Below, piece by piece: positions 1 through 64,000 of a stretch of DNA of 64,000 bases (within the stretch, counting starts at the first letter, position 1; every line of letters begins with the position of its first letter). The position numbers and the translations under genes are program-made. The notes beneath the pieces were generated by a model, which saw nothing but the letters and a program-made list of their open reading frames with translations, had not been told where the DNA came from and searched no databases. Source of the DNA: Actinomycetota bacterium (GTDB taxonomy: Bacteria > Actinomycetota > Thermoleophilia > Solirubrobacterales > Solirubrobacteraceae); the NCBI GenBank assembly GCA_018268595.1, contig JAFDWH010000017.1:1-64000 (forward strand), written 5' to 3'.

Positions 1-405
1 GCGTTGGAGAAGAAGGGGGTCGAGGTCAAGTACGCGATCCACCCCGTCGCGGGGCGGATGCCGGGGCACATGAACGTGTTGTTGGCCGAGGCGGACGTGC
101 CGTATGAGCAGCTCAAGGAGATGGACGACATCAACCCCGAGTTCTCCCGCACCGACGTGAGCTTGATCATCGGCGCCAACGACGTCACCAACCCCGCCGC
201 CAACAACGACCCCGGCTCCCCGATCTACGGCATGCCGATCCTCGAGGTCGACAAGTCCCAGTCGGTGATCGTGCTCAAGCGCTCGATGAACTCCGGCTTT
301 GCGGGGATCGACAACCCGCTCTTCTACGACCCCAAGACCGCCATGCTCTTCGGCGACGCCAAAGCCTCCGTCGCCGACATCACCAGCGAGCTGGCGAGCC
401 TCTGA
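1..405 (+). CDS. pntB: NAD(P) transhydrogenase subunit beta, 3' end only
   Basis: This is the C-terminal part of the membrane proton-translocating NAD(P) transhydrogenase beta subunit; the gene begins before the window. The visible residues form the NADP-binding domain III. They include [18 protein letters not shown] near the start, the acidic DDINPEF stretch, the [11 protein letters not shown] segment and the conserved [16 protein letters not shown] motif. In the family this domain binds NADP(H) on the cytoplasmic side and couples hydride transfer from NADH to proton flux. The stop codon is at 403-405, and the next gene is convergent. The first codons could be misread as a TTG start at 4, but the domain is clearly incomplete at its N-terminus. 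Confidence 0.95.
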
Positions 406-451
406 GCGGCCCGGCTGCGGGGCCGGCACGCTGCCGGCCCCGCAGCCGCCG

Positions 452-2980
452 CTACCCGGCCCCGCCCGGCGCGGGTCGGACCCGCACCGCGAGCCAGCCG
501 GGCAGCGCGATCATCGCGACCGCCACGCCGGTCATGAGCAGCAGGATGCCCGCCGCCGTGACGCCGGCCGGGACGTAGACCTCCGGGAGGTCGGTCAGCG
601 TCTGCATCCCGCGCGTGAAGAGGATCTGCCCCAGCAGCCCGAAGGCGGCGCCGACGCCGCAGCCGGTCCCCAGCAGCAGGGCGTTCTCCAGCAGCAGCGC
701 GCGCCACAGCTCGTGCTCGGGATAGCCGTGCACCTTCAGGCGGGCGATCGCGGGACGGCGCTGCCAGATCACCCCGCCGATCGCTCCCACGATCGCCGCG
801 AGCGCGGCGATCAGCACCAGCGCCGACACCTGGTCGATGCGCGCGAGCGCGTCGCGCGCGACCGCGACGTGACGCGCGATCCGCTCCGCGCGCGTCTCGA
901 CGAGGGCGGGCATCCGCGGCGGCAGCGCCCGTCGCACCGCGGCCGCGACGCCAGCCGGCGACGCGCCCTGCGCGACCTCGATCAGCAGCGCGCTCGGCGC
1001 CGGGCGCGACCACGCGCGCGCGTAGTCGCGCGCGTTGAGCACGATCGCCCCCGCGGGCCAGTCGAGGTTCGTCGAGACGGCCGCGACGCGCAGCCTCTGC
1101 GGCACGGGCGTGGGAAGCGTCACCGGATCGCCCACCCGGACCCTGAGCGTGTCCGCGATCGCGGTCGACAGCACGACCCAGCCGCCCTCGCGCAGCCGCC
1201 GCGCCGCCATGGCGGCGTCGCCGTGCAGGATCTGGCTTGCGGCGACCATCGTCCGGGCGGAGCCGGGCGGCGCCTGCACCCACGCGCGGTAGATCCCGAC
1301 CTCCAGGAAGCTGCCGCGATAGACGCTGACGTGCGAGACGTCCGGCAGCCCGCGCAGCTTCGCGAGCGTGCCGGCGGGGACCGGGAACGGCACGGTCGCG
1401 AGCGCATTGGTCGCGCCGGGGAACGTCACCCACACGTCGCCGTTGGCGTCGGTCGCCGTCGCGGCGGCCAGCAGGCCGCGCCGCAGGTCGGCGTGCGCGC
1501 CCTCGAGCCCGACGGTCGCATAGACGGCGATCGCGGCCGTCGAGGCGAGCGCCACCGCGCGCGTGCGCGTCGCGCGCGACCGCAGCTCGAGCGACGCGAG
1601 CGTCGGGACCGGGGTCCGCAGCGTGCGCGTCAGCGCCTCGAACACCCCCGTGGCGACGCGCAGGCTCGCGGGCAGGAGCAGCAGCAGCGATGCCGTCAGC
1701 AGGGAGAACGAGAGCGTGGTGGCTTGCGGGGCGCGCGCGATCAGCCACGCGGCGATCGCGAGCGTCGCGCATGCCAGCGCGGCCATGCCGCCTCCGGGGC
1801 CGAATCCACTGTGCCTCCCGTGGGCGGTCGCGTCACCGCGGGCGAGCGCGCCGCGGAGCGGGAGCAGGACGGCGCAGCACGCGGCGAGGAGCCCGGCGGC
1901 GACAGCGGTGACGACGCTCTGCCACCGCACGCTCACGCGTTCCCCTATCGGAAACGCGTACGTCAGGATGCTCGGGACGATCTCGATCAGATGGCGGATC
2001 GCGAGATAGCCGCTCAGCAGGCCCAGCAGCGACCCGGCGACGCCGAGCACGAGCGCGTCGAACAGCAGCAGCTGAAGCGTGACCCACGGCTCGTGGCCGG
2101 CCATCCGCAGGTCGGCGATGAAGCGGCGGCGCTGCGGCACTGTGAGCAGCACGGCGGTGAACGCGAACAGGAAGCCGACGAACGCCGCGAAGACCGAGAA
2201 GACCGCCGTCGTGCGCGTGATCGGGACCGCTGCGCGCTCGAACGCGGCGGCGTCGCTGTCGGCGCGCTCGACGTTCGCGTCCGGAGCGAGCGCGCGGAGC
2301 GCGCGTCGCACCGCTGTCTCGCGGCCCGGCCGCACGCTCACCACGATGCGCGACATGCGGCCGCGCATGTCGCTGACGCGCTGCGCGAGCGGCGGCGGGG
2401 CGAGCACGAACGGGCTGTCGACGAGCTTCCCGTAATCGCTGCGCCGCAGCTCCGCGCCGAGCGGGATGTCGACGCTGTGGCCGGCTGCCTGGAGGCGCAC
2501 GACGGATCCGAGATCGAGGTGCAGCGCGTCGGCGAGCGGCGCGGTCATCGCGAGCGCGTGCGCACCGACGACGCGCGTGCCTCCGACCTGCCTGGTGAAG
2601 CGGCGCACCATGACGCCGGCGTTGCGGGCCAGGCGCATGTCGCCGCTGACGAGGAAGACGGATCGCTCCCCCGTGGGACCGGCCACCGTCGCGGGGACTA
2701 TCAGCATCGTCGAGACGGCCGCGACGCCGTCGATCCGCCGGACCGCCGGGACGAGCCGCTCGTCGAGCCCTTCGGGGCCGCGCGCGACGACCAGCAGGCG
2801 CGCCTTGCCCTGCGTCCCGACGTCCAGCTCCCGCTGCGCGCCGAGCAGGCTCGTGTTGGCGACGAGCGCCGCGAACATCAGGCCGACGCCGACGGCGATT
2901 CCCGCGACCGCCAGCAGCTCCTGCATCGCGCGTGCGCGCAGCCGCACGCGGTACAGGTGCAGGAGGCTCGACAGGCGCAT
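452..2980 (-). CDS. FtsX-family ABC transporter permease (cluster A)
   Basis: An 842-aa MacB/FtsX-type permease, about the size of duplicated 'FtsX-like' proteins with two permease modules. The N-terminal membrane helix (around residues 18-40, AVAGIAVGVGLMFAALVA) is followed by a large extracellular region. A block of three helices sits near 260-390, a second extracellular domain follows, and further helices lie at the C-terminus. The ATG at 2980 lies four bases beyond the stop of the upstream ATPase gene, so I prefer it to the longer reading frame. It is the last gene of PadR - ABC - ABC - permease. It is a clear paralogue of the permease at 45831-48389 (shared RxRLR..A.QELLA..GIAVGV N-terminus). 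The substrate is unknown; the family exports lipids, peptides or drugs or transduces signals. Confidence 0.9.
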   Translation of the reverse strand: MRLSSLLHLYRVRLRARAMQELLAVAGIAVGVGLMFAALVANTSLLGAQRELDVGTQGKARLLVVARGPEGLDERLVPAVRRIDGVAAVSTMLIVPATVAGPTGERSVFLVSGDMRLARNAGVMVRRFTRQVGGTRVVGAHALAMTAPLADALHLDLGSVVRLQAAGHSVDIPLGAELRRSDYGKLVDSPFVLAPPPLAQRVSDMRGRMSRIVVSVRPGRETAVRRALRALAPDANVERADSDAAAFERAAVPITRTTAVFSVFAAFVGFLFAFTAVLLTVPQRRRFIADLRMAGHEPWVTLQLLLFDALVLGVAGSLLGLLSGYLAIRHLIEIVPSILTYAFPIGERVSVRWQSVVTAVAAGLLAACCAVLLPLRGALARGDATAHGRHSGFGPGGGMAALACATLAIAAWLIARAPQATTLSFSLLTASLLLLLPASLRVATGVFEALTRTLRTPVPTLASLELRSRATRTRAVALASTAAIAVYATVGLEGAHADLRRGLLAAATATDANGDVWVTFPGATNALATVPFPVPAGTLAKLRGLPDVSHVSVYRGSFLEVGIYRAWVQAPPGSARTMVAASQILHGDAAMAARRLREGGWVVLSTAIADTLRVRVGDPVTLPTPVPQRLRVAAVSTNLDWPAGAIVLNARDYARAWSRPAPSALLIEVAQGASPAGVAAAVRRALPPRMPALVETRAERIARHVAVARDALARIDQVSALVLIAALAAIVGAIGGVIWQRRPAIARLKVHGYPEHELWRALLLENALLLGTGCGVGAAFGLLGQILFTRGMQTLTDLPEVYVPAGVTAAGILLLMTGVAVAMIALPGWLAVRVRPAPGGAG

Positions 2981-2984
2981 GTGC

Positions 2985-3677
2985 TCAGTCGGGCAGCGGC
3001 GTCGCGGCGGGGTCGAGCAGCCGGCCGTCCTGCAGGACATGCGTGCGATCCGCGAAGCCGGCCGCCTGCGGGTCGTGCGTCGCCAGCAGCGCCGCCACGC
3101 GGTCCTCGTGGCAGACCCTGGTCAGCAGCGTGAGCACCTCGCGGCTGCGGGCGGTGTCGAGGCTTCCGGTCAGCTCGTCGGCGAGCACGAGCCGCGGGCC
3201 CGTGGCGAGCGCACGCGCGATCAGCACGCGCTGGCGCTCGCCGTGCGACAGCTCCTCGGCGCGGTGCGTCAGCCGCTCGCCGATCCCGAGGCGCTCCATC
3301 AGCGAGGCGACGCGCCGGTGCGCCTCGCGCACGCCGATCCGCATGTCGAACAGCTTCAGCGCCGCGTTGTCGATCGCCGAGACGCCGGGGAGCAGGTCGA
3401 GCGACTGGCTCACGTAGCCCAGCTCCAGACGGCGGTAGCGCGCTGCCTCGCGCGCCGACAGCGCGGTCACGTCGCGCCCGGCGACGCGGACGCGCCCGCG
3501 GTCGGGCGCGAGCAGCGCCGCCACGATGTTGAGCAGCGTCGTCTTGCCGGTGCCGCTGGGGCCGTAGAGCGCGACCAGCTCGCCCGGCGCGATCGACAAC
3601 GACAGGCCGTCGAGCGCGCGGACGACGTCGGCGCCGCCCGTGCAGAAGTGCTTGACGAGCTGCTCGATCTCGAGCAC
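2985..3677 (-). CDS. ABC transporter ATP-binding protein, intact (cluster A)
   Basis: A 230-aa LolD/MacB-type ATPase that should power the FtsX permease encoded immediately downstream. It has a canonical Walker A (GPSGTGKTT, about residues 39-47), a Q-loop near YVSQS, an LSHGERQR signature, a Walker B with catalytic glutamate (LVLADE) followed by LTGSLD, and the switch histidine in ATHDPQA. It begins directly after the stop of the preceding ABC gene and ends four bases before the permease start, so the three are one transcription unit. All catalytic motifs are present, unlike its upstream partner. Confidence 0.93.
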   Translation of the reverse strand: MLEIEQLVKHFCTGGADVVRALDGLSLSIAPGELVALYGPSGTGKTTLLNIVAALLAPDRGRVRVAGRDVTALSAREAARYRRLELGYVSQSLDLLPGVSAIDNAALKLFDMRIGVREAHRRVASLMERLGIGERLTHRAEELSHGERQRVLIARALATGPRLVLADELTGSLDTARSREVLTLLTRVCHEDRVAALLATHDPQAAGFADRTHVLQDGRLLDPAATPLPD

Positions 3678-4409
3678 TCAGGCGGACCGCTGCGAGCCGG
3701 GGAACGGGATCACCGCTCCGCGCGCGTCGCGGTCGGCCGGCGCGAGCAGACGGCCGCGGCTGAGCGCGCGCACCTCGTGCGCCTGGAGCATCGCCGGCAT
3801 GTCCGGCACCGCCATCACGACGGCGAGGCCCGCGTCCTGCGCGGCGGAGCGCAGCAGGCCGACGACGCGCTCGCGATCGAGGATGCCGAGCCCGGCCGTC
3901 GGGTCGTCGACGAGCAGCAGCCGCGGCTCGCGGACGAGCGCGTGCGCGATCGCCACGAGCGCCCGCGCGGTGTCGGAGAGGCTTGCCCATGGCAGCTCGG
4001 CGGCCTCGCCGGCGCCGACGCGCGCGAGCGCGGCGACCGCGCGCCGCTGCGCCTCGACCGGCCCGTGGTGGCGGTAGAGCGGAAGCGCGACGTAGGTCCG
4101 CATCGGGAGGTCGCCGCTCTGCGGGCCGTCGCGCTCGACCCAGCCGATCTGCTCGCGGTGCAGGCGCGCGAGCTGGCGGCGCGAGCAGCGCGCGAGGTCC
4201 GTGCCCGCGTACGAGACCGTCCCGCCGTCCGGCGACTCGAAGCCCGCGGCGATGCGCAGCAGCGTCGTCTTGCCGGCGCCGCGCTGGCCGTAGACGCCGA
4301 CCATCTCGCCCGCGTGCACCTCGAGCGAGACGTCGTCGAGCACGCGCATCTCGTGCAGTCCGCGCCAGTAGGAGCGGCTCACCGCGCGGAGCTCGAGCAG
4401 CGGCGTCAT
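3678..4409 (-). CDS. ABC ATPase-like protein with degenerate catalytic motifs (cluster A)
   Basis: A 243-aa ABC domain protein. Walker A is intact (GQRGAGKTT). The signature region reads LSDTARALVAIAHAL instead of LSGGQ, and the Walker B catalytic glutamate is aspartate (LLLVDDPTAG), so ATP hydrolysis at this site is probably poor. I infer a regulatory or non-equivalent half of a heterodimeric ATPase, with the intact ATPase at 2985-3677 as partner. The start ATG at 4409 overlaps the PadR stop by four bases (ATGA). A longer reading frame extends to 5027, but the PadR gene occupies that region. It is related to the degenerate proteins at 44376 and 49497. Confidence 0.85.
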   Translation of the reverse strand: MTPLLELRAVSRSYWRGLHEMRVLDDVSLEVHAGEMVGVYGQRGAGKTTLLRIAAGFESPDGGTVSYAGTDLARCSRRQLARLHREQIGWVERDGPQSGDLPMRTYVALPLYRHHGPVEAQRRAVAALARVGAGEAAELPWASLSDTARALVAIAHALVREPRLLLVDDPTAGLGILDRERVVGLLRSAAQDAGLAVVMAVPDMPAMLQAHEVRALSRGRLLAPADRDARGAVIPFPGSQRSA

Positions 4410-4996
4410 CGCGGCACCGGCGGGGCGGGGCGCGACGCGCGCCGGATCCGCTCCTCCATCAGCTCGCAGATTGCGTCCAGCCAGTCGACGAGCGTCTGCA
4501 GCGAGCGGACGCGGAAGTCGTCGACCATCATCGTCGCGGCGTCGCGCCACGGCACCTCCGGCTCGGCGACGCTCGCGAGCGCCGGGCGGCTGAGCGTCGC
4601 CAGCTCGGCGAGGCACGCGCGCGCCTGCGCTTCCGCGCCGGCGAGCAACTCGGGCAGGTCGTCGGGCTCGGCGACGTTGAGCTTCGCCTGCAGCTCGTCG
4701 CGCAGCACGGCGCGCTCGCACGGCGCCGCGATCCACGCCCTGAAGCGCTCGCGCCCGAGCGGCGTGGCCCGGTACATGACGCGTGGCGCGCCGCGCCGCG
4801 TGGCGCCGATCCGGCGCGTTCCCGTCTCCTCGATCCAGCCCTCCGCTTCGAGCCGTTCGAGGATCTTGTAGACCGCGCTCTCCGCCAGGCCGAGGAAGCC
4901 GAGGCGCGCGTCGATGCGCTGCTGGAGGTCGTACCCGTACCCGGGGCGCTCGACCAGGAGCCCAAGCACAACGTGTCTCGTCGACAGGCCGCTCAT
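4406..4996 (-). CDS. PadR-family transcriptional regulator (cluster A)
   Basis: A 196-aa PadR regulator. The N-terminal winged helix (LSTRHVVLGLLVERPGYGY..L..RI, then SAVYKILERLEAEGWI) is followed by an alpha-helical dimerisation tail. PadR proteins usually repress a neighbouring efflux or transport operon and are released by the exported compound. The gene is the first of the operon and is translationally coupled to the ABC gene behind it. The imperfect inverted repeat at 5061-5085 is a plausible operator. Confidence 0.92.
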   Translation of the reverse strand: MSGLSTRHVVLGLLVERPGYGYDLQQRIDARLGFLGLAESAVYKILERLEAEGWIEETGTRRIGATRRGAPRVMYRATPLGRERFRAWIAAPCERAVLRDELQAKLNVAEPDDLPELLAGAEAQARACLAELATLSRPALASVAEPEVPWRDAATMMVDDFRVRSLQTLVDWLDAICELMEERIRRASRPAPPVPR

Positions 4997-5060
4997 CTCC
5001 CCCTCCCGTGGCCCTCCGAATGGTCACCGTACCGGATTTCGGTCCGCCGCGGGAGGGGCG

Positions 5061-5085
5061 CGAATGCTCTCCGCGAGAGTATTCG
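5061..5085. promoter_or_regulatory. Inverted repeat upstream of cluster A, candidate PadR operator
   Basis: The arms CGAAT/ATTCG and CTCT/AGAG are symmetric around CCGCG, with one G/T mismatch between them. The repeat lies about 65 bases upstream of the PadR start at 4996, where an autoregulatory operator would be expected. Its role as operator is inferred from position and symmetry only. Confidence 0.4.
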
Positions 5086-5433
5086 CCGGAAGGGATAGAC
5101 CAGCGCGGGCCGCCGCCCGTACGTTGTCGCTGCGCTCGCCGAGGGCCTTCGGGGGCGGCTCCGGCGGAGGCCCGTCACGGCTCACCCTTTCGACCCCCTT
5201 GGGGGCGAAGCCGTGGAGCGCAGCCGGGTGGAGGGCGGTGCGTCGCGTCGGTCGCGGGCGGCGCACCCCCTCCCTCCGTGCTGGTCGCGCTTCATTGGCG
5301 GATCGAGGCGAGAGGAGGAGTTGGACAACAGCTCGTTCAGTGTCCGGGTGCATTTGAGTTATGGCTGCTCGGGCAGCGACCCGGCGAGCTCATCCGCAGC
5401 GTCTCAGTCAACAACTGAAAGGACCAAGTCACG
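5086..5433. other. Non-coding region between cluster A and a secreted protein
   Basis: No convincing gene is visible. It contains short GC-rich hairpins, for example CCCCC-TT-GGGGG at 5194-5205. The last 40 bases are less GC-rich and hold an AAAGGA Shine-Dalgarno-like sequence before the ATG at 5434. Confidence 0.5.
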
Positions 5434-5778
5434 ATGACGCGTGCTCTCACGCAGCGCCTTGCGCTGTTGCTCACCACCGGCCTTGCGGCTCTGACGCTCG
5501 CTCTGACGTTGGCATCGCCGGCCTCGGCAACCGGATTCTGTGGTGGCCAGGTCATCAGCCAGGCCAGTGCTTGCTGGGGTGCGGCTCGCATCTTCACGAT
5601 AGTTCAGGGCCATGGCAACGAAACGTCAGTCTGCGTCGGTTACAACGAACATAGAGGCCCCTGCTCGGGTGGCCCGAACCAGAACGTTGAATGGAACCTC
5701 GGCAGTGCTGCCAACCGGGCGCCGATGATCATCGGGAACGCCATCAGGACGACCATTGGCTGGGGCGAAACGTTCTAG
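5434..5778 (+). CDS. Small secreted protein of unknown function
   Basis: A 114-aa protein with a classical Sec signal peptide: a basic start (MTRALTQR), a long hydrophobic core, and a likely cleavage after SPASA near residue 32. The mature part of about 80 residues is neutral, rich in Gly and Asn, and has four cysteines (FCGG, ACWG, VCVG, PCSG) that could form two disulphides. I do not recognise a family. The third codon positions are less biased to G/C than in neighbouring genes. It precedes another exported protein on the same strand by 34 bases, so the two may be co-transcribed. Confidence 0.7.
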   Translation: MTRALTQRLALLLTTGLAALTLALTLASPASATGFCGGQVISQASACWGAARIFTIVQGHGNETSVCVGYNEHRGPCSGGPNQNVEWNLGSAANRAPMIIGNAIRTTIGWGETF

Positions 5779-5812
5779 ATCGAGGAGCGTGCTGTTCGAT
5801 CTCGAACGACGG

Positions 5813-6430
5813 ATGATCGCTTCGACCATAGTGAGCTGGCGCGCCTGCGCCAGCTCACTCGTCGCGCTGCTGACGGCCGCTGGGATGGCGTCATGTGCAG
5901 GCGTGACGCGCGATGCTGCCATCAGGCGCGTCAGCTCACGTTCGAACCCGCGCATGCTCGCGCATCTGCCGCTGATTCAGCGTGATCACTTCGCGCTCTT
6001 GCGGGGACGCGCCGACGGGCTCCCGCCGCCCGTGCGGCGCCTGGTGCTCGCACGCGGTGCCGCCATCGACCCGGCCATGGCACGGCGCATCCCGGCGATC
6101 GTCCCAGGCAGCTTCTGGCTCGTTCCGGGCATCGGCCATCTCTGCATCGTCTCCCGGGTCGCTGGAGTTCCAGGCGTCGGCACGGTATGCGCAAGCACGC
6201 GGCAGGTCATCGAACAAGGCTTGGCGACCATCTCATTCACGTCGGCGGGTGCCACAAGCGCGCCCACGCGACTGCTCGTCGGCATCACTCCCGACGACGC
6301 GCGCGAGGCCGTCGTCCACACGCACGGCTCTGGCGCCGCGGTGCCGGTCGTCAACGACGTCTTCGTCCTGCGCGACTCGGTGCTGGCGCCGTCGGACTTC
6401 ATAGCGCTGCGTCGCACCCGTGGCGGCTGA
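5813..6430 (+). CDS. Putative exported lipoprotein of unknown function
   Basis: About 205 aa if it starts at the ATG at 5813. The N-terminus (SSLVALLTAAGMASC) resembles a signal peptide ending in a lipobox-like A-S-C, which suggests membrane anchoring. The mature part contains RRIPAIVPGSFWLVPG, then a two-cysteine segment (HLCIVSR...GTVCAS) and VVNDVFVLRDSV near the C-terminus. No known domain is apparent. Longer reading (from 5756, or a GTG at 5789) would overlap or crowd the preceding gene. No strong Shine-Dalgarno decides the start. Confidence 0.6.
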   Translation: MIASTIVSWRACASSLVALLTAAGMASCAGVTRDAAIRRVSSRSNPRMLAHLPLIQRDHFALLRGRADGLPPPVRRLVLARGAAIDPAMARRIPAIVPGSFWLVPGIGHLCIVSRVAGVPGVGTVCASTRQVIEQGLATISFTSAGATSAPTRLLVGITPDDAREAVVHTHGSGAAVPVVNDVFVLRDSVLAPSDFIALRRTRGG

Positions 6431-6441
6431 CGAGAGGTCGC

Positions 6442-7725
6442 TCAGCCGCGCGCCAACCGCGCCGCCCGCTCCAGCAGCAGCACGCGCTCCTGCTCGTTCT
6501 CCGTCATGCCGGCGGCGCGCGCCAGCTCGGCGCACGCCTCCTCGCGGCGGCCGAGTCTCTCCAGCAGGTCGGCGCGGACGGCGGGGAGCAGGTGGTACTG
6601 CGACAGCTCGCGCGCGTCGGCGAGCCGCTCGACCAGCTCCAGGCCGGCCGCCGGGCCGAACGCCATCGCCACCGCGACCGCGCGGTTCAGCTCCACCACC
6701 GGCGAGTCCGTCAGCGCGGCGAGCCCGTCGTAGAGCGCGACGATCCGCTCCCAGTCGGTGTCGTGCGGCGTCCGCGCGCGGGCGTGGCAGGCCGCGATCG
6801 CCGCCTGCAGCGCGTACGGCCCCAGCCCGCCGCGCGACAGCTCCTCCGCGCGCTCCAGCGCGCGCAGCCCGCGGCCGATCAGCAGCAGGTCCCAGCGCGA
6901 GCGGTCCTGGTCCTCCAGCAGCACCGGCGCGCCGTCCGGCCCGCGCCGCGCACGCAGCCGCGACGCCTGCAGCTCCATCAGCGCCGCCAGTCCGTGCACC
7001 TCCGGCTCGCGCGGCATCAGCTCGGCGAGGATGCGCCCGAGCCGCAGCGCGTCCTCGCACAGCTCCGGCCGCGTCCAGTCGGCGCCGGCCGTCGCCGCGT
7101 AGCCCTCGTTGAAGACGAGGTAGACGACGCCGAGCACAGCCGGCAGCCGCTCCGCCAGCTCCTCGCCGGCCGGCACCTCGAACGGCACCTGCGCCGCCGC
7201 GAGCGTTCTCTTCGCGCGCACGATCCGCTGCTGCACGGTCGCTCTCGGCGTCAGGAACGCGCGCGCGATCTCGTCGGTCGTGAGGCCGCCGAGCAGCCGC
7301 AGCGTCAGCGCCACGCGCGCCTCGATCGACAGCACCGGGTGGCAGCACATGAAGATCAGGCCGAGCAGGTCATCGCCGACCTGCGCGGACGCCGCAGCGT
7401 CGGCCGTCGGGTCGGCCGATCCGTCCGCCAGCTCGGCCTCCAGCGAGCGCGCGATCTGCTCCTGCTTGGCCTGCAGCGTCTCGCCGCGGCGGAACAGGTC
7501 GATCGCGCGGTGCTTGGCGGTCGCCATCAGCCAGGCGCCCGGGTTGTCCGGGACGCCCGACTGCGGCCACTTCTCCAGCGCGACGACGAGCGCGTCCTGC
7601 GCGAGGTCCTCGGCGAGCCCGACGTCGCGCACCATCCGCGTCAGCCCGGCGATCAGCCGCGGCGCCTCGATCCGCCAGACGGCGTCGATCGTGCGCCGCA
7701 GGTCGCTGTCCGCCGGGGCCGGCAT
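6442..7725 (-). CDS. ECF42-type RNA polymerase sigma factor with C-terminal extension (pair 1)
   Basis: A 427-aa protein. Sigma region 2 (GLAEDLAQDALVVALEKWP, then NPGAWLMATAKHRAIDLFRR) and region 4 (LRLLGGLTTDEIARAFLTP..TVQQRIVRAKR) make up the first 190 residues. A long helical extension with TPR-like character (VVYLVFNEGYAA, SPVVELNRAVAVAMAFGP) follows. This is the ECF42 architecture, in which the extension is thought to replace an anti-sigma factor. The ATG overlaps the stop of the YCII/DGPF gene upstream (TGATG), the usual ECF42 partnership. A paralogous pair lies at 12891-14416. Confidence 0.93.
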   Translation of the reverse strand: MPAPADSDLRRTIDAVWRIEAPRLIAGLTRMVRDVGLAEDLAQDALVVALEKWPQSGVPDNPGAWLMATAKHRAIDLFRRGETLQAKQEQIARSLEAELADGSADPTADAAASAQVGDDLLGLIFMCCHPVLSIEARVALTLRLLGGLTTDEIARAFLTPRATVQQRIVRAKRTLAAAQVPFEVPAGEELAERLPAVLGVVYLVFNEGYAATAGADWTRPELCEDALRLGRILAELMPREPEVHGLAALMELQASRLRARRGPDGAPVLLEDQDRSRWDLLLIGRGLRALERAEELSRGGLGPYALQAAIAACHARARTPHDTDWERIVALYDGLAALTDSPVVELNRAVAVAMAFGPAAGLELVERLADARELSQYHLLPAVRADLLERLGRREEACAELARAAGMTENEQERVLLLERAARLARG

Positions 7726-8147
7726 CACTCTCCCTCGATCTGCGCGCGGATGCGCTCCTCCTGCTCGCGCAGCTCGGGCGTGAACTCCTCGCCGAAGTCC
7801 TCCGCCTCGAAGATCTGGCGGATCTCGATCTCCGACTGGCCGGGCATCGGGTTCGGGCAGCGCTTGACCCACTCGATCGCCTCGTCGAGCGACTTGCACT
7901 GCCAGATCCAGTAGCCCGCCACCAGCTCCTTCGTCTCCGCGAACGGCCCGTCGATCACGCTGCGCGATGCGCCGTCGAAGCGCACGCGCGCGCCCTTCGA
8001 GCTGGGCTGCAGGCCCTCGCCGGCGAGCATCACGCCGGCTTGCGCCAGCTCCTCGTTGAATCTGCCCATCGCGGCGAGCAGCTCCTCGCTCGGCATCGCG
8101 CCCTGCTCGCTGTCCTGCGTCGCCTTGACCATCACCATGAAGCGCAT
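7725..8147 (-). CDS. YCII/DGPF domain protein paired with ECF42 sigma factor (pair 1)
   Basis: A 140-aa YCII-related (DGPF) protein. It begins MRFMVMVKATQDSE and carries the diagnostic DGPFAETKELVAGYWIW segment. The fold is a ferredoxin-like alpha/beta domain, and the biochemical role in ECF42 modules is not settled. The start at 8147 is supported by an AAGGAG sequence at the proper distance; the longer frame to 8222 lacks this. Its stop overlaps the sigma-factor start by one base, so the two are translationally coupled. Confidence 0.9.
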   Translation of the reverse strand: MRFMVMVKATQDSEQGAMPSEELLAAMGRFNEELAQAGVMLAGEGLQPSSKGARVRFDGASRSVIDGPFAETKELVAGYWIWQCKSLDEAIEWVKRCPNPMPGQSEIEIRQIFEAEDFGEEFTPELREQEERIRAQIEGE

Positions 8148-8184
8148 CTGCGGCTCCTTCGTCGGGGACCTCGCGGTCCGGTTT

Positions 8185-9390
8185 CTACCCCTGCGACGAA
8201 CGGGACGCGGCGGAATCGACACGCAGCCTGCGCCGCAGCAGCGGCGGCGCGATCAGCGTCGTCGCGACCGACATCGCGACGATCACGGCGAAGCGGCGGT
8301 CGCCGACGACGCCGGCGCTCGCGCCGATCCCCGCGACGATGATCCCGACCTCGCCGCGCGGGATCATCCCGAGCGCGACGAGCCCCCGCTCGCGCCGCCC
8401 GAGCGCGCCGGCGCCGAGCCACGCGCCGGCGTACTTCGTGACGATCGCGAGCGCCGTCAGGCCCGCGAGCAGCAGCAGCGCGCCGCCGTTCGCGAGCGAG
8501 CCGAGGTCCAGCTCGGCGCCGATGAAGGCGAAGAAGAACGGCGGGAAGAACGCGTAGAGCGGGGCGACGTCGCGCTCGATCGGGTGCTGCTCGCGCGTCT
8601 CGGCGACGATCATCCCGGCGAGGAACGCGCCGACGATCGCGGCGAGGCCGACCTCGGCCGCGAGCGCCGCCAGCCCGAGGCAGACGATCACCGCCGGCAG
8701 CAGGGGGGAGTCGGCGAAGCGCGGCGCGTGCAGCGCGCGCGGCCAGCGCTGCATCGCGCGCGTGCCGACGAGCGCGACGAAGGCGACGAACGCGACCGCG
8801 ATCCCCAGCACGAGCGCGAGGTCGCCGACGTCGAGCCCGCCGCCGCTCGCGAGGCCGGTCGCGACCGCGAGCAGCAGCAGCGCGAGCACGTCGTCGATCA
8901 CGGCGGCGCCGAGGATCGTGCGCGCGGCGGCGGTGCGCAGCACGCCCAGCTCGATCAGCACGGCCGAGGTGATGCCGACGCTCGTCGCCACGAGCGAGAC
9001 GCCGAGGAAGATCGCCTCGGCGCTGCCGTCGCCGAGCGCGAGGCCGAGCGCGACCCCGCCGGCGAACGGGAACACGACGCCGAGCACGCCGACGGCCGCC
9101 GCGGAGGCGCCGACGGCGCGCATGTCGGACAGTCTCGTCTCGAGCCCGACCCAGAACAGCAGGAACACGACGCCCAGCTCGGCGAACACCTGGAAGACCC
9201 CGTCGGGCTGCACGAGCCCGAGCACGGAGGGGCCGATCAGCACGCCGGCGAGGATCTCGCCGACGATCGCCGGCTGCCCGAGCCGCCGGAACAGCTCGTC
9301 GCCCAGCTTCGCGGCGAGCAGGATCGCGAACAGGTCCAGCAGGACGGCGGCGACGTCGCCCTCGGCCGCGGCGGCGAACGGCAGGTGCAC
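8185..9390 (-). CDS. Cation:proton antiporter, CPA2 family
   Basis: A 401-aa integral membrane protein of the KefB/NapA-like Na+(K+)/H+ exchanger family. It has about 12 hydrophobic segments. Family hallmarks include GQPAIVGEILAGVLIGPSVLG near residues 38-58, LGVVFLLFWVGLETRL, LGAAVIDDVLALLLL with the paired aspartates of the ion site, and GMIPRGEVGIIVAGIGA. It lacks the RCK/TrkA-N domain found in longer KefB proteins. It stands alone between the YCII gene and the XRE regulators. Confidence 0.92.
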   Translation of the reverse strand: MHLPFAAAAEGDVAAVLLDLFAILLAAKLGDELFRRLGQPAIVGEILAGVLIGPSVLGLVQPDGVFQVFAELGVVFLLFWVGLETRLSDMRAVGASAAAVGVLGVVFPFAGGVALGLALGDGSAEAIFLGVSLVATSVGITSAVLIELGVLRTAAARTILGAAVIDDVLALLLLAVATGLASGGGLDVGDLALVLGIAVAFVAFVALVGTRAMQRWPRALHAPRFADSPLLPAVIVCLGLAALAAEVGLAAIVGAFLAGMIVAETREQHPIERDVAPLYAFFPPFFFAFIGAELDLGSLANGGALLLLAGLTALAIVTKYAGAWLGAGALGRRERGLVALGMIPRGEVGIIVAGIGASAGVVGDRRFAVIVAMSVATTLIAPPLLRRRLRVDSAASRSSQG

Positions 9391-9488
9391 AGGCGCAGCG
9401 TATCCGCCGCCTCGCCGGCGCGGAGGGCGCGCCCCGGCGCGGCCCTACGGTCGCGCGGCCGCTCCACCGACGGGGGCGGCCCGCACGA

Positions 9489-9743
9489 TCACGTAGGGGA
9501 TCTGCCGCTGTCCGCTTCGTAGAGCGCCGCGACGGTGACGCCGAGCGCGTCGGCGAGGCGGACGACGGTCGTGGAGCGCGGGTCCTTGTTCGCGCGCTCG
9601 ATCTCGCTGAGGTGCTTGGGATGGATGTCCGCCGCGAAGGCGAGCGCCTCCTGCGACAGCTCCCGCTCGCGCCGCAGGTGCCGGATGGCGCCGGCGAGCG
9701 TGAGCAGCTCGGGAGCGGGCGGCGTCAAGCGTCTGCGCGTCAT
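9489..9743 (-). CDS. XRE-family helix-turn-helix regulator 1
   Basis: An 84-aa protein that is almost entirely a Cro/CI-type helix-turn-helix. Its core reads IRHLRRERELSQEALAFAAD, then KHLSEIERANKDPRSTTVVRLADALGV. It is a clear paralogue of the gene at 9827-10066 (shared LSQEALA, KHxxEIERANKDPRxTT). I chose the ATG at 9743 because the longer frame would run through the palindromic site at 9772-9785. That site implies control by LexA or by an XRE protein. Confidence 0.85.
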   Translation of the reverse strand: MTRRRLTPPAPELLTLAGAIRHLRRERELSQEALAFAADIHPKHLSEIERANKDPRSTTVVRLADALGVTVAALYEADSGRSPT

Positions 9744-9758
9744 CGACCCATGTCCCGC

Positions 9759-9785
9759 TGTTCGCATAACACGAACATATGTTCG
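9759..9785. promoter_or_regulatory. LexA/SOS-box-like palindrome with an extra half-site
   Basis: The sequence CGAACATATGTTCG at 9772-9785 is a perfect 14-base palindrome. It matches the Gram-positive/actinobacterial SOS box pattern (CGAAC-N4-GTTCG). A further TGTTCG half-site lies at 9759-9764, giving three TGTTCG/CGAACA elements in 27 bases. The cluster sits 16-42 bases upstream of the XRE gene start at 9743, in promoter position. The alternative is an XRE autoregulatory operator. Confidence 0.55.
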
Positions 9786-9826
9786 CACACCATGCAAGTG
9801 CGTGCGCCGGCTCGGTCAGACGGCTG

Positions 9827-10066
9827 TCAGTCGCCGAGTCGCTCGTCGAACTGCCCGAACAGGTCGCTCGAGCGCATGTCCATCGCGTGCGCCAGCTTCA
9901 GGATCGTCGTGAGGCGCGGGTCCTTGTTCGCGCGCTCGATCTCGCCGACGTGCTTCGCGCTCAGGCCGGCCTCGTCGGCGAGCGCCTCCTGCGAGAGGTC
10001 GCGGTCGCGCCGCGCCTTGCGCAGCGTGCGGCCGAAGGCGACGAGCTGAGGTGACGCGGTACGCAT
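9827..10066 (-). CDS. XRE-family helix-turn-helix regulator 2
   Basis: A 79-aa Cro/CI-type DNA-binding protein. The helix-turn-helix spans most of its length (FGRTLRKARRDRDLSQEALADEAGL, then KHVGEIERANKDPRLTTILKLAHAM). It resembles the XRE gene directly downstream (9489-9743), so the pair probably arose by tandem duplication. Its ATG at 10066 lies inside an 18-base perfect palindrome, which suggests tight autoregulation. Confidence 0.87.
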   Translation of the reverse strand: MRTASPQLVAFGRTLRKARRDRDLSQEALADEAGLSAKHVGEIERANKDPRLTTILKLAHAMDMRSSDLFGQFDERLGD

Positions 10067-10074
10067 GCGTACCG
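10057..10074. promoter_or_regulatory. 18-base perfect palindrome over the XRE start codon
   Basis: CGGTACGCATGCGTACCG is its own reverse complement and contains the ATG of the XRE gene at its centre. A repressor bound here would block transcription or initiation of that gene directly, so I infer an autoregulatory operator. It is not related in sequence to the palindrome at 9772-9785. Confidence 0.5.
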
Positions 10075-10083
10075 TGAAACCTT

Positions 10084-10146
10084 CACCACCGTTGGCGGTT
10101 CAGCCACCGTCTGGTGGTGGTAAATCTCCACCCCCAGACGGTTTTC
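10084..10146 (+). terminator. Strong hairpin with T-run and an alternative pairing (attenuator-like)
   Basis: ACCGTCTGG (10106-10114) pairs with CCAGACGGT (10134-10142). Inside it GGTGG (10116-10120) pairs with CCACC (10128-10132) around the loop TAAATCT, and TTTT follows at 10142-10145. This is a canonical intrinsic terminator on the plus strand. CACCACC at 10084-10090 can instead pair with GGTGGTG at 10113-10119, which would disrupt the terminator. No plus-strand gene ends here, so it may terminate a small RNA or form a conditional leader. Confidence 0.5.
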
Positions 10147-10358
10147 TGGTTATAGTCGAACTTCCGGCGTCTTGTGACCCCAGCTTCGCTGGCGCGTGAC
10201 TCCCCCTCACCGCGTCAGCACGGCAGGCAGGGGCGGGCACCGGATTCCCCCTTCCCCGATCGGACTCGGTGGACGGGTTGCGCGAACGCCCCGGTTGCTC
10301 CTCGGCTCCCGGGGCGTTCGCCGTTGTGGGCCGGGCGGGCGGCCTTGCGCTGCGCCGC
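10147..10358. other. Non-coding leader upstream of the PadR exporter operon
   Basis: With the hairpin before it and the palindrome after it, this completes the 350-base gap between divergent regulators. A TATAGT hexamer at 10151-10156 could be a -10 element. No gene is visible, although open frames exist through compositional bias. Confidence 0.4.
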
Positions 10359-10389
10359 ATATCGCGATATATCTTTAGGCATCGAGATA
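10359..10389. promoter_or_regulatory. AT-rich palindrome, candidate PadR operator
   Basis: ATATCGCGATAT (10359-10370) is a perfect palindrome. It is followed by TATCT (10370-10374) and AGATA (10385-10389) in inverted orientation. The cluster is unusually AT-rich for this genome and ends 25 bases before the PadR ATG. A PadR autoregulatory operator overlapping the promoter is the natural reading. Confidence 0.55.
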
Positions 10390-10413
10390 CTCCAACGATG
10401 TAAGGAGGTCGAC

Positions 10414-11034
10414 ATGCATCGCATGGCGATCCACACGCACCACGGTCCCTGCGGCCGCGCCGGCCACGAGCGCCCCGGCGACCGCGCCCACGAGCGCCAC
10501 GGCGGCTTCGGCGGTCCGTGGGGCGGCCCGCCGTTCGGCGGCGGGGGCGGCTTCCGCGGTCGCGGACGTCGCGCGCGACGCGGCGACGTGCGCATGGCCG
10601 CGCTGCTGCTGCTGGCCGAGGAGCCGCGCAACGGCTACCAGCTGATGCAGGAGCTGGAGGAGCGCAGCGGCGGCGCCTGGCGCCCCAGCGCCGGCTCCGT
10701 CTACCCGGCGCTCCAGCTGCTCGAGGACGAGGGGCTGATCCGCTCCGAGCAGGTCGACGGGCGCAAGCTGCTGCACCTCACCGAGGCGGGCCGCGAGCTC
10801 GTCGAGCAGCGGCCGCAGGACCAGCCGGCGCCGTGGGACGAGCTGGCCGGCGACGTGTCCGACGACGCACGCGCCATCATGAAGGTCGCACGAGAGGTGA
10901 TGATCGCGGCGGCACAGGTGATGCAGACGGGCAGCGAGGCCCAGCGCGCGCAGGCGCGCAGATTGCTCGTGGGCCTGCGGCGCGACCTGTACGGGATCCT
11001 CGCGTCCGGCGACGACGAGAACGAGGGCGCGTGA
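10414..11034 (+). CDS. PadR-family regulator of the ABC-2 exporter
   Basis: A 206-aa protein. The first 55 residues are His/Gly/Arg-rich (HHGPCGRAGHERPG; FGGPWGGPPFGGGGG), possibly metal-interacting or disordered. A PadR winged helix follows (VRMAALLLLAEEPRNGYQLMQELEERSGG, then SAGSVYPALQLLEDEGLI) with a C-terminal helical tail. The start at 10414 has a near-perfect TAAGGAGGT Shine-Dalgarno at 10401-10409. Its stop overlaps the next gene (GTGA), so it should repress its own exporter operon. Confidence 0.93.
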   Translation: MHRMAIHTHHGPCGRAGHERPGDRAHERHGGFGGPWGGPPFGGGGGFRGRGRRARRGDVRMAALLLLAEEPRNGYQLMQELEERSGGAWRPSAGSVYPALQLLEDEGLIRSEQVDGRKLLHLTEAGRELVEQRPQDQPAPWDELAGDVSDDARAIMKVAREVMIAAAQVMQTGSEAQRAQARRLLVGLRRDLYGILASGDDENEGA

Positions 11035-12014
11035 GCGATCCCGGCCTCGCCGTCGAGGTGCGCGGGCTCGTGAAGCGCTTCGGCGACGTCGAGGCGGTGC
11101 GCGGCATCGATCTCGACGTCGCCGCCGGCGAGACGTTCGGCTTCCTGGGACCGAACGGCGCCGGCAAGTCGACGACGATCTCGATGCTCTGCACGCTGCT
11201 CACGCCCGACGCCGGCAGCGCGCAGGTCGCCGGCCACGACGTCGCGCGCGAGCGCGACGCGGTGCGCCGCAACATCGGGCTCGTCTTCCAGGACCCGACG
11301 CTCGACGGCTACCTGACGGCCGAGCAGAACCTGCGCTTCCACGCCGAGCTGTACGGCGTGCCGAAGGCGCTCGTGCCGGAGCGCATGCGGCTCGTCCTGG
11401 AGATGGTCGGGCTGTGGGAGCGGCGCGGCTCGCTCGTGCAGACCTACTCCGGCGGCATGAAGCGCCGTCTCGAGATCGCGCGCGGGCTGCTGCACGCGCC
11501 GCGCGTGCTGTTCCTCGACGAGCCGACCGTCGGCCTCGACCCGCAGACGCGCAGCTCGATCTGGGGCTACATCGAGGAGCTGAAGCGCCGGGAGGACATC
11601 ACGATCTTCCTCACGACCCACTACATGGACGAGGCCGAGCACTGCGACCGCATCGCGATCATCGACCAGGGCGAGATCATCGCGCTCGACACGCCGGAGG
11701 CGTTGAAGGCGAGCGTCGGCAAGGACCGCGTGCAGCTGCAGGTCGACGACGCGCCGGCGGCGATCGCGGCGCTGCGCGAGCGCTTCGGCCTCGACGCGAC
11801 GATCGCGGAGGGCCACGTGACGGTCGCGGTCGCGGCGGGCGAGGCGTTCGTGCCGCGGCTGTTCGCCGAGCTGGGCGTGCCGATCAAGGGCGTCTCCGTC
11901 GCGCGGCCGTCCCTGGATGATGTGTTCATGTCCTACACCGGCACGACGATCCGCGACGCCGAGGCGAGCGGCGGACCCGACCCGCTGATGCGGATGATGG
12001 CGGGGCGGCGCTGA
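11031..12014 (+). CDS. Daunorubicin-resistance-type ABC transporter ATP-binding protein
   Basis: A 327-aa DrrA-like ATPase. Walker A is GPNGAGKST (near residue 40), the Q-loop is [12 protein letters not shown], the signature reads [15 protein letters not shown], Walker B is [14 protein letters not shown] and the switch is [11 protein letters not shown]-terminal regulatory extension of about 90 residues is typical of DrrA. The GTG start overlaps the PadR stop by four bases, and the stop overlaps the permease start (TGATG). With the permease it forms an exporter for a hydrophobic drug or lipid. Confidence 0.94.
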
Positions 12015-12886
12015 TGGCTGCCACGACGTCGAAGCCCGCGGCGGCGCCCGTCCGCATCGCCGTGCCGCCGGGCGGCTGGCGCGCCGACCTGCGCGGCGTC
12101 AAGGTCGTCTGGCAGCGCGAGCTGATCCGCTTCTGGCGCGACAAGCTGCGCATCGTCACGTCGCTGGTCCAGCCGCTGATCTTCCTGTTCGTGCTCGGCG
12201 GCGGGCTCGCCAACGTCGCCTCCGGCGGCACCCAGGGGATCGACCTGCGCACCTTCATGTTCCCCGGCGTGCTGGCGATGGCCGTGCTGTTCACCGCGAT
12301 GTTCAGCGCCGCCTCGGTCGTGTGGGACCGCGAGTACGGCTTCCTGCGCGAGATGCTGGTCGCGCCCGTGCGGCGCGGCTCGATCGTGCTCGGCAAGTGC
12401 GTCGGCGGCGCGACCGTCGCCGCCTTCCAGGGCATCCTCGTGATGGCGCTCGCGCCGCTCGTGCACGTGCCCTACTCGGCGGCGATGATCCTCGACGTGC
12501 TCGCGCTGCAACTGCTGCTCGCGTTCATGATCACCGCCTTCGGCGTGATGGCGGCCGTCCGCATCACGCAGATGCAGGCGTTCATGGCGCTGATGCAGAT
12601 GCTCGTGATGCCGCTGCTGTTCCTGTCCGGCGCGCTGTTCCCGCTCAGCGGGCTGCCGCACTGGCTGGCGGTACTCAACCGGCTCGACCCGCTCACCTAT
12701 GCGGTCAACCCGATCCGCGAGGCCGTCTTCCGCCACGTCGAGATGACGGCGTCGGCGAGAGCGGCGCTGCTGCCGGGCATCACGTGGTTCGGCTGGCAGG
12801 TGCCGATCGCGGTGCAGGTGCTGGTGGTGGCCGGCTTCGCGCTGGCGATGCTGAGCGTCGCGATCGTCGAGTTCCGGCGCGCCTGA
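12014..12886 (+). CDS. ABC-2 type permease of the DrrB family
   Basis: A 290-aa membrane subunit with six hydrophobic segments. Typical ABC-2 features are the N-terminal amphipathic WQRELIRFWRDKLRI, the EYGFLREMLVAPVRR coupling segment near residue 115, and LFPLSGLPHWLAVLNRLDPLTYAVNPIRE near the C-terminus. It is the last gene of the PadR-ABC-permease operon. The following gene is convergent and ends four bases away. Confidence 0.94.
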   Translation: MAATTSKPAAAPVRIAVPPGGWRADLRGVKVVWQRELIRFWRDKLRIVTSLVQPLIFLFVLGGGLANVASGGTQGIDLRTFMFPGVLAMAVLFTAMFSAASVVWDREYGFLREMLVAPVRRGSIVLGKCVGGATVAAFQGILVMALAPLVHVPYSAAMILDVLALQLLLAFMITAFGVMAAVRITQMQAFMALMQMLVMPLLFLSGALFPLSGLPHWLAVLNRLDPLTYAVNPIREAVFRHVEMTASARAALLPGITWFGWQVPIAVQVLVVAGFALAMLSVAIVEFRRA

Positions 12887-12890
12887 GCGA

Positions 12891-14060
12891 TCAGCCGAGC
12901 GCGGCGAGGCGCCGCTCGAGCAGGCGCCGCTCGGCGTCGTCGTGGACGAGCGCGAGCGCGCGGCGGTAGGCGTCGCGCGCCTCCGCGTCGCGGCCGAGCC
13001 GGCCGAGCAGCTCGCCGCGCGTCGCGTGCAGGTAGTGGAAGCGCTCCAGCGGCAGCGCGTCGGCGAGCGCGAGGCCGGCGGCCGGTCCCTCCGCCTCGGC
13101 GACCGCGATCGCACGGTTCAGCTCCACCACCGGCGAGCCGGTCAGCCGCGCCAGCTCGCCGTAGAGCGCGGCGAGCTGCGGCCAGTCGGGCGGGTCCTGC
13201 GCGTGCAGCGCCGCGATCGCGGCCTGCACGACGTACGGCCCGCGGCCGCCGAGCGCGAGCGCGCGCTCGAGCAGCGCGCGCCCCTCGGCGAGGCGCTCGG
13301 CGTCCCACAGGCTGCGGTCCTGGTCGGCCAGCAGCACCAATTCACCCTCGCGCACGCGCGCGTCGTGGCGCGCGTCGTGCAGGACCATCAGCGCCAGCAG
13401 GCCGTGCGCCTCCGCCTCGGCCGGCAGCAGCTCGGCGAGCGCGCGGCCGAGCCGGATCGCCTCCGCGGCCAGCTCGCCCTGCGCCGGCGGCGCCGAGTAG
13501 CCCGCGTTGAAGATCAGGTAGACGACCGCGAGCACCCCGCCGAGACGCTCGCGCAGCGTCTCGCCCTCGGGCACGCGGAAGGGGATTCCGGCCGCCTTGA
13601 CCTTGCGCTTGGCGCGCACGAGCCGCTGCGCCATCGTCGCCTCCGGCACGAGGAACGCGCGCGCGATCTGCTCGGTCGTGAGGCCGCCGAGCGTGCGCAG
13701 CGTCAGCGCGACCTGCGCCTCGACCGCGAGCGCCGGATGGCAGCAGGTGAAGATCAGCTCGAGCCGCTCGTCGGGGATCGCGGGCTGGTCGGCCTGCGGC
13801 CGCGGCGGCTCCAGCAGCGGCAGCTTCGCCGCGAGCGCACGCTCGCGGCGGATGCGGTTGATCGCGCGGTTGCGGCCGGTCGTCAGCAGCCAGGCGGCCG
13901 GATGGTCCGGGGCGCCGTCGCGCGGCCAGCGCTCGGCGGCGATCGCGAACGCCTCCTGCGCGGCCTCCTCGGCGCGCTCGAAGTCGCCGAGGAAGCCGAT
14001 CAGGGCCGCGAGCACGCGGCCCCAGTGGTCGCGGAAGGCTTGTTCGACCGGCGTGCTCAC
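12891..14060 (-). CDS. ECF42-type RNA polymerase sigma factor with C-terminal extension (pair 2)
   Basis: A 389-aa paralogue of the sigma factor at 6442-7725. Region 2 is FERAEEAAQEAFAIAAERWP, then HPAAWLLTTGRNRAINRIRRER. Region 4 is LGGLTTEQIARAFLVPEATMAQRLVRAKRKV. The C-terminal extension carries VVYLIFNAGYSA and SPVVELNRAIAVAEAEGP. The GTG start at 14060 overlaps the YCII stop by four bases. A much longer open frame continues upstream to 16337, but it is antisense to the DipZ gene and not real. Confidence 0.93.
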   Translation of the reverse strand: MSTPVEQAFRDHWGRVLAALIGFLGDFERAEEAAQEAFAIAAERWPRDGAPDHPAAWLLTTGRNRAINRIRRERALAAKLPLLEPPRPQADQPAIPDERLELIFTCCHPALAVEAQVALTLRTLGGLTTEQIARAFLVPEATMAQRLVRAKRKVKAAGIPFRVPEGETLRERLGGVLAVVYLIFNAGYSAPPAQGELAAEAIRLGRALAELLPAEAEAHGLLALMVLHDARHDARVREGELVLLADQDRSLWDAERLAEGRALLERALALGGRGPYVVQAAIAALHAQDPPDWPQLAALYGELARLTGSPVVELNRAIAVAEAEGPAAGLALADALPLERFHYLHATRGELLGRLGRDAEARDAYRRALALVHDDAERRLLERRLAALG

Positions 14061-14416
14061 CAGCCGCCGACCGGGCGCACCTCGACCGCGCCGCCGAGCC
14101 GCGCCGCCGGGATCCGCGCCGCCAGCGCGATCGCCGCGTCGAGGTCGTCGGCCTCGTAGAAGAGGTAGCCGCCGAGCGCCTCCTTCATCGCCGCGAACGG
14201 GCCGTCCGTCACGAGCGGTCTGCCGTCCTCGACGCGCACGGTCGTCGCCGCCTCCGGCGGCCCCATCTGCTCGCCCGGCGTGACGCCCGGGGTCTGGTTG
14301 ATCGCCTGGTAGTCGGCGAAGACGGCCTGTTGCTCGGCCTCGGACAGGCGCGCCCACGCCTCCGGGTCGCGCGGGGTGGGCGTCTCGCCCTGGTGGATCA
14401 GCAGCAGGTAGCGCAT
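14057..14416 (-). CDS. YCII/DGPF domain protein paired with ECF42 sigma factor (pair 2)
   Basis: A 119-aa YCII-related protein starting MRYLLLIHQGETP and containing the diagnostic TDGPFAAMKEALGGYLFYEA. It is translationally coupled to the ECF42 sigma factor behind it, like the pair at 7725-8147. The function of DGPF proteins in these modules is not established. Confidence 0.92.
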   Translation of the reverse strand: MRYLLLIHQGETPTPRDPEAWARLSEAEQQAVFADYQAINQTPGVTPGEQMGPPEAATTVRVEDGRPLVTDGPFAAMKEALGGYLFYEADDLDAAIALAARIPAARLGGAVEVRPVGGW

Positions 14417-14528
14417 GGCGTCCTCCTCGTGGGGGATTCGAATGGTCGCCGATGAGACAAACGGGCCGGCGCGAAATCGACACCCGCGAGTTCACGCGCG
14501 CGTAAGCAGTCCGTGGGAAGGTGGGCGC

Positions 14529-16289
14529 GTGGCGCTGCTGATCGTCTTCGGCTTCCTCGCCGGCGCGGGCACGGCGCTCTCGCCGTGCGTGCTGCCGGTG
14601 CTGCCGATCGCGCTCGGCGCGGGCGCGACCGGCGGGCGGCGGCGACCGCTGGGGATCGTCGTCGGCCTCGTCGGCGCGTTCACGTTCGCGACCGTCGCGC
14701 TCGTCTACGTGCTGGACGCGCTCGGGTTGCCGGACACGCTGCTGCGCACGCTCGCGATCGTCGTGCTGCTGGCGTTCGGCGCGACGCTGCTGGTGCCGCC
14801 GCTGGCGGCGCGCGTCGAGGGGCGGCTGAGCGCGGTCGCCGCGCGGCTCGGCGCGCGCCCGGCGGCCGCGCGCGGCGACGGCTTCCGCTCCGGCCTGCTC
14901 GTCGGCGGCTCGCTCGGGCTCGTCTACGCGCCGTGCGCCGGCCCGATCCTCGCCGGCGTGATCACCGTCAGCGCCTCGCAGCCGTTCACCGCGGGGCGGC
15001 TCGCGGTCGCGCTCTCCTACGGGATCGGCTCCGCGCTCGTGCTGTACGTGCTGATGCTCGGCGGGCGGCGGCTGACCGCTCCGCTCGCGCGGCGCGGCGG
15101 CGCGCTGCAGCTCGCGACCGGCGCGCTGATGGTGCTCGTCGCGGTCGCGATGCTGAACGACTACGACCTGCGCTTCCAGAGCGCGATCGCGAAGGACCTG
15201 CCCGGCTTCCTCGTAACGCCGACGCAAGGGCTGGAGAAGACCGCCGCGGCACGGCGCGCGCTCGCCGACCTGCGCGGCGGCGGCAGCTCGCGGCTGGCGG
15301 CGGCGGCCGACGCGACGCCGGTGCACGCCGCCACGGGCGGGCGCCTCGGCCTGCGCGACTTCGGCGCCGCGCCAAACTTCGCCGAGACGCAGCGCTGGTT
15401 CAACACGCCCGGTGGCAGGCCGCTGAGCATGCGCGCGCTGCGCGGCCGCGTCGTGCTGGTCGACTTCTGGACCTACACGTGCATCAACTGCCTGCGCACA
15501 CTGCCGTACCTGAAGGCGTGGGACGCGCGCTACCGCGCGCAGGGGCTGACGATCGTCGGCGTGCACACGCCCGAGTTCCCGTTCGAGAAGGACGCCGGCA
15601 ACGTCGCCGCGGCGATCGCGCGCGAGGGCATCCGCTACCCGGTCGTGCAGGACAACGACTACGGGACGTGGGACGCGTACGGCAACCAGTACTGGCCCGC
15701 GCACTACTTCGTCGACGCGCGCGGGCACGTCCGCTACGCGCACTTCGGCGAGGGCGACTACGGCCACTCCGAGCAGGTGATCCGCGCGCTGCTGGCGGAG
15801 GCGGGCCGGCAGGTCGGCGCGGCGCGCGCGGACGCGCGCGGGGCGGCGCCCTCGCTCGGCGTCACGACGCCCGAGTCCTACCTCGGCTCGCTGCGCGCCG
15901 CGCGCTTCGCGAACGGGCCGATCCTGCCCGGCCGCCAGGACTTCGGCGCCGCGCCCGGACCGATGCAGGACGGGCTGTCCTACGGCGGCGTGTGGGAGGT
16001 CGGGCGCGAGGACGCGACCGCCGGGCCGGGCGCGACGCTGCAGCTCGCGTTCGGCGCGCGGCGCGTCTTCCTCGTGCTGGGATCGCCGGGGAGGCCGCGG
16101 CGGATGCGCGTGCTGCTCGACGGGCGCCCGCTGCCCGACCGGCTCGCCGGCGCCGACGTGCACGGCGGCGTCGCGACGATCTCCGCCCAGCGGCTCTACG
16201 ACCTCGTCGACCTGCCGGGCGTGCAGAGCCACCGGCTGGAGCTGCGCCCGCAGGAGGGCGTGCACGGCTATGCCTTCACGTTCGGCTGA
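14529..16289 (+). CDS. DipZ-like protein: CcdA membrane domain fused to a thioredoxin-like domain
   Basis: A 586-aa fusion. Residues 1-230 form a CcdA/DsbD transmembrane domain. They include LSPCVLPVLPIALG near residue 17 and APCAGPILAGV near residue 137, the two membrane cysteines that relay electrons. Residues 290-430 form a TlpA-like thioredoxin domain with WTYTCINCLRTLPYL (C-I-N-C in place of C-G-P-C). The C-terminal 140 residues resemble the galactose-binding-like tail of mycobacterial DipZ. The protein should carry reducing power across the membrane to exported thiols. I chose GTG 14529, preceded by GGAAGG. Confidence 0.9.
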   Translation: MALLIVFGFLAGAGTALSPCVLPVLPIALGAGATGGRRRPLGIVVGLVGAFTFATVALVYVLDALGLPDTLLRTLAIVVLLAFGATLLVPPLAARVEGRLSAVAARLGARPAAARGDGFRSGLLVGGSLGLVYAPCAGPILAGVITVSASQPFTAGRLAVALSYGIGSALVLYVLMLGGRRLTAPLARRGGALQLATGALMVLVAVAMLNDYDLRFQSAIAKDLPGFLVTPTQGLEKTAAARRALADLRGGGSSRLAAAADATPVHAATGGRLGLRDFGAAPNFAETQRWFNTPGGRPLSMRALRGRVVLVDFWTYTCINCLRTLPYLKAWDARYRAQGLTIVGVHTPEFPFEKDAGNVAAAIAREGIRYPVVQDNDYGTWDAYGNQYWPAHYFVDARGHVRYAHFGEGDYGHSEQVIRALLAEAGRQVGAARADARGAAPSLGVTTPESYLGSLRAARFANGPILPGRQDFGAAPGPMQDGLSYGGVWEVGREDATAGPGATLQLAFGARRVFLVLGSPGRPRRMRVLLDGRPLPDRLAGADVHGGVATISAQRLYDLVDLPGVQSHRLELRPQEGVHGYAFTFG

Positions 16290-16314
16290 TGCGGCGGCCG
16301 GCGTGGCTGCGACG

Positions 16315-17043
16315 ATGGCGCCGATGCCGAGAGACACGCGCGGGACGGTGCTCGTGGTCGACGACGAGCCGACGATCGTCGAGGTCGTCTCGCGCTACCT
16401 CGCGCGCGCCGGCTTCGCGCCGCGCGAGGCGTACGACGGGCCGGCGGCGGTCGAGGCGGCCCAGCGCGAGCGGCCCGACCTCGTCGTGCTCGACGTGATG
16501 CTGCCCGGCTTCGACGGGATCGAGGCGATGCGGCGCCTGCACGAGCTGCCGGGCGAGCCGGTCCCGGTGATCCTGCTGACCGCGCGCGCGGAGGAGTCGG
16601 ACCGGCTGATCGGCCTGCGCCGCGGCGCCGACGACTACGTCGTCAAGCCGTTCTCGCCGGCGGAGCTGGTCGCGCGCGTGGAGGCGGTGCTGCGGCGCGC
16701 CGTGCGCGGCGGCGAGGCAGCCGGCGACGACGAGGCCGGCCTCGAGCCGATCGTGCACGGCCCGCTGCGCATCGACCAGGCGGCGCGCACCGTCATGCTC
16801 GACGGGGAGGAGCTGGCGCTCACGCAGCGCGAGTACGAGCTGCTGCGCTTCCTCGCCGCGCGGCCCGGGCGCGTCTTCTCGCGCGACCAGCTGATGGAGC
16901 AGGTGTGGGGCTACGACTTCTACACCGACACCTCGACCGTCACCGTGCACGTGCGGCGCCTGCGCTCCAAGCTCGAGCCCGACCCGGCGCACCCGCGCTT
17001 CATCGAGACGGTGTGGGGCGTCGGCTACCGCTTCAGACCGTGA
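16315..17043 (+). CDS. OmpR/PhoB-type response regulator
   Basis: A 242-aa two-domain regulator. The receiver domain contains VVDDEP, the phosphorylated aspartate in VVLDVMLPGFDG, the LLTAR threonine and KPFSP. The C-terminal winged helix has LTQREYELLRFLAARPGRVFSRDQLMEQVWGYDF and the RRLRSKLEPD recognition region. The next in-frame ATG at 16324 is an alternative start. Its stop overlaps the sensor-kinase start (GTGA), so the pair forms one two-component system, possibly also controlling dipZ just upstream. Confidence 0.92.
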   Translation: MAPMPRDTRGTVLVVDDEPTIVEVVSRYLARAGFAPREAYDGPAAVEAAQRERPDLVVLDVMLPGFDGIEAMRRLHELPGEPVPVILLTARAEESDRLIGLRRGADDYVVKPFSPAELVARVEAVLRRAVRGGEAAGDDEAGLEPIVHGPLRIDQAARTVMLDGEELALTQREYELLRFLAARPGRVFSRDQLMEQVWGYDFYTDTSTVTVHVRRLRSKLEPDPAHPRFIETVWGVGYRFRP

Positions 17044-18131
17044 TCCGCTCCGCGCTCATCGCGCTGCTCGCCTGCCTCGCCGGCGCCGTCGTCGTCGGCG
17101 CCGAGTACGGCTGGCACGGCGCCTGGACGACCTTCCTGCTGCTCGCCGCGGTCGCCGCCGGGATGCTCGCGGCGGCGCATCTCGCGACCGTGCGGCGGGC
17201 GCGCATCGGCCCGCTCTCGCGCCAGCTCGCGCTCGGCGCCGTGCTGGCGGTCGGGACGGTGGTCGCCGCCGTGTGGGCGGGGGCGATGGCGATGTTCGTC
17301 TCGCATCACGACGCGCTGGTGATCTCGGCGATGGCGGCCGTCGCGGGCGTCGTCGCGGTGCGCGCCGCGCAGCTCCTCGCGCACGGCGTGATGGAGGACG
17401 TCGAGGCGATGCACCGCGAGGTCGACGAGGCGCGTCGCCGGCTGATCGCGGCCGTCTCGCACGACCTCCGCACCCCGCTCGCCTCACTGCGGCTGCTGGT
17501 GGACGCAGTCGACGACGGCGTCGCGACCGGCGAGATCCGCGCCCGCTACCTGCGCGAGATGCGCACGCACGTCGGCGCGCTGAGCGTGCTGATCGACGAC
17601 CTGTTCGAGCTCTCGCGGCTGGAGGCGGGGGAGATCTCGTGGTCGCTGCATCAGGTCGAGCTGGGCGAGCTGGTGAGCGAGACGGTCGCGGCGCTGCGCG
17701 CGCAGGCGCAGGAGCGGCGGGTGGCGGTCGCGGCGGAGCTGCCGGCCGACGCCGCGGCGGGCGAGCTGTCCGCGCGCGCGAACGCGGAGAAGGTGCAGCG
17801 CGTCTTGTTCAACCTGATCGTCAACGCGATCCGCCACACGCCGGCGGACGGCAGCGTCGTCGTGCGCGCGCGGCGGCTCGGCGGCGGGGACGGCGTCGAG
17901 GTCGAGGTCGTCGACGACGGCGCGGGCGTGCCGGCGGCGGAGCGTGAGCGCGTGTTCGAGCCGTTCTACCGCGGCGGGGCCGACGCGGCCGCGCGCACGT
18001 CCGGCGACGGGGCCGGCCTCGGCCTCGCGATCGCGCGCGCGATCGTCGAGGCGCACGGCGGCCGCATCTGGCTGGAGGCGGCCGAGCCGCGCGGCACGCG
18101 CGTGCGCTTCACGCTGCCGGCGGCGGCGTAG
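17040..18131 (+). CDS. Sensor histidine kinase
   Basis: A 363-aa kinase with four closely spaced hydrophobic segments in the first 120 residues and almost no extracytoplasmic domain, so it probably senses membrane or intracellular signals. The dimerisation box AAVSHDLRTPLASLRLL holds the phosphorylated histidine. The catalytic domain shows NLIVNAIRHTP (N box), VVDDGAGVP (G1), FEPFYRG (F box) and GAGLGLAIARAIVEAHGG (G2). The GTG start at 17040 overlaps the response-regulator stop by four bases. Confidence 0.92.
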   Translation: MIRSALIALLACLAGAVVVGAEYGWHGAWTTFLLLAAVAAGMLAAAHLATVRRARIGPLSRQLALGAVLAVGTVVAAVWAGAMAMFVSHHDALVISAMAAVAGVVAVRAAQLLAHGVMEDVEAMHREVDEARRRLIAAVSHDLRTPLASLRLLVDAVDDGVATGEIRARYLREMRTHVGALSVLIDDLFELSRLEAGEISWSLHQVELGELVSETVAALRAQAQERRVAVAAELPADAAAGELSARANAEKVQRVLFNLIVNAIRHTPADGSVVVRARRLGGGDGVEVEVVDDGAGVPAAERERVFEPFYRGGADAAARTSGDGAGLGLAIARAIVEAHGGRIWLEAAEPRGTRVRFTLPAAA

Positions 18132-18152
18132 CGCTCGGCTAGGGTCCCGTCG

Positions 18153-18692
18153 ATGAGCTGGACGAGACGCTCCTCGCAGGTCGTGTACGAGAACGCGTGG
18201 ATCCGCGTGCGCGAGGACGCGGTCCTGCGACCGGACGGCAGAGACGGCATCTACGGCGTGGTCGAGACGCGCGGCCCGTCCGTCTTCATCGTCGCGCTGA
18301 CCGCCGACGAGCGGGTCGTGCTGGTCGAGCAGGAGCGCTACGCGACCGGCTCGCGGCTGCTGGAGTTGCCGGCCGGCAACTCGGAGGGGGAGGACCCGCT
18401 GCTCGCCGCGCAGCGCGAGCTGCGCGAGGAGACCGGGATGGCGGCGGCGTCGTGGCGGCTGCTGGGCCGGCTGGAGTCGATGAACGGCATCTGCGACGAG
18501 CGTCAGCACGTGTTCCTCGCGACCGGGCTGTCCGACGGCGAGCCGGACCGCCAGGAGGAGGACGGCATCACGGCGGTGCGGACGGTGCCGTTCGCCGACG
18601 TGCTGCGGATGGTCGCGGCGGGCGAGATCGCCGACGGGCAGACGGTCTCGTCGCTCGCGCTCGCGGGCATCGCGCTGGGACGCTTCGCGTAG
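18153..18692 (+). CDS. NUDIX hydrolase, ADP-ribose pyrophosphatase-like
   Basis: A 179-aa NUDIX protein. The NUDIX box starts at GNSEGEDP and continues to AAQRELREETGM, matching Gx5Ex7REUxEExGU with the metal-binding glutamates intact. The N-terminal strands (WIRVREDAVLRPDG, YGVVETRGPSVFIVAL) and the QERYATGSRLLELPAG segment resemble the ADP-ribose/NDP-sugar pyrophosphatase subgroup. It would hydrolyse nucleoside diphosphate derivatives in the cytoplasm. No operon partner is evident; it begins 21 bases after the kinase gene. Confidence 0.9.
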   Translation: MSWTRRSSQVVYENAWIRVREDAVLRPDGRDGIYGVVETRGPSVFIVALTADERVVLVEQERYATGSRLLELPAGNSEGEDPLLAAQRELREETGMAAASWRLLGRLESMNGICDERQHVFLATGLSDGEPDRQEEDGITAVRTVPFADVLRMVAAGEIADGQTVSSLALAGIALGRFA

Positions 18693-18773
18693 GCGGCCGC
18701 GCCACGGCGCGCCGCACCGCCGCGCCCGGCGAACCGGCGTTCGCGGCAGCGCGCGCGTGCGAAGCTGCCGCGC

Positions 18774-19298
18774 ATGACCCGCCGGCGCGCGCTGTGGACC
18801 CTGGGGATCGCGACGCTCGTGCTGTTCGTCGTGCTGGCCGCGATCGACCGCCGCATGACCGACACGGGCGGGCCGGGGATCGTCGGCTTCGAGCTGGCGC
18901 GCACGCACGCGCGCGCCGCCGAGATCCTCGGCCAGTGGGGCGGCAGCGGGCGGGACGCCGCGCGCGCCTCGCTGTGGCTCGACTTCCTCTACCTGACGAC
19001 GTACGGGGCGTTCCTGTGGCTCGCCGTCCGTGCGCTGCGCGACGCGCTCGCGCGGCGGGGCCGCGACGGCCTCGCCCGCCTCGGCGCCTACGTCGCGCCG
19101 CTGGCGCTCGTCGGCGCGGCGTGCGACGCGCTCGAAGACGTCTTCCTGCTGCTCGTGCTGGGCGGGCACGGCGGCTCGGCCGGCCCGGCGGTCGCGACCG
19201 CGTTCGCGTCGGTCAAGTTCTCCTGCCTCGCGATCGTCGTGCTGTACCTGCTCGGCGGGCTGCTCGCGATGACCCGCGGAACCGCGGCGCGCGCATGA
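18774..19298 (+). CDS. Integral membrane protein of unknown function
   Basis: A 174-aa protein with four predicted membrane helices (around residues 8-25, 68-88, 103-130 and 140-165). No catalytic motif stands out. The only striking element is [16 protein letters not shown] followed by [15 protein letters not shown], with acidic residues near the membrane. Similar small proteins are usually annotated as hypothetical. It overlaps the following SDR gene by four bases (ATGA). Confidence 0.8.
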
Positions 19299-20149
19299 GC
19301 GCCGCCGACGCGTCGGCGATCTTCGCTCCGGGCCTGCTCGACGGGCAGGTCGCGCTGGTGACGGGCGGCGGCACCGGCCTCGGCAAGGCGGCCGCGCACG
19401 AGCTGGCGCGCTGCGGGGCTTCGGTCGTGCTCGCGGGGCGCCGCGCGGAGGTGCTCGACGCGGCGGCGGCGGAGATCGGGCCGCGCGCGTCAACCATCGT
19501 CGGCGACGTGCGCGAGGACGCCTCCGCGGCGGCGCTCGTCGACGCGGCGCTGGCGCGTCACGGCCGCCTCGACGTGCTCGTCAACAACGCCGGCGGGCAG
19601 TACTTCGTGCCCGCGGAGGCGATCGCGGCGAAGGGCTGGCAGGCGGTCTTCCGCCTGAACGTCGGCGGCACGACGCGCATGACCGAGCTGGTGGCCGAGC
19701 GAGTCATGCGCCCCGCCGGCCGCGGGACGATCCTCAACGTCACGCTCTCGCCGCATCACGGGCTGGCGGGGATGACGCACTCGAGCGCGGCGCGGGCGGC
19801 GGTCGAGGGCCTGACGCGCGCGTGGGCGCAGCGGTGGGCGGCCGACGGGATCGCGGTCGTCGCGCTCGCCGCCGGCCACTTCGAGACGGAGGCGCTCGAC
19901 AAGTACCCGGACGTCGTGCGCGCGGGGGCGGCGCGCACGGTCCCGCTGCAGCGGCTCGGCCGGCCGCTCGAGCACGCCTGGCTCGTCGCGCTGCTCGCCT
20001 CGCCGCTCGGCCGCGCCTTCAGCGGGAGCGTCGTGACGCTCGACGGCGCGCGCGACAACTGGTTCGGCCCGTGGCCGCCGCCGACGCTCGCGGACGACGA
20101 CGGCGTCGTGCCGACGGAGGCGCGGCGCCCGGCGCCGCCCTCCGCCTGA
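19295..20149 (+). CDS. Short-chain dehydrogenase/reductase, 2,4-dienoyl-CoA reductase-like
   Basis: A 284-aa SDR enzyme. The Rossmann motif [10 protein letters not shown] lies near residue 25 and NNAGG near residue 94. The TGGGTGLGK variant and the later [11 protein letters not shown] are reminiscent of peroxisomal-type dienoyl-CoA or enoyl reductases. The usual SDR Tyr-x3-Lys is not obvious: the region after [23 protein letters not shown] has Ser in place of the usual Tyr-x3-Lys. That fits the atypical dienoyl-CoA reductase subgroup. A role in fatty-acid oxidation is inferred, supported loosely by the thiolase gene that follows convergently. Confidence 0.8.
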
Positions 20150-20165
20150 GTCGCCTGCGCGTTGC

Positions 20166-21347
20166 TTACGCGTCGCGCCCGACGAGCATCGCGATCCCCT
20201 GCCCGCCGCCGATGCAGAGCGTCACGAGACCCAGCTCATGGCCGCCGCGCTCCATCTCGGCGAGCAGCTTCACCGTGATCGCGGCACCGGTCGCGGCGAC
20301 CGGATGGCCGAGCGCGATCGCGCCGCCGTTCGGGTTGACCTTCGCCTCGTCGAGGCCCAGCTCGTCGATCACCGCGAGCGCCTGCGCCGCGAACGCCTCG
20401 TTCAGCTCGATCACGCCGACCTCGTCGAGCGAGCGGCCGGCGCGCTCCAGCACCGTGCGGGTCGCGGGCACGGGGCCGATCCCCATGATCCGCGGGTCCA
20501 CGCCGCAGGACGCGTAGGCGAGGATGCGCCCGAGGACCGGCGCGCCGCGGCGCTCCGCCTCGTCGCTCGACATCAGCACGACCGCGGCGCCGGCGTCGTT
20601 GAGGCCGGACGCGTTGCCGGCGGTGACGGTCCCGTCGCCCTTGAAGGCCGGCTTGAGCTTCGCCATCGCGTCGGCGTCGACCTCCGCGCGGATGTGCTCA
20701 TCGGCGTCGAACAGCTTCGTCTCCCGCCTGGCCTTGACCTCGACGGGGACGATCTGGCCGGCGAAGCGGCCCTCCGCGCGGGCGGTCGCGGCACGGCGGT
20801 GCGACTCGGCCGCGAACGCGTCCTGGCGCTCGCGGGAGATCGAGCCGCGCTCGGCGAGGCGCTCGGCCGTGATGCCCATGTGGTCCCGGTCGAACGGGTC
20901 GGTGAGCGCGCCAACGACCGCGTCGACCAGCGGCGCGTCGCCCATGCGCGCGCCCCAGCGGGCGCCCGGCATCCAGTACTGGCCGCGGCTCATCGACTCC
21001 GCGCCGCCGGCGAGCGCGACCCGCGCCTCGCCCGTCTGGATCGTCTGCGCGGCGGAGACGATCGCCTGCACGCCGGTGCCGCAGAGGCGGTTGACGGTGT
21101 AGGCCGGGGTCTCCTTCGGGATGCCGGACTTCATCCCGACGACGCGCGCCATGTACATGTCGCCCGGCTCGGTGTGGATGACGTTGCCGAACACGACGTG
21201 GCCGACGTCCTGCGGCTCGATGCCGGCGCGCTCGATCGCGGCCTTCGACGCGGTCGCGCCGAGGTCGGAGGGGGCGATGTCCTTGAGGCTCTTGCCGTAC
21301 GAGCCGATGGCGGTGCGGGCCGCGCCCGCGATCACGACGTCGGTCAT
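20166..21347 (-). CDS. Acetyl-CoA C-acetyltransferase (thiolase)
   Basis: A 393-aa type II thiolase. The nucleophilic cysteine is in [16 protein letters not shown] near residue 90. The C-terminal catalytic elements are [22 protein letters not shown] (His) and CIGGGQGIA (Cys). It condenses or cleaves acetoacetyl-CoA in fatty-acid or polyhydroxyalkanoate metabolism. The ATG at 21347 fits the standard N-terminus [17 protein letters not shown]. It is a single-gene unit convergent with the SDR gene. Confidence 0.95.
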
Positions 21348-21406
21348 GGTGTCTGTGCTCCTGGATGGCGGGGTCTGGGATGCGACGGCGCCTAGAGTGA
21401 CAGGGC

Positions 21407-21934
21407 ATGGGCGACCCCCGTCGCGATCCCGCGGCCGAGCCGACTCCTGCCGAGCGCTATCTGCGCGAGCGGACCGAGGGGTTGCCCGGCGCCGGCAGAC
21501 CGCTGAGCGAGCGGGCGCGGCTCGCGCAGCGCTCGGTCGAGTCGTACCTGACGGGGGCGAACAACCCACCGCGCTGGATGGAGCGCGTGCGCGAGATCGA
21601 CCGCGCGCTGGCGCGCGAGCGGCGGCTGCTGGAGGCGGAGCGGCGCGCGCTGCGGGCGCGGAACGCGCGCGACGCGGAGGGGTTCGCGCGCGCGTGGCGG
21701 GCGTTCGCCGAGCAGCGCGGGCGCTCGCGCGAGTACCGCGAGCTGAACGAGCTGATCCGCGCGCACAACGAGTGGTATCCGGTGGAGCGCAACCTGCCGG
21801 TGAACCCGCGCACGGGGGAGTGGGTGACGGCCGGCGGGCGCTCGTTCCTGCGACCGCTCGTGGGGGCGGAGTGGGTGCTGCGCGAGTTCCCGGCGGACGG
21901 CGGCCGGCCGGGGCGGTCGGGCGGCGGAGGCTAG
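21407..21934 (+). CDS. Hypothetical charged protein
   Basis: A 175-aa, highly charged, Arg/Glu-rich protein without signal peptide or membrane helix. Residues 50-110 (MERVREIDRALARERRLLEAERRALRARN) should form a long helix or coiled coil. The C-terminal part (HNEWYPVERNLPVNPRTGEWV) looks like a small folded element, and the last residues are Gly-rich. No family is recognised. It starts 59 bases from the divergent thiolase start, so the two may share a control region. Confidence 0.7.
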   Translation: MGDPRRDPAAEPTPAERYLRERTEGLPGAGRPLSERARLAQRSVESYLTGANNPPRWMERVREIDRALARERRLLEAERRALRARNARDAEGFARAWRAFAEQRGRSREYRELNELIRAHNEWYPVERNLPVNPRTGEWVTAGGRSFLRPLVGAEWVLREFPADGGRPGRSGGGG

Positions 21935-22058
21935 GCGGCTCCCCGGGGCCCGGCGCCGGCGCGGTTGCAGCGGTGGCGCGCCGTCGGCCGGGCGGCGGTA
22001 GGCCGGTCGCCGCCGCGGCCCACCACCCCGGCGGCGCGGGTATCATGACCCGAAGCCT

Positions 22059-22129
22059 GCGGGCGAAGTGTTGTGGCTGCACAGAAGCCTTCCAAGCTTC
22101 TAGGGCGGGTTCGATTCCCGTCGCCCGCT
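22059..22129 (+). tRNA. tRNA-Gly (TCC anticodon)
   Basis: The acceptor arm GCGGGCG pairs with CGCCCGC. The anticodon stem GAAGC/GCTTC encloses the loop CTTCCAA, giving anticodon TCC for GGA. The T arm is GCGGG-TTCGATT-CCCGT. The gene lacks an encoded CCA. Only 18 bases separate it from tRNA-Pro, so the two are probably co-transcribed. Confidence 0.92.
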
Positions 22130-22147
22130 CTGGCACACATAGCACCA

Positions 22148-22221
22148 CGGGGAGTGGCGCAGTCTGGTAGCGCACCCGGCTGGGGGCCGGGCGGTCGCAG
22201 GTTCAAATCCTGTCTCCCCGA
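22148..22221 (+). tRNA. tRNA-Pro (GGG anticodon), integration target
   Basis: The acceptor arm CGGGGAG pairs with CTCCCCG. The D arm is GCGC...GCGC. The anticodon stem CCCGG/CCGGG encloses CTGGGGG, giving anticodon GGG, and the T arm is GCAGG-TTCAAAT-CCTGT. Bases 22178-22221, from the anticodon stem to the 3' end, are repeated exactly at 28546-28589. The element therefore inserted here and rebuilt the tRNA 3' end. Confidence 0.95.
22178..22221 (+). repeat. attL core: 44-bp direct repeat in the tRNA-Pro 3' half
   Basis: It is identical over 44 bases to 28546-28589; the flanking bases differ on both sides (C versus T before it, T versus C after it). It marks the left end of an integrative element whose tyrosine recombinase lies next to the other copy. 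Confidence 0.95.
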
Positions 22222-22227
22222 TCAAGG

Positions 22228-22252
22228 AAAGCCCTGGAAATCAGGGCTTTTT
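22228..22252 (+). terminator. Intrinsic terminator after tRNA-Pro, carried by the element
   Basis: AAAGCCCTG (22228-22236) pairs perfectly with CAGGGCTTT (22242-22250) around GAAAT, followed by TT. It lies seven bases inside the element. It would end the tRNA transcript and shield the cargo genes from read-through. Confidence 0.9.
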
Positions 22253-22329
22253 CTGGTAAGACGGCGAGGACGAGACAACGTCGCCGTGCCTTGTCTATGT
22301 ACTGTTTTCCTGCATCGAGGAGGCAGGAA

Positions 22330-25300
22330 ATGGCACGCGGCGAAAGGCAGGAGCGCACCTCTCGGAGAACCCACTGGCCCGTCGTCGACGGTGCGATTGG
22401 GATGCCGCCGGCCGCGACTGTTCCAGGCGCCCTCAGAGCGACGGAGGTTGCCCTCGAAGGGATGACAGACGATCGGCGGTTCGAGGATCTGGTGGTTCTC
22501 GCGCTGCAAGGCTTGGAGCCGTCGCTGCGACCAACCGGTGGAGCTGGAGATCGTCAGCGAGATGCTGTCGCGGGGTCGTTCCGCACGGACGACGACAGAC
22601 TGGTCGTGACGGCGTCGCTGCAACGGACTTGGGCTCAGAAGGTGGCCGCCGATCTGGAGGGACTCACAAGAAGTGGCGACCCTCTCCCGGATGCTGTCAT
22701 TTCGGCGACCAACCGTCGCACCGGCGCACGCAAGCGGAACGAGCTTGAGAAGGAGGCGCCAGGAAGATTCGGGTTCCGACTCCGAGTATTCGACCAACGT
22801 ATGCTCGCGCTGCGCTTGCTCCGCCCCGAGCTGCTGCACGTTCGGGAGGAGCTCCTCGGTCTGAGTCCGCCGACCCCACCGGTTGCCGTTGAGGCTGGCG
22901 TCTATCGAACGCTCCTCGCCTCGACGGCGTCGCATGTGGATCGCTTGCACGGACGAGATAGAGCCCTCAGAAGCCTGCTTGCTGCAATCGATTCGCAGCG
23001 CGTCGTCACGGTGATGGGCCCAGGGGGCATCGGCAAGACTCGCCTGGTTCTGGCTGCCGCGGACGAACTCGGCGACCGTCGCGTCCTCTTCGTGGATGAT
23101 CGCTCTCTGCTCGCAGGCGGGACGCTTCCTGCCGAGCTTGCAGGGACCGACCGCCTGGTGCTCGTGGTTGATAACGCGCACCGACTGACGAATTTGCGAC
23201 AGCTGGTCGGCCTGCTCGCACGTCGCTCGGGACCCGTGACGCTCGTCCTCGTCGCACGCGATGGTTTCTTGCAGCGGCTCGAGGACGCCCTCGAAGGGAG
23301 TCCTTTCGGACAGCTCGGACCTGACGTAACCATCACGCTGACTCCGATGTCGAATGCGTCGATCGCGGCCATGGTTCGGTCTGCGGAGCCTTCCCTGGAG
23401 TACGGAGGGGCGATCGACGTGATTGTCAGTATTGCCGGCGGCAATCCGTTGATCGCGCTCCTCGCCCATGACGTGGCGATCAAAGGCAGACCACTCGACC
23501 AGATGGGGCGAGACGAGGTTCTCGCCGAGCATGCACGCTCCCTCCTCCGAACGGTCCAAATGCGTTCGGAGGCGGGCGATAGACATGAGTTCGGGGAACT
23601 GCTCGCCGTCATCGCGGCGTTGTCCTGGCTGGACGTTGAGGAAGGTACGCTCGTCGAGGCGGTCGCAAAGCTTGTAGATATTCCGCTTGCTCGCCTCAAG
23701 CGAATGCTGCTGGACATCGCGGACAGCGGCCTGCTGAGCCAACAAGGCAGTCGGTTCGCCATTACCCCAGATCTGCTTGCCGGGCATCTGCTTTGGTCGT
23801 CGTTCTTCGCTCCAAGACGCGCGGTCGCTCTCTCGTACCGCCACGTCTGGGACGCGCTTGCCCCGGCGGCCTCCGATCGGCTTTGCGCCGCACTCGGTGG
23901 TCTGCCCTTCGCACCCGTCCCAGTCGATGATCCGAATGCCGCCTACGTTGCAGAGTCGCTGCGAGTACTCGCCAGACGCGACGCCGGATCCGCCCTCGTG
24001 CGCGTGCAGTCGCTCGCACCCGGACTTCCGTGGGTTGCGGTCCGCGTTGTCGATGACGCATTGGCCCACCTGCCAGAGGATGCAAGAGCACGATCTCGGG
24101 CCTTGCTTGCCGCCTCCGAGGCGCTTAAGAGAACGCCCGACTTCTCTGAGGGCTGGCCGCGACAGCTTGCGGTTGCCGCTGCCTTGTTCGCTGAAGACCC
24201 GGACCCCGAGAGCGTCAGAACCGTTGAGGAGCATCTGACGACCATCTATGAGCGTGTTCCTGTCAACCGCGGGCCGAACGACGGGCAGACGCTGGCTGGG
24301 GTGCAACAGGGCCTTGCGGATCTGACGCTCTCGTTCTGGAAGCAGCGCCGAGCTGAGCCGGGAACTGCGGAAACCGTCGCCATTGCGGTGCGTCAGCTTC
24401 TGACGGTCACGTTCTCAACATCGTTCATGTCGCCCGAGGACGATCGGAGAGTGATGCTGCATGGCTACTGCTTGCCGGCGTCATCGTGGACCAAACAAGT
24501 GCTCATGATGGGCGCACGCCTGCTCGCCGAGGTGCTTTCCGTACTGCCCGTGCGCGAACAGCTCAAAGCGATCCGCACCACCGACAACCTTCGGCATGCC
24601 GCTGGCGGTTTCCAGGGTCCGTTCGGCGTGAGAGTTGACAGACGGATGGCAACGCTCGCGTCTGAGGTAGTCGAGGACATCCGTGCTCGTTTGACAGCAG
24701 CCGGCGATGACTTGTCGATCGTCGTTCGGTCAGCCATCGAGGACGTCTTTGGGTCTTTGTGGCCCGACGACTCCGAACTCGAGGAGTACGGCGAACTCCT
24801 GGCCTCGCGGCTCCACGGGAGGCAGGAGTCCTATGACCCCGATGCGCGCGAGCGGCGCGCTGTTGCGTTGGCAGACCGGCTCATGCTGGCAGCGGATGGC
24901 ATGCAGGTGCTCCGGAAATGGGAGAGCTGGCTTACCGAGACTGACGAAGCCGGGGTTCGCTATGTCCTTTGGGTGATCGCCGATGGCCTGCACGCAGCGG
25001 CGGAGCGTGACCCTGAGCGGATGGGTCGCTGGCTCGACGAGTTGCTCTGCAGACCTGGGCCGCTCGTCTCCGCCGCAGCGGGCGCCCTTGCGCTCGTGAT
25101 CGATAGAACCTCGAAGGCACATCGTCGAGCGACGCTCGCAGTGCGGTCGCCGCACGCTGAGATTCGTGCTCTCGCTGCTGCTGCGCTGCGGCTCAGCACA
25201 ATCGATAGATGTCTTGATCTCCTGCGAATCCTTGCGACCGACGATAGCGACACGGTGCGCAACAGCGTGGTCACCGCCGTCGCCCACGGCACCTCTCTCG

Positions 25301-26130
25301 GCGCTGCCGAACTGGACGTTGGGCTCTTGGCTTCCAAGCCGGACGACATCGAGCACCTGACGATGCTGCTCTCCTGCTGCAACCGATCTAACCCGGATGA
25401 AACCTTGGTGGGGCTGACTGCTGCGCAGGCGTCGGAGGCACGAGCGGTTGTCCTCGCAGCGGTGCGCCGCGACCGGCTCGACGGCCATGACTTTGTCCAG
25501 GCCTTCAGGCTGCTGGCGAAGGCCGCGCCACGGCTGCCAATCGACTGTGCTCGGGCTCGACTCGAGTACCTGAGCGAGATTGAAGACACGCGAGAAATCA
25601 CATGGGCACTCAACATCGACGGCTTGCCAGACGAGTTCGCCGCAGCAATGCGAACCAGCGCGACTGCTACCGACGTTGCATGGGTCTTGGACGAGATCGA
25701 GGCAACCCCCAAGCACGGGATCGCCAAGGGGGCGCAGCGCGATTTCCTGAAATGGGTCGATGACGGGAGACAGGTCACCGAACGGCTTGCACGATGGCTT
25801 GCGTCCCAAGATGAACGCCTGCGCTACGAGGCGACCGTTGTGCTGGATTTTGCGTTGGGCGCGGGGGCGTTCCGCGCTCGTGCCGCAGCTCTGCTCGCGA
25901 TCGAGCCGCCGCTTGACATCGACCAGATTCTCATTGAGGCCCGAGATCCGAAGTTCTGGAGTGGTTCGCGTGTCCCGCGCTGGGAAAGCCGTCGCAAGGA
26001 GTTCGCGCAATGGATCAAGGACCCGAACGAGCGGGTGGCTGCTGTCGGCCGCGCCGGCGCTGCCTTCTACAGAAGACTGGTCGAACAGGGTGATTCCCTG
26101 ACGGACCGCTGGGAGACCGAGGCGGAGTGA
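22330..26130 (+). CDS. STAND-type P-loop NTPase with candidate nuclease-like N-terminus (putative antiviral)
   Basis: A 1266-aa cytoplasmic protein. The ATG at 22330 follows GGAGG by six bases and is preferred to the weak TTG/ATG codons upstream. Residues 51-130 contain FEDLVVLAL, GGAGDRQRDAV and SLQRTWAQK, resembling the FE - GxGD..RD - (Q)xK pattern of PD-(D/E)xK restriction-type domains. The catalytic lysine is displaced, so activity is uncertain. Residues 215-420 hold a STAND NTPase: Walker A GPGGIGKT (230-237), Walker B LVLVVDNAH (276-283) and GGNPL (370-374). The C-terminal 800 residues are helical, with HEAT-like repeats near 930-995. Antiviral STAND (Avs) proteins share this effector-NTPase-sensor plan. 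The defence role is inferred from that plan and the mobile context. Confidence 0.8.
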   Translation: MARGERQERTSRRTHWPVVDGAIGMPPAATVPGALRATEVALEGMTDDRRFEDLVVLALQGLEPSLRPTGGAGDRQRDAVAGSFRTDDDRLVVTASLQRTWAQKVAADLEGLTRSGDPLPDAVISATNRRTGARKRNELEKEAPGRFGFRLRVFDQRMLALRLLRPELLHVREELLGLSPPTPPVAVEAGVYRTLLASTASHVDRLHGRDRALRSLLAAIDSQRVVTVMGPGGIGKTRLVLAAADELGDRRVLFVDDRSLLAGGTLPAELAGTDRLVLVVDNAHRLTNLRQLVGLLARRSGPVTLVLVARDGFLQRLEDALEGSPFGQLGPDVTITLTPMSNASIAAMVRSAEPSLEYGGAIDVIVSIAGGNPLIALLAHDVAIKGRPLDQMGRDEVLAEHARSLLRTVQMRSEAGDRHEFGELLAVIAALSWLDVEEGTLVEAVAKLVDIPLARLKRMLLDIADSGLLSQQGSRFAITPDLLAGHLLWSSFFAPRRAVALSYRHVWDALAPAASDRLCAALGGLPFAPVPVDDPNAAYVAESLRVLARRDAGSALVRVQSLAPGLPWVAVRVVDDALAHLPEDARARSRALLAASEALKRTPDFSEGWPRQLAVAAALFAEDPDPESVRTVEEHLTTIYERVPVNRGPNDGQTLAGVQQGLADLTLSFWKQRRAEPGTAETVAIAVRQLLTVTFSTSFMSPEDDRRVMLHGYCLPASSWTKQVLMMGARLLAEVLSVLPVREQLKAIRTTDNLRHAAGGFQGPFGVRVDRRMATLASEVVEDIRARLTAAGDDLSIVVRSAIEDVFGSLWPDDSELEEYGELLASRLHGRQESYDPDARERRAVALADRLMLAADGMQVLRKWESWLTETDEAGVRYVLWVIADGLHAAAERDPERMGRWLDELLCRPGPLVSAAAGALALVIDRTSKAHRRATLAVRSPHAEIRALAAAALRLSTIDRCLDLLRILATDDSDTVRNSVVTAVAHGTSLGAAELDVGLLASKPDDIEHLTMLLSCCNRSNPDETLVGLTAAQASEARAVVLAAVRRDRLDGHDFVQAFRLLAKAAPRLPIDCARARLEYLSEIEDTREITWALNIDGLPDEFAAAMRTSATATDVAWVLDEIEATPKHGIAKGAQRDFLKWVDDGRQVTERLARWLASQDERLRYEATVVLDFALGAGAFRARAAALLAIEPPLDIDQILIEARDPKFWSGSRVPRWESRRKEFAQWIKDPNERVAAVGRAGAAFYRRLVEQGDSLTDRWETEAE

Positions 26131-26263
26131 GGCAAGCGGTGCTCGGGTCGGAACGTTCCACGCCCCGGTCCCGCACTGGTCGTTGCGGCAGTCATGGCGT
26201 CCGACCAGGGCGCGAACATGCGTTCGGAGATGACTGCGATCTACTACCTAACAGGAGGAACAG

Positions 26264-26518
26264 GTGAGCATTAGCTTGGAGTACCGCGTCGATGGGCGGA
26301 GGGTCAGCAAGGATCAGTTCTTCAAGGGGATGGAGGAAAAGGTCAAAGGGATGGCGTCTGACCAAGTGCGAGCTGCCGTGGAGAGGACGCGTTGCGCCAA
26401 GCACGGTAGGTACGCGAGAGTCGTTTCGTCGCGCAAGACCGCACAAGGCTTTCAGCTCGATATTCAGGGCTGCTGTGACGACCTGATCGAGCGCGCACAA
26501 CGTGCGGCGCTCAGTTGA
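26264..26518 (+). CDS. 84-aa cysteine-containing protein of unknown function
   Basis: The GTG start at 26264 follows AGGAGG with five-base spacing, so it is well translated. The C-terminal half carries RCAKHGRYARVV and then a short strand leading to QGCCDDLIERAQRAL. The C-x2-H and CC pair could bind zinc. I know of no assigned function. It follows the STAND gene by 133 bases on the same strand and might be an accessory or regulator, or an independent gene. Confidence 0.8.
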   Translation: MSISLEYRVDGRRVSKDQFFKGMEEKVKGMASDQVRAAVERTRCAKHGRYARVVSSRKTAQGFQLDIQGCCDDLIERAQRAALS

Positions 26519-26536
26519 GGCGCGGTGACGCTAGCC

Positions 26537-26929
26537 TCAAATGTCCCTGGGACCAACGACGAAACCGAGCCGAGCCGCGCCTCGGCGGAGACGGCCGTCG
26601 ATCGTGAGTAGCCGGCAGTCGAGTAGCCGCGCGAGCGCGACGTACTCGGCGTCGTAGGTCTTCTTCCAGCCGAACTGTTCGGCGATGCGCCACGCCTCGC
26701 GCGCCAACCCCTTGGGCTCGACGATCTTCACCGGCGCGCCGTCGAGGCGATCGAGCGCGAGATCGATCATGTCCGCGGGGATCTCGCGGCGCCAGGCCAT
26801 CTCGTGCAGCGCTGAGAGGGCCTCCGGGCGCGCGAGCGGCGGGGCGACGAGGTCGTGTCTGCCGAGGAGATCGAAGCCGGGTCCGGACAGGCAGCAGTCG
26901 ACGACGATGTTCGCGTCGACTGCGAGCAC
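26537..26929 (-). CDS. PIN-domain toxin (VapC-like) in the integrative element
   Basis: A 130-aa PIN-domain ribonuclease. The acidic active-site residues are visible: AVDANIVVD at the N-terminus, the glutamate in ARPEALSAL, the acidic pair in KTYDAEYVALA and LLTIDGRL near the C-terminus. VapC toxins cleave tRNA or rRNA when freed from their antitoxin. The GTG start at 26929 lies four bases after the antitoxin stop. The longer frame to 27142 overlaps the antitoxin and is discarded. Confidence 0.88.
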   Translation of the reverse strand: MLAVDANIVVDCCLSGPGFDLLGRHDLVAPPLARPEALSALHEMAWRREIPADMIDLALDRLDGAPVKIVEPKGLAREAWRIAEQFGWKKTYDAEYVALARLLDCRLLTIDGRLRRGAARLGFVVGPRDI

Positions 26930-26933
26930 GCGG

Positions 26934-27179
26934 TTAGCGGTCGGCGCGGGCGCGTCGAACGGCGGCGACGATGTCGGGCATCGGATCGCCGTTGGCCATC
27001 CGATCCCATCCGGGCGGCAGCGGAAGCATGTCGCTGTGCGCGGCCTGGGAGAGGTCGCGCTCCTTGATGACATGGCGCGCGCCGACGCGCTCGGCGCGAA
27101 GCCGGCCGGAATGGATCCAACGACGGATCGTCGCGGGGTCACGGCCGACGCGGCGGGCCGCTTGGGAGACGGTCAGCAT
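26934..27179 (-). CDS. Helix-turn-helix antitoxin (excisionase-like DNA-binding domain)
   Basis: An 81-aa protein starting with a MerR/excisionase-type helix-turn-helix (LTVSQAARRVGRDPATIRRWIHSGRLRAERVG...HVIKERDL). A proline- and charge-rich tail (GWDRMANGDPMPDIVAAVRRARADR) probably wraps the toxin. It is encoded directly before the PIN toxin, a common HTH-PIN toxin-antitoxin order. It could double as the excisionase of the element, since no other recombination directionality factor is seen. Confidence 0.82.
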   Translation of the reverse strand: MLTVSQAARRVGRDPATIRRWIHSGRLRAERVGARHVIKERDLSQAAHSDMLPLPPGWDRMANGDPMPDIVAAVRRARADR

Positions 27180-27250
27180 GGCCTCATTCTAAGCCCTCCG
27201 GCGTGACGGCTTCGCGGACGACAACAAGAATATGGCGGAGCGTGGGCGAG

Positions 27251-28417
27251 TCATGCGAACGCGAGGTCGATGACCTCGGCTTCGTTCTCGGCAGGTTGGT
27301 AGGGGGCGTAGATCTGGGTGGTTTTGGCGTCGGCGTGGCCCATCCACTCCTGCAGGCGGCGGAGGGGTACGCCGTGGGCGGCCGTGCGGGTGCCGAAGGT
27401 GTGGCGCAGCTCGTGGAAGGTGACGCGTCGTACGCCGGCGCGGTCAATCGCCTGTTTGAAGCGCCGGACGAGCTTGGAGCGGTCGAGCGGCTTGCCGCTC
27501 TCGGGATGGCAGAAGACAAGGTCTCTTGGGTGGCCGTAGTGGGTGCGGGCGTGGAGGTGCTCGAGTGCTTCGGCGACGCGGGTGGCCATCGGGATGGAGC
27601 GGCCGGAGCCTTCGGACTTGGGGTCGGCGAACTCGCCGCGGACGTAGGGGGAGACGACGCGGATGCGGCGTGCGTGGAAGTCGACGTCGCGCCAGCGCAG
27701 GCCGAGCAGCTCGCCTTGGCGCAGGCCCGTCATCGCGGCGGTGAGGTAGAGCGTCGGCTCGATCGAGCCCCAGGCGTCGTCGGGATAGGTCGCGGTGACG
27801 AGCTGGTCGACCTCGGGCTGAGTGAGGAAGCGGATGCGGGTCTCGGTCTTCTTGATGGCCGGTCGCTCTGCGAGCTTGACGGGGTTGTGGCGGCACCAGC
27901 CCTTGCGCAGCCCGATCTGGAAGGCCGAGTGCATCGTGTTGAGGTGGTTGCGCACGGTCTTGACCGCGAGCGTGCGGCGCTTGACGTCGACGTAGCGCTC
28001 GATGTCGTCGGCGTCGATGCTCTCGAGCGGCTGACTCTCGAAGAACGGGACGATGTGGTTGCGCAGGTCGGAGGCGACCGTGAGGCGGTGGGACTTCTTG
28101 CGGTTCTTGCGCACGAGCGTGCGGGCGAGCTCGTCGCCGGCCTCCCTCATCGTCACGCGCGCGTCGCCGGCCTGTCGCCGGCGGGGCGGGTCGTTCTGGC
28201 GCATCGAGGCGAACTTGCGCTCGGCCTGCGTGATCGTCAGCCCGTCCTGCTGCCCGGGCGTGCGCACATCGCCGACCTTGCGACGCACCTGGCGCCCGTC
28301 GCGCGCGTACCACGTCCCGATCCACGATCTGCCGACCTGCTTGAGCGACCCGGTTCCGTAGGGTCGGCGCTGACCTCTGCTGCGTCTCGGTCTCGAAGCC
28401 TTGGCCGTCGTGCCCAT
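27251..28417 (-). CDS. Tyrosine recombinase (phage-type integrase)
   Basis: A 388-aa integrase. The N-terminal arm-binding region starts YGTGSLKQVGRSWIGTWYARDGRQ. The SAM-like core-binding domain runs from about residue 90 to 190. The catalytic domain has TGLRQGELLGLRW (first Arg), FHELRHTFGTRTAAHG (His-x2-Arg), LQEWMGHAD and the nucleophile in TTQIYAPYQ. It lies 128 bases from the attR repeat and reads inward. It should have catalysed insertion into tRNA-Pro. Confidence 0.95.
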   Translation of the reverse strand: MGTTAKASRPRRSRGQRRPYGTGSLKQVGRSWIGTWYARDGRQVRRKVGDVRTPGQQDGLTITQAERKFASMRQNDPPRRRQAGDARVTMREAGDELARTLVRKNRKKSHRLTVASDLRNHIVPFFESQPLESIDADDIERYVDVKRRTLAVKTVRNHLNTMHSAFQIGLRKGWCRHNPVKLAERPAIKKTETRIRFLTQPEVDQLVTATYPDDAWGSIEPTLYLTAAMTGLRQGELLGLRWRDVDFHARRIRVVSPYVRGEFADPKSEGSGRSIPMATRVAEALEHLHARTHYGHPRDLVFCHPESGKPLDRSKLVRRFKQAIDRAGVRRVTFHELRHTFGTRTAAHGVPLRRLQEWMGHADAKTTQIYAPYQPAENEAEVIDLAFA

Positions 28418-28545
28418 GGGCGATCATCGTGCCACGGCACCCATGTCATGTCTATGTCACGTTCTGACCTAAGCCAACCTCACGCAACGACACGAGAAAT
28501 GCCGTATTTGCAGGGATAGTAGCGACCGTGATCTTGCCCTGATAT

Positions 28546-28589
28546 GGCTGGGGGCCGGGCGGTCGCAGGTTCAAATCCTGTCTCCCCGA
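28546..28589 (+). repeat. attR core: copy of the tRNA-Pro 3' half
   Basis: This is the exact 44-base duplicate of 22178-22221. It lacks the acceptor 5' strand and the D arm, so it is not a functional tRNA but the displaced original 3' end. Confidence 0.95.
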
Positions 28590-28592
28590 CTC

Positions 28593-28614
28593 CTTTCAAC
28601 CGTGCGGTTGAAGG
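28593..28614 (+). terminator. Hairpin after attR, probably the original tRNA-Pro terminator
   Basis: TTCAACCG (28595-28602) pairs with CGGTTGAA (28605-28612). It sits just after the displaced tRNA 3' end, where the chromosomal tRNA terminator was before the element inserted. There is no long T-run. Confidence 0.55.
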
Positions 28615-28636
28615 GTCGACAGGTTTGACCTGAGGT

Positions 28637-28884
28637 TCAGTCGCGGTCGTCGGATGCTTGGCTTAGGACCGTTCGAGCCCAGGCGACTGCGGTGGCGGCG
28701 GCATCGATCGCGGCATCGCGGTCGAGGGTGTCGTCCAGAGCGTCGTAGCGGGTGGTGACCGCCCATGGGCTGAGCCATTTGGGCTCGGCGATGGTTGCGG
28801 GCGCCTCGATCTTGTGGGAGTCGAGCAGTTCGACGAGGTAGATTTTGCGCCCAAACGAGCGAGTGGACTCGCGCTGCGGCATCG
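28637..28884 (-). pseudogene. HEPN-domain protein, C-terminal fragment only
   Basis: About 65 codons match the end of a HEPN protein: YLVELLDSHKIEAP, then KWLSPWAVTTRYDALDDTLDRDAAI. It is closely similar to the intact HEPN gene of this window at 56219-56614 (EWLSPWAVTTRYDDLEETLDRAAAI). The N-terminal helices are missing. In their place, after a frame change, is the body of a ParE/RelE-type toxin. I interpret it as a deletion scar between two neighbouring toxin modules. Confidence 0.65.
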
Positions 28885-29085
28885 CGGGCGGTAGACGACG
28901 CGGTACTCGCCGCGGCGCAGGCGCAGCCAAGGGGAGCGCCCGACAAGCGCCTTGATGTCGAGGTTCGGCGGCTGCGGTTCGGCTGCCAGCCCTCCTTCGA
29001 GTAGGTCGAGGAGCCGTTTGCGCGGACCGTGGTCGATGCGGCGCGAGTCGCGCATCGGGCGCTCCGAGAGCTCGACGCGATATAT
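28885..29085 (-). pseudogene. ParE/RelE-family toxin, truncated
   Basis: The frame reads YRVELSERPMRDSRRI, continues through RKRLLDLLEGGL, and ends KALVGRSPWLRLRRGEYRVVYRP, the typical RelE/ParE core. The closing strand (usually followed by a His or Arg) is lost at about 28885, where the sequence passes out of frame into a HEPN fragment. No good start codon precedes the first strand. The toxin is presumably dead, while its Phd antitoxin upstream is intact. Confidence 0.65.
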
Positions 29086-29107
29086 CGGGGAAGGCGGCGG
29101 GCCGGAA

Positions 29108-29374
29108 TCAGCTCGCGTCTTCGAGCTGGCGGCGCGCCTCGGTGAGCGAGGTCGTCTCGCCGGCGGCCAGCTCCGCGTCGGCGGCGGCCATGCCCTCGAC
29201 GAACTCCGGCGCGTGCGCGAGCACGAAGTCCTCGAACTGCTCGGAGTCGACCGGCAGCATGTACGCCACGGGCCGTCCGCGGCGCGTGATCAGCGCCGGC
29301 TCTCTGGTCTGCTCGAGCTCGCTGATGATCGAGCTCGCGTGTCGCGCGAGGTCCCGAACGCCGATCGTGCTCAT
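29108..29374 (-). CDS. Phd/YefM-family antitoxin
   Basis: An 88-aa antitoxin. The N-terminal DNA-binding domain reads STIGVRDLARHASSIISELEQTREPALITRRGRPVAYMLP, the canonical Phd/YefM fold. An acidic tail (AAADAELAAGETTSLTEARRQLED) would mask the toxin. It is encoded just before a truncated ParE/RelE toxin, so it may now be an orphan. Confidence 0.88.
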   Translation of the reverse strand: MSTIGVRDLARHASSIISELEQTREPALITRRGRPVAYMLPVDSEQFEDFVLAHAPEFVEGMAAADAELAAGETTSLTEARRQLEDAS

Positions 29375-29645
29375 GGGCGGTGGACTCCAAAGTGCGTAGC
29401 CATGTATGTACATGAGCGTAGCGGCTGCCCGCCCGCCCGCCCGCCCGTCGTCGCGCCACGGGAACCGTCGTGGCGACGCCGATACCCATGCGTATGGAGT
29501 GTGAGACATGGAAGGCGGCGCGGCACGCGAGCACGAGGGCGACATCGAGGTCGGCGGGCCGACGCTCGCCGCCGCGCTGTTCGACCTGGAAGCGCGAGCG
29601 CCTTCGGCCTTGTTACGCCGCCGTTCCACGTGCAGGACCCGACGC

Positions 29646-30605
29646 TCACCGCGTGAAGTTCGGACAGGCCACCGCGAACGTCGTCGTGACGCTCGGCGTC
29701 GGTGGCGCGTAGCCGGCGTACAACTGGGCATGCAGCTCGCCGGAGGGCGGGCAGCGCGGCAGCACGAAGGAGTTGAGGTCCGTGCGCGCTCGCGCTGCGC
29801 AGCGCCCGCCCGTGCGGCGCTTCAGGCACGTTCCCTTCCTGATCGTGAGGCCGTGGATCGTCGCAGTCACCTCCGCGATGCTGACTTGCAGCCCGTTGAT
29901 GGGGCCCTTCGGCAGCAGCAGCTTGTAGCCGTAGAGCCCGTCCGGCGTCGGATCGTTCACGACGTTTCCCTGGAGCGCTGCGTGCACGCCCGCGAGGACC
30001 GGGTAGCGACGCACGAGCGGTGAGCTCTCGTCGGCGGCGCCGAGGATGGTGAAGCCGATGATCGCGCCCGGCACTGTCCCGTGACTGAGGAAGACGGCGA
30101 AATGCGCGGGCAGGAGCTCGGACAGCACCGGCGTGACCCGGCGCGCGTCGATCTCCGCGGTCCCGTCGCCGACCCGTGCGCGTTCGCACACCATTGCGTT
30201 CGCGCGCGCCGCGCGGTCGGCACGCGATCTGCTGTGCTCGAGCGAGCGAATGAACGGGCGCAGGTTCGCGATCTGCCGTGTGAACGAGATTCCCGACGGA
30301 CGCGCGTTGATCGCGTCGCGCAGAGCAGGGCCGTCGCAGGCGTAACGTGGGGTGGCGAACTGTCTGCGCACGGCGGCGCCCCGGGGCAGGCGCACGTAGT
30401 AGTCGGTCAGCGGCGGCGGCACGGCTCCCGTCGTGTCGTACGTCTGCAGCGTGAAGTGGAACCCGATCTTGCTGGTGCTGCCCGCGTGGGTCCAGTAGAA
30501 GCTGAGCTGCTGCGCCGGCTGCGCGACCGCTGCCGCGCAGCTCCCGGCGAGCGCCGTCACGGCGATCGCGACCAGCTGAACCAACCTGCTCCGGCTAATG
30601 CACAT
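29646..30605 (-). CDS. Secreted protein of unknown function
   Basis: A 319-aa exported protein. The start ATG at 30605 is preceded by GGAGG. The signal peptide (SRLVQLVAIAVTALAGSCAAAVAQP) ends near residue 30. The mature part has short beta-rich motifs (LSFYWTHAGSTSKIGFHFTLQTYD; ATIHGLTIRKGTCLKRRTGGRC) and about eight cysteines, and ends TTFAVACPNFTR. No domain is recognised; the family seems lineage-restricted. It is divergent from the LuxR-type regulator, with only 17 bases between the starts. Confidence 0.75.
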   Translation of the reverse strand: MCISRSRLVQLVAIAVTALAGSCAAAVAQPAQQLSFYWTHAGSTSKIGFHFTLQTYDTTGAVPPPLTDYYVRLPRGAAVRRQFATPRYACDGPALRDAINARPSGISFTRQIANLRPFIRSLEHSRSRADRAARANAMVCERARVGDGTAEIDARRVTPVLSELLPAHFAVFLSHGTVPGAIIGFTILGAADESSPLVRRYPVLAGVHAALQGNVVNDPTPDGLYGYKLLLPKGPINGLQVSIAEVTATIHGLTIRKGTCLKRRTGGRCAARARTDLNSFVLPRCPPSGELHAQLYAGYAPPTPSVTTTFAVACPNFTR

Positions 30606-30622
30606 GCGATCCTCCAGTTCTT

Positions 30623-33526
30623 GTGCAATCGCAGTCTGGAGGCATGTCACCGGGGGCGCCACAGGGCGTCGCCACTGAACTCGACCCGGAAACGGGCCCT
30701 GAGGCCGAGCCGCTGCTCGAGCGCGAGCAGGAGCTGGCCGAGCTGACGGCGCTCGCCGGCCAGAGCCGTCGCGGCAATGGGCGCCTCGTGCTCGTCGAGG
30801 CGCACGCGGGCCTCGGCAAGACACGTCTGCTGCAGGCGGCGCGCCGGATCGGAGCCGAGCAGGGGATGCACGTGCTGCGCGCCCGCGCGACCGAGCTCGA
30901 GCGCGACTTCCCGTTCGCGCTCGTGCGCCAGCTGTTCGCGCCGGGCCTCGTGGCGATGGCGGCGAAGGAGCGCGACGCGCTGCTGGAGGGGGCGAGCGCC
31001 GCCGCGCGCGGGGCGCTCGGCCTCGCCGCGGGCAACGGGGACGCGTCGGGGCCGGGCGACGAGTACGCCGTGCTCTACGGGCTCTACTGGCTGACCGCCG
31101 CGCTCGCCGAGCGACATCCGCTGCTGCTGTCGATCGACGACGCGCACTGGGCGGACGCCGCCTCGCTGCGCTACCTGTCGTTCCTGCTGCCGCGCCTCGA
31201 GGACCTGCCGGCGCTGGTCGTCGTGACCTGCCGCCCGGGTGAGCCGGACGTGCACGCCGAGCTGGCGCAGATCGGGGCCGACGCCGCCGCGCGGCGGCTC
31301 GCACCGGCGGCGCTCAGCCGCGCCGCGGCGGCCGCGCTGCTCGCCGGCGAGCTGGGCGCCGCGCCCGACGACGCGTTCGCCTCCGCCTGCCACGAGGCGA
31401 CCGGCGGGAACCCGTTCCTGCTGCAGGAGCTGGCGATCACGCTCGCCGCGCAGGCGGTCAGGCCGGTCGCCGCGGCGGCGGGCCTGGTGCCCGAGCTGGC
31501 GCCCGAGGGCGTCACCCGCACCGTGCTGACGCGCGTCGCGCGGCTCACTCCGCAGGCGCGCGCGCTCGCGCGGGCGATCGCCGTGCTGGGCGACGACAGC
31601 GACCATCGCCTCGTCGCCGCGCTCGCGAAGCTCGACGAGGACGCGACGCTCGCGGCGGCGGACGAGCTGCGCGCCGTCGCGATCCTCGACGCCGGCACCT
31701 CGCTGCGCTTCGTCCATCCGCTCGTGCGCAACGCGCTCGCCACAGAGCTGCCGGCGAGCGCGCGCGCCGCCGCGCACGCGCGCGCGGCGAACCTGCTGCG
31801 CGAGCGGGGCGCGAGCCCGGAGCAGATCGCCACGCACCTGCTCGCCACCACCGAGAGCGGCTCGCGCGCGACGGCGGAGACGCTGCTCGAGGCAGCGAGA
31901 CGGGCGCTCGCCGACGGCGCCGCGCGGTCTGCCGTCGCCTACCTCACGCGGGCGCTGCGTGAGCCGCCGCCGGCCGACCGGCGCGCCGCCCTGCTGGAGG
32001 CGTTGATCACGGCCGTCGCGCGCGCCGGCGACTTCGCCACCGCGGTCGCCGCCGAGCCGGACGTGCTGGCGGAGACGGACCGCGACCCGGCGCTGCTCGT
32101 CCGCATGGCGCCCGAGCTGATGCTGTGGCTGCTGCTGGGCGGACGCTATGACGACGCCACGGCGCTGCTCGAGCGAGCGGTCGAAGAGGCGACGCGTCGG
32201 GACGACGTCGACGGCGCGATGCGCCTGGAGGCGCACCTGCTGACAACCCTCCAGCTCCCGCCGGCCGCCGGGCGCCCGCGGCTCGCCCGCTACCGCGCCC
32301 GGCTCGCGCCGGAGTCCGCGGGCGGGCGGCTGGCGGCGGCGTTCGAGGCGTTGTGGGCGATGACGGACGGCAGCGCGTCGAGCGCCGTCGCGTTCGCGCG
32401 GCAGGCGCTCGACGGCGGCCGCGTCTTCTTCGAGCAGCCCGACCTGCTGCCGCCGTCGCACGCCGTCCTTGCGCTGGCCTTCGCCGACGAGCTCGACGCC
32501 GCCCAGCACGCCGTCGAGCAGGCGATCGAGGCCGCGCGGCGGTCCGGCGCGACGCTCTACCACGCTGGTGCGCTGTACATGCGGGCCGGCGTGGCGCGGA
32601 TCCGCGGAGACCTCGCGGCCGCGGAGGCGGACGTGCGCCAGGCGCTCGGCGCGGCGCGGCTGGTGGGTCCGATCGCGGTCCCGCCCCTGATGACCGCGCT
32701 GCTCGTCAACGTCCTGACCGAGCGCGGCGAGCTCGAGGCGGCGGAGGCCGAGCTGGAGGCGGTGGGGATGAGCGGCGCCGTCCCGGACGGCGGCTGGTTC
32801 GCGACCCTGCTGTTCGATCGCGGGCGCCTGCGGCTCGCGCGCGGCGCGACGCAGGACGGTGCCGCCGACCTGCTCGAGCTGCGGGAGCGGCTCGAGCGCA
32901 CGGGAGCCGCCGGCAATCCGATGACGCCGGCGAGCTCGTACGCGGCGCTGGCGCTGAGCGCGCTCGGCGAGCAGCGACGCGCGCGCGAGCTGGCCGAGGA
33001 GCAGCTCGTCCACGCCGAGCGCTGGGGCGCGCCGACGGCGGTCGCGAGTGCGCAGCGGTCGCTCGGGCTGACGCGCGGCGGAGCTGCCGGGCTCGAGCTG
33101 CTGGAGGCGGCGGCGCGCACGCTCGAGCGCTCGCCGGCGCGGCTCGACCGCGCCCACGCGCTGTGCGATCTGGGCGCCGCGCTGCGCCGGGCGAACCGGC
33201 GTGGGCAGGCGCGCGAGCCGTTGGCGGAGGCGCTCGAGCTGGCGCGCGCGTGCGGTGCCGTGCCGCTCGCCAAGCGCGCCTACGACGAGCTGCGGACGTG
33301 CGGCGCGAGAGTGCGGCGGTGGACGCCGATCGGCGTCGACTCGCTCAGCCCGAGCGAGCGGCGCGTCGCCGAGCTGGCGGCCTCCGGCCGGACGAACCGC
33401 GAGATCGCGCAGGCGCTGTTCCTCACCGTAAAGACGATCGAGTCGCACCTCGCGGCGGCGTACGACAAGCTCGGAATCAGCTCGCGGCGGCAGCTGCCGG
33501 AAGCGCTCGGCGGCCGTGCCGGCTGA
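30623..33526 (+). CDS. LAL-type LuxR transcriptional regulator with AAA ATPase domain
   Basis: A 967-aa MalT-like regulator. The N-terminal ATPase has Walker A EAHAGLGKTRLL (near residue 60), a Walker B-like LLLSIDDAHWAD, and GGNPFLLQEL. The middle 500 residues are TPR-like helical repeats. The C-terminal LuxR helix-turn-helix reads LSPSERRVAELAASGRTNREIAQALFLTVKTIESHLAAAYDKLGI. LAL proteins activate secondary-metabolism or catabolic operons on ligand and ATP binding. The start is uncertain: GTG 30623 or ATG 30644, the latter with GGAGG almost touching it. It may control the divergent secreted-protein gene. Confidence 0.92.
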   Translation: MQSQSGGMSPGAPQGVATELDPETGPEAEPLLEREQELAELTALAGQSRRGNGRLVLVEAHAGLGKTRLLQAARRIGAEQGMHVLRARATELERDFPFALVRQLFAPGLVAMAAKERDALLEGASAAARGALGLAAGNGDASGPGDEYAVLYGLYWLTAALAERHPLLLSIDDAHWADAASLRYLSFLLPRLEDLPALVVVTCRPGEPDVHAELAQIGADAAARRLAPAALSRAAAAALLAGELGAAPDDAFASACHEATGGNPFLLQELAITLAAQAVRPVAAAAGLVPELAPEGVTRTVLTRVARLTPQARALARAIAVLGDDSDHRLVAALAKLDEDATLAAADELRAVAILDAGTSLRFVHPLVRNALATELPASARAAAHARAANLLRERGASPEQIATHLLATTESGSRATAETLLEAARRALADGAARSAVAYLTRALREPPPADRRAALLEALITAVARAGDFATAVAAEPDVLAETDRDPALLVRMAPELMLWLLLGGRYDDATALLERAVEEATRRDDVDGAMRLEAHLLTTLQLPPAAGRPRLARYRARLAPESAGGRLAAAFEALWAMTDGSASSAVAFARQALDGGRVFFEQPDLLPPSHAVLALAFADELDAAQHAVEQAIEAARRSGATLYHAGALYMRAGVARIRGDLAAAEADVRQALGAARLVGPIAVPPLMTALLVNVLTERGELEAAEAELEAVGMSGAVPDGGWFATLLFDRGRLRLARGATQDGAADLLELRERLERTGAAGNPMTPASSYAALALSALGEQRRARELAEEQLVHAERWGAPTAVASAQRSLGLTRGGAAGLELLEAAARTLERSPARLDRAHALCDLGAALRRANRRGQAREPLAEALELARACGAVPLAKRAYDELRTCGARVRRWTPIGVDSLSPSERRVAELAASGRTNREIAQALFLTVKTIESHLAAAYDKLGISSRRQLPEALGGRAG

Positions 33527-33675
33527 GCGGGCGGCGCCCCGTCGTCGCGACGTGACGCGCATGCTCGCCCAGCGTCCGTAGTCCTCCACAGCGGACGTGC
33601 GGCGCGCGACGCTGGGCGCCGCGATGCGTGCGTCGTACGGTCGGCGGCACCGTCCGATCGAGAGGAGGCGGCGAG

Positions 33676-34029
33676 ATGCCCGCGACCACGAGAGCGACCC
33701 CCAGAGCGTCGAGGAGAGCGGCGAGAGCCGCGCGCGACCGCACCGCGCGCGGCGCCGACGCGCCGCCGCGCGTGCCGGGGACGCTCGACGCGGTGCAGGT
33801 CGACCTCGCGTCGCTGCGCGGCGACCTCGGCAGAGGCGCCGGCGACCTGCGCAGACACCTCGCGCGGCTGCTGCGCGACGCGCGCCGCGACGTCGCGAAG
33901 ACGAGCACGCTCGTGGTGCGCGACCTCGGCAGACTCCAGCGCGACCTGGTCCTGGCCGCGGGCGTGCGCGCCGGCGGCGCCGCCGTGAGACGCACGGCTG
34001 CGAGAGCGACCGCCAGACGCCCCGTGTGA
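33676..34029 (+). CDS. Small basic helical protein, hypothetical
   Basis: A 117-aa, strongly basic protein (many Arg and Ala). The ATG at 33676 has AGGAGG ten bases upstream. The central part (LDAVQVDLASLRGDLGRGAGDLRRHLARLLRDARRDVAK) should form an amphipathic coiled coil, and the tails are Arg/Ala/Thr-rich. It could be a DNA- or membrane-associated structural protein, but nothing specific supports either. Low-complexity composition makes this call tentative. Confidence 0.55.
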   Translation: MPATTRATPRASRRAARAARDRTARGADAPPRVPGTLDAVQVDLASLRGDLGRGAGDLRRHLARLLRDARRDVAKTSTLVVRDLGRLQRDLVLAAGVRAGGAAVRRTAARATARRPV

Positions 34030-34091
34030 CGCGTCGGACGCGCTGACGCACAAGATTCAGGCATGAGCGCCGACGCGCCGATACGTCGGCC

Positions 34092-35147
34092 ATGGACCCG
34101 CAGGGTACGTGGCTGTGTCCAACCCCGGCCGATCGCGAGCGGCTGCTCGACATGGAGCCGCGGATCGCGAAGGCGCGCACGCTCGCGTTCTCGGCCGCGG
34201 GCCTCGGCCTGCTCACGGCCGCGCCCTGGTACGGCTGGTGGATCGCGCTGCCGCTGGCGTGGATCGTCGTCAGCCACTTCCTGCTGCTCGGCCCGCTGAT
34301 CGAGCGCAGCCGGCACCCCGAGTGGCCGATCTTCGCGACCGTCGTCAACGCGCAGGCGACGATCGGCGTCGCGATCGCGCTGACGGGCGGCCCGCGCAGC
34401 CCCGCCCAGCCGCTGCTGCTGTTCTCCGTCGTCAGCGTCGCCGCGCGCTTCCGCGGACGCGGCGTGCTGGCGGCGGCCGGCTTCACCGCCGTCGTGCTGC
34501 TCGCCTCGACGATCGCCGTCGACCCGTCCCGCTACGCCGACGACCCGGCCTTCGTCGACGCCTCGTTCGTCTGCCTGATCGGCCTCGCCGCCTGCTGCTT
34601 CGTGCTGATGGGCTCCGACATCCGCCAGCGCGCCGAGGCGATCCTCGACCCGCTCACCGGCCTACTGAACCGCAAGGCGCTGACCGGCCGCTTCGCCGAG
34701 CTGGTCGAGCAGGCGGCGCTGTCGGGGGCGCCGATCGCGCTCGTCCTGTGCGACGTCGACCGCTTCAAGGCGGTCAACGACGAGCACGGCCACGAGCGCG
34801 GCGACGCGGTGCTGAAGGAGGTCGCGTACGTGATGCGGCGCAGCCTGCGCTCGTTCGAGCTGATCTACCGCCTCGGCGGCGACGAGTTCCTGATCCTGCT
34901 GCCCGGCGCGGACCTCGGCGCCGCGCACGAGCTGGCCGAGCGGGTGCGCGAGGCGCTCGCCGGCGCGCGGCCCGGCGGGCTCGCGGTGACCGCCTCGATC
35001 GGCGTCGCCTCGACCCGCGGGACGGTCGCCTTCGAGGACCTGTTCCGCGCCGCCGACGGCGCGCTCTACCGTGCGAAGCACGCCGGCCGCGACCGCGTGG
35101 CGCTGGCTCAGCCGGTCGATGACGCCGCGCTCGCGCTCTCGACCTGA
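34092..35147 (+). CDS. Membrane-bound diguanylate cyclase (GGDEF)
   Basis: A 351-aa protein. The first 170 residues hold about five hydrophobic helices, with no extracellular sensor domain. The GGDEF domain follows (DPLTGLLNRKALTGRFAEL, DVDRFKAVNDEHGHERGDAVL). The active-site GGDEF itself is at residues 262-266, so c-di-GMP synthesis is expected. The usual RxxD inhibitory site before GGDEF is absent, so product feedback may be missing. It is a single gene, with a convergent gene behind it. Confidence 0.92.
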   Translation: MDPQGTWLCPTPADRERLLDMEPRIAKARTLAFSAAGLGLLTAAPWYGWWIALPLAWIVVSHFLLLGPLIERSRHPEWPIFATVVNAQATIGVAIALTGGPRSPAQPLLLFSVVSVAARFRGRGVLAAAGFTAVVLLASTIAVDPSRYADDPAFVDASFVCLIGLAACCFVLMGSDIRQRAEAILDPLTGLLNRKALTGRFAELVEQAALSGAPIALVLCDVDRFKAVNDEHGHERGDAVLKEVAYVMRRSLRSFELIYRLGGDEFLILLPGADLGAAHELAERVREALAGARPGGLAVTASIGVASTRGTVAFEDLFRAADGALYRAKHAGRDRVALAQPVDDAALALST

Positions 35148-35164
35148 GGCGCGCAGCGGCCCGC

Positions 35165-35440
35165 TCAGCCGCGCCCGAGCAGGCGCGCCAGCAGCCCGGG
35201 CCGGCGCGGCTCGACCTCGTCGCGCAGCGGGAGGCGGCCGGCGCGGCGAGCCGCCAGCACGCACGCCGTGTGCGCGTGCCGGCGCCGCTGCGCGTCGCCC
35301 TCGGGCACGACGAGCTGGTGCGCGCTCAGCGCCGGCAGCAGCTCGTCGCAGAGCGGGCAGCGATACGTCGCGGGCTTGCGATTGGCCGCCGGTCGCACGG
35401 CGTACCAGCGCGCGTCGGAGAAGCCCCGCGGATCGCCCAT
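35165..35440 (-). CDS. Small zinc-ribbon-like protein, hypothetical
   Basis: A 91-aa protein with YRCPLCDELLPALSAHQLVVPEGD followed by RHAHTACVLAARR. The C-x2-C and H-x3-C could form a zinc knuckle, like other short actinobacterial proteins of unknown role. It starts four bases after the stop of the MFS pump gene upstream, so the two are likely co-transcribed. Confidence 0.7.
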   Translation of the reverse strand: MGDPRGFSDARWYAVRPAANRKPATYRCPLCDELLPALSAHQLVVPEGDAQRRRHAHTACVLAARRAGRLPLRDEVEPRRPGLLARLLGRG

Positions 35441-35444
35441 GTCG

Positions 35445-37175
35445 TCAGGGCGCGGCGTGCGCGACGGCGCGCTCGCGGCCGGCGTCCGGCAGCGGCTCCG
35501 CGTCGGCGCCGGGGCGCCCGCCGCGCATCAGCGACGCGGCCGCCGCGATCAGACAGGCGACGATCGCGAACGCGAAGGCGGCGTGCAGGCCGTCGCGGAA
35601 CGGACCGGCGATCAGCGCGGGGAAGAAGGCGTGGCCGGTCAGCGTCGCCTGGTCGTGCGCCGGCAGCGCCGCCAGCACGTGCGCGCCGAGGAAGTGGCCG
35701 ACCGGGTCGTAGCCGAGGAAGGCGGCGAACAGGATCGACACGGGCGGGAGCTGCGCGACGGCGTGCGCCGTCGCCGCCGGCACGTTGTGCGCGCGCAGGC
35801 CGGCGTCGAGCGTGTGCGGCAGCGTCGCGCTCAGGCCGATCACCAGCAGCGTGAAGAAGATGCCGATCGACAGCACCTGCGCCGAGTTCTGGAACGTCTG
35901 GTTCATCGCGCCGCCGGCGCCGCGATCGCCGGGCGGCAGGCTGTTCATCACGGCGGCGCGGTTGGGGGAGGCGAACAGTCCCATCGAGATGCCGATCAGC
36001 GCGAGGACCGCCGCGAACTGCGGGTAGGCGAAGTCAGTCGGCAGCAGCATCAGCAGCGCGAAGCCGGCGGCCGCCAGCAGCATCCCGCCAGTCGCGAACG
36101 GGCGCGCGCCGAAGCGGTCCGACAGCCAGCCGGAGGTCGGTCCGGCGAGCAGCATCCCGATCGTCAACGGCAGCATGTAGAGGCCGGCGTAGAGCGGCGT
36201 CTCGTGGAAGCTGTAGCCGTGCTGGGGGAGCCAGATCCCCTGCAGCCAGATGATCAGCATGAACATCAGGCCGCCGCGCGCGACGGCCGACAGGAACGTC
36301 GAGAGCGTGCCGAACGTGAACGCGCGGATGCGGAACAGCGGGAGGCGGAACAGCGGCGCCGGCGAGCGCCGCTCGATCGCGACGAAGGCGGCGAGCAGCA
36401 GCAGCGCGGCGCCGAGCAGGCTCAGCACGCGTGCGCTGCTCCAGCCGGTCGGGTGGCCGCCGGCCGGGCGGATCCCGTAGGTGACGGCGACCATCACGCA
36501 GATCAGCGCGAGCGCGAACGCGAGGTTGCCGGGCCAGTCGATCGGCGCGCGTCGCGGCGTGCTCAGCTCGCGCAGGCTGCGGTACGCCCAGACGGTGCCG
36601 AACAGGCCGACCGGCACCGAGATCAGGAACACGAGCCGCCAGTCGATCGGTGCGAGCAGGCCGCCGAGCATCAGGCCGATGAAGAAGCCGCTGACGCCGA
36701 CGATGTTGTTGATCCCGAGCGCCATGCCGCGCTGGTGGGCGGGGAACGCGTCGGTGATGATCGCGGCCGAGTTGGCGAGCAGGCAGGCGCCGCCGATCCC
36801 CTGCACGACGCGGAACGCGATCAGGAACGTCGCGCCGGCGCGACCGCTCATCCAGTCGACCGCCAGCAGCAGCGAAGCCGCCGTGTAGATGACGAAGCCG
36901 AGGTTGTAGATGCGCACGCGGCCGACGATGTCGCCGAGGCGGCCGAGGCTGACGATCAGCACGCTCGTGACGACGAGGTAGCCGAGGATCATCCACAGCA
37001 GGTAGAAGGAGTTCGCGGGGACGAGCGGGTCGAGGTGGATGCCGCGGAAGATGTCCGGCATCGCGATGATCGTGATCGAGCCGTCGAGCGTCGCGAGCAG
37101 CACGGCGAGCGTCGCGTTCGACAGCGCGATCCACTTGTAGCGGTCCGGATCGGCTGTGCGGTGGCGGCTGCGCAT
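35445..37175 (-). CDS. MFS drug efflux transporter, DHA2 (14-helix) family
   Basis: A 576-aa EmrB/QacA-like transporter with about 14 membrane helices. DHA2 markers include LDGSITIIAMPDI in helix 1, GRLGDIVGRVRIYNLG (motif A), RVVQGIGGACLLANSAAII (motif B) and GFFIGLMLGGLLAPIDWRLVFLISVPVG (motif C). It should expel hydrophobic cations or drugs using the proton gradient. A divergent MarR gene with a palindromic operator between the two implies drug-inducible control. Confidence 0.93.
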   Translation of the reverse strand: MRSRHRTADPDRYKWIALSNATLAVLLATLDGSITIIAMPDIFRGIHLDPLVPANSFYLLWMILGYLVVTSVLIVSLGRLGDIVGRVRIYNLGFVIYTAASLLLAVDWMSGRAGATFLIAFRVVQGIGGACLLANSAAIITDAFPAHQRGMALGINNIVGVSGFFIGLMLGGLLAPIDWRLVFLISVPVGLFGTVWAYRSLRELSTPRRAPIDWPGNLAFALALICVMVAVTYGIRPAGGHPTGWSSARVLSLLGAALLLLAAFVAIERRSPAPLFRLPLFRIRAFTFGTLSTFLSAVARGGLMFMLIIWLQGIWLPQHGYSFHETPLYAGLYMLPLTIGMLLAGPTSGWLSDRFGARPFATGGMLLAAAGFALLMLLPTDFAYPQFAAVLALIGISMGLFASPNRAAVMNSLPPGDRGAGGAMNQTFQNSAQVLSIGIFFTLLVIGLSATLPHTLDAGLRAHNVPAATAHAVAQLPPVSILFAAFLGYDPVGHFLGAHVLAALPAHDQATLTGHAFFPALIAGPFRDGLHAAFAFAIVACLIAAAASLMRGGRPGADAEPLPDAGRERAVAHAAP

Positions 37176-37190
37176 CCCCGCGGAGGAATA

Positions 37191-37205
37191 TACAGGCAGC
37201 CTGTA
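37191..37205. promoter_or_regulatory. MarR operator candidate
   Basis: TACAGGC and GCCTGTA are perfect inverted repeats around one central A. The site lies in the 41-base gap between the divergent MFS and MarR starts, the standard position for a MarR operator that controls both genes. Confidence 0.65.
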
Positions 37206-37216
37206 GATTTCCCGAG

Positions 37217-37639
37217 ATGCCCACGACGGAGAGCGCGCTGCTCGCGCACGAGCTGCGCGAGACGATCGGGCGGCTGGTACGGCGGCTGCGCCGCGAGCCC
37301 GGCCCGCCGGCGCCGCAGCTCGCGGTGCTCGGCCGGCTCGACCGCGAGGGCCCGGCGAGCGTGTCCGACCTGGCGGCGGCGGAGCGGATGCGCCCGCAGT
37401 CGATGGCGCAGACGGTCCACGACCTCGAAGCGGCCGGCTCCGTCACGCGCCGCCCCGACCCCGCCGACAAGCGCCGCCGGTTCGTCGAGCTGACGGCGGC
37501 CGGGGCGGAGCTGCTGCGCGCGACGCGCGCCCGGCGCGAGGGCTGGCTCGGCGACGCCCTGGAGCGCGAGCTGACGCCGGCCGAGCGCGCGTTGGTCGCC
37601 GAGGCCGTCGCGCTGCTGGGGCGCGTGGCGGACGCGTGA
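37217..37639 (+). CDS. MarR-family transcriptional regulator
   Basis: A 140-aa MarR regulator. The winged helix-turn-helix contains LAVLGRLDREGPASVSDLAAAERMRPQSMAQTVHDLEAAGSV, and the beta wing contains TRRPDPADKRRRFVELTAAG. Helical dimerisation ends flank it. It is divergent from the DHA2 pump and should repress it until a ligand binds. Confidence 0.93.
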   Translation: MPTTESALLAHELRETIGRLVRRLRREPGPPAPQLAVLGRLDREGPASVSDLAAAERMRPQSMAQTVHDLEAAGSVTRRPDPADKRRRFVELTAAGAELLRATRARREGWLGDALERELTPAERALVAEAVALLGRVADA

Positions 37640-37645
37640 GCGGAC

Positions 37646-37688
37646 CACTGCGGATCTTGCCTCGCTATGCGAGGCGAAAGCTGCAGTG
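37646..37688. terminator. Nested hairpin between convergent genes
   Basis: GCCTCG (37659-37664) pairs with CGAGGC (37670-37675) around CTATG, and the outer CACTGC (37646-37651) pairs with GCAGTG (37683-37688). It occupies the gap between the MarR and acetyltransferase stops and probably ends transcription in both directions. There is no clear T-run. Confidence 0.5.
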
Positions 37689-37696
37689 ATCGACGC

Positions 37697-38233
37697 TCAG
37701 GCCGCGTCCGGCGCCATCGGCTCGGGTGGCGGGACGTGGTCGAGGGGCAGCAGGCACAACTGCCACCAGCCGACGTCGCGCCAGGCGCCGGCCTTCCAGC
37801 CGATCGCGCGGTAGACCCCGACCAGCTCGAAGCCGAGCGCCTCGTGCAAGCCGACGCTCGCCGCGTTCGGCAGCGTGATGCCGGCGCAGGCGATCCGCAG
37901 CCGCTGGGCGCGCAGCCGCGCGAACAGCGCCTCGTAGAGCGCGCGGCCGACGCCTTGGCCCTGGTGTGCCGGGGCAACATAGACGGACACGTCGGCGGCC
38001 CAGCGGTAGGCGGCGCGCTCGCGGTGTGGCGCCGCGTAGGCGAAGCCGGCGATCTCCCCGCCGCGCTCGCACACGAGCCACGGGTGCGTCGCCGCGGTCC
38101 GGGCGATGCGGCCCGCGAACGCGTCCGCGTCGGGCGCGACCTCCTCGAACGAGACCGGGCTGTCGAGCACGTACGGCGCGTAGATCGCGGCGCACGCGGG
38201 CGCGTCGCGCGCCGGGTCGGCCGGGCGGATCAC
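37697..38233 (-). CDS. GNAT acetyltransferase, phosphinothricin acetyltransferase-like
   Basis: A 178-aa GNAT enzyme. N-terminal IRPADPARDAPACAAIYAPYVLDSPVSFEE and GEIAGFAYAAPHRERAAYRW are typical of the Pat/Bar subgroup. The acetyl-CoA loop is HQGQGVGRALYEAL, and the C-terminus has GFELVGVYRAIGWKAGAWRDVGWWQ. It acetylates an amino group of a small molecule. The GTG start overlaps the pentapeptide-protein stop (GTGA). Confidence 0.92.
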   Translation of the reverse strand: MIRPADPARDAPACAAIYAPYVLDSPVSFEEVAPDADAFAGRIARTAATHPWLVCERGGEIAGFAYAAPHRERAAYRWAADVSVYVAPAHQGQGVGRALYEALFARLRAQRLRIACAGITLPNAASVGLHEALGFELVGVYRAIGWKAGAWRDVGWWQLCLLPLDHVPPPEPMAPDAA

Positions 38234-38871
38234 TGCGCGTCCAAGTCGGCGTCGAGCAGCCGGATGCCGAGCGCGCCCGCCAGCGCCGGCGCCAGCTCGA
38301 GCAGGTCGCCCCACGCCATCGCGACGCCGCGCAGGTGCTCGATGCTGTGCAGGCCGCGCAGCTCGCAGCCGTGCAGCTCGCAGCGGCGGAAGCGCGCGTC
38401 CGTCAGGTCGCACTCGCTCAGGTCGCAGCCGAGGAAGCGCACCGAGCGGCAGTCGGCGTCCTGCAGATCGGCCTGCGCGAGGCGGCAGCCGTCGAACGTG
38501 ACGCGCTCCAGCGTCGCGCTCGTGAAGGCCGCGAGGTCGACGCGGCAGTCCTTCACGAGCACGTCGGTCAGGCGGCTCTCGGCCCAAGCGCCGCCCGTCA
38601 GCCGGCAGCCGACCAGCTCGCAGCGCACGAGCGAGGCGCCGCGCGCGTCCACGTTCGCGAGGTTGCAGCCGTCGAGGCGCGCGTCGACCAGGCGCAGCCC
38701 CGGCAGCCTCGCGCCGCCGAGGTCGGCGCGCTGCACGACGGCGCCGACGAGCGAGCTGCCGCGCTGCTCGCGCAGCGTCGCGGCGTCGAGCGCCAGCGGC
38801 GGAGCGTCGTCCGGCAGGTCGGGCGGATACGGGGGATCGGCGGCGTCGCGCGCGGAGCTGTGGCGGCCCAT
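38230..38871 (-). CDS. Pentapeptide-repeat protein
   Basis: A 213-aa protein with about 20 tandem A(D/N)Lxx-type repeats (GARLPGLRLVDARLDGCNLANVDARG; ADLQDADCRSVRFLGCDLSE). These fold into a right-handed quadrilateral beta helix. Some relatives (Qnr, MfpA) mimic DNA and protect gyrase, but most have unknown functions and the sequence does not decide. It is translationally coupled to the GNAT gene. Confidence 0.88.
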   Translation of the reverse strand: MGRHSSARDAADPPYPPDLPDDAPPLALDAATLREQRGSSLVGAVVQRADLGGARLPGLRLVDARLDGCNLANVDARGASLVRCELVGCRLTGGAWAESRLTDVLVKDCRVDLAAFTSATLERVTFDGCRLAQADLQDADCRSVRFLGCDLSECDLTDARFRRCELHGCELRGLHSIEHLRGVAMAWGDLLELAPALAGALGIRLLDADLDAQ

Positions 38872-38882
38872 CGCCGGGGACG

Positions 38883-39329
38883 CTAGCGCCCGCCCGGCAC
38901 CGCCGCCAGCGCCTGCTGCGCGGCGGCGGCGAGGCGCTGCACCTGCGCGGCGGCGGCTCTCACGCGGATCGCGGCTTCGAGCGCGGCGACGCGGTTGGTG
39001 AGGTCGCGCAGGCCGGCCGGGTCGAGCGTCCGCAGGTCCGCCTGTGCGGCGGCCAGCGCGTCGCGGATGCGCCCGAGGTCGCCCGTCACGGCTGCCGACT
39101 CGCCGCCGCCGGCGAGCGCCTGCGGGTACTCGGTCGGCAGCAGCTCGAGGCCGGCGGCAAGCGGGCGCAGCTCGCCGCGCAGCTGCGCGACGACGTCTCC
39201 CGCGGACGGCTCCGGCGCGCTGCCGCGCCCGAGCGCGAAGCCGATCGCGCCGCCGACGAGCAGCGCGACGAGCGCGATCGCGGCGAGCAGGAGCGGGCGT
39301 GTGGCGCGCGGCTGTCGGTAGAGCGACAT
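38883..39329 (-). CDS. Membrane-anchored helical protein, hypothetical
   Basis: A 148-aa protein with one N-terminal membrane helix (LLLAAIALVALLVGGAIGFALG, residues 13-34). An extracytoplasmic helical, coiled-coil-prone domain follows (RIRDALAAAQADLRTLDPAGLRDLTNRVAALEAAI). No family is recognised. It starts four bases after the hydantoinase-family stop, so it extends the iron-permease transcription unit. Confidence 0.72.
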   Translation of the reverse strand: MSLYRQPRATRPLLLAAIALVALLVGGAIGFALGRGSAPEPSAGDVVAQLRGELRPLAAGLELLPTEYPQALAGGGESAAVTGDLGRIRDALAAAQADLRTLDPAGLRDLTNRVAALEAAIRVRAAAAQVQRLAAAAQQALAAVPGGR

Positions 39330-39333
39330 CGGA

Positions 39334-41439
39334 TCAGCGCCAGATGACGGCGACCGCCGGCCCGTCGTGGTCGGCGAGCGCGGTGTGCGCGGTCGTGAGG
39401 ATGTCCTCCGCGCGGCGCGCGTCGGAGGCGTCGACGATGCGCGAGCCGCACACGAGCGCGACGCGCGGCAACACGTCGCCGACGCCGAGCTGCAGCGTCG
39501 ACTCGGCGACCGCGTCGCCGAGGCCCGCCAGCACGTCGTGCTTGGCGCCCGTCATCACGCGCCGCGCGCGCTCGGCGAGCGGCACCGTCCCGAGCCCGTC
39601 CACGACCGCGACCGGCCCCGAGCCGTTCTCGCTGTAGACGCGGTAGTAGTCGGTCGTCGCGACGAGCTGCAGCACGTTGGCCGCGACGCCGAGCGCGCGC
39701 GCCGCGGCGCGCTGCTGCGTCGGCTCGTCGACCGGCGCGCGGCCGGCGGCGCCGGACTCGAGCGCGACCGCGCCGGTCGCGACCGCGCGCACCTGTCCCG
39801 CCTGCGCGTCGTAGCGCGTCTCGACGCGCACCGTCTCGGGCGCCGCGCCGGCCGCGACGCACTCGCGCTCGGCCGCCTGCGCGACCTGCGCCGTCACCGA
39901 GCCGTCGCCGCCGGCGGCGCTGCGCACGACCTCCGCGCGCACGAGCGAGAGCGCCGCGCCGACCGACGACAGCACCTCCGGATGCGCCGGCGCCTGCAGC
40001 GGGCGGCCGAGCGCGCGCGCGACCTCGCCGGCGAGCGCGGGACCGGAGCCGCCGAGCGCGACGACCGGCACGTCCCGACCGAAGCCGTGCGCCTTCGCCG
40101 CCTCCTCGACCGCCCCGGCGATCTTCGCGACGGCCGCGTCGAGCAGTGCGCGCGCGGCGCCCTCGGCGCTCGTGCGCAGGCGCGCGGCCAGCGGCGCGAA
40201 GGCGGCGAGCGCGGCCTCGCGCGAGGCGACGGCGTGCGCGCCCTCCGGCACGAGCCCGAGCGCGTTCGCCGCGCAGGTCGCGGTGAGCGCGTGCAGCTCG
40301 CCGGAGCGCGTGCGGATCGCCGCGTAGGACTCCGGGTCGCCGGCGCGCGGCGCGACCAGCTCCAGCGTCGCGCCCTCCAGCGCGTCCGCCTCGGCGAAGC
40401 AGGCGTAGGGGAGGCCCGCGACGTGCGCGCTGCGCGGGCCGACCTCGGCGATCCCGCGCCGCTTCAGGCGCGCCATCGAGCCGCCGGCCGCGCCGACGAC
40501 CCACGAGTCGACCGAGCGGATCGCGGTCGGGCGGCCCATCACCTTCAGCGTGCGCAGCACGGTGCGCCCGCCGTCCACGACCGACACGTTCGAGGAGGTC
40601 CCGCCGCACTCCAGCACGATCCCGTTCGTCAGCTCCAGCTCGTGCAGCGCCGCCGCGACACCGGCCGCCGGGCCGGCGCCGATCGACAGCGACGGCGCGC
40701 GGCCGAACGCCTCCAGGCTCATCGCGCCGCCGTCGCCGCGCAGCACGAGCAGCGGCACGTCGATCGCGGCGGCCTCCAGCACGTCGCGCACGATCCGCGC
40801 GGTGCGCTCCATCAGCGGCAGGATCGAGGCGTTGATCGCGGCGCTCACCGTGCGCAGCTCGAGCCCGTAGGCGCCCGACAGCTCGTGGCCGGCGCACGTC
40901 GGCAGCCCGCGCTCGCGCGCGCGCTCGGCGACGAGCCGCTCGGCCTCGGGCGCGTCGACCGCGAACGCGCCGGAGGCGGCGATCGCGGTGCAGCCGGCGG
41001 CGACCAGCTCGTCGAGCGCACGGTCCACGTCGGCGTCGCTCAGCCCGCCGGTCGCGTCGAGGAAGGCGTGGCGCGTGCGCAGCGCGCGGCCGGGCGCGAG
41101 CGCGACGTCGCCGACGGCGGTGCGCTTGCGCGCCGGGCGCAGGTCGGGCGCGCGGCCGATCCCGACGACGCCGACCGTCGCGACGTCGCCCTCCAGCAGC
41201 GCGTTCATCGCCTGCGTGGTCGAGAAGGCGACCAGCTCGACCGCGCGCGCGTCGTCGCCCAGCTCCGCGAACAACTGCGCGAGCGCCTCGGCGACGCCCG
41301 CCGTCACGCCGTCGGCGTGGTGGTGGGTCGTGGGGACGACGGCGCGGGCGCGCAGCGCGAACGGGTGGGGAACGACCGCGACGGCCTTCGTGAAGGTCCC
41401 GCCGACGTCCACGCCGACGCGCAGCGCCCCGGCGCTCAT
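39334..41439 (-). CDS. Hydantoinase/oxoprolinase-family protein (HyuA-like)
   Basis: A 701-aa protein with the N-methylhydantoinase A/oxoprolinase ATPase fold. The phosphate-binding loop is VGVDVGGTFTKAVAVV, then FSTTQAMNALLEGDVATVGVVG. LRGDGGAMSLE and GIVLECGGTSSNVSVV are family landmarks. Family members open cyclic amides in an ATP-dependent way with a HyuB partner, which is absent here. Its ATG overlaps the FTR1 stop by four bases, an unusual coupling. The C-terminal 180 residues do not match typical HyuA. The function here is unknown. Confidence 0.82.
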   Translation of the reverse strand: MSAGALRVGVDVGGTFTKAVAVVPHPFALRARAVVPTTHHHADGVTAGVAEALAQLFAELGDDARAVELVAFSTTQAMNALLEGDVATVGVVGIGRAPDLRPARKRTAVGDVALAPGRALRTRHAFLDATGGLSDADVDRALDELVAAGCTAIAASGAFAVDAPEAERLVAERARERGLPTCAGHELSGAYGLELRTVSAAINASILPLMERTARIVRDVLEAAAIDVPLLVLRGDGGAMSLEAFGRAPSLSIGAGPAAGVAAALHELELTNGIVLECGGTSSNVSVVDGGRTVLRTLKVMGRPTAIRSVDSWVVGAAGGSMARLKRRGIAEVGPRSAHVAGLPYACFAEADALEGATLELVAPRAGDPESYAAIRTRSGELHALTATCAANALGLVPEGAHAVASREAALAAFAPLAARLRTSAEGAARALLDAAVAKIAGAVEEAAKAHGFGRDVPVVALGGSGPALAGEVARALGRPLQAPAHPEVLSSVGAALSLVRAEVVRSAAGGDGSVTAQVAQAAERECVAAGAAPETVRVETRYDAQAGQVRAVATGAVALESGAAGRAPVDEPTQQRAAARALGVAANVLQLVATTDYYRVYSENGSGPVAVVDGLGTVPLAERARRVMTGAKHDVLAGLGDAVAESTLQLGVGDVLPRVALVCGSRIVDASDARRAEDILTTAHTALADHDGPAVAVIWR

Positions 41440-42680
41440 CGGACCGCCGGCTCCAACCGCTCCCGGCGCCGGCGGCGCGCCGGCAGCCACGCGAACGTCC
41501 ACAGCGCGCCGGCGGCGAAGACCGCCAGCAGGACCGCCTGCACGAGCAGGCTCTCGCGCGTCGGGTGGACGCCCGTCAGCTCCCCGACGAACACCGGCGG
41601 TCGCGCCCAGCCGGCGTGCACGGGCGTCGCGCTCACCATGTCGGCGCCCTGCAGCGAGCGGACGGCGTTGCCGGCGAACGCGACGCTCAGCAGCAGCAGG
41701 ATCGAGGCGCCCGTCAGCAGCATCGGCTTGAGCGGCAGCGTGCGCCCGAGCCGCAGGATCGCGAACGCGACCGCGCCCAGCGCGGCCACGCCGGCGAGCG
41801 CGCCGAGCGCGACCCACAGCTCCAGCCCCTGGGCGAACAGCAGCAGCGCTTGGTAGAAGAGGACCGTCTCGAAGCCCTCGCGGTAGACGGCGGTGAAGCC
41901 GAGCGCCGCGAACGCGCCCGCGCTGCCGGCGGCGATCGCGGACGCCACACGCGCGCGCATGAACTCCATACGGCGCCGCTGGTCGATCCGCGCGACGAGC
42001 CAGAAGCTCACCAGCACCAGCACGAGCACCGCGAGCAGCGCGGTCGCCGCCTCCAGCAGCTCGCGGTTGACGGGCGCGAGGTCGATCACGAGCGTCGTCA
42101 GCAGCCACGTGGCGGCGGTCGCGGCGAGCGCGCCCAGCACGCCGAGCGACAGCGGCTTGCGGTAGCCGCTTGCTCTGCCGGCGGCGAGCGAGCCGAGCAG
42201 GATCGCGATCAGCAGGACCGCCTCGACGCCCTCGCGGAACAGGATCGAGAAGGAGAAGCCGAACGCGATCGCGGGCGCGGCGACGCCCTTCTGGGCGATC
42301 GCGCGGTCGGTGTCGAGGATGCCCGCGCGCACGTCGCGCACGTCGGCGCGGATCGTGCCGAGCGGCGCCCGGCGCTGGAGGTCGTTGCGCAGGTCGGCGA
42401 ACTTGAACTCGGTGTCGAGCACGAGGTTCGGGTCGCGCAGCCGCAGCGGGATCTCGACGTACTCGTAGTGGTCGAGGTAGGCGCTGCGCGCGAGCGTGTA
42501 CGCGCGCGCGTAGTCGCCCGCCTTCGCCGCCGCGAGCGAGCGGTCGACCAGCGTCTTGGCGATCGCGTTCTCCTTCCGCCCGCGCTCGAGCGCGTCCTGT
42601 CTCGCGGCGGCGGCGCCGGGCAGCAGCGCCAGCGCCGCGACGACGAGCGGGAGGACGGCGAGAAGGCGGAGGCGCAGCAT
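41436..42680 (-). CDS. FTR1/EfeU-family iron permease with N-terminal exported domain
   Basis: A 414-aa protein. A signal peptide (LLAVLPLVVAALALLPGAAA) precedes a 100-residue helical extracytoplasmic domain containing DHYEYVEIPLR. A seven-helix FTR1 permease follows, with the two iron-ligating motifs FREGVEAVLLIAI and YREGFETVLFYQA. It imports ferric iron, possibly after ferrous oxidation. The small lipoprotein gene upstream resembles its exported domain. Repeated TTAGGG elements precede both genes. Confidence 0.93.
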   Translation of the reverse strand: MLRLRLLAVLPLVVAALALLPGAAAARQDALERGRKENAIAKTLVDRSLAAAKAGDYARAYTLARSAYLDHYEYVEIPLRLRDPNLVLDTEFKFADLRNDLQRRAPLGTIRADVRDVRAGILDTDRAIAQKGVAAPAIAFGFSFSILFREGVEAVLLIAILLGSLAAGRASGYRKPLSLGVLGALAATAATWLLTTLVIDLAPVNRELLEAATALLAVLVLVLVSFWLVARIDQRRRMEFMRARVASAIAAGSAGAFAALGFTAVYREGFETVLFYQALLLFAQGLELWVALGALAGVAALGAVAFAILRLGRTLPLKPMLLTGASILLLLSVAFAGNAVRSLQGADMVSATPVHAGWARPPVFVGELTGVHPTRESLLVQAVLLAVFAAGALWTFAWLPARRRRRERLEPAVR

Positions 42681-42692
42681 CGTGCGGAAAGG

Positions 42693-42712
42693 TTAGGGCA
42701 CCCGAGTTAGGG
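42693..42712. promoter_or_regulatory. TTAGGG-N8-TTAGGG direct repeat before the FTR1 gene
   Basis: TTAGGG occurs at 42693-42698 and 42707-42712, a 14-base period, just upstream of the FTR1 start at 42680. The same arrangement precedes the lipoprotein gene. It resembles half-sites of DtxR/IdeR-type iron boxes (TTAGG...CCTAA). The metal-responsive role is inferred. Confidence 0.5.
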
Positions 42713-42717
42713 CGGCC

Positions 42718-43131
42718 TTACTGGTGCGCGAGCGCGCGCTCGGCGGCGTCGAGCTTGGCGTCGATCGCACGCACGAGCGCGCGCACCTTCGCGGCGCCGG
42801 CGTCGGCTCTGATGCGCGCACGCAACTGCTCGCGGATCGTGTCCTCGAGCTGCTCGTTGAGCTCGTGGTCGGCCTGCCCGAGCGGGCCCTCGACGAGCTC
42901 GAAGTGCTGCAGGTACGTGTCGCCCACCTGCCGGTCGGCCGCGCCGGCGTCGCCCGCCTCGTATGTCGCGAGCGCCTGCGCGAGGCCGCTGCGGACCTTG
43001 CCGATCTCGGCGATCGCCTGCTGCGGCGTCGCGCTGTGCTCGGCCTCCTCGGCCTTGTCGTCGCTGCTGCCGCAGCCGAGCGCGAGCCCGGCGAGCGCGA
43101 GCGCGGTCAGGGTGGTGATGCGTGCCTTCAC
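42718..43131 (-). CDS. Lipoprotein linked to the iron permease
   Basis: A 137-aa lipoprotein. The signal peptide ends in the lipobox LALGC near residue 20, followed by a charged linker (GSSDDKAEEAEHS) and a helical domain (YEAGDAGAADRQVGDTYLQHFELVEGPL). That domain resembles the exported N-terminal domain of the adjacent FTR1 protein. I infer a surface iron-binding or chaperone partner. The GTG start at 43131 is supported by AAGGAG eight bases upstream. Confidence 0.8.
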   Translation of the reverse strand: MKARITTLTALALAGLALGCGSSDDKAEEAEHSATPQQAIAEIGKVRSGLAQALATYEAGDAGAADRQVGDTYLQHFELVEGPLGQADHELNEQLEDTIREQLRARIRADAGAAKVRALVRAIDAKLDAAERALAHQ

Positions 43132-43152
43132 GTACCGACTCCTTCCTGCGTA

Positions 43153-43172
43153 TTAGGGTTACCTCATTAGGG
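43153..43172. promoter_or_regulatory. TTAGGG-N8-TTAGGG direct repeat before the lipoprotein gene
   Basis: TTAGGG occurs at 43153-43158 and 43167-43172 with the same 14-base period as the copy at 42693-42712. It lies 22-41 bases upstream of the lipoprotein start at 43131, in promoter position for the iron-uptake operon. Confidence 0.55.
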
Positions 43173-43226
43173 TGCCCGAAAACCTAGCACAGCAGTCGGA
43201 ATGGCGCCGCGCGCGATGATGCGGCG

Positions 43227-43694
43227 ATGGACAGCATCCGCATCCACGAGCTGACGTTCGACTACGACCCCGCCGACCCGGACGGCTTCCGAGCGGGGAT
43301 GGCGCGACTCGGTCCGCGGCTCGGCGCGACCGACTCCGGCGTCACGATCTACGAGCTGCCGCCGGGCCAGGCGATCTGCCCGTACCACTACGAGTACGGC
43401 GAGGAGGAGTGGCTGCTCGTGCTCGACGGGCAGCCGTCCGTGCGCACGCCCGACGGCGTCGAGCGGCTCGCCCCCGGAGCGCTGACGTTCTTCCCGCGCG
43501 GGCCGGCGGGAGCCCATCAGGTGCGCAACGACGGCGAGCAGCCGGCGCGCGTGGCGATGTTCTCGACCGTCGTGCTGCCGACCGCGACCGCCTACCCCGA
43601 CAGCGGCAAGGTCGGCGTCTACACCGGCGACCCCGACGAGGACCTGATCGCCGAGCGCGCCGGCGGGGTCGACTACTACCGCGGCGAGGCGTGA
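43227..43694 (+). CDS. Cupin-domain protein
   Basis: A 155-aa cupin. The first motif is CPYHYEYGEEEWLLVLDGQPSVR, with metal-binding His and Glu residues (H..YG..E). The second motif is APGALTFFPRGPAGAHQVRNDG. The fold binds a metal and a small ligand, and some members are isomerases or dioxygenases; the substrate is not predictable. It is divergent from the iron lipoprotein gene. Confidence 0.88.
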   Translation: MDSIRIHELTFDYDPADPDGFRAGMARLGPRLGATDSGVTIYELPPGQAICPYHYEYGEEEWLLVLDGQPSVRTPDGVERLAPGALTFFPRGPAGAHQVRNDGEQPARVAMFSTVVLPTATAYPDSGKVGVYTGDPDEDLIAERAGGVDYYRGEA

Positions 43695-43852
43695 GCGGGC
43701 GGGCGGGGGAATAACGCAGCGCGCCGTGATGCGGCGGCGACCGACACCACCTTGCGCTGGTGACGATCTGTCGAATAGTGTGCTGAACGGCACTGTTTGC
43801 TGGAGCTTCGATCGGTGGGGAAGCAGATGCGCGCAGCGGCGGGAGGCAGGCG

Positions 43853-44368
43853 GTGAGGTCGTCGGTCAACGCTGCTGTCCTGAGCCTGGTGATCGAGCGG
43901 CCGAGCTACGGCGGTGAGATCGGACGCCGCTTCGAGCAGCGCTACGACGGCTTGTTCGACTCGCGCCCGCAGCACATGTACAAGGCGCTCGACGACCTCG
44001 AGGAGGACGGCCTGATCGAGCCGTGGTCCGTCGAGGACGAGCATGGCATCGAACGCGAGGGCTATCGCGCGACAGCGAGGGGTGCGCGCGCGTATCAAGC
44101 CTGGCTGCGTGCGCGCATCCGCCCGTCGAAGCGCATCCGCGAGGAGGTCTTGATCCGGTTCGCCTCGACGCGGCCGGAGGACGTCGAGACTGTGGAGTAC
44201 CTGCTCGACCGCTACCAGCATGCGGTGATGGCGCTCGCGGCGGTACCGCGCGTCCGGACGGACAATCTGGTCGAGCGCGCGCTCGACAAGGAGCGCCAGA
44301 CGATGGTCGATGGGACGTTGCGTTGGATCGCGTGGGCGCGGGACGAGCTGCGTTCGCGTGAGCCGTGA
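43853..44368 (+). CDS. PadR-family transcriptional regulator (cluster B)
   Basis: A 171-aa PadR protein with winged helix VNAAVLSLVIERPSYGGEIGRRFEQRYDG, then HMYKALDDLEEDGLI, and a helical C-terminus. The GTG start at 43853 has GGAGG six bases upstream. It heads the second PadR-ABC-ABC-FtsX operon of the window and should repress it. Confidence 0.92.
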   Translation: MRSSVNAAVLSLVIERPSYGGEIGRRFEQRYDGLFDSRPQHMYKALDDLEEDGLIEPWSVEDEHGIEREGYRATARGARAYQAWLRARIRPSKRIREEVLIRFASTRPEDVETVEYLLDRYQHAVMALAAVPRVRTDNLVERALDKERQTMVDGTLRWIAWARDELRSREP

Positions 44369-44375
44369 CAGGACG

Positions 44376-45110
44376 ATGGCGCTGCTCGTCCTCGACGAGG
44401 TGTCGAAGCTCTCGTCCGGCGGTCGAGGCGGACCGCGACAGCGGCCCGCGCTGCGTGACGTGTCGTTCGAGCTGGACGCGTCGGAGTTCGTCGCCGTCTG
44501 GGGTCTGCCGCGCTCCGGTCGCTCCACGCTGCTGCATGTGGCCGGTGGCGTCATGCCGCCGAGTGCGGGCGTCGTCCGGTTCGACGGGCGGGATCTCGCG
44601 GCAACTCCCGCGCTCGGGCGTCCGGCTGGCATCGCACTCGTGAACACGTGCTTCCGCCGCGTGATCGGAGACTCCGTGCTGGAGCACGTCGCGGCGCCTT
44701 TCATGGGGCGCGGCATGCCCGTGCTCCCAGCCCAGTCCAAGGCGCTCCAACTGCTGAGACGGGTCGATGCGGTCGCTTGCGCCGAGCTGGACGCCAACGA
44801 CCTCGATCACGCCGAGGCGATCCGCGTGGGGATCGCGCGGGCGCTCGCGACGAGCCCGCGGCTGCTGCTGCTCGACGAGCCGACGATCGGCGTGCCGCCG
44901 GCGCGGGACCGGGACGACGTCCTGGCGCTGCTTCGCTCGATCTCGCGGCGCGACAGAGTCGCGATCCTGATGACGGTGGGAGAGGCGGCCGACCTCGCGG
45001 GCGTCGACCGCGCGCTGACGATCGACGACGGCACGCTGCGCGGACCGCTCAGGCCCGAGCCGGCGCGCGTGATCGAGCTTCGACCGGAGCAGAGCGGATC
45101 GACGGCGTGA
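44376..45110 (+). CDS. ABC ATPase-like protein with degenerate Walker A and signature (cluster B)
   Basis: A 244-aa ABC domain. Walker A reads GLPRSGRST (residues 43-51), with Arg replacing the nucleotide-binding Lys. The LSGGQ signature is replaced by DANDLDHAEAIRVGIARAL, while Walker B LLLLDEPTIG is kept. It is probably unable to hydrolyse ATP normally and would act as a non-catalytic partner of the intact ATPase next to it. I chose the ATG at 44376; GTG 44358 would overlap PadR. The orphan protein at 49497-50216 is a close relative (GLRRSGRST). Confidence 0.85.
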   Translation: MALLVLDEVSKLSSGGRGGPRQRPALRDVSFELDASEFVAVWGLPRSGRSTLLHVAGGVMPPSAGVVRFDGRDLAATPALGRPAGIALVNTCFRRVIGDSVLEHVAAPFMGRGMPVLPAQSKALQLLRRVDAVACAELDANDLDHAEAIRVGIARALATSPRLLLLDEPTIGVPPARDRDDVLALLRSISRRDRVAILMTVGEAADLAGVDRALTIDDGTLRGPLRPEPARVIELRPEQSGSTA

Positions 45111-45826
45111 CGCTTCAGCTCGCGAACGTCGTCAAGCACTACACATCCGGCAGCGGGGAGGTGGTCCGTGCCGTGGATGACGTGACGCTCGACCTCGACG
45201 CGGGGGAGATGGTCGCGCTCTACGGACCGAGCGGCTCCGGGAAGACGACGCTCCTGATGCTCGCCGCCGCTTTGCTGCGACCCGACCGGGGCACGGTTCG
45301 GTTCGCCGGGCGCAGCCTGGGCGACTTGAGCGACCGCGAGGCGTCGGACTATCGCCTTCGGGACGTGGGCGTCGTGTTCCAGCACTTCGAGCTGATGCGC
45401 GGGGTGCCGGCCGTGGAGAACGCGGCGATCAAGCTGCTGGCCGAGCCGATGGGGATCGGCGAGGCGCGTCGTCGCGCCGCGCCGTGGCTGGAGCGCGTCG
45501 GGCTCGGGCACCGCCTGGAGGCAGCGCCGGAGCAGCTCTCCGGCGGCGAGCGCCAGCGCGTCGCGATCGCGCGTGCACTCGCGAACGAGCCGCGCTTGAT
45601 CCTCGCCGACGAGCCGACCGGGAGCCTCGACACGCAGCGCGGGCGGGAAGTGCTGCTGCTCCTGCGCGAGATCGCCCGCGAGCGAAGCACCCCTGTGCTT
45701 GTCGTGACGCATGATCCGCAGGCGGCGCAGATCGCCGACCGCGTGCACACGCTCCGCGACGGGAAGATCGAGGAATGCGACGACGCGGCGGTGTCGTTCG
45801 CCGATGAGACGACCTCGGGGGCGTAG
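45107..45826 (+). CDS. ABC transporter ATP-binding protein, intact (cluster B)
   Basis: A 239-aa LolD/MacB-type ATPase. Walker A is GPSGSGKTT, the Q-loop VFQHFELM, the signature LSGGERQRVAIARAL, Walker B LILADEPTGSLD and the switch VTHDPQAA. All catalytic residues are present. The GTG start overlaps the stop of the degenerate partner by four bases, and the FtsX permease follows four bases after its stop. Confidence 0.93.
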   Translation: MTLQLANVVKHYTSGSGEVVRAVDDVTLDLDAGEMVALYGPSGSGKTTLLMLAAALLRPDRGTVRFAGRSLGDLSDREASDYRLRDVGVVFQHFELMRGVPAVENAAIKLLAEPMGIGEARRRAAPWLERVGLGHRLEAAPEQLSGGERQRVAIARALANEPRLILADEPTGSLDTQRGREVLLLLREIARERSTPVLVVTHDPQAAQIADRVHTLRDGKIEECDDAAVSFADETTSGA

Positions 45827-45830
45827 CGTC

Positions 45831-48389
45831 ATGGTCAGGCCGAGCGCGCTGATCTACTTCTACCGCAAGCGCCTGCGCGTCCATGCGGTGCAGGAGCTGC
45901 TCGCCGGTCTGGGGATCGCCGTCGGCGTCGCCCTCGTGTTCTCCGTTCAGGTCGCCAACAGCAGCATCACCGGATCGGCTCGACAGATCCTGCACGCGCT
46001 CGCGGGCGACGCGACGCTGCAGCTCGCCGCCCGCGACGCGGGCGGGTTCGATCGGCGCACGCTCGCGCGCGTCCAGGCGCTGCCGGGCGTGGCGCACGCG
46101 TCTGCGCTGCTGGACCAGCGCGCGACGATCTCGTTCGGCACGCGGCAGGTGCAGGTCGACCTGGCCGGGGTCGACGCGAATCTGCCGTCGCTCGACGGCA
46201 TCGCGACGCGGCACATCGGGCTCGGCGGCCTGCTCCTCCAGCACGGACTCGTGCTGCCGATGTCGGTCAGCAGCGCGCTCGGGCTCGCAACCGACGAGAG
46301 CGTCCGCGAGGGGCTGCCGGAGGTCACGGTCGCCACGCGCGGCAGGGTCCGCCGCACAGCCGTCGCCGCCGTCCTCGATCACGGCACGATCGGGCCGCTG
46401 TCAGGCGCGCTGCTCGGCGTCGTCTCGCTCGACTACGCGCAGAGCCTCACCGGGCTGCGCGGGCGGGTGACGCGGATCCTCGTCGCCGCGAGACCGGGGC
46501 AGGAGGCGCTGGCCCGACGGGAGCTGACGCGCTTGGCGGCAGGCCGCCTGACGGTCGCTTCTGTCGACGACGAACTGCGCTCGCTCCAACAGGCCACGGC
46601 GCCGATCGCTCAGTCGACCAGCCTGTTCGCGGGGATCAGCGCGTTCGTCGGATTGCTGTTCACGTTCACGGCGATGCTGCTGACGGTGCCCGAGCGGCGC
46701 CGCTTCGTCGCCGATCTCCGGATCATGGGCTACCGGCGCGGAAGCGTGGCGCAGATCCTCGCCTTCCAGGCGATCGTCCTCGGTGTCGTGGCGTCGGGAG
46801 TAGGGCTCGTCGCCGGCTGGCTCCTCTCGCAGACCGGCGCACACGACCCGCCCGGCTATCTCGCGTTCGCGTACCCGCTCGGCACGCAGCGGGTCATCGG
46901 GCTGGGCGCCGTGCTGGTCGCGTTCTGCTCGGGGATCCTCGCGACCTGCCTCGCGGCCTCCCAGCCGCTGCTCGATCTGCGGCGCACGCGGGCGATGAAC
47001 GAGGTGCTCGTGCAGTCCGGCGAGCCCGGTCATGCGGTCGGCGCCCAGGCCCGCCGGGCGCTCGCCGCCTGCGGACTCCTGCTGTTCGTGGGCGCGGGCC
47101 TCGTGCTGTTGCTGGAGCCCGCTGCGACGATCGCGGGGATCATCGCGACCGCTGTCGCGATGGTGCTGGTCGTGCCGGTGTGCTTCGTGCTGGTCCTCAA
47201 GGCGTCCGACGGTCCCGCCGACCGATGGCGCCTGAACTCGCTCGCGCTGGCGATCCGGTCGCTGCGCGCGACGTCGCTCCGCTCGCTCGGACTCGTCGCG
47301 ACCGGGGCCGTCGCGGTCTTCGGGGCGGTCGGGCTCGAGGGCGCACATCGCAACCTGCTGCACGGCCTGTACTCGGACTACCGGGGCTACGTGGGGACCG
47401 CCGACATCTGGATCGCGCAACCGGGCGACGACCTGGCGCTCCAGCCGTTCGACGGCGCCGGCGTCGAACGGCGCGTCGGGGCTGTGAGCGGCGTTCGGGC
47501 GGTCCGCGCCTACCGCGGTGGCCTGCTCGACCTCGGCCGCCGGCGCGTCTGGGTGATCGCGCGCCCCCACGGCGACCGCGAGATCGTGCCCAGCAGCCAG
47601 CTCGTCCATGGCACGCATGCCGCGACCGAGCAGGTGCGGGCTGGTGGGTGGGTCACGGTCTCCCAGCAGATCGCAGACGACCGCGGCATCCGGCCGGGCG
47701 GGCGGATCGAGCTGCCGACGCCAACCGGCACGGTCGACTATCGCGTGGCCGCGACGACCACCAACCTCGGCTGGGGACCCGGTGCGATCGTCATGAGCGA
47801 CGGCGACTACCGTCGTGCGTGGTCGACCTCGGCGACGACCGCTCTGGAGGTCGACGTCGACAAGGGAGCGGACCCCGCCACGGTCGCAGGTCGCATTCGG
47901 CGATCGCTGGGACCGGTCCGCAAGGCGCTGCTCGTGCAGACCGCCGGGCAGCGCTCGGCGCACGCCGACGGCATTGCTCGCGCCGGCCTGGCGCAGCTCG
48001 GCCAGATCGCGACGCTGCTGCTGCTCGCCGCCGCGTTGGCGCTCGCCGCCGCGATGGGCGCGGGGGTCTACCAGCATCGCGGTGCGCTCGCGCAACTGCG
48101 CGTGATGGGATGGCGCTCGCAGAAGCTGTGGCGAGCCCTGCTGTGGGAGTCGGCGCTGGTCCTCGGCACAAGCTGTGTCGTCGGCGCCGCCGCCGGCGTC
48201 TACGGGCACTTTCTCGGAGATCGCTGGCTGCGCTACTCGACCGGGTACCCGGCCCCGTTCGCGTTCGCGGTCGAGCAGACGATCGCGCTGTGTCTGCTCG
48301 TGTCGGTCGCCGCTGTCGTCGTCGCCGCCGTCCCCGGGTTCTTCGTCGCAAGGACGGCACCGCACGTCGGACTCGATCCGGGCGCATGA
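45831..48389 (+). CDS. FtsX-family ABC transporter permease (cluster B)
   Basis: An 852-aa duplicated FtsX-type permease, paralogous to 452-2980. The N-terminal helix (LLAGLGIAVGVALVFSVQVAN) precedes an extracellular domain. A middle block of helices includes LFAGISAFVGLLFTFTAMLLTVPERRRFVADLRIMGYRRG, and a second extracellular domain follows. The C-terminal helices include the coupling sequence HRGALAQLRVMGWRSQKLWRALLWESALVLG. The exported substrate is unknown. The terpene-synthase-like gene next downstream hints at a lipid or terpenoid. Confidence 0.9.
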   Translation: MVRPSALIYFYRKRLRVHAVQELLAGLGIAVGVALVFSVQVANSSITGSARQILHALAGDATLQLAARDAGGFDRRTLARVQALPGVAHASALLDQRATISFGTRQVQVDLAGVDANLPSLDGIATRHIGLGGLLLQHGLVLPMSVSSALGLATDESVREGLPEVTVATRGRVRRTAVAAVLDHGTIGPLSGALLGVVSLDYAQSLTGLRGRVTRILVAARPGQEALARRELTRLAAGRLTVASVDDELRSLQQATAPIAQSTSLFAGISAFVGLLFTFTAMLLTVPERRRFVADLRIMGYRRGSVAQILAFQAIVLGVVASGVGLVAGWLLSQTGAHDPPGYLAFAYPLGTQRVIGLGAVLVAFCSGILATCLAASQPLLDLRRTRAMNEVLVQSGEPGHAVGAQARRALAACGLLLFVGAGLVLLLEPAATIAGIIATAVAMVLVVPVCFVLVLKASDGPADRWRLNSLALAIRSLRATSLRSLGLVATGAVAVFGAVGLEGAHRNLLHGLYSDYRGYVGTADIWIAQPGDDLALQPFDGAGVERRVGAVSGVRAVRAYRGGLLDLGRRRVWVIARPHGDREIVPSSQLVHGTHAATEQVRAGGWVTVSQQIADDRGIRPGGRIELPTPTGTVDYRVAATTTNLGWGPGAIVMSDGDYRRAWSTSATTALEVDVDKGADPATVAGRIRRSLGPVRKALLVQTAGQRSAHADGIARAGLAQLGQIATLLLLAAALALAAAMGAGVYQHRGALAQLRVMGWRSQKLWRALLWESALVLGTSCVVGAAAGVYGHFLGDRWLRYSTGYPAPFAFAVEQTIALCLLVSVAAVVVAAVPGFFVARTAPHVGLDPGA

Positions 48390-48448
48390 CCGCTTGGTGC
48401 TGAGCGGGGCTCCGCGTGTCCGGGCGGCGCCGGGCGGGTCGCGGGACC

Positions 48449-49525
48449 ATGAGCGCTGTGGGGGACCTGTGGGCCGTCGCGCGGCTGGTCGTGAGCTACT
48501 ACCTGACGGTCGCGCGCCATGTGCGGCGTGAGCTTGCCTGCTGGCGTGGGCACGCGCGTGCGATCCCCGACCCGTGCCTGCGAGGGCTGGCGCTGGCCAA
48601 GCTGGCCGACGAGCACCTCAACGCGCAGGCGGCCGCCGTGTTCGCGACGCTCGTCCCGCTCCGACAACGGCGGCGCGCCGCTCGCATGATGGTCGCCTTC
48701 CAGGTCATGTACGACTACCTCGACGCCGTCAGCGAGCAGCCTTCCGGCGATCCCGTCGTGAACGGGCTGCGGCTGCACGAAGCGCTGCTCACGGCGATCC
48801 TCCCGGAGCGTCCGGCTGTCGACTACTACGCCTTTGCCACACGTGGGCGGGATGACGGCGGGTACCTCGACCGTGCCGTCGCATCGTTCCGCTCGCGCAT
48901 GCGCGCGATGCCGGCTGAGGCCACGGTGCGGCCAGCTCTCGCCCGCTGCGCGGCGCGGGTGGGCGAGGGGCAGACGCGGACGCACGCTGTCGATGTTGCA
49001 GGCGTCCTCCAACTGCGCGCCTGGGGCGCGACCCTGGCCCGCGCGGGCCCGTACGAGTGGTGGGAGGCGACGGCCGGCGCCGCCTCGTCGCTCGCGCTCC
49101 ACGCCCTGTTCGCGGCGGCAGGCGATGCGAGTACGACAGGAGAGGACGCACTCGCCGTTGAGCGGGCCTACTTTCCGGCTGTTTGCGCCATCAGCACCTT
49201 GCTCGACGCCGTCGCCGACCAGAGATCCGATCGTCTCGCGGGGAGCCGCAACTACATCGACTACTACGCCACGAACGCGGAGGCCGTACGCCGGCTCGCG
49301 CTGATCGCGCGAGACGCCGACCGCCGCACGCGGGACTTGAGACGTGGCACGCGTCACGCCACGATCGTCTCCGGGATCTCCGCCTTCTACCTCTCGGCTG
49401 TCTCTGCACTAGAGCCGGGTGACCGGGAGGCGGTCCGACAGATGGCCGGAACGCTCCGACCCTGCACGATTCGACCACTGTTGGCGATCTTGCGCATCAA
49501 GCGGTGTCTCGACGCAGGGGGATGA
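48449..49525 (+). CDS. DUF2600 protein, tetraprenyl-beta-curcumene synthase (YtpB)-like
   Basis: A 358-aa DUF2600 protein. Family landmarks are ARHVRRELACWRGHARAIPDP, VAFQVMYDYLDAVSEQPS (acidic metal-binding region), RGRDDGGYL, AASSLALHALFAA and SGISAFYLSAVSA. Bacillus YtpB uses geranylgeranylfarnesyl-type diphosphates to form sesquarterpenes. The actinobacterial substrates are unknown. The ATG at 48449 is chosen over GTG 48416. It follows the FtsX gene by 59 bases in the same direction, so linked expression is plausible. Confidence 0.88.
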   Translation: MSAVGDLWAVARLVVSYYLTVARHVRRELACWRGHARAIPDPCLRGLALAKLADEHLNAQAAAVFATLVPLRQRRRAARMMVAFQVMYDYLDAVSEQPSGDPVVNGLRLHEALLTAILPERPAVDYYAFATRGRDDGGYLDRAVASFRSRMRAMPAEATVRPALARCAARVGEGQTRTHAVDVAGVLQLRAWGATLARAGPYEWWEATAGAASSLALHALFAAAGDASTTGEDALAVERAYFPAVCAISTLLDAVADQRSDRLAGSRNYIDYYATNAEAVRRLALIARDADRRTRDLRRGTRHATIVSGISAFYLSAVSALEPGDREAVRQMAGTLRPCTIRPLLAILRIKRCLDAGG

Positions 49526-50216
49526 CCGGCGCCCGGGGCGGCGTGGGCGAGCCGTGCAGTCGACCTCCGTCGAGCGTGAGCGCACGGTCGACGCCCGCGA
49601 GGTCCGCTGCGTCGCCCGTCGTCATCAGGACGGCGATGCCGTCGTCGCGCACGAGCGACTCGATCAGCGCGAGCAGCGAATCGGCCGCACGCGCCGGTGG
49701 GATGCCGGCCAGCGGCTCGTCAAGCAGGAGCAGCGCCGGCTCCGTGACGAGCGCTCGTGCGATCGCCACGCGCGCCGCGTCCGCATGGTTGAGGGCGTCG
49801 ACTGCATCTTCCGCGCGGTCCGCTGCGCCGGTCCGCCGCAGTGCCGCGAGCGCGCGGCGCTCGGCGTCCGCGCGGGAGCGCTCGCTGAGGACAGGAGCGG
49901 CGACGTGGGCGAGCGCAGACGTTGCGATCGAGGCGCGAAACTGGACGAACCCGTAGCCGATCCCGCCGGTCGCTCCGAGCATCTGTCGTCGCGCCAAGTC
50001 AACGCCGTCGAACAGCACGACGCCGGAAGATGGCGGCAGCAGACCTCCTGCCGCTTGGAGGAGGGTCGAGCGTCCCGAGCGGCGCAGGCCCCAGACCGCG
50101 ACCCACTCAGCAGTGTCGATCGTGAGCGAGGCATCGCACAGGACGATGCGGTCCCGTTCACGCCGTCGCCCACGGGTGCGCTTCAACGTCACGTCGACCA
50201 GGGAGAGGAGCGGCAC
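49497..50216 (-). CDS. Orphan ABC ATPase-like protein with degenerate motifs
   Basis: A 239-aa relative of the protein at 44376-45110. Walker A is GLRRSGRST (Arg in place of Lys) and the signature is VDALNHADAARVAIARAL. Walker B LLLLDEPLAG is kept, and TTGDAADLAGVDRALTLDGG replaces the switch region. No intact ATPase, permease or PadR gene is adjacent on this strand. It may work with cluster B proteins or be a remnant of a third cluster. Its 3' end overlaps the convergent DUF2600 gene by 29 bases. Confidence 0.82.
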   Translation of the reverse strand: MPLLSLVDVTLKRTRGRRRERDRIVLCDASLTIDTAEWVAVWGLRRSGRSTLLQAAGGLLPPSSGVVLFDGVDLARRQMLGATGGIGYGFVQFRASIATSALAHVAAPVLSERSRADAERRALAALRRTGAADRAEDAVDALNHADAARVAIARALVTEPALLLLDEPLAGIPPARAADSLLALIESLVRDDGIAVLMTTGDAADLAGVDRALTLDGGRLHGSPTPPRAPVIPLRRDTA

Positions 50217-50250
50217 GCCGCCATCCTCGCGTACGCCACCGGGACAGGCC

Positions 50251-50276
50251 AGTCCGCTACGTATACGCAGCGGACT
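50251..50276. promoter_or_regulatory. 26-base inverted repeat, candidate operator of the orphan ABC gene
   Basis: AGTCCGCT at 50251-50258 and AGCGGACT at 50269-50276 are inverted. The palindrome CGTATACG lies between them, with one mismatched base on each side. The site is 35 bases upstream of the start at 50216. PadR- or TetR-type control is inferred. Confidence 0.55.
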
Positions 50277-50892
50277 ACGAAGCGGTCTACCAAGAGGACC
50301 GCAGCCCCGTGAGGATCACGGCGTTGATGAGTCGCGTCCCTCCAACTCGCGTTGCGTCCGCCCGCGCTCGGCCCGTCCCCCGCACGCGGGGCGGCTCTCC
50401 CTCACCCCCACGCTCGGAGAGCCATCAGGCGCACGCAAGTCGACGGCCGACTCGTCTCGTGCCCGATGCTCGCCGGCGCTGGACGCCCGTTCCCCTGGAG
50501 CACCAGCGCCGGCGAGCGGGTTGCGTTGCGCGAGCGCGCAGGAGCGCCCGAGCGACAGCTACGCCGGCCGGGTGCTGATCCGCATGCGCGCCTTAGCGGC
50601 GCTGGTCAGACGCAAGCAATGGCACTGCTGGAAGGCGATCGTCGCTCGGCTTTGAGCTGCACCGCGGCCATATAGCCAACCGGGGCAAGTCGTCGCAATC
50701 ACGCCCGCCCACGCGCAAGAGCACGACAGGAACCGGCTACGTACCAACAACTGGCCGCTCTCCACATCACCTTCACGACCGATGAACACCTCCCCAACGG
50801 CTTGGTCATAAGCCAATGGCAGTCAAAGACGCGATGCAGACGCCCGCACGCGAGGAGGCTAGAGCCCGTGTGTCTGAAGACAAGCGTATCTA
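50277..50892. other. Non-coding region with a long perfect hairpin
   Basis: No convincing gene is found in about 600 bases. The most notable object is a 15-base perfect inverted repeat, GCTCGCCGGCGCTGG (50468-50482) and CCAGCGCCGGCGAGC (50503-50517), with a 20-base loop. From about 50640 onward the base composition becomes less GC-rich, leading into the atypical gene at 50972. Confidence 0.5.
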
Positions 50893-50952
50893 TTGACTGT
50901 GTTCTGGTGCCCTGGCACCCTGGACGAACTAGGGGGAGCAGGGGGCTCCCCC
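50893..50952 (+). promoter_or_regulatory. Putative promoter and leader hairpins of the secreted gene
   Basis: TTGACT at 50893-50898 fits a -35 element, but no matching -10 is clear. The inverted repeat GGTGCC-CT-GGCACC lies at 50906-50919. A strong hairpin pairs GGGGGAGC (50932-50939) with GCTCCCCC (50945-50952). The last one ends eight bases before the AGGAGG ribosome-binding site and could affect translation. Confidence 0.4.
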
Positions 50953-50971
50953 GATGACGAGGAGGCCGACC

Positions 50972-51910
50972 GTGAGACAGGGGAAGCTCTTGCTCTCGGG
51001 ATGCGTCGCGCTGTGGGTGAGCGTAGCGGTGATGGGCGTAGCCGCAGGGGTCGCCGCAAGCTCCACGTGGAGATTCGCGAGCAGAGCAATAGAAGTCGCA
51101 GGGACGCTCGAAATCAAGCAAAATACCCTTCCCCAGGTTCTCTGTAACGTAACCTTAGGGGCTGAAGCACCCTCGGAAGGTTTCCCGAATAGGGGAAGCA
51201 CTGCCCTTAAGATCTCTAGGGTGACACTTGGTAGTTGTTTCGGTGGGAGTCTTAGATTCCTACTCGAAGCCGCAAGACCTTGGGCTATTAGGTACGGAGG
51301 AATTATAGGGGGTGCCCTACCGGACAGAGTTTCGAACCTCGGCTTCGAAGGCGAAGAAGCACTGATCCTAGTAGAAACCTCATCAAGTGCTTGCCTATAT
51401 AGATTTACGATGGAAGGCTTTACTGGTCTTACCTTTATCGAAGGTTCCCAATGGGAATACTCTACCGGCACTTTCAATCTCTTTGGTAGGGTGCCCTTTG
51501 AAGGCGCCATATCACTAGGTAGAGGCTCGTGCAGTCTCAACGAACTCTCCTTCTCGTCGAGTAGAAGACTTCCGACTGTCAGCTTGAATGGCGTGATAGT
51601 GAGTCCGCTACCCTTGGAATTTGGAAGGGTAGAAGGCGGCACCATAGGGACGAGAACCGTGACCCTGACGGGATCCAGAAGTGGGACGACGATCAGCGGA
51701 ATAAGAATGAGAACCGGGAGATACTTCTCCATAACGGATCCGAACGGCTGCAGAGGAAGGACCCTGAGAGCTGGCGCTACCTGCTCGATCAGTGCAGCAT
51801 TTTTCCCGCCGACCGAACCACATATCTTCTTCGAAGACGTCCTCCTGATAGAAACAACAGAAGCCGTACTAGAAGACATCGTTAGGGGTAACAATACGAT
51901 CATAAGGTAA
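50972..51910 (+). CDS. Exported protein of foreign codon usage, unknown function
   Basis: A 312-aa protein starting at GTG 50972, six bases after AGGAGG; an in-frame ATG at 50954 lies before that site. The signal sequence (LLLSGCVALWVSVAVMGVAAGVAASS) ends near residue 28. The C-terminal 100 residues (PLEFGRVEGGTIGTRTVTLTG...GCRGRTLRAGATCSISAAFFPP) look like an immunoglobulin-type choice-of-anchor/ASH domain. The gene uses AGA, AGG, ATA and CTA codons freely and is far less GC-rich than its surroundings. This is strong evidence of recent transfer or a special expression regime. Confidence 0.75.
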   Translation: MRQGKLLLSGCVALWVSVAVMGVAAGVAASSTWRFASRAIEVAGTLEIKQNTLPQVLCNVTLGAEAPSEGFPNRGSTALKISRVTLGSCFGGSLRFLLEAARPWAIRYGGIIGGALPDRVSNLGFEGEEALILVETSSSACLYRFTMEGFTGLTFIEGSQWEYSTGTFNLFGRVPFEGAISLGRGSCSLNELSFSSSRRLPTVSLNGVIVSPLPLEFGRVEGGTIGTRTVTLTGSRSGTTISGIRMRTGRYFSITDPNGCRGRTLRAGATCSISAAFFPPTEPHIFFEDVLLIETTEAVLEDIVRGNNTIIR

Positions 51911-51917
51911 GCCTGAT

Positions 51918-51949
51918 TGGTGCGCCAGTCGGTCGTGGCTGGCGCACCA
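51918..51949 (+). terminator. Hairpin terminator after the exported protein gene
   Basis: TGGTGCGCCAG (51918-51928) pairs perfectly over 11 bases with CTGGCGCACCA (51939-51949). It starts eight bases after the stop codon. A weak T-rich stretch (TAATACTTTG) follows. Confidence 0.75.
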
Positions 51950-52250
51950 GTAATACTTTGGCTCCAGGCGATGTTCCCGCCGTACCAGAGCCTTCGCCGC
52001 TAACCAGCCATGTGCGCCATGCGCTCGTCGGCCCCGCGGGGCTCTCCGGCCGCGCAGCGCTGCCCCTTACCAATTAGTGGTGTCTATCGCCAGCGGGGTT
52101 AGGCGCAACGCGAACCGGGAGCGACGCTGTCGCGCGGTGGCATCACGATGGCTGCCGGCGTAGCGCGCGGGCCAGCGATTGGGCGTAGCTGGCCCGGGAG
52201 GACGCCAACCGCGGCGCGGCGCGCTGCAGGTCGAGTAGCGTCGAACTCTC
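51950..52250. other. Non-coding region before the DUF2461 gene
   Basis: About 300 bases without a supported gene; the base composition returns to high GC toward 52140. No repeat or clear promoter was seen. Confidence 0.4.
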
Positions 52251-52910
52251 ATGTCCGAGTTCCGCGGCTTCCCTCCGGGCGCGCTCGAGTTCCTGCGCGA
52301 GCTGGAGGACAACAACGAGCGCGAGTGGTTCAAGGCCAACCGCGCGCGCTACGACGAGCTGCTGGTCGCGCCGGCCAAGGCGCTGGGAGAGGAGCTGGAG
52401 GCCGCCGGCTTCGGGCGCGCGCACGCCTTCCGCCCCTGGAACGACACGCGCTTCCACGCCGGCCCGCCGATCAAGGAGCATCTCGGGCTGGCGGTCGGCT
52501 ACGAGGGCGCCGGCGGCTTCTACGTCGAGCTGTCGCTCGACGGGCTGTTCGTCGCCGCCGGCCTGCACAACCCGGCGCCCGACCAGGTCGAGCGGCTGCG
52601 GCGGCTGGTCGCCGACGGGCGCAGCGCCGCCGTGCTGACGCGCGCGATCGCGAGCGCCGAGGCGGCCGGCCTGAGCCTGAACCAGCCCGACCTGAGACGC
52701 GCGCCGCGCGGCTACCCGGCCGACCATCCGCGCGTCGACCTCTTGCGCCGCCGCGCGCTGACCGTCTCGCAGCGGCACAGACTCGCCGGCTGGATCCACC
52801 GACCGGCGGCCGGCGCGCGCATCCGCGCGCAGCTCGACGCCGCCGCCCCGCTCGTGCGCTGGCTGCGCGAGCGCGTCGGGCCGACCGACAGACCGCGCCA
52901 GCGACGCTAG
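52251..52910 (+). CDS. DUF2461 family protein
   Basis: A 219-aa protein of the conserved DUF2461 family. It begins RGFPPGALEFLRELEDNNEREWFKANRARYDELLVAP, the family signature, and continues AFRPWNDTRFHAGPPIKEHLG and GGFYVELSLDGLFVAAGLH. No biochemical role is established. It ends four bases into the convergent DUF488 gene. Confidence 0.92.
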   Translation: MSEFRGFPPGALEFLRELEDNNEREWFKANRARYDELLVAPAKALGEELEAAGFGRAHAFRPWNDTRFHAGPPIKEHLGLAVGYEGAGGFYVELSLDGLFVAAGLHNPAPDQVERLRRLVADGRSAAVLTRAIASAEAAGLSLNQPDLRRAPRGYPADHPRVDLLRRRALTVSQRHRLAGWIHRPAAGARIRAQLDAAAPLVRWLRERVGPTDRPRQRR

Positions 52911-53350
52911 AGGTCCACCACGCGCAGCCCCGGCAGCCGCTCGCGCAGCTGCTCGGCGACGACGCGACGGTGGCAGTGGGCCGGCTCGGCCTCCAGGCAC
53001 AGCAGCGCGGTGCGCGGCGCGCCCGGCCCGTCCAGCTCGGCCGCGAGCGCGTCCAGCTCGGCGCCGGCGGTGCGCTCCAGGTGCGGGCGGAACGCCTCGC
53101 GCGCCTGGCGCGTCGCGCCGCTTCTGAACAGCAGCTTGATGTCAGGCGGCGTGCCGAGCGTGCGGCGCGACTCGTAGGCGATCCCGTGCTGGCCGAGCGC
53201 CAGCCCCAGCTTCGTCTTCGACATCCCCGGCCGGCGCGACTGCGGCCGCTGGCGCACGTCGAGCACGCGCTCGATGCCGGCCGCCGCCAGCTCCGCCACG
53301 AGCGCGTCGGGCGTCAGCCGCTCGTACCCGATCGTCCAGAGCGTGGGCAT
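52907..53350 (-). CDS. DUF488 family protein
   Basis: A 147-aa DUF488 protein. TIGYERLTPDALVAELAAAGIERVLDVRQRPQSRRPGMSKTKL at the N-terminus and LLCLEAEPAHCHRRVVAEQL at the C-terminus are diagnostic, with the conserved Cys-His pairs of the C-x6-CH type. Function is unknown; a nucleic-acid or redox role has been suggested by others. The ATG at 53350 matches the family start. Confidence 0.93.
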   Translation of the reverse strand: MPTLWTIGYERLTPDALVAELAAAGIERVLDVRQRPQSRRPGMSKTKLGLALGQHGIAYESRRTLGTPPDIKLLFRSGATRQAREAFRPHLERTAGAELDALAAELDGPGAPRTALLCLEAEPAHCHRRVVAEQLRERLPGLRVVDL

Positions 53351-53360
53351 CGCTGTGCGT

Positions 53361-53792
53361 CTACCCCGCGACGGGGCGCCGACGCCGCACCGACTCGAAG
53401 CGCGCGAAGTCGCGGTCCAGCGTGACGATCTCGGCGCCGTGCTCGAGCGCGATCGCCGCAAGCGCCGCGTCGGCGACGAGGTCGCCGAGCGCGTCCGCCT
53501 CCTCGCACAGACGCCGCAGCAGCGCGAGGTGGCGCGGCCCGGGGCCGATCGCGAGGTGCGCCGGCTGGGCGCACACGGCGTCGACGAACGCGAACGCGTC
53601 CTCGCGCGGCGTCGGGATCTCGAACACACGGCGGTTCGTGGCGAGGCGCAGGAAGGAGCCCCACACGAGCAGCGGGACGGCGAAGCGCTCGCCGCCCCGC
53701 ACCATCGCGTCGAACCACGCGCGCACCGTGCCGTGATGGGGATGGTCGTCGCGATGCGCCGCGAGCACGACGTTGACGTCGAGCAGCAGCAC
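53361..53792 (-). CDS. VapC-type PIN-domain toxin
   Basis: A 143-aa PIN ribonuclease. It starts [19 protein letters not shown] (first active Asp), has a central acidic region ([20 protein letters not shown]) and ends [11 protein letters not shown]. It should cleave structured RNA when free. The GTG start lies four bases after the antitoxin stop. It is unrelated in detail to the PIN toxin of the integrative element. Confidence 0.9.
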
Positions 53793-53796
53793 CGGA

Positions 53797-54054
53797 TCAG
53801 CGGCGCGCGTCCAGCTCGACGCCCTCGTCGAGCAGCTCCAGCAGCGCGCGGTTCGAGGTGAGGTCCACGCCGGGGCGCGGGCCGGTGCCGCCGTGGAAGA
53901 CGGGGATCGCGGGCGCCTGGGCAGACGCCGCGGTCTCGCTCAGCTCGCGCTGGAGCGCCGCATCGACGACCTGCCCGAGCGTCAGTCCGCGCTCGCGCGC
54001 GCGACGCTTCGCCGCCGCGAGCAGCTCGTCGGAGATCGAGAGCGTGGTGCGCAT
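53797..54054 (-). CDS. VapB-type ribbon-helix-helix antitoxin
   Basis: An 85-aa antitoxin with N-terminal ribbon-helix-helix ([37 protein letters not shown]). The C-terminal toxin-binding tail contains [22 protein letters not shown]. Its start codon lies within a perfect 11-base inverted repeat, the likely autoregulatory operator. Confidence 0.9.
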
Positions 54055-54080
54055 GATGCTCAGGCTAGCGCATCATGCGC
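54049..54080. promoter_or_regulatory. VapBC operator: 11-base perfect inverted repeat
   Basis: GCGCATGATGC (54049-54059) and GCATCATGCGC (54070-54080) are exact inverted copies separated by ten bases, and the left arm contains the vapB ATG. The one-turn spacing between arms suits a ribbon-helix-helix repressor. Confidence 0.7.
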
Positions 54081-54107
54081 ATCACTCGGGCCGCTACGAT
54101 CGACCCG

Positions 54108-54992
54108 ATGCCCGCGCCATGGCCGCCGCCGATCGCCGAGCGGGAGCTGGTCGAGCGGCTCGCGCTCGACGACGACGGCTTCCGCGCCTACGTCGGCGCG
54201 TTCGTCGCGGCGGTGCCCTCCCGCGCGTGCAACGCGGCCGCGTTCGCTTCGGCGTGCGCCTACCCGTGGGCGCGGCCGGCCGGCTCCTACCTGCTCGACG
54301 GCGACGGCGGCGTGCGCGCGCTCGGCGGGCTGCCGCGAGCGGAGCGCGAGGCGCTGATCGAGCGCCTCGCCGCGCCGCGCGCCGGGCGCCTGCCGCTGCT
54401 CGCGATCGGCTCGAACGCGGCGCCGGAGACGCTGCGGCGCAAGTTCGCGCACTTCGACGCGCCCGCCGACCGCACGGTGCTCGCCGTCAGCGGGCGCCTG
54501 CACGAGTTCGACGTCGGCTATGCCGCCCAGCCGGCGCTCTACGGCGCGCTGCCGGCGACGCTCTTCCCGAGCCCCGGCACCGCCGTCGCGACGACGCTGC
54601 TGTGGGTCACGCCGGCGCAGTTCACGCAGCTCACGTGGTCGGAGCTGAGCTACCGGCTCGGGCGCCTGCGCACCCGCTTCGCGGTCGACGGCGCCGACGA
54701 GCAATTCGACGAGGTGCTCGCGTTCGTCTCGCGTTGGGGCGCTTTCTGCGTGGACGGCGCGCCGGTCGCGCTCGCCGCCGTCGAGGCCGAGCGACGCCGC
54801 GCGACTGCGCTCACGCAAGAGCAGGCGCTCGACCATGCGGCGCGTCTGACCCTCGGCGCCGGCGCGAACGCCGAGACGCTCGTGCGCGCCGTCTTCGCGG
54901 ACCTCGCCGGGCTCGCCCCGCGCCTCGCCGCGACGCTGCACGCGAGCGCGCGGCCGTTCGCCTCCGCGCGCTGGACGCCGTACGCGGGGTAG
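54108..54992 (+). CDS. Hypothetical protein with a gamma-glutamylcyclotransferase-like segment
   Basis: A 294-aa protein. Residues 100-130 read RLPLLAIGSNAAPETLRRKFAHF, similar to the YGSN-type loop of gamma-glutamylcyclotransferase-like folds. SGRLHEFDVGYAAQPALYGALPATLFPSPG follows, and a conserved-looking WVTPAQFTQLTWSELSYRLG lies near residue 175. Cytoplasmic, with no signal or membrane segment. The precise activity is unknown. The ATG at 54108 avoids the vapBC operator; an upstream ATG at 54075 lies inside it. Confidence 0.72.
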   Translation: MPAPWPPPIAERELVERLALDDDGFRAYVGAFVAAVPSRACNAAAFASACAYPWARPAGSYLLDGDGGVRALGGLPRAEREALIERLAAPRAGRLPLLAIGSNAAPETLRRKFAHFDAPADRTVLAVSGRLHEFDVGYAAQPALYGALPATLFPSPGTAVATTLLWVTPAQFTQLTWSELSYRLGRLRTRFAVDGADEQFDEVLAFVSRWGAFCVDGAPVALAAVEAERRRATALTQEQALDHAARLTLGAGANAETLVRAVFADLAGLAPRLAATLHASARPFASARWTPYAG

Positions 54993-55024
54993 CCGCGCGC
55001 GCCGCCGGGGTACGGTCGTTCTCG

Positions 55025-55861
55025 ATGCCACGCGAGGCGACGCAGGCGCGCACCGTGACGGTGCAGGGCGTGGAGGTGCCGAAGCTCGGCTACGGCACGT
55101 GGCTGGTCGAGGGCGAGGACGCCTACGACGGCGTGCTCGACGCGCTCGAGCTCGGCTACCGGCACGTCGACACCGCGCGCGCGTACGGCAACGAGCGCTG
55201 GGTCGGGCGCGCGCTCGCCGACTCCGGCGTCCCGCGCGAGGACGTCTGGCTGACGACGAAGGTCTGGTACGAGCACGCCGAGCCGGAGCTGCTGACGCGC
55301 GTCTTCCACCAGCAGCTCGCCGACCTGCACGTCGAGCACGTCGACCTGCTGCTGCTCCACTGGCCGGCGTTCGAGGTGCCGCTGCGCAAGACGCTCGGCG
55401 CGATGGAGGCGCTGCGCCAGCAGGGGCTCGCCGCGCAGATCGGCGTCTCGAACTTCCCCTCGGAGCTGCTGCGCGAGGCGCTCGAGCTGGCGCCGATCTT
55501 CTGCGACCAGGTCGAGTTCCATCCCTACCTGCCGCAGGGGCCGGTGCTGCACGAATGCCTCGAGCACGACCTGCTGCTGACCGCCTACTCGCCGTTCGCG
55601 CACGGCCTCGTGCACGACGACCCGACGCTGCGCGAGATCGGCGCGCGCCACGGCAAGTCGGCCGGCCAGGTCGCGCTGCGGTGGCTGCTCGACCAGCCGA
55701 ACGTGGCGGCGATCCCGAAGGCCTCCTCGCACGCGCGCCGCGCCGAGAACCTCGACGTGTTCGACTTCGAGCTGGACGACGACGAGCGCGCGGCGGTCGC
55801 GGCGCTGTCCGGGCGCCGCCTGCGCACGGCCGATCCCGACTGGGCGCCGGACTGGGACTGA
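55025..55861 (+). CDS. Aldo/keto reductase
   Basis: A 278-aa NADPH-dependent AKR with the (beta/alpha)8 fold. The catalytic tetrad appears as DTARAYGNE (Asp, Tyr), VWLTTKVW (Lys) and LLLLHWPAF (His). Further markers are IGVSNFPSELLRE, FHPYLPQGPVLHECLEHDLLLTAYSPFAHG and the cofactor region IPKASSHARRAENL. It is similar to 2,5-diketo-gluconate reductases (DkgB type) and probably reduces a small aldehyde or ketone. Confidence 0.94.
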   Translation: MPREATQARTVTVQGVEVPKLGYGTWLVEGEDAYDGVLDALELGYRHVDTARAYGNERWVGRALADSGVPREDVWLTTKVWYEHAEPELLTRVFHQQLADLHVEHVDLLLLHWPAFEVPLRKTLGAMEALRQQGLAAQIGVSNFPSELLREALELAPIFCDQVEFHPYLPQGPVLHECLEHDLLLTAYSPFAHGLVHDDPTLREIGARHGKSAGQVALRWLLDQPNVAAIPKASSHARRAENLDVFDFELDDDERAAVAALSGRRLRTADPDWAPDWD

Positions 55862-55914
55862 GGTAGCCGTCGCAACATGCTCGCGCCCTCCGGCCGATCG
55901 GCTACCGTCCTGGG

Positions 55915-56232
55915 ATGACGCCGTCGCAGGTGATCGAGGAGATCGGCGCGCGACTTGCGAAGGCTGCGCCGCCCCGGTCGCGCGTACTCCTGTTCGGCTC
56001 TCATGCCCGCGGGAACGCGGACGCGGACTCTGACTTCGACGTGCTGGTGATCGAGCCTGCGGTCGAGAGCCCGATCTCCGAGGCGGTGCGCCTGCGGCGC
56101 GAGCTGCGCGGCCTCGGAGTGCCGATCGACGTCGTTGTCGTGGACGAGGCCAAGGCGCAGCGCCGTGCGGCGGTGCGCGGGACGATGGTCGAGCGCGCCT
56201 TGCGCGAGGGTCGCCTGCTTGCCCGGACCTGA
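55915..56232 (+). CDS. MNT-type minimal nucleotidyltransferase (antitoxin)
   Basis: A 105-aa minimal nucleotidyltransferase. The active motif LLFGSHARGNADADSDFDVLV has the GSxxRG and DxD residues, with a third acid in VPIDVVVVDEAK. In MNT-HEPN modules the protein adds AMP to the HEPN toxin and neutralises it. It overlaps the HEPN gene. Confidence 0.93.
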   Translation: MTPSQVIEEIGARLAKAAPPRSRVLLFGSHARGNADADSDFDVLVIEPAVESPISEAVRLRRELRGLGVPIDVVVVDEAKAQRRAAVRGTMVERALREGRLLART

Positions 56233-56614
56233 GCACGTCGGCGTCGCCTGGCTGCTGTTGCGGAAGGCCGACGCGGATCTCGCCGCTGCGCGCGTGCTCG
56301 CCGCCGATCCCGATCCGCATGACGACGCGGTCGGATTCCACGCTCAGCAGGCGGTGGAGAAGGCGCTGAAGGCCGCGCTCGCGTCGCTCGAGGTCGAGAC
56401 GCCGCGCACGCACGACCTGACGTTCCTCGTCGAGCCGCTCGGGATGCACGGGGTCGAGGTTCCGGCGGGGCTGAGCGAGTCCGAATGGCTCAGCCCGTGG
56501 GCGGTGACGACGCGCTACGACGACCTCGAGGAGACGCTCGATCGCGCAGCCGCCATCGGCGCGGCCAGCGATGCGATCGCGTGGGCGCGTGCACGCCTCG
56601 ACGCGCTCGCATAG
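56219..56614 (+). CDS. HEPN-domain protein (toxin partner of MNT)
   Basis: A 131-aa HEPN protein (WLLLRKADADLAAARVLAAD, FHAQQAVEKALKAAL, RTHDLTFLVEPLGMHGVEVP, then EWLSPWAVTTRYDDLEE). HEPN toxins are ribonucleases. The best start is TTG at 56219, after GAGGG and overlapping the MNT gene by 14 bases; no ATG or GTG is available near it. A truncated relative lies at 28637-28884. Confidence 0.9.
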   Translation: MPGPEHVGVAWLLLRKADADLAAARVLAADPDPHDDAVGFHAQQAVEKALKAALASLEVETPRTHDLTFLVEPLGMHGVEVPAGLSESEWLSPWAVTTRYDDLEETLDRAAAIGAASDAIAWARARLDALA

Positions 56615-56655
56615 CTCCCAGGAATCTCCCAGCCTTCTCCGCCAGAATCCTGCGC

Positions 56656-57357
56656 ATGGGCGAGAACGGCAGCGGTCCGACGCGGGTGCTCGTCGTCGAC
56701 GACGAGCCGAACATCGTCGACGTGATCGCGATGGCGCTGCGCTTCGAGGGCTTCGAGGTCGAGTCGGCCGGCACCGGCGCCGAGGCGCTGACGAAGGTGC
56801 GCGACACGCGTCCGCACGTGATGCTGCTCGACGTGATGCTGCCCGACATGGAGGGCTTCGACGTCGCTCGCCGGCTCGGCGCCGAGCGGGCACGGGTGCC
56901 GATCATCTTCCTGACCGCGCGCGACGCGACGGAGGACAGAGTGCGCGGCCTCACGGTCGGCGGCGACGACTACGTCACGAAGCCGTTCAGCCTCGAGGAG
57001 CTGATCGCGCGCGTGCGCGCGCTGCTGCGCCGCTCCGGCGCCGCCGGCGTGGACGGCAGCGTCCTCACGTTCGCCGACGTCGAGCTGGACGACGACGCGC
57101 ACGAGGTCACGCGCGCCGGACAGCTGGTCGAGCTGACGCCGACCGAGTACCGGCTGCTGCGGTACCTGATGCTCAACCCGCGCCGCGTGCTGTCGCGCCA
57201 GCAGCTGCTCGAGCATGTGTGGGACTACGACTTCGGCGGCGACGCGCGCGTGCTGGAGACGTACGTCTCCTATCTGCGCCGCAAGCTCGACGAGCACGGG
57301 CCGCCGCTGATCCACACCGTGCGCGGCATCGGCTACGTGCTGCGGCTGCCGCGCTGA
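56656..57357 (+). CDS. OmpR/PhoB-type response regulator (MprA/TrcR-like)
   Basis: A 233-aa regulator. The receiver domain contains VVDDEPNIVDVIAMALRFEGFEV, the phosphorylated Asp in MLLDVMLPDMEG, LTARDATEDRVRGL and YVTKPFSLEEL. The winged helix contains LTPTEYRLLRYLMLNPRRVLSRQQLLEHVWDYDFGG. It precedes its sensor kinase by 15 bases. Confidence 0.94.
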   Translation: MGENGSGPTRVLVVDDEPNIVDVIAMALRFEGFEVESAGTGAEALTKVRDTRPHVMLLDVMLPDMEGFDVARRLGAERARVPIIFLTARDATEDRVRGLTVGGDDYVTKPFSLEELIARVRALLRRSGAAGVDGSVLTFADVELDDDAHEVTRAGQLVELTPTEYRLLRYLMLNPRRVLSRQQLLEHVWDYDFGGDARVLETYVSYLRRKLDEHGPPLIHTVRGIGYVLRLPR

Positions 57358-57372
57358 GGCCGGGTCGCCGCG

Positions 57373-58818
57373 ATGCACTCGCTGCGCGCACGCCTCGTCG
57401 CCGGCCTCCTCGCGCTCGCCGCGATCGGGCTGCTGGTGCTGGGCGGGATCACCTACGCCGAGCAGCGCGCGTTCCTCTACGACCGCGTCGACCAGCAGCT
57501 GCAGGGCGCGATCCGCCCGGTCTCGGCGGCGCTCGACGGCCGCTTCGGCCCGCCGCCCGGCGTGCGCGGCGACGGCGCCGGTGCCGGCGAGGGCGAGGGC
57601 GGCCCCGGCTTCGGCCTGCCGGCCGGCACCTACGGCGAGCACCGCGACGCGAGCGGGCAGGTGCTCGCCTCGACCGTCCAGCAGAGCTACGGTGAGACGC
57701 AGGTCGCGCGCCGGCCGTCGCTGCCCGCCGGCCTCGCGCTCGGGCGGCCCGTCAGCGTCTCCGGTGGCAACGGCACCGACTACCGCGCGCTGGCCGTGCC
57801 CGACCCGCGCGGCGACGGCGTCAACGTCGTCGCGATCCCGCTGTCGGAGACGGCGCGCACGCTCGACCGCCTGCTGCTCGTCGAGGCGCTCGTGATCGCG
57901 GCGGTGCTGCTCGCGCTCGGCCTCGCGGCGCGCTTCGTCGTGCGCGTCGGGCTGCTGCCGCTCGAGCGGATGGGGCACACGGCTGGCGCGATCGCCGCCG
58001 GCGACCTGTCGCAGCGCGTCGAGCCGGACGACCCGCGCACCGAGGTCGGGCGGCTCGGGCTCGCGCTCAACGCGATGCTGGAGCGGCTCGAGCGCGCGTT
58101 CGCCGGCCAGAAGGCGAGCGAGGAGCGGCTGCGCCGCTTCCTCGCCGACGCCTCGCACGAGCTGCGCACGCCGCTGCAGTCGATCCGCGGCTACGCGGAG
58201 CTGTTCCGCATCGGCGCCGCGCGTGAGCCGGACGAGGTCGACACGGCGATGCGCCGCATCGAGCAGGAGTCGGCGCGCATGGGCGTGCTGGTGGAGGACC
58301 TGCTGACGCTCGCGCGGCTCGACGAGACGCGCGTCGGCGAGCGCGTCGAGGTCGACCTCGCGGCGCTCGCGCGCGACGCCGTCTCCGACGCCAGCGCGGC
58401 CGCGCCCGAGCGGACGATCTCGCTCGACGCCCCCGAGCGCGACGAGCGCGTGCTGGGCGACCCGCACCAGCTCGCGCAGGTGCTGGCGAACCTGCTGCGC
58501 AACGCGCTCGTGCACACGCCGCCCGGCACGCCGATCGAGGTGACCGTCGCGGCGGAGGGGGAGGAGGCGCGGCTCGCGGTGCGCGACCACGGCCCGGGCC
58601 TGCCCCCGGATCACGACTCGGCCGCGCTGTTCGAGCGCTTCTGGCGCGCGGAGGGCGGGCGCAAGCAGGGCAAGGCGGGCGCCGGCCTCGGCCTCGCGAT
58701 CGTCGCCGGCGTCGTCGCCCGCCACGGCGGCCGCGTCGCGGCGGCGGACGCGCCCGGCGGGGGCGCCGTCTTCAGCGTGTGGCTGCCGCTCGCGCCCACT
58801 CCGGTTTCGCGCGCATAG
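57373..58818 (+). CDS. Sensor histidine kinase with HAMP domain
   Basis: A 481-aa kinase. Helix 1 (residues 8-30) and helix 2 (about 170-195) flank an extracytoplasmic domain of about 140 residues with a Gly-rich loop (GDGAGAGEGEGG). A HAMP domain follows. The phosphorylated His is in FLADASHELRTPLQSIRGY, and the ATP-binding domain shows LLRNALVHTPPG, VRDHGPGLP, FERFWRAEGG and GAGLGLAIVAGVVARHGG. It pairs with the regulator upstream. Confidence 0.94.
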   Translation: MHSLRARLVAGLLALAAIGLLVLGGITYAEQRAFLYDRVDQQLQGAIRPVSAALDGRFGPPPGVRGDGAGAGEGEGGPGFGLPAGTYGEHRDASGQVLASTVQQSYGETQVARRPSLPAGLALGRPVSVSGGNGTDYRALAVPDPRGDGVNVVAIPLSETARTLDRLLLVEALVIAAVLLALGLAARFVVRVGLLPLERMGHTAGAIAAGDLSQRVEPDDPRTEVGRLGLALNAMLERLERAFAGQKASEERLRRFLADASHELRTPLQSIRGYAELFRIGAAREPDEVDTAMRRIEQESARMGVLVEDLLTLARLDETRVGERVEVDLAALARDAVSDASAAAPERTISLDAPERDERVLGDPHQLAQVLANLLRNALVHTPPGTPIEVTVAAEGEEARLAVRDHGPGLPPDHDSAALFERFWRAEGGRKQGKAGAGLGLAIVAGVVARHGGRVAAADAPGGGAVFSVWLPLAPTPVSRA

Positions 58819-58840
58819 CGATCCGGACATCACTGATCGC

Positions 58841-59248
58841 GTGAGCCGCTCCCCCCGACTGCTCGCCGCGTCGCTGCTCGTGTGCGCGCTGCTCGTCGTC
58901 GCGAGCGGCTGCGGCAGCAGCAAGCCGGGCTACTGCGCCGACCGCACGAAGCTCCAGAACTCGGTCAAGAGCCTCACGAGCCTCAGCCCGTCCGCCGGCC
59001 TGAGCGGGCTGCAGGCGGAGCTGAAACAGCTGCAGAGCGAGGTGAACGCGCTCGTCGCCTCGGCCAAGAGCGACTTCCCGAGCGAGACGAGCGCGATCAG
59101 AACGTCGTTCGAGCAGCTCGCGACCGACGTGAGAGCGCTGCCGTCGAACCCCTCGACGCAGCAGATCGCCGCGCTCGCCTCCGACGCCTCGGCCGCCGTC
59201 AGCGCGGTCAGCGGCTTCGTCAACGCGACGAAGTCGAAGTGCGACTGA
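58841..59248 (+). CDS. Lipoprotein of unknown function
   Basis: A 135-aa lipoprotein from GTG 58841. The signal peptide ends in the lipobox VASGC. The mature part is helical and coiled-coil-prone (LSGLQAELKQLQSEVNALVASAKSDFPSETSAIRTSFEQL), with two further cysteines (GYCADR and the terminal KCD). It follows the kinase gene by 22 bases and could be an accessory sensor or target of that system. Confidence 0.8.
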   Translation: MSRSPRLLAASLLVCALLVVASGCGSSKPGYCADRTKLQNSVKSLTSLSPSAGLSGLQAELKQLQSEVNALVASAKSDFPSETSAIRTSFEQLATDVRALPSNPSTQQIAALASDASAAVSAVSGFVNATKSKCD

Positions 59249-59257
59249 GGAGACCGC

Positions 59258-59839
59258 CTACGCCGAACCGCGCTTGTCCTTGCGCTGGTCGATCGCGACG
59301 CCGCCGAGCAGCGTGACGGCGCGCACGTGGATCACGGGCGAGCCGGGCAGCGGCGGCCCGACCGGCCGCTTGTCGCTCTTGCCGCCGAGCAGCGACGCGC
59401 CCGACAGCTGGATCGAGACGCCGGGCGGGGCGGTCAGCGAGACGCCGCCGAAGACGGCGAGCACGGCGATCGTCGAGAGCGGCGCCTCGACCTGGGCGCT
59501 GCCGAGGTCGGCGGACACGCCGCCGAAGACGGCGAGGATCCGCAGGTGGCGGGGAAGCCGCCAGCGGCCGCGCTGGTCGGTCCCGCCGAAGATCCCGATG
59601 AGCGTGCGCGAGCGGGTCGAGACGGGCGTGGGCGGCTCGCGCGCGATCGGCGCGGTCGCGGCCTCGAGCGCGGCGGGGGTCGTCGCGGCGGCGATCGCGG
59701 CCGCGCAGGCGGCGTACTCGTCGAGCGTCAGCTCGCCGCCGGTGGCGTGACGCGTCAGCCGCGCGAGCGCGGCGTCGCGGTCGAGCGCGACGCCGTCCGG
59801 CGAAGCCGTCGTGATGGAGGTGGGGGTCGGCTCGGTCAT
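59258..59839 (-). CDS. DUF1707 protein with LiaF-like C-terminal region
   Basis: A 193-aa protein. The N-terminal DUF1707 motif (DRDAALARLTRHATGGELTLDEYAACAAAI) is common in actinobacterial regulators of unknown role. The C-terminal half has repeated FGG turns (LIGIFGGTD, LAVFGGVS twice, LLGGVAID), as in the LiaF/DUF2154 cell-wall stress fold. I infer a cell-envelope-stress-related protein. Alternative start: ATG at 59851. Confidence 0.82.
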   Translation of the reverse strand: MTEPTPTSITTASPDGVALDRDAALARLTRHATGGELTLDEYAACAAAIAAATTPAALEAATAPIAREPPTPVSTRSRTLIGIFGGTDQRGRWRLPRHLRILAVFGGVSADLGSAQVEAPLSTIAVLAVFGGVSLTAPPGVSIQLSGASLLGGKSDKRPVGPPLPGSPVIHVRAVTLLGGVAIDQRKDKRGSA

Positions 59840-59949
59840 GCGACCGATCATGGCTCGTGTCCCCGGGCGCGGGCATCCGTAGCCCACCCGGATCGCGACG
59901 CGCCCAGACTCCCGATGCCCGCCGGCGCGGACGCTGCGACGCTGAAGCC

Positions 59950-60474
59950 ATGGCCAAGGTGCTCGTCGCATACGGCTCCAAGCGCGGCGCGACCGCGGAG
60001 ATCGCCGAGGCGATCGCCGCCGTCCTGCGCGAGCCCGGCCATACGGTCGACTGCGCCGAGGCCGGGACGGTCGGCGCGCTCGACGGCTACGACGCCGTCG
60101 TGCTCGGCAGCGCCGTCTACATGAGACGCTGGCGCGGCGACGCGCGCCACTTCCTGCGCAAGCACCGCCACGCGTTGGAGGAACTGCCGCTGTGGATCTT
60201 CAGCTCCGGACCGGTCGGCGACCCGGCGAAGGACAACGACGCCTGGACCGAGCCGCGCCACACGATGCGCAAGGCCGAGCAGCTCGGCGCGCGCGAGCAC
60301 GTCGTGTTCGGCGGGCGCGTGCCGGCCGAGCCGCACGGGCGCATCGAGCAGTCGATGGTCGAGAACACGCCCGAGCAGTGGCGCGACCGCCGCGATTGGG
60401 ACGCGATCAGCGCCTGGGCGCGCGGCATCGCCGCGCAGCTCCCGACCGCCGGCGCGCGCCCGGCGGCGGCGTAG
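59950..60474 (+). CDS. Flavodoxin-domain protein (HemG-like)
   Basis: A 174-aa flavodoxin-fold protein. The FMN phosphate loop is VAYGSKRGATAEIAEAIA, followed by YDAVVLGSAVYMRRWRGDARHFL and LPLWIFSSGPVG. It resembles menaquinone-dependent protoporphyrinogen oxidases of the HemG type, although those lie in haem operons and this gene stands alone. General flavin electron transfer is the safe call. Confidence 0.87.
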   Translation: MAKVLVAYGSKRGATAEIAEAIAAVLREPGHTVDCAEAGTVGALDGYDAVVLGSAVYMRRWRGDARHFLRKHRHALEELPLWIFSSGPVGDPAKDNDAWTEPRHTMRKAEQLGAREHVVFGGRVPAEPHGRIEQSMVENTPEQWRDRRDWDAISAWARGIAAQLPTAGARPAAA

Positions 60475-60497
60475 GGCGCCCGCAGTACCCTCCCGGC

Positions 60498-60917
60498 ATG
60501 GAGGGAGGGCGCCTGCAGCGCGTCGCGCTCGCCGCCGCGGCGGCGTTCGTGACGGTCAACATCTGGACCGGAGCGCCGCTGCTCGCGCTGTGGGTCGGCT
60601 CCCAGACCGCCGGGCCGAGCGGCCTCAGCATGACTGCCGTCGGCGTCGTCGTGGTCGTGCTGATCGCGCTCGTGCTGGCGCTGACCGCGCTGCTGACGCG
60701 CATCAACGCGCGCTACGACCGCGCCGCCGGGCGCGTCGTGGACCGCCGCGTCTCGCCGTGGATGCGCTCGATGCGCGCCGAGCGCGACGACGCCACGCGG
60801 GCGAGACAGGGCACGAGCGCGGTCGAGCGCGTCGTCGTCTGGAGCGTCAGCGCCGCCGTGCTCGTCTTCAACGTGTGGTTCTTCTTCTTCAGCGGCTCGC
60901 CGCTGGGGAACGGCTGA
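60498..60917 (+). CDS. Small integral membrane protein, hypothetical
   Basis: A 139-aa protein with three hydrophobic segments ([61 protein letters not shown]). A charged cytoplasmic loop (NARYDRAAGRVVDRRVSPWMRSMRAERDD) lies between helices 2 and 3. No family is recognised. Its 3' end overlaps the convergent MFS gene by 29 bases. Confidence 0.8.
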   Translation: MEGGRLQRVALAAAAAFVTVNIWTGAPLLALWVGSQTAGPSGLSMTAVGVVVVVLIALVLALTALLTRINARYDRAAGRVVDRRVSPWMRSMRAERDDATRARQGTSAVERVVVWSVSAAVLVFNVWFFFFSGSPLGNG

Positions 60918-62376
60918 CGGGCCGCAGCGGCGTCCCGCAGACGGGGCACTCGTACTCGGGCAGCTCCTCGTCGCGCTTCAGCACGTGCGGGTCGATCGTC
61001 AGCCAGGCGAGCAGGCCGCCGAGCGCGGCGAGCGCGGCCGTCACGCGCATCGCCGTGTGGAAGCCGTCCGTCATCGCGCGCGGGTCGTAGAAGGCGTCGC
61101 CGGTGAGGCCGCCGACGAGCGGCAGCACCGCGACCGCGAGCAGGCCGGCGACGCGCGAGACGGCGTTGTTGACGCCTGACGCGATCCCCGCGTGGCGCGC
61201 CTCCGCCGCCGCCAGCACGGTCGCCGTGACGGGCGCGACGACGAGCGTCAGCCCGAGCCCGAACACGACGACCGCGGGCAGCACGCTCGCCACGTAGGTG
61301 TCGCCCGGGTCGATGCGCGTCATCAGCAGCATCCCGGCCGCGATCCCCAGCGGACCGACGGTCAACGGCAACCGCGGGCCGACGGCCTGCGCGAGCGCGC
61401 CGGCGCGCGCCGACAGCGTCAGCATCAGCGCCGTCACCGGCAGCGACGCCGCGCCCGCCGCGACCGGCGACCAGCCCATCGCGATCTGCAGGAACGCGAC
61501 CAGCAGGAAGAAGACGCCGCCGAGCGCGGCGTAGACGACGACCGTCACGAGGTTGGCCGCGCTGAACTGGCGGTTGGCGAACAGCGACAGCGGCAGCATC
61601 GGGCTCGGCGTGCGCCGCTCGTGCACGACGAACGCGACGAGCGCCAGCACGCCGGCGACGGCGGCGGTCCACACGGCGGCCGTCATCCCGTTGGGCGCCT
61701 CGATCAGCGCGTACGTCGTGCCCGCCAGGCCGAGCGCCGCGAGCCCCGCGCCGAGCAGGTCGAGCCGCCCGCTCGCCGTCGGGTCGCGCGTCTCCGGCAC
61801 GCGCCGCGGCGCCGTCAGGCACACGAACAGGCCGAGCGGCAGGTTGATCAGGAAGACCGCCCGCCACGAGACGGCGTCGACCAGCCAGCCGCCGAGCAGC
61901 GGGCCGAGCGCCGCGCCGACGCCCGTCAGCCCCGACCACGCGCCGATCGCGCGCGCCCGGTCGGCACGCCGGAAGCTGCTCTCGATCAGCGCGAGCGAGC
62001 CGGGCGTCAGCAGCGCGCCGCCGACGCCCTGCAGCAGCCGCGCGGCGATCAGCACGCCGGCGGTCGGGGCGAGCGCGCACAGCGCGGAGGCGAGCGTGAA
62101 CCAGGCGACGCCGACGGTGAAGATCGCGCGGCGGCCGTAGCGGTCGCCGAGCGAGCCGCCCAGCAGGATCAACGACGCGAGCGACAGCAGGTAGCCGTTG
62201 AGCATCCACTGCAGCTGGCTCGTGGTCGCGTTCAGGTCCTTGCCGATCGCCGGCAGCGCGACGTTCACGACGGTCCCGTCGAGGAACGCGATCCCCGAGC
62301 CGAGCACCGCGATCGTGAGGATCCAGCGGCCGGGACCGCTGTCGAACGCGATCGTCCCGGCGCCGTCTGCGCTCAT
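60889..62376 (-). CDS. MFS drug efflux transporter, DHA2 family, with C-terminal zinc-ribbon tail
   Basis: A 495-aa transporter with about 14 helices. Markers are [36 protein letters not shown] (motif A), [19 protein letters not shown] (motif B) and [26 protein letters not shown] (motif C). The last 40 residues ([25 protein letters not shown]) add a C-x2-C knuckle unusual for this family. The ATG at 62376 overlaps the luciferase-like gene stop (ATGA), so the pump is coupled to that enzyme. Confidence 0.92.
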
Positions 62377-63407
62377 GCTGCGACGGCCAGCGCCTCGCGT
62401 ACGCGCGGCGCGACCTCGGTCCCGAGCAGCTCGATCGCGCGCAGCACCTGGTCGTGCGCGAGGCCGCCCATGCCCATGTGCGCGAGGAAGCGCGTGTGCC
62501 CGAACAGCTCGTGCTGGGCGACGATCTTGTCGGCCACCTGCTGTGGGTCGCCGACGAACAGATGTCCCCGCGGCGTGCGGCCGGCCTCGAACTGCTGGCG
62601 CACGAGCGGCGGCCAGCCGCGCTCGCGGCCGATGCGGTTCATCATCGCCGCGTAGGCGGGGAACAGCTCGTCGGCGGCCTGCTGCGCGTCGGGTGCGACG
62701 TGCGCGTGCGAGTTGATCGCGATCTGCGCCTGCTCGGCGTCGTGGCCGCCGCGCCGCAGCGCCTCGCGGTACAGCTCGGCGAACGGCGCGAAGCGGGCCG
62801 GCTCGCCGCCGATGATCGCGATCACGAGCGGCAGCCCGAGCAGGCCGGCGCGCGCGACCGACTGCGGGGAGCCGCCGACGCCGATCCACACCGGCAGCGG
62901 GTCCTGCAGCGGGCGCGGGTAGACGCCGGCGTCGGTCAGCGCGGCGCGGTGCCGGCCGGAGCCCGACCAGGTGACGCGCTCGGACGCGCGCGCCGCCAGC
63001 AGCAGCTCGAGCTTCTCGGCGAACAGCTCGTCGTAGTCGTCGAGCGCGTCGCCGAACAGCGGATAGGACTCGGTGAACGAGCCGCGCCCGGCGATGATCT
63101 CGGCGCGCCCGTCGGAGAGGCCGTCGAGCGTCGCGAACTGCTCCAGCACGCGCACCGGGTCGTCGGTCGAGAGGACCGTCACCGCGCTCGTCAGGCGGAT
63201 CCGTCTGGTGCGCGTCGCGGCGCCGGCGAGCGCGACGGCCGGCGCCGAGACGGCGAAGTCGGGGCGGTGGTGCTCGCCGACGCCGAACACGTCGAGCCCG
63301 ACCGCGTCGGCCAGCTCGATCTCCTCGACCAGCTCGCGCAGGCGCCGCGCGGGGGAGATGCCTGCGGCGAGGTCCGCGAAGCTCGTGACGCCGATCTCCA
63401 TCGCCAT
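62373..63407 (-). CDS. LLM-class flavin-dependent monooxygenase
   Basis: A 344-aa bacterial luciferase-like enzyme (alpha/beta barrel, F420 or FMN). Typical segments are [72 protein letters not shown], and [23 protein letters not shown]. The C-terminus has [15 protein letters not shown]. It is co-transcribed with the MFS pump, which suggests detoxification or modification and export of a small molecule. Confidence 0.93.
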
Positions 63408-63472
63408 GCACCCTACGCGCTGCCCGTCGATCTGCGCGGGGCGCGGAGCGGCGCGCTACCGTCGGGCACGCG

Positions 63473-64000
63473 ATGCACGTCTTCCTCGCGGGTGCGAGCG
63501 GCGCGATCGGCCGCGCGCTGGTCCCGCTCCTGATCGGCAACGGGCACACGGTCACCGGCACCACGCGCAGCGCCGCGAAGGCGGAGCGGCTGCGCGCGCT
63601 CGGGGCCGAGCCCGTCGTGCTCGACGGCCTCGACCGCGACGCCGTGCTGGCCGCCGTCGCGGCCGCGAAGCCGGACGCGATCGTCCACCAGATGACCGCG
63701 CTCGCCGGCCTCGGCGACATGCGCCACATCGAGCGCGCGTTCGCGCAGACGAACCGGCTGCGCACGGAGGGCACCGACCACCTGCTCGCGGCGGCGCGCG
63801 CGAGCGGCGTCGAGCGCGTGGTCGCGCAGAGTTACGCCGGCTGGCCCTACGCGCGCGTCGGCGGGCCGGTCAAGACGGAGGACGATCCGCTCGACCCCGA
63901 CCCCCCGCGCGAGCTGCGCACGACGCTCGCCGCGATCCGCCACCTGGAGTCCGCCGTGAGCGAGGCCGGCGGCGTCGCGCTGCGCTACGGCGGCCTCTAC
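63473..64000 (+). CDS. NAD-dependent epimerase/dehydratase family protein, 5' part only
   Basis: The first 176 residues of an extended SDR. The Rossmann motif is FLAGASGAIGRALVPLLIGNGHTVTGTTRS, followed by VVLDGLDRDAVLAAVAAAKPDAIVHQMTAL and GVERVVAQSYAGWPY. The gene runs past the window end. It starts 66 bases from the divergent monooxygenase. The substrate is unknown; many relatives act on nucleotide sugars or flavonoid-like compounds. Confidence 0.9.
   Translation, partial: MHVFLAGASGAIGRALVPLLIGNGHTVTGTTRSAAKAERLRALGAEPVVLDGLDRDAVLAAVAAAKPDAIVHQMTALAGLGDMRHIERAFAQTNRLRTEGTDHLLAAARASGVERVVAQSYAGWPYARVGGPVKTEDDPLDPDPPRELRTTLAAIRHLESAVSEAGGVALRYGGLY

What the first reader, a model, noticed from the sequence alone, without database searches (positions are those of the whole stretch)
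43853..49525. DUF2600 terpene-synthase-like gene following an FtsX exporter cluster
The DUF2600 (YtpB-like) gene follows the cluster B permease by 59 bases on the same strand. Known YtpB makes long-chain terpenoids from polyprenyl diphosphates. The linkage suggests synthesis and export of a membrane terpenoid under PadR control.
Basis: inference. Interest (0 to 1): 0.55.

Follow-up and report, generated by a model that had tools for sequence, protein, structure and literature searches.

The report
Terpene-maker and lipid-pump gene cassette
In soil bacteria of the Conexibacter group, almost every copy of a long-chain terpene-making enzyme gene sits beside genes for its own membrane lipid pump, and one genome carries ten such sets, which suggests an undescribed way of making terpenes and moving them to the cell surface.

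Summary
In detail: a DUF2600 gene follows a PadR–ABC–ABC–FtsX cluster by 59 nt on the same strand. The window's genome holds ten DUF2600 genes, all ten beside such a cassette. Over ten genomes of the family, 54 of 58 DUF2600 genes lie within 1.5 kb of a permease of this family (about 0.7 expected by chance). Synthase and permease trees track each other, even among paralogues of one genome. The DUF2600 protein keeps both Asp-rich motifs and the class IB terpene-synthase fold. The permease folds most like E. coli YbbP, a type VII transporter thought to extract hydrophobic molecules; one of its two ATPases is degenerate. All extra cis-prenyl-diphosphate synthases found in these genomes lie near DUF2600 cassettes, recruited at least twice. 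Some cassettes add a P450 or two predicted secreted proteins. Best reading: a repeated module that makes long-chain, perhaps cis-prenyl-derived, terpenoids and extracts them from the membrane. Product, substrate, export and PadR control are inferred, not shown. I found no description of such a module in the papers searched.

The parts
43853..44368 (+). PadR-family transcriptional regulator, first gene of the cassette
   Evidence: Pfam PF03551 48.6 bits
44376..45110 (+). ABCa: degenerate ABC ATPase (Walker A Lys to Arg, signature LDHAE instead of LSGGE)
   Evidence: Pfam PF00005; motif counts over 49 cassettes
45107..45826 (+). ABCb: canonical LolD/MacB-type ABC ATPase
   Evidence: Pfam PF00005 118 bits; best NCBIfam matches LolD and DevA, below their cut-offs
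45831..48389 (+). two-repeat FtsX permease, 852 aa, two extracytoplasmic domains
   Evidence: PF02687 with two stretches; model pLDDT 90.9; best fold match E. coli YbbP
48449..49525 (+). DUF2600 class IB-type terpene synthase, 358 aa (alternative GTG start at 48416)
   Evidence: PF10776 225.5 bits; PDB 5yo8 E 2.1e-32; model pLDDT 95.9, TM 0.89/0.92 to 6loo
49497..50216 (-). orphan second ABCa-like ATPase, convergent, overlapping the DUF2600 3' end; in L041, L044 and L054 the corresponding gene is preceded by its own PadR
   Evidence: 55% identity to ABCa
455..5023 (-). cluster A: PadR-ABC-ABC-FtsX of the same family, no DUF2600 in the usual place, at the contig end
   Evidence: sister to the DUF2600-linked permease of L043 in the tree

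Best explanation
A mobile-partner-free, chromosomal 'make and extract' module. The cytosolic DUF2600 enzyme ionises a long-chain prenyl diphosphate and turns it into a hydrophobic terpenoid that stays in the membrane; in some cassettes a dedicated cis-prenyl-diphosphate synthase supplies the substrate and a P450 oxidises the product. The paired type VII ABC transporter (two-repeat FtsX permease, one working and one degenerate ATPase) uses ATP-driven movement of its outer domains to lift the terpenoid out of the membrane, and in some cassettes small secreted proteins would receive it. PadR would repress the operon until a ligand is bound. Shown here: conserved gene linkage, co-diversification, catalytic motifs, folds, degenerate ATPase, linkage of extra cis-prenyltransferases. 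Inferred: enzyme activity, substrate, product, direction of transport, role of secreted proteins, PadR control.
For: 10 of 10 DUF2600 genes in the own genome are next to the cassette. Over ten genomes 54 of 58 DUF2600 loci are within 1.5 kb of the permease, 50 of these 54 on the same strand; 54 of 68 permeases have a DUF2600. Permease-first scan of named genomes: 40 of 47 loci have DUF2600; that profile was built from 17 permeases, all of DUF2600-linked cassettes, so it leans towards linked ones. Distance-matrix correlation synthase-permease 0.71 over 56 cassettes, 0 of 999 shuffles as high; 0.73 within genomes, 0 of 2000 within-genome shuffles as high. Asp-rich motif residues invariant in 56 of 56 (D and E of motif 1; second and third D of motif 2) and D or E at the first D of motif 2 (53 D, 3 E). 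Class IB fold match. Permease nearest YbbP, whose authors propose extraction of hydrophobic compounds (PMC12646458). Cis-prenyltransferases: 16 in ten genomes, 7 within 5.5 kb of a DUF2600, the 9 others one per genome; at least two recruitments. P450 directly downstream of DUF2600, same strand, in L091, L092, L096, L097 (two genomes).
Against: No biochemical or expression data. Ten of the 14 permeases without a DUF2600 within 1.5 kb cannot be explained by contig ends from the calls made, so the transporter can exist without the enzyme. Seven of ten genomes hold no cassette-linked cis-prenyltransferase, the own genome among them. No true squalene-hopene-type cyclase in the own genome, so the Bacillus C35 pathway is not complete there. 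P450s are in two related genomes only. DUF2600 is divergent or convergent to the permease in some loci (L043, L035, L045-L047, L100), so one transcript cannot be general. The secreted proteins have no solid family or fold assignment and also occur away from cassettes (7 of 24).
Confidence: 0.6

Rival explanations
1. Envelope-stress and antimicrobial-peptide resistance module, like BceAB: the FtsX transporter frees or shields prenyl-phosphate targets, the extra cis-prenyltransferase raises undecaprenyl diphosphate, and DUF2600 removes competing prenyl diphosphates.
For: FtsX/type VII permeases include BceAB, which is in the fold-match list. In B. subtilis loss of ytpB sensitises to bacitracin through substrate accumulation (passages in PMC7038271 and PMC8144471). 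Housekeeping-like UppS copies sit in some cassettes.
Against: The permease has two outer domains, whereas BceAB lacks the first (PMC12646458 discussion). Kobras et al. found no effect of C35-diphosphate build-up on BceAB activity. P450s and predicted secreted proteins fit biosynthesis better. Ten divergent synthases per genome (28-47% identity) look like product diversification. I did not test for neighbouring two-component systems.
Confidence: 0.2
2. Membrane terpenoid made by DUF2600 stays in the membrane; the transporter is a clearance pump that removes terpenoid or a harmful by-product (self-protection).
For: Type VII transporters such as YbbAP are proposed to extract unwanted lipids; permeases without DUF2600 exist.
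Against: The near one-to-one pairing and co-diversification would be unexpected for a general clearance pump.
Confidence: 0.12
3. The linkage is an inherited accident: one ancestral neighbour pair duplicated many times without functional coupling.
For: Many cassette lineages are shared by the genera (tree).
Against: Gene order is shuffled in five ways (after, convergent, divergent, DUF2600 in front of ABCb, tandem DUF2600) yet stays together; cis-prenyltransferases joined at least twice.
Confidence: 0.04

Closest known systems
YtpB / tetraprenyl-beta-curcumene synthase and BalTS (class IB terpene synthases, PDB 5yo8, 6loo)
   Same: Same Pfam family, fold (TM 0.89/0.92) and two Asp-rich motifs
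   Different: 28-47% identity among paralogues of one genome, ten copies, paired with a transporter; motif 1 ends in E where the published consensus has D (DYLDNLxD); no SqhC partner in the own genome
E. coli YbbAP-TesA type VII ABC transporter
   Same: Closest solved fold of the permease (9ge6, TM 0.62/0.65), two outer domains, LolD/YbbA-type ATPase
   Different: Two unlike ATPases, one degenerate; a synthase instead of a hydrolase as neighbour; the overall fold match is moderate (rmsd 7.7)
LolCDE / LolF and MacB
   Same: FtsX permeases found by profile search (E 4e-13 for LolF)
   Different: Both halves in one polypeptide, no MacA or LolA partner seen in the cassette
BceAB resistance transporters
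   Same: FtsX fold, link to prenyl-phosphate biology
   Different: Two outer domains here; BceB lacks the first
Terpene gene clusters of other actinobacteria with P450s (albaflavenone, pentalenolactone)
   Same: P450 next to a terpene synthase; the P450 of L092 matches these models, far below their cut-offs
   Different: Other synthase class; here a type VII transporter is the constant partner

Membership tests
DUF2600 / class IB terpene synthase | Pfam PF10776 above cut-off | tested here: met
   225.5 bits against 25
DUF2600 / class IB terpene synthase | Two Asp-rich motifs of BalTS/YtpB | tested here: met
   DYLDAVSE and LLDAVADQRSD align with DYLDNLCD and LLDYFIDQEED; motif columns over 56 loci; the last position of motif 1 is E, not D
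DUF2600 / class IB terpene synthase | Class I alpha-helical terpene synthase fold | tested here: met
   Model pLDDT 95.9; best matches 6loo and 5yo8, E 2e-18
DUF2600 / class IB terpene synthase | Conversion of a C25-C35 prenyl diphosphate | not testable with these tools
   needs enzyme assay
Type VII (FtsX/MacB) ABC transporter | FtsX permease domain with large outer domains and cognate ATPase | tested here: met
   PF02687 (two stretches), MacB_PCD 28.4 bits; model; 9 hydrophobic segments over threshold
Type VII (FtsX/MacB) ABC transporter | Two competent ATPase sites of a homodimer (as in YbbA, LolD, MacB) | tested here: not met
   ABCb keeps all five motif residues in 55 of 56; ABCa in 0 of 49
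Type VII (FtsX/MacB) ABC transporter | Extracytoplasmic partner protein | tested here: inconclusive
   Predicted secreted proteins in some cassettes, none seen in the window cassette
BceAB | Single outer domain in the permease | tested here: not met
   Two outer domains in the model, residues about 59-244 and 522-704; BceAB lacks the first
BceAB | Adjacent two-component system (recalled) | not tested
   no family search of all neighbours was run
PadR-regulated operon | PadR protein at the head | tested here: met
PadR-regulated operon | PadR binding and repression of this promoter | not testable with these tools
   needs binding or expression assay

The most novel reading that the evidence does not exclude
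An undescribed class of bacterial terpenoid system, amplified to about ten divergent copies in one genome, in which each class IB synthase is matched to its own asymmetric type VII ABC extractor; in some branches a recruited cis-prenyltransferase means that the substrates are cis-polyprenyl diphosphates, and secreted barrel-like proteins carry or reshape the product outside the cell.
Probability: 0.35. Interest if true: 0.82.

Novelty: new variant of a known kind. Interest (0 to 1): 0.62.

Why it matters
Roles proposed for type VII ABC transporters so far are cell division, lipoprotein release, drug efflux and lipid extraction with a hydrolase. A large set of one-to-one synthase-transporter pairs would make a biosynthetic role testable, in a cultured type strain (Conexibacter arvalis DSM 23288). 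The linked cis-prenyltransferases give a concrete substrate prediction that differs from YtpB, and ten divergent synthases per genome point to unexplored terpenoid chemistry in common soil bacteria.

Tried and rejected
Fusion of permease and synthase: open frames of 1257-1277 codons in three genomes looked like fusions, but permease and DUF2600 lie in different reading frames; rejected.

Bacillus-type C35 pathway: no convincing squalene-hopene cyclase in the own genome (29 bits over part of the model). Trans-prenyl synthases: 20 in ten genomes, none within 5 kb of a cassette (nearest 5.7 kb to a permease, 8.4 kb to a DUF2600; tat-like genes lie between); no linkage claimed.

DUF2600 outside the family: of 300 genomes of the class 22 have it; in a phylum sample 1 of 396, the own genome. 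DUF2600 loci of other families (L087, L088, L102, L115, L116) show no cassette; L117 is cut.

Fold of the smaller secreted protein: it looks dirigent/allene-oxide-cyclase-like by eye, with one Pfam Dirigent hit in 1 of 16 members (E 0.0064) and a weak profile match to pyocyanin demethylase (E 0.1); two single-sequence searches gave nothing. Not claimed.

Promoter and terminator scan: uninformative in this GC-rich DNA.

Rows dropped: split DUF2600 hits closer than 300 nt on one strand were merged (60 hits to 58 loci). In one search, 56 of 62 loci entered (permease and ABCb both needed), ABCa in 49. My gene finder is a simple GC-frame heuristic, so neighbour lists may miss genes; it missed the cis-prenyltransferase of L062, later found by profile.

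Papers: PMC7038271, PMC8144471, PMC7839719 passages (the last also section 17), PMC12646458 abstract and discussion; PMC5939612 not held. Kingston et al. 2014 and Sato et al. 2011 were seen only as cited there. Absence from print rests on the searches in an open-licence library only.

Full report
Observation. The window region 43853-49525 holds five same-strand genes: PadR, two ABC ATPases, an FtsX permease and a DUF2600 protein. The intergenic distance of 59 nt is right if ATG 48449 is the start. The genes upstream are packed tightly: 7 nt gap, 4 nt overlap, 4 nt gap. A convergent second ABCa-like gene (49497-50216) overlaps the end of DUF2600.

Where it is. The window is contig 8, bases 1-64000, of a 3.57 Mb genome. 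Genome names other than that are not known to me from the calls; the 6,359,369-base contig of G040 fits C. woesei from memory.

Linkage. DUF2600 occurs ten times in this genome; B. subtilis was the only one of 14 control genomes to ring. All ten are next to the cassette. In the class sample 22 of 300 genomes have DUF2600, in a phylum sample 1 of 396. For ten genomes of the family I searched both proteins genome-wide: 58 DUF2600 loci and 68 permeases; 54 DUF2600 loci lie within 1.5 kb of a permease, 50 of these on the same strand, median gap well under 200 nt. The four others: one divergent at 2.3 kb from its permease (L043), two at contig ends (G301 C151, C51), and a partial gene (G289 C80). 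From the other side, 14 of 68 permeases have no DUF2600 within 1.5 kb; in the own genome these are three of 13, including cluster A of the window. In the permease tree the eight sampled permeases without DUF2600 (one of them a distant member) are scattered and need at least five changes on well-supported branches, which suits repeated loss, though gain cannot be told from loss. In named genomes a permease-first scan gave DUF2600 at 40 of 47 loci; three of the seven misses are cut inside the permease by the contig end (L151, L159, L164), four are real (L144, L146-L148). That scan's profile came from DUF2600-linked cassettes, which favours linked members.

Gene order varies while linkage stays: PadR-ABCa-ABCb-FtsX-DUF2600 is commonest; DUF2600 is convergent in L035, L045, L046, L047 and L100, divergent in L043, ahead of ABCb in L060, L063, L106, L111 and L119 (no ABCa seen there), and doubled in L130.

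Co-diversification. Patristic distances of synthase and permease correlate with r 0.71 over 56 cassettes (highest of 999 shuffles 0.14); synthase with ABCb only 0.33; permease with ABCb 0.57. Within genomes only (136 pairs), r is 0.73, none of 2000 within-genome shuffles as high (highest 0.57), and 0.63 after allowing for ABCb. The synthase thus follows the permease more closely than the canonical ATPase follows the permease.

The enzyme. The window protein matches PDB 5yo8 at E 2.1e-32 with both Asp-rich motifs aligned (motif definition from PMC7839719 section 17). Over 56 cassette proteins, D92 and E96 of motif 1 and D257 and D261 of motif 2 are invariant; D253 is D in 53 and E in 3. The model (pLDDT 95.9) matches class IB synthase 6loo with TM 0.89/0.92. 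No transmembrane segment is predicted by a hydropathy scan. Paralogues within a genome share 28-47% identity in the own genome, so different products are likely.

The transporter. The permease has two FtsX repeats; its model (pLDDT 90.9) has two outer domains (about 59-244 and 522-704) and matches YbbP best (9ge6, E 2.8e-19, TM 0.62/0.65), then LolE and BceB; by sequence profile LolF, MacB and LolC/E. YbbAP-TesA is proposed to extract hydrophobic molecules for a periplasmic enzyme (PMC12646458 abstract and discussion). ABCb keeps Walker A Lys, signature Ser and Gly, catalytic Glu and switch His in 55 of 56; ABCa in 0 of 49 (Walker A Arg in 21, switch His in 1). The transporter is thus probably an asymmetric heterodimer with one working site.

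Extra parts. Cis-prenyl-diphosphate synthases (PF01255): 16 in ten genomes. Seven lie within 5.5 kb of a DUF2600 (86, 146, 147, 177, 183, 2367 and 5486 nt); the nine others are one per genome in nine genomes. In G301 all three copies are linked, so its housekeeping copy is either one of these or missing from the assembly. The tree needs two recruitments at least; the DGNxRWA motif is kept in six of seven linked copies and is DGSARWA in the seventh. Trans-prenyl synthases show no such linkage. P450 genes follow DUF2600 directly in four loci of two genomes (L091, L092, L096, L097; Pfam for L092); a P450 also lies about 6 kb from the cassette of L033 in the own genome (L167). Two families without a Pfam match and with hydrophobic, signal-like N-termini in most members recur (about 265 and 160 aa). 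The 160-aa family has 24 copies in the ten genomes; 16 lie within 5.5 kb of a DUF2600 or permease and one more lies upstream of a contig-cut permease (L164, same coordinates), so 17 of 24; they also accompany cassettes without DUF2600 (L144, L146, L159, L164).

Mechanism. The parts fit a module that makes a hydrophobic terpenoid in the cytosol and moves it out of the membrane. Linkage, pairing, motifs and folds are shown; the chemistry, direction of transport, regulation and the role of the secreted proteins are inferred. The linked cis-prenyltransferases suggest that at least some of these synthases use cis-containing prenyl diphosphates, unlike YtpB. The main rival is a BceAB-like resistance module, because loss of YtpB raises bacitracin sensitivity through substrate build-up (passages); the later report that C35-diphosphate does not inhibit BceAB, the two-domain permease, the P450s and the number of divergent synthases speak against it without excluding it.

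Novelty. Searches for DUF2600, tetraprenyl-beta-curcumene synthase, class IB synthases, Conexibacter or Solirubrobacter with terpenes, and terpene synthase with FtsX and PadR gave no description of this linkage (listings only, open-licence library). Both protein kinds are known; the paired, amplified module appears new. I therefore call it a new variant of a known kind.

Noticed in passing
window 49497-50216 (-): Orphan degenerate ABCa-like ATPase convergent to and overlapping DUF2600; elsewhere (L041, L044, L054) such a gene forms a PadR-ABCa pair without a permease. What a PadR plus a degenerate ATPase alone would do is unexplained.
   Followed up: partly
window 455-5023 (-): Cluster A, a second PadR-ABC-ABC-FtsX cassette at the contig end; the 454 nt beyond its permease hold no DUF2600 start in the usual place.
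   Followed up: partly
L167:8536-9867 (own genome, contig C4): Cytochrome P450 near two neighbouring permease cassettes, one with and one without DUF2600.
   Followed up: partly
L060, L062, L063, L064, L110, L111 and others: Pair of predicted secreted proteins (about 265 and 160 aa) without a Pfam match, in or beside cassettes, also beside cassettes lacking DUF2600.
   Followed up: partly
L089:11030-11572 and similar genes in 16 loci: IclR-type helix-turn-helix proteins or fragments recur near DUF2600 loci of one genus code; may be a local gene family rather than part of the module.
   Followed up: no
window 41436-43131 (-): Iron-permease-like membrane protein followed by a small lipoprotein (by eye, no family search), next to the cassette on the other strand.
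   Followed up: no
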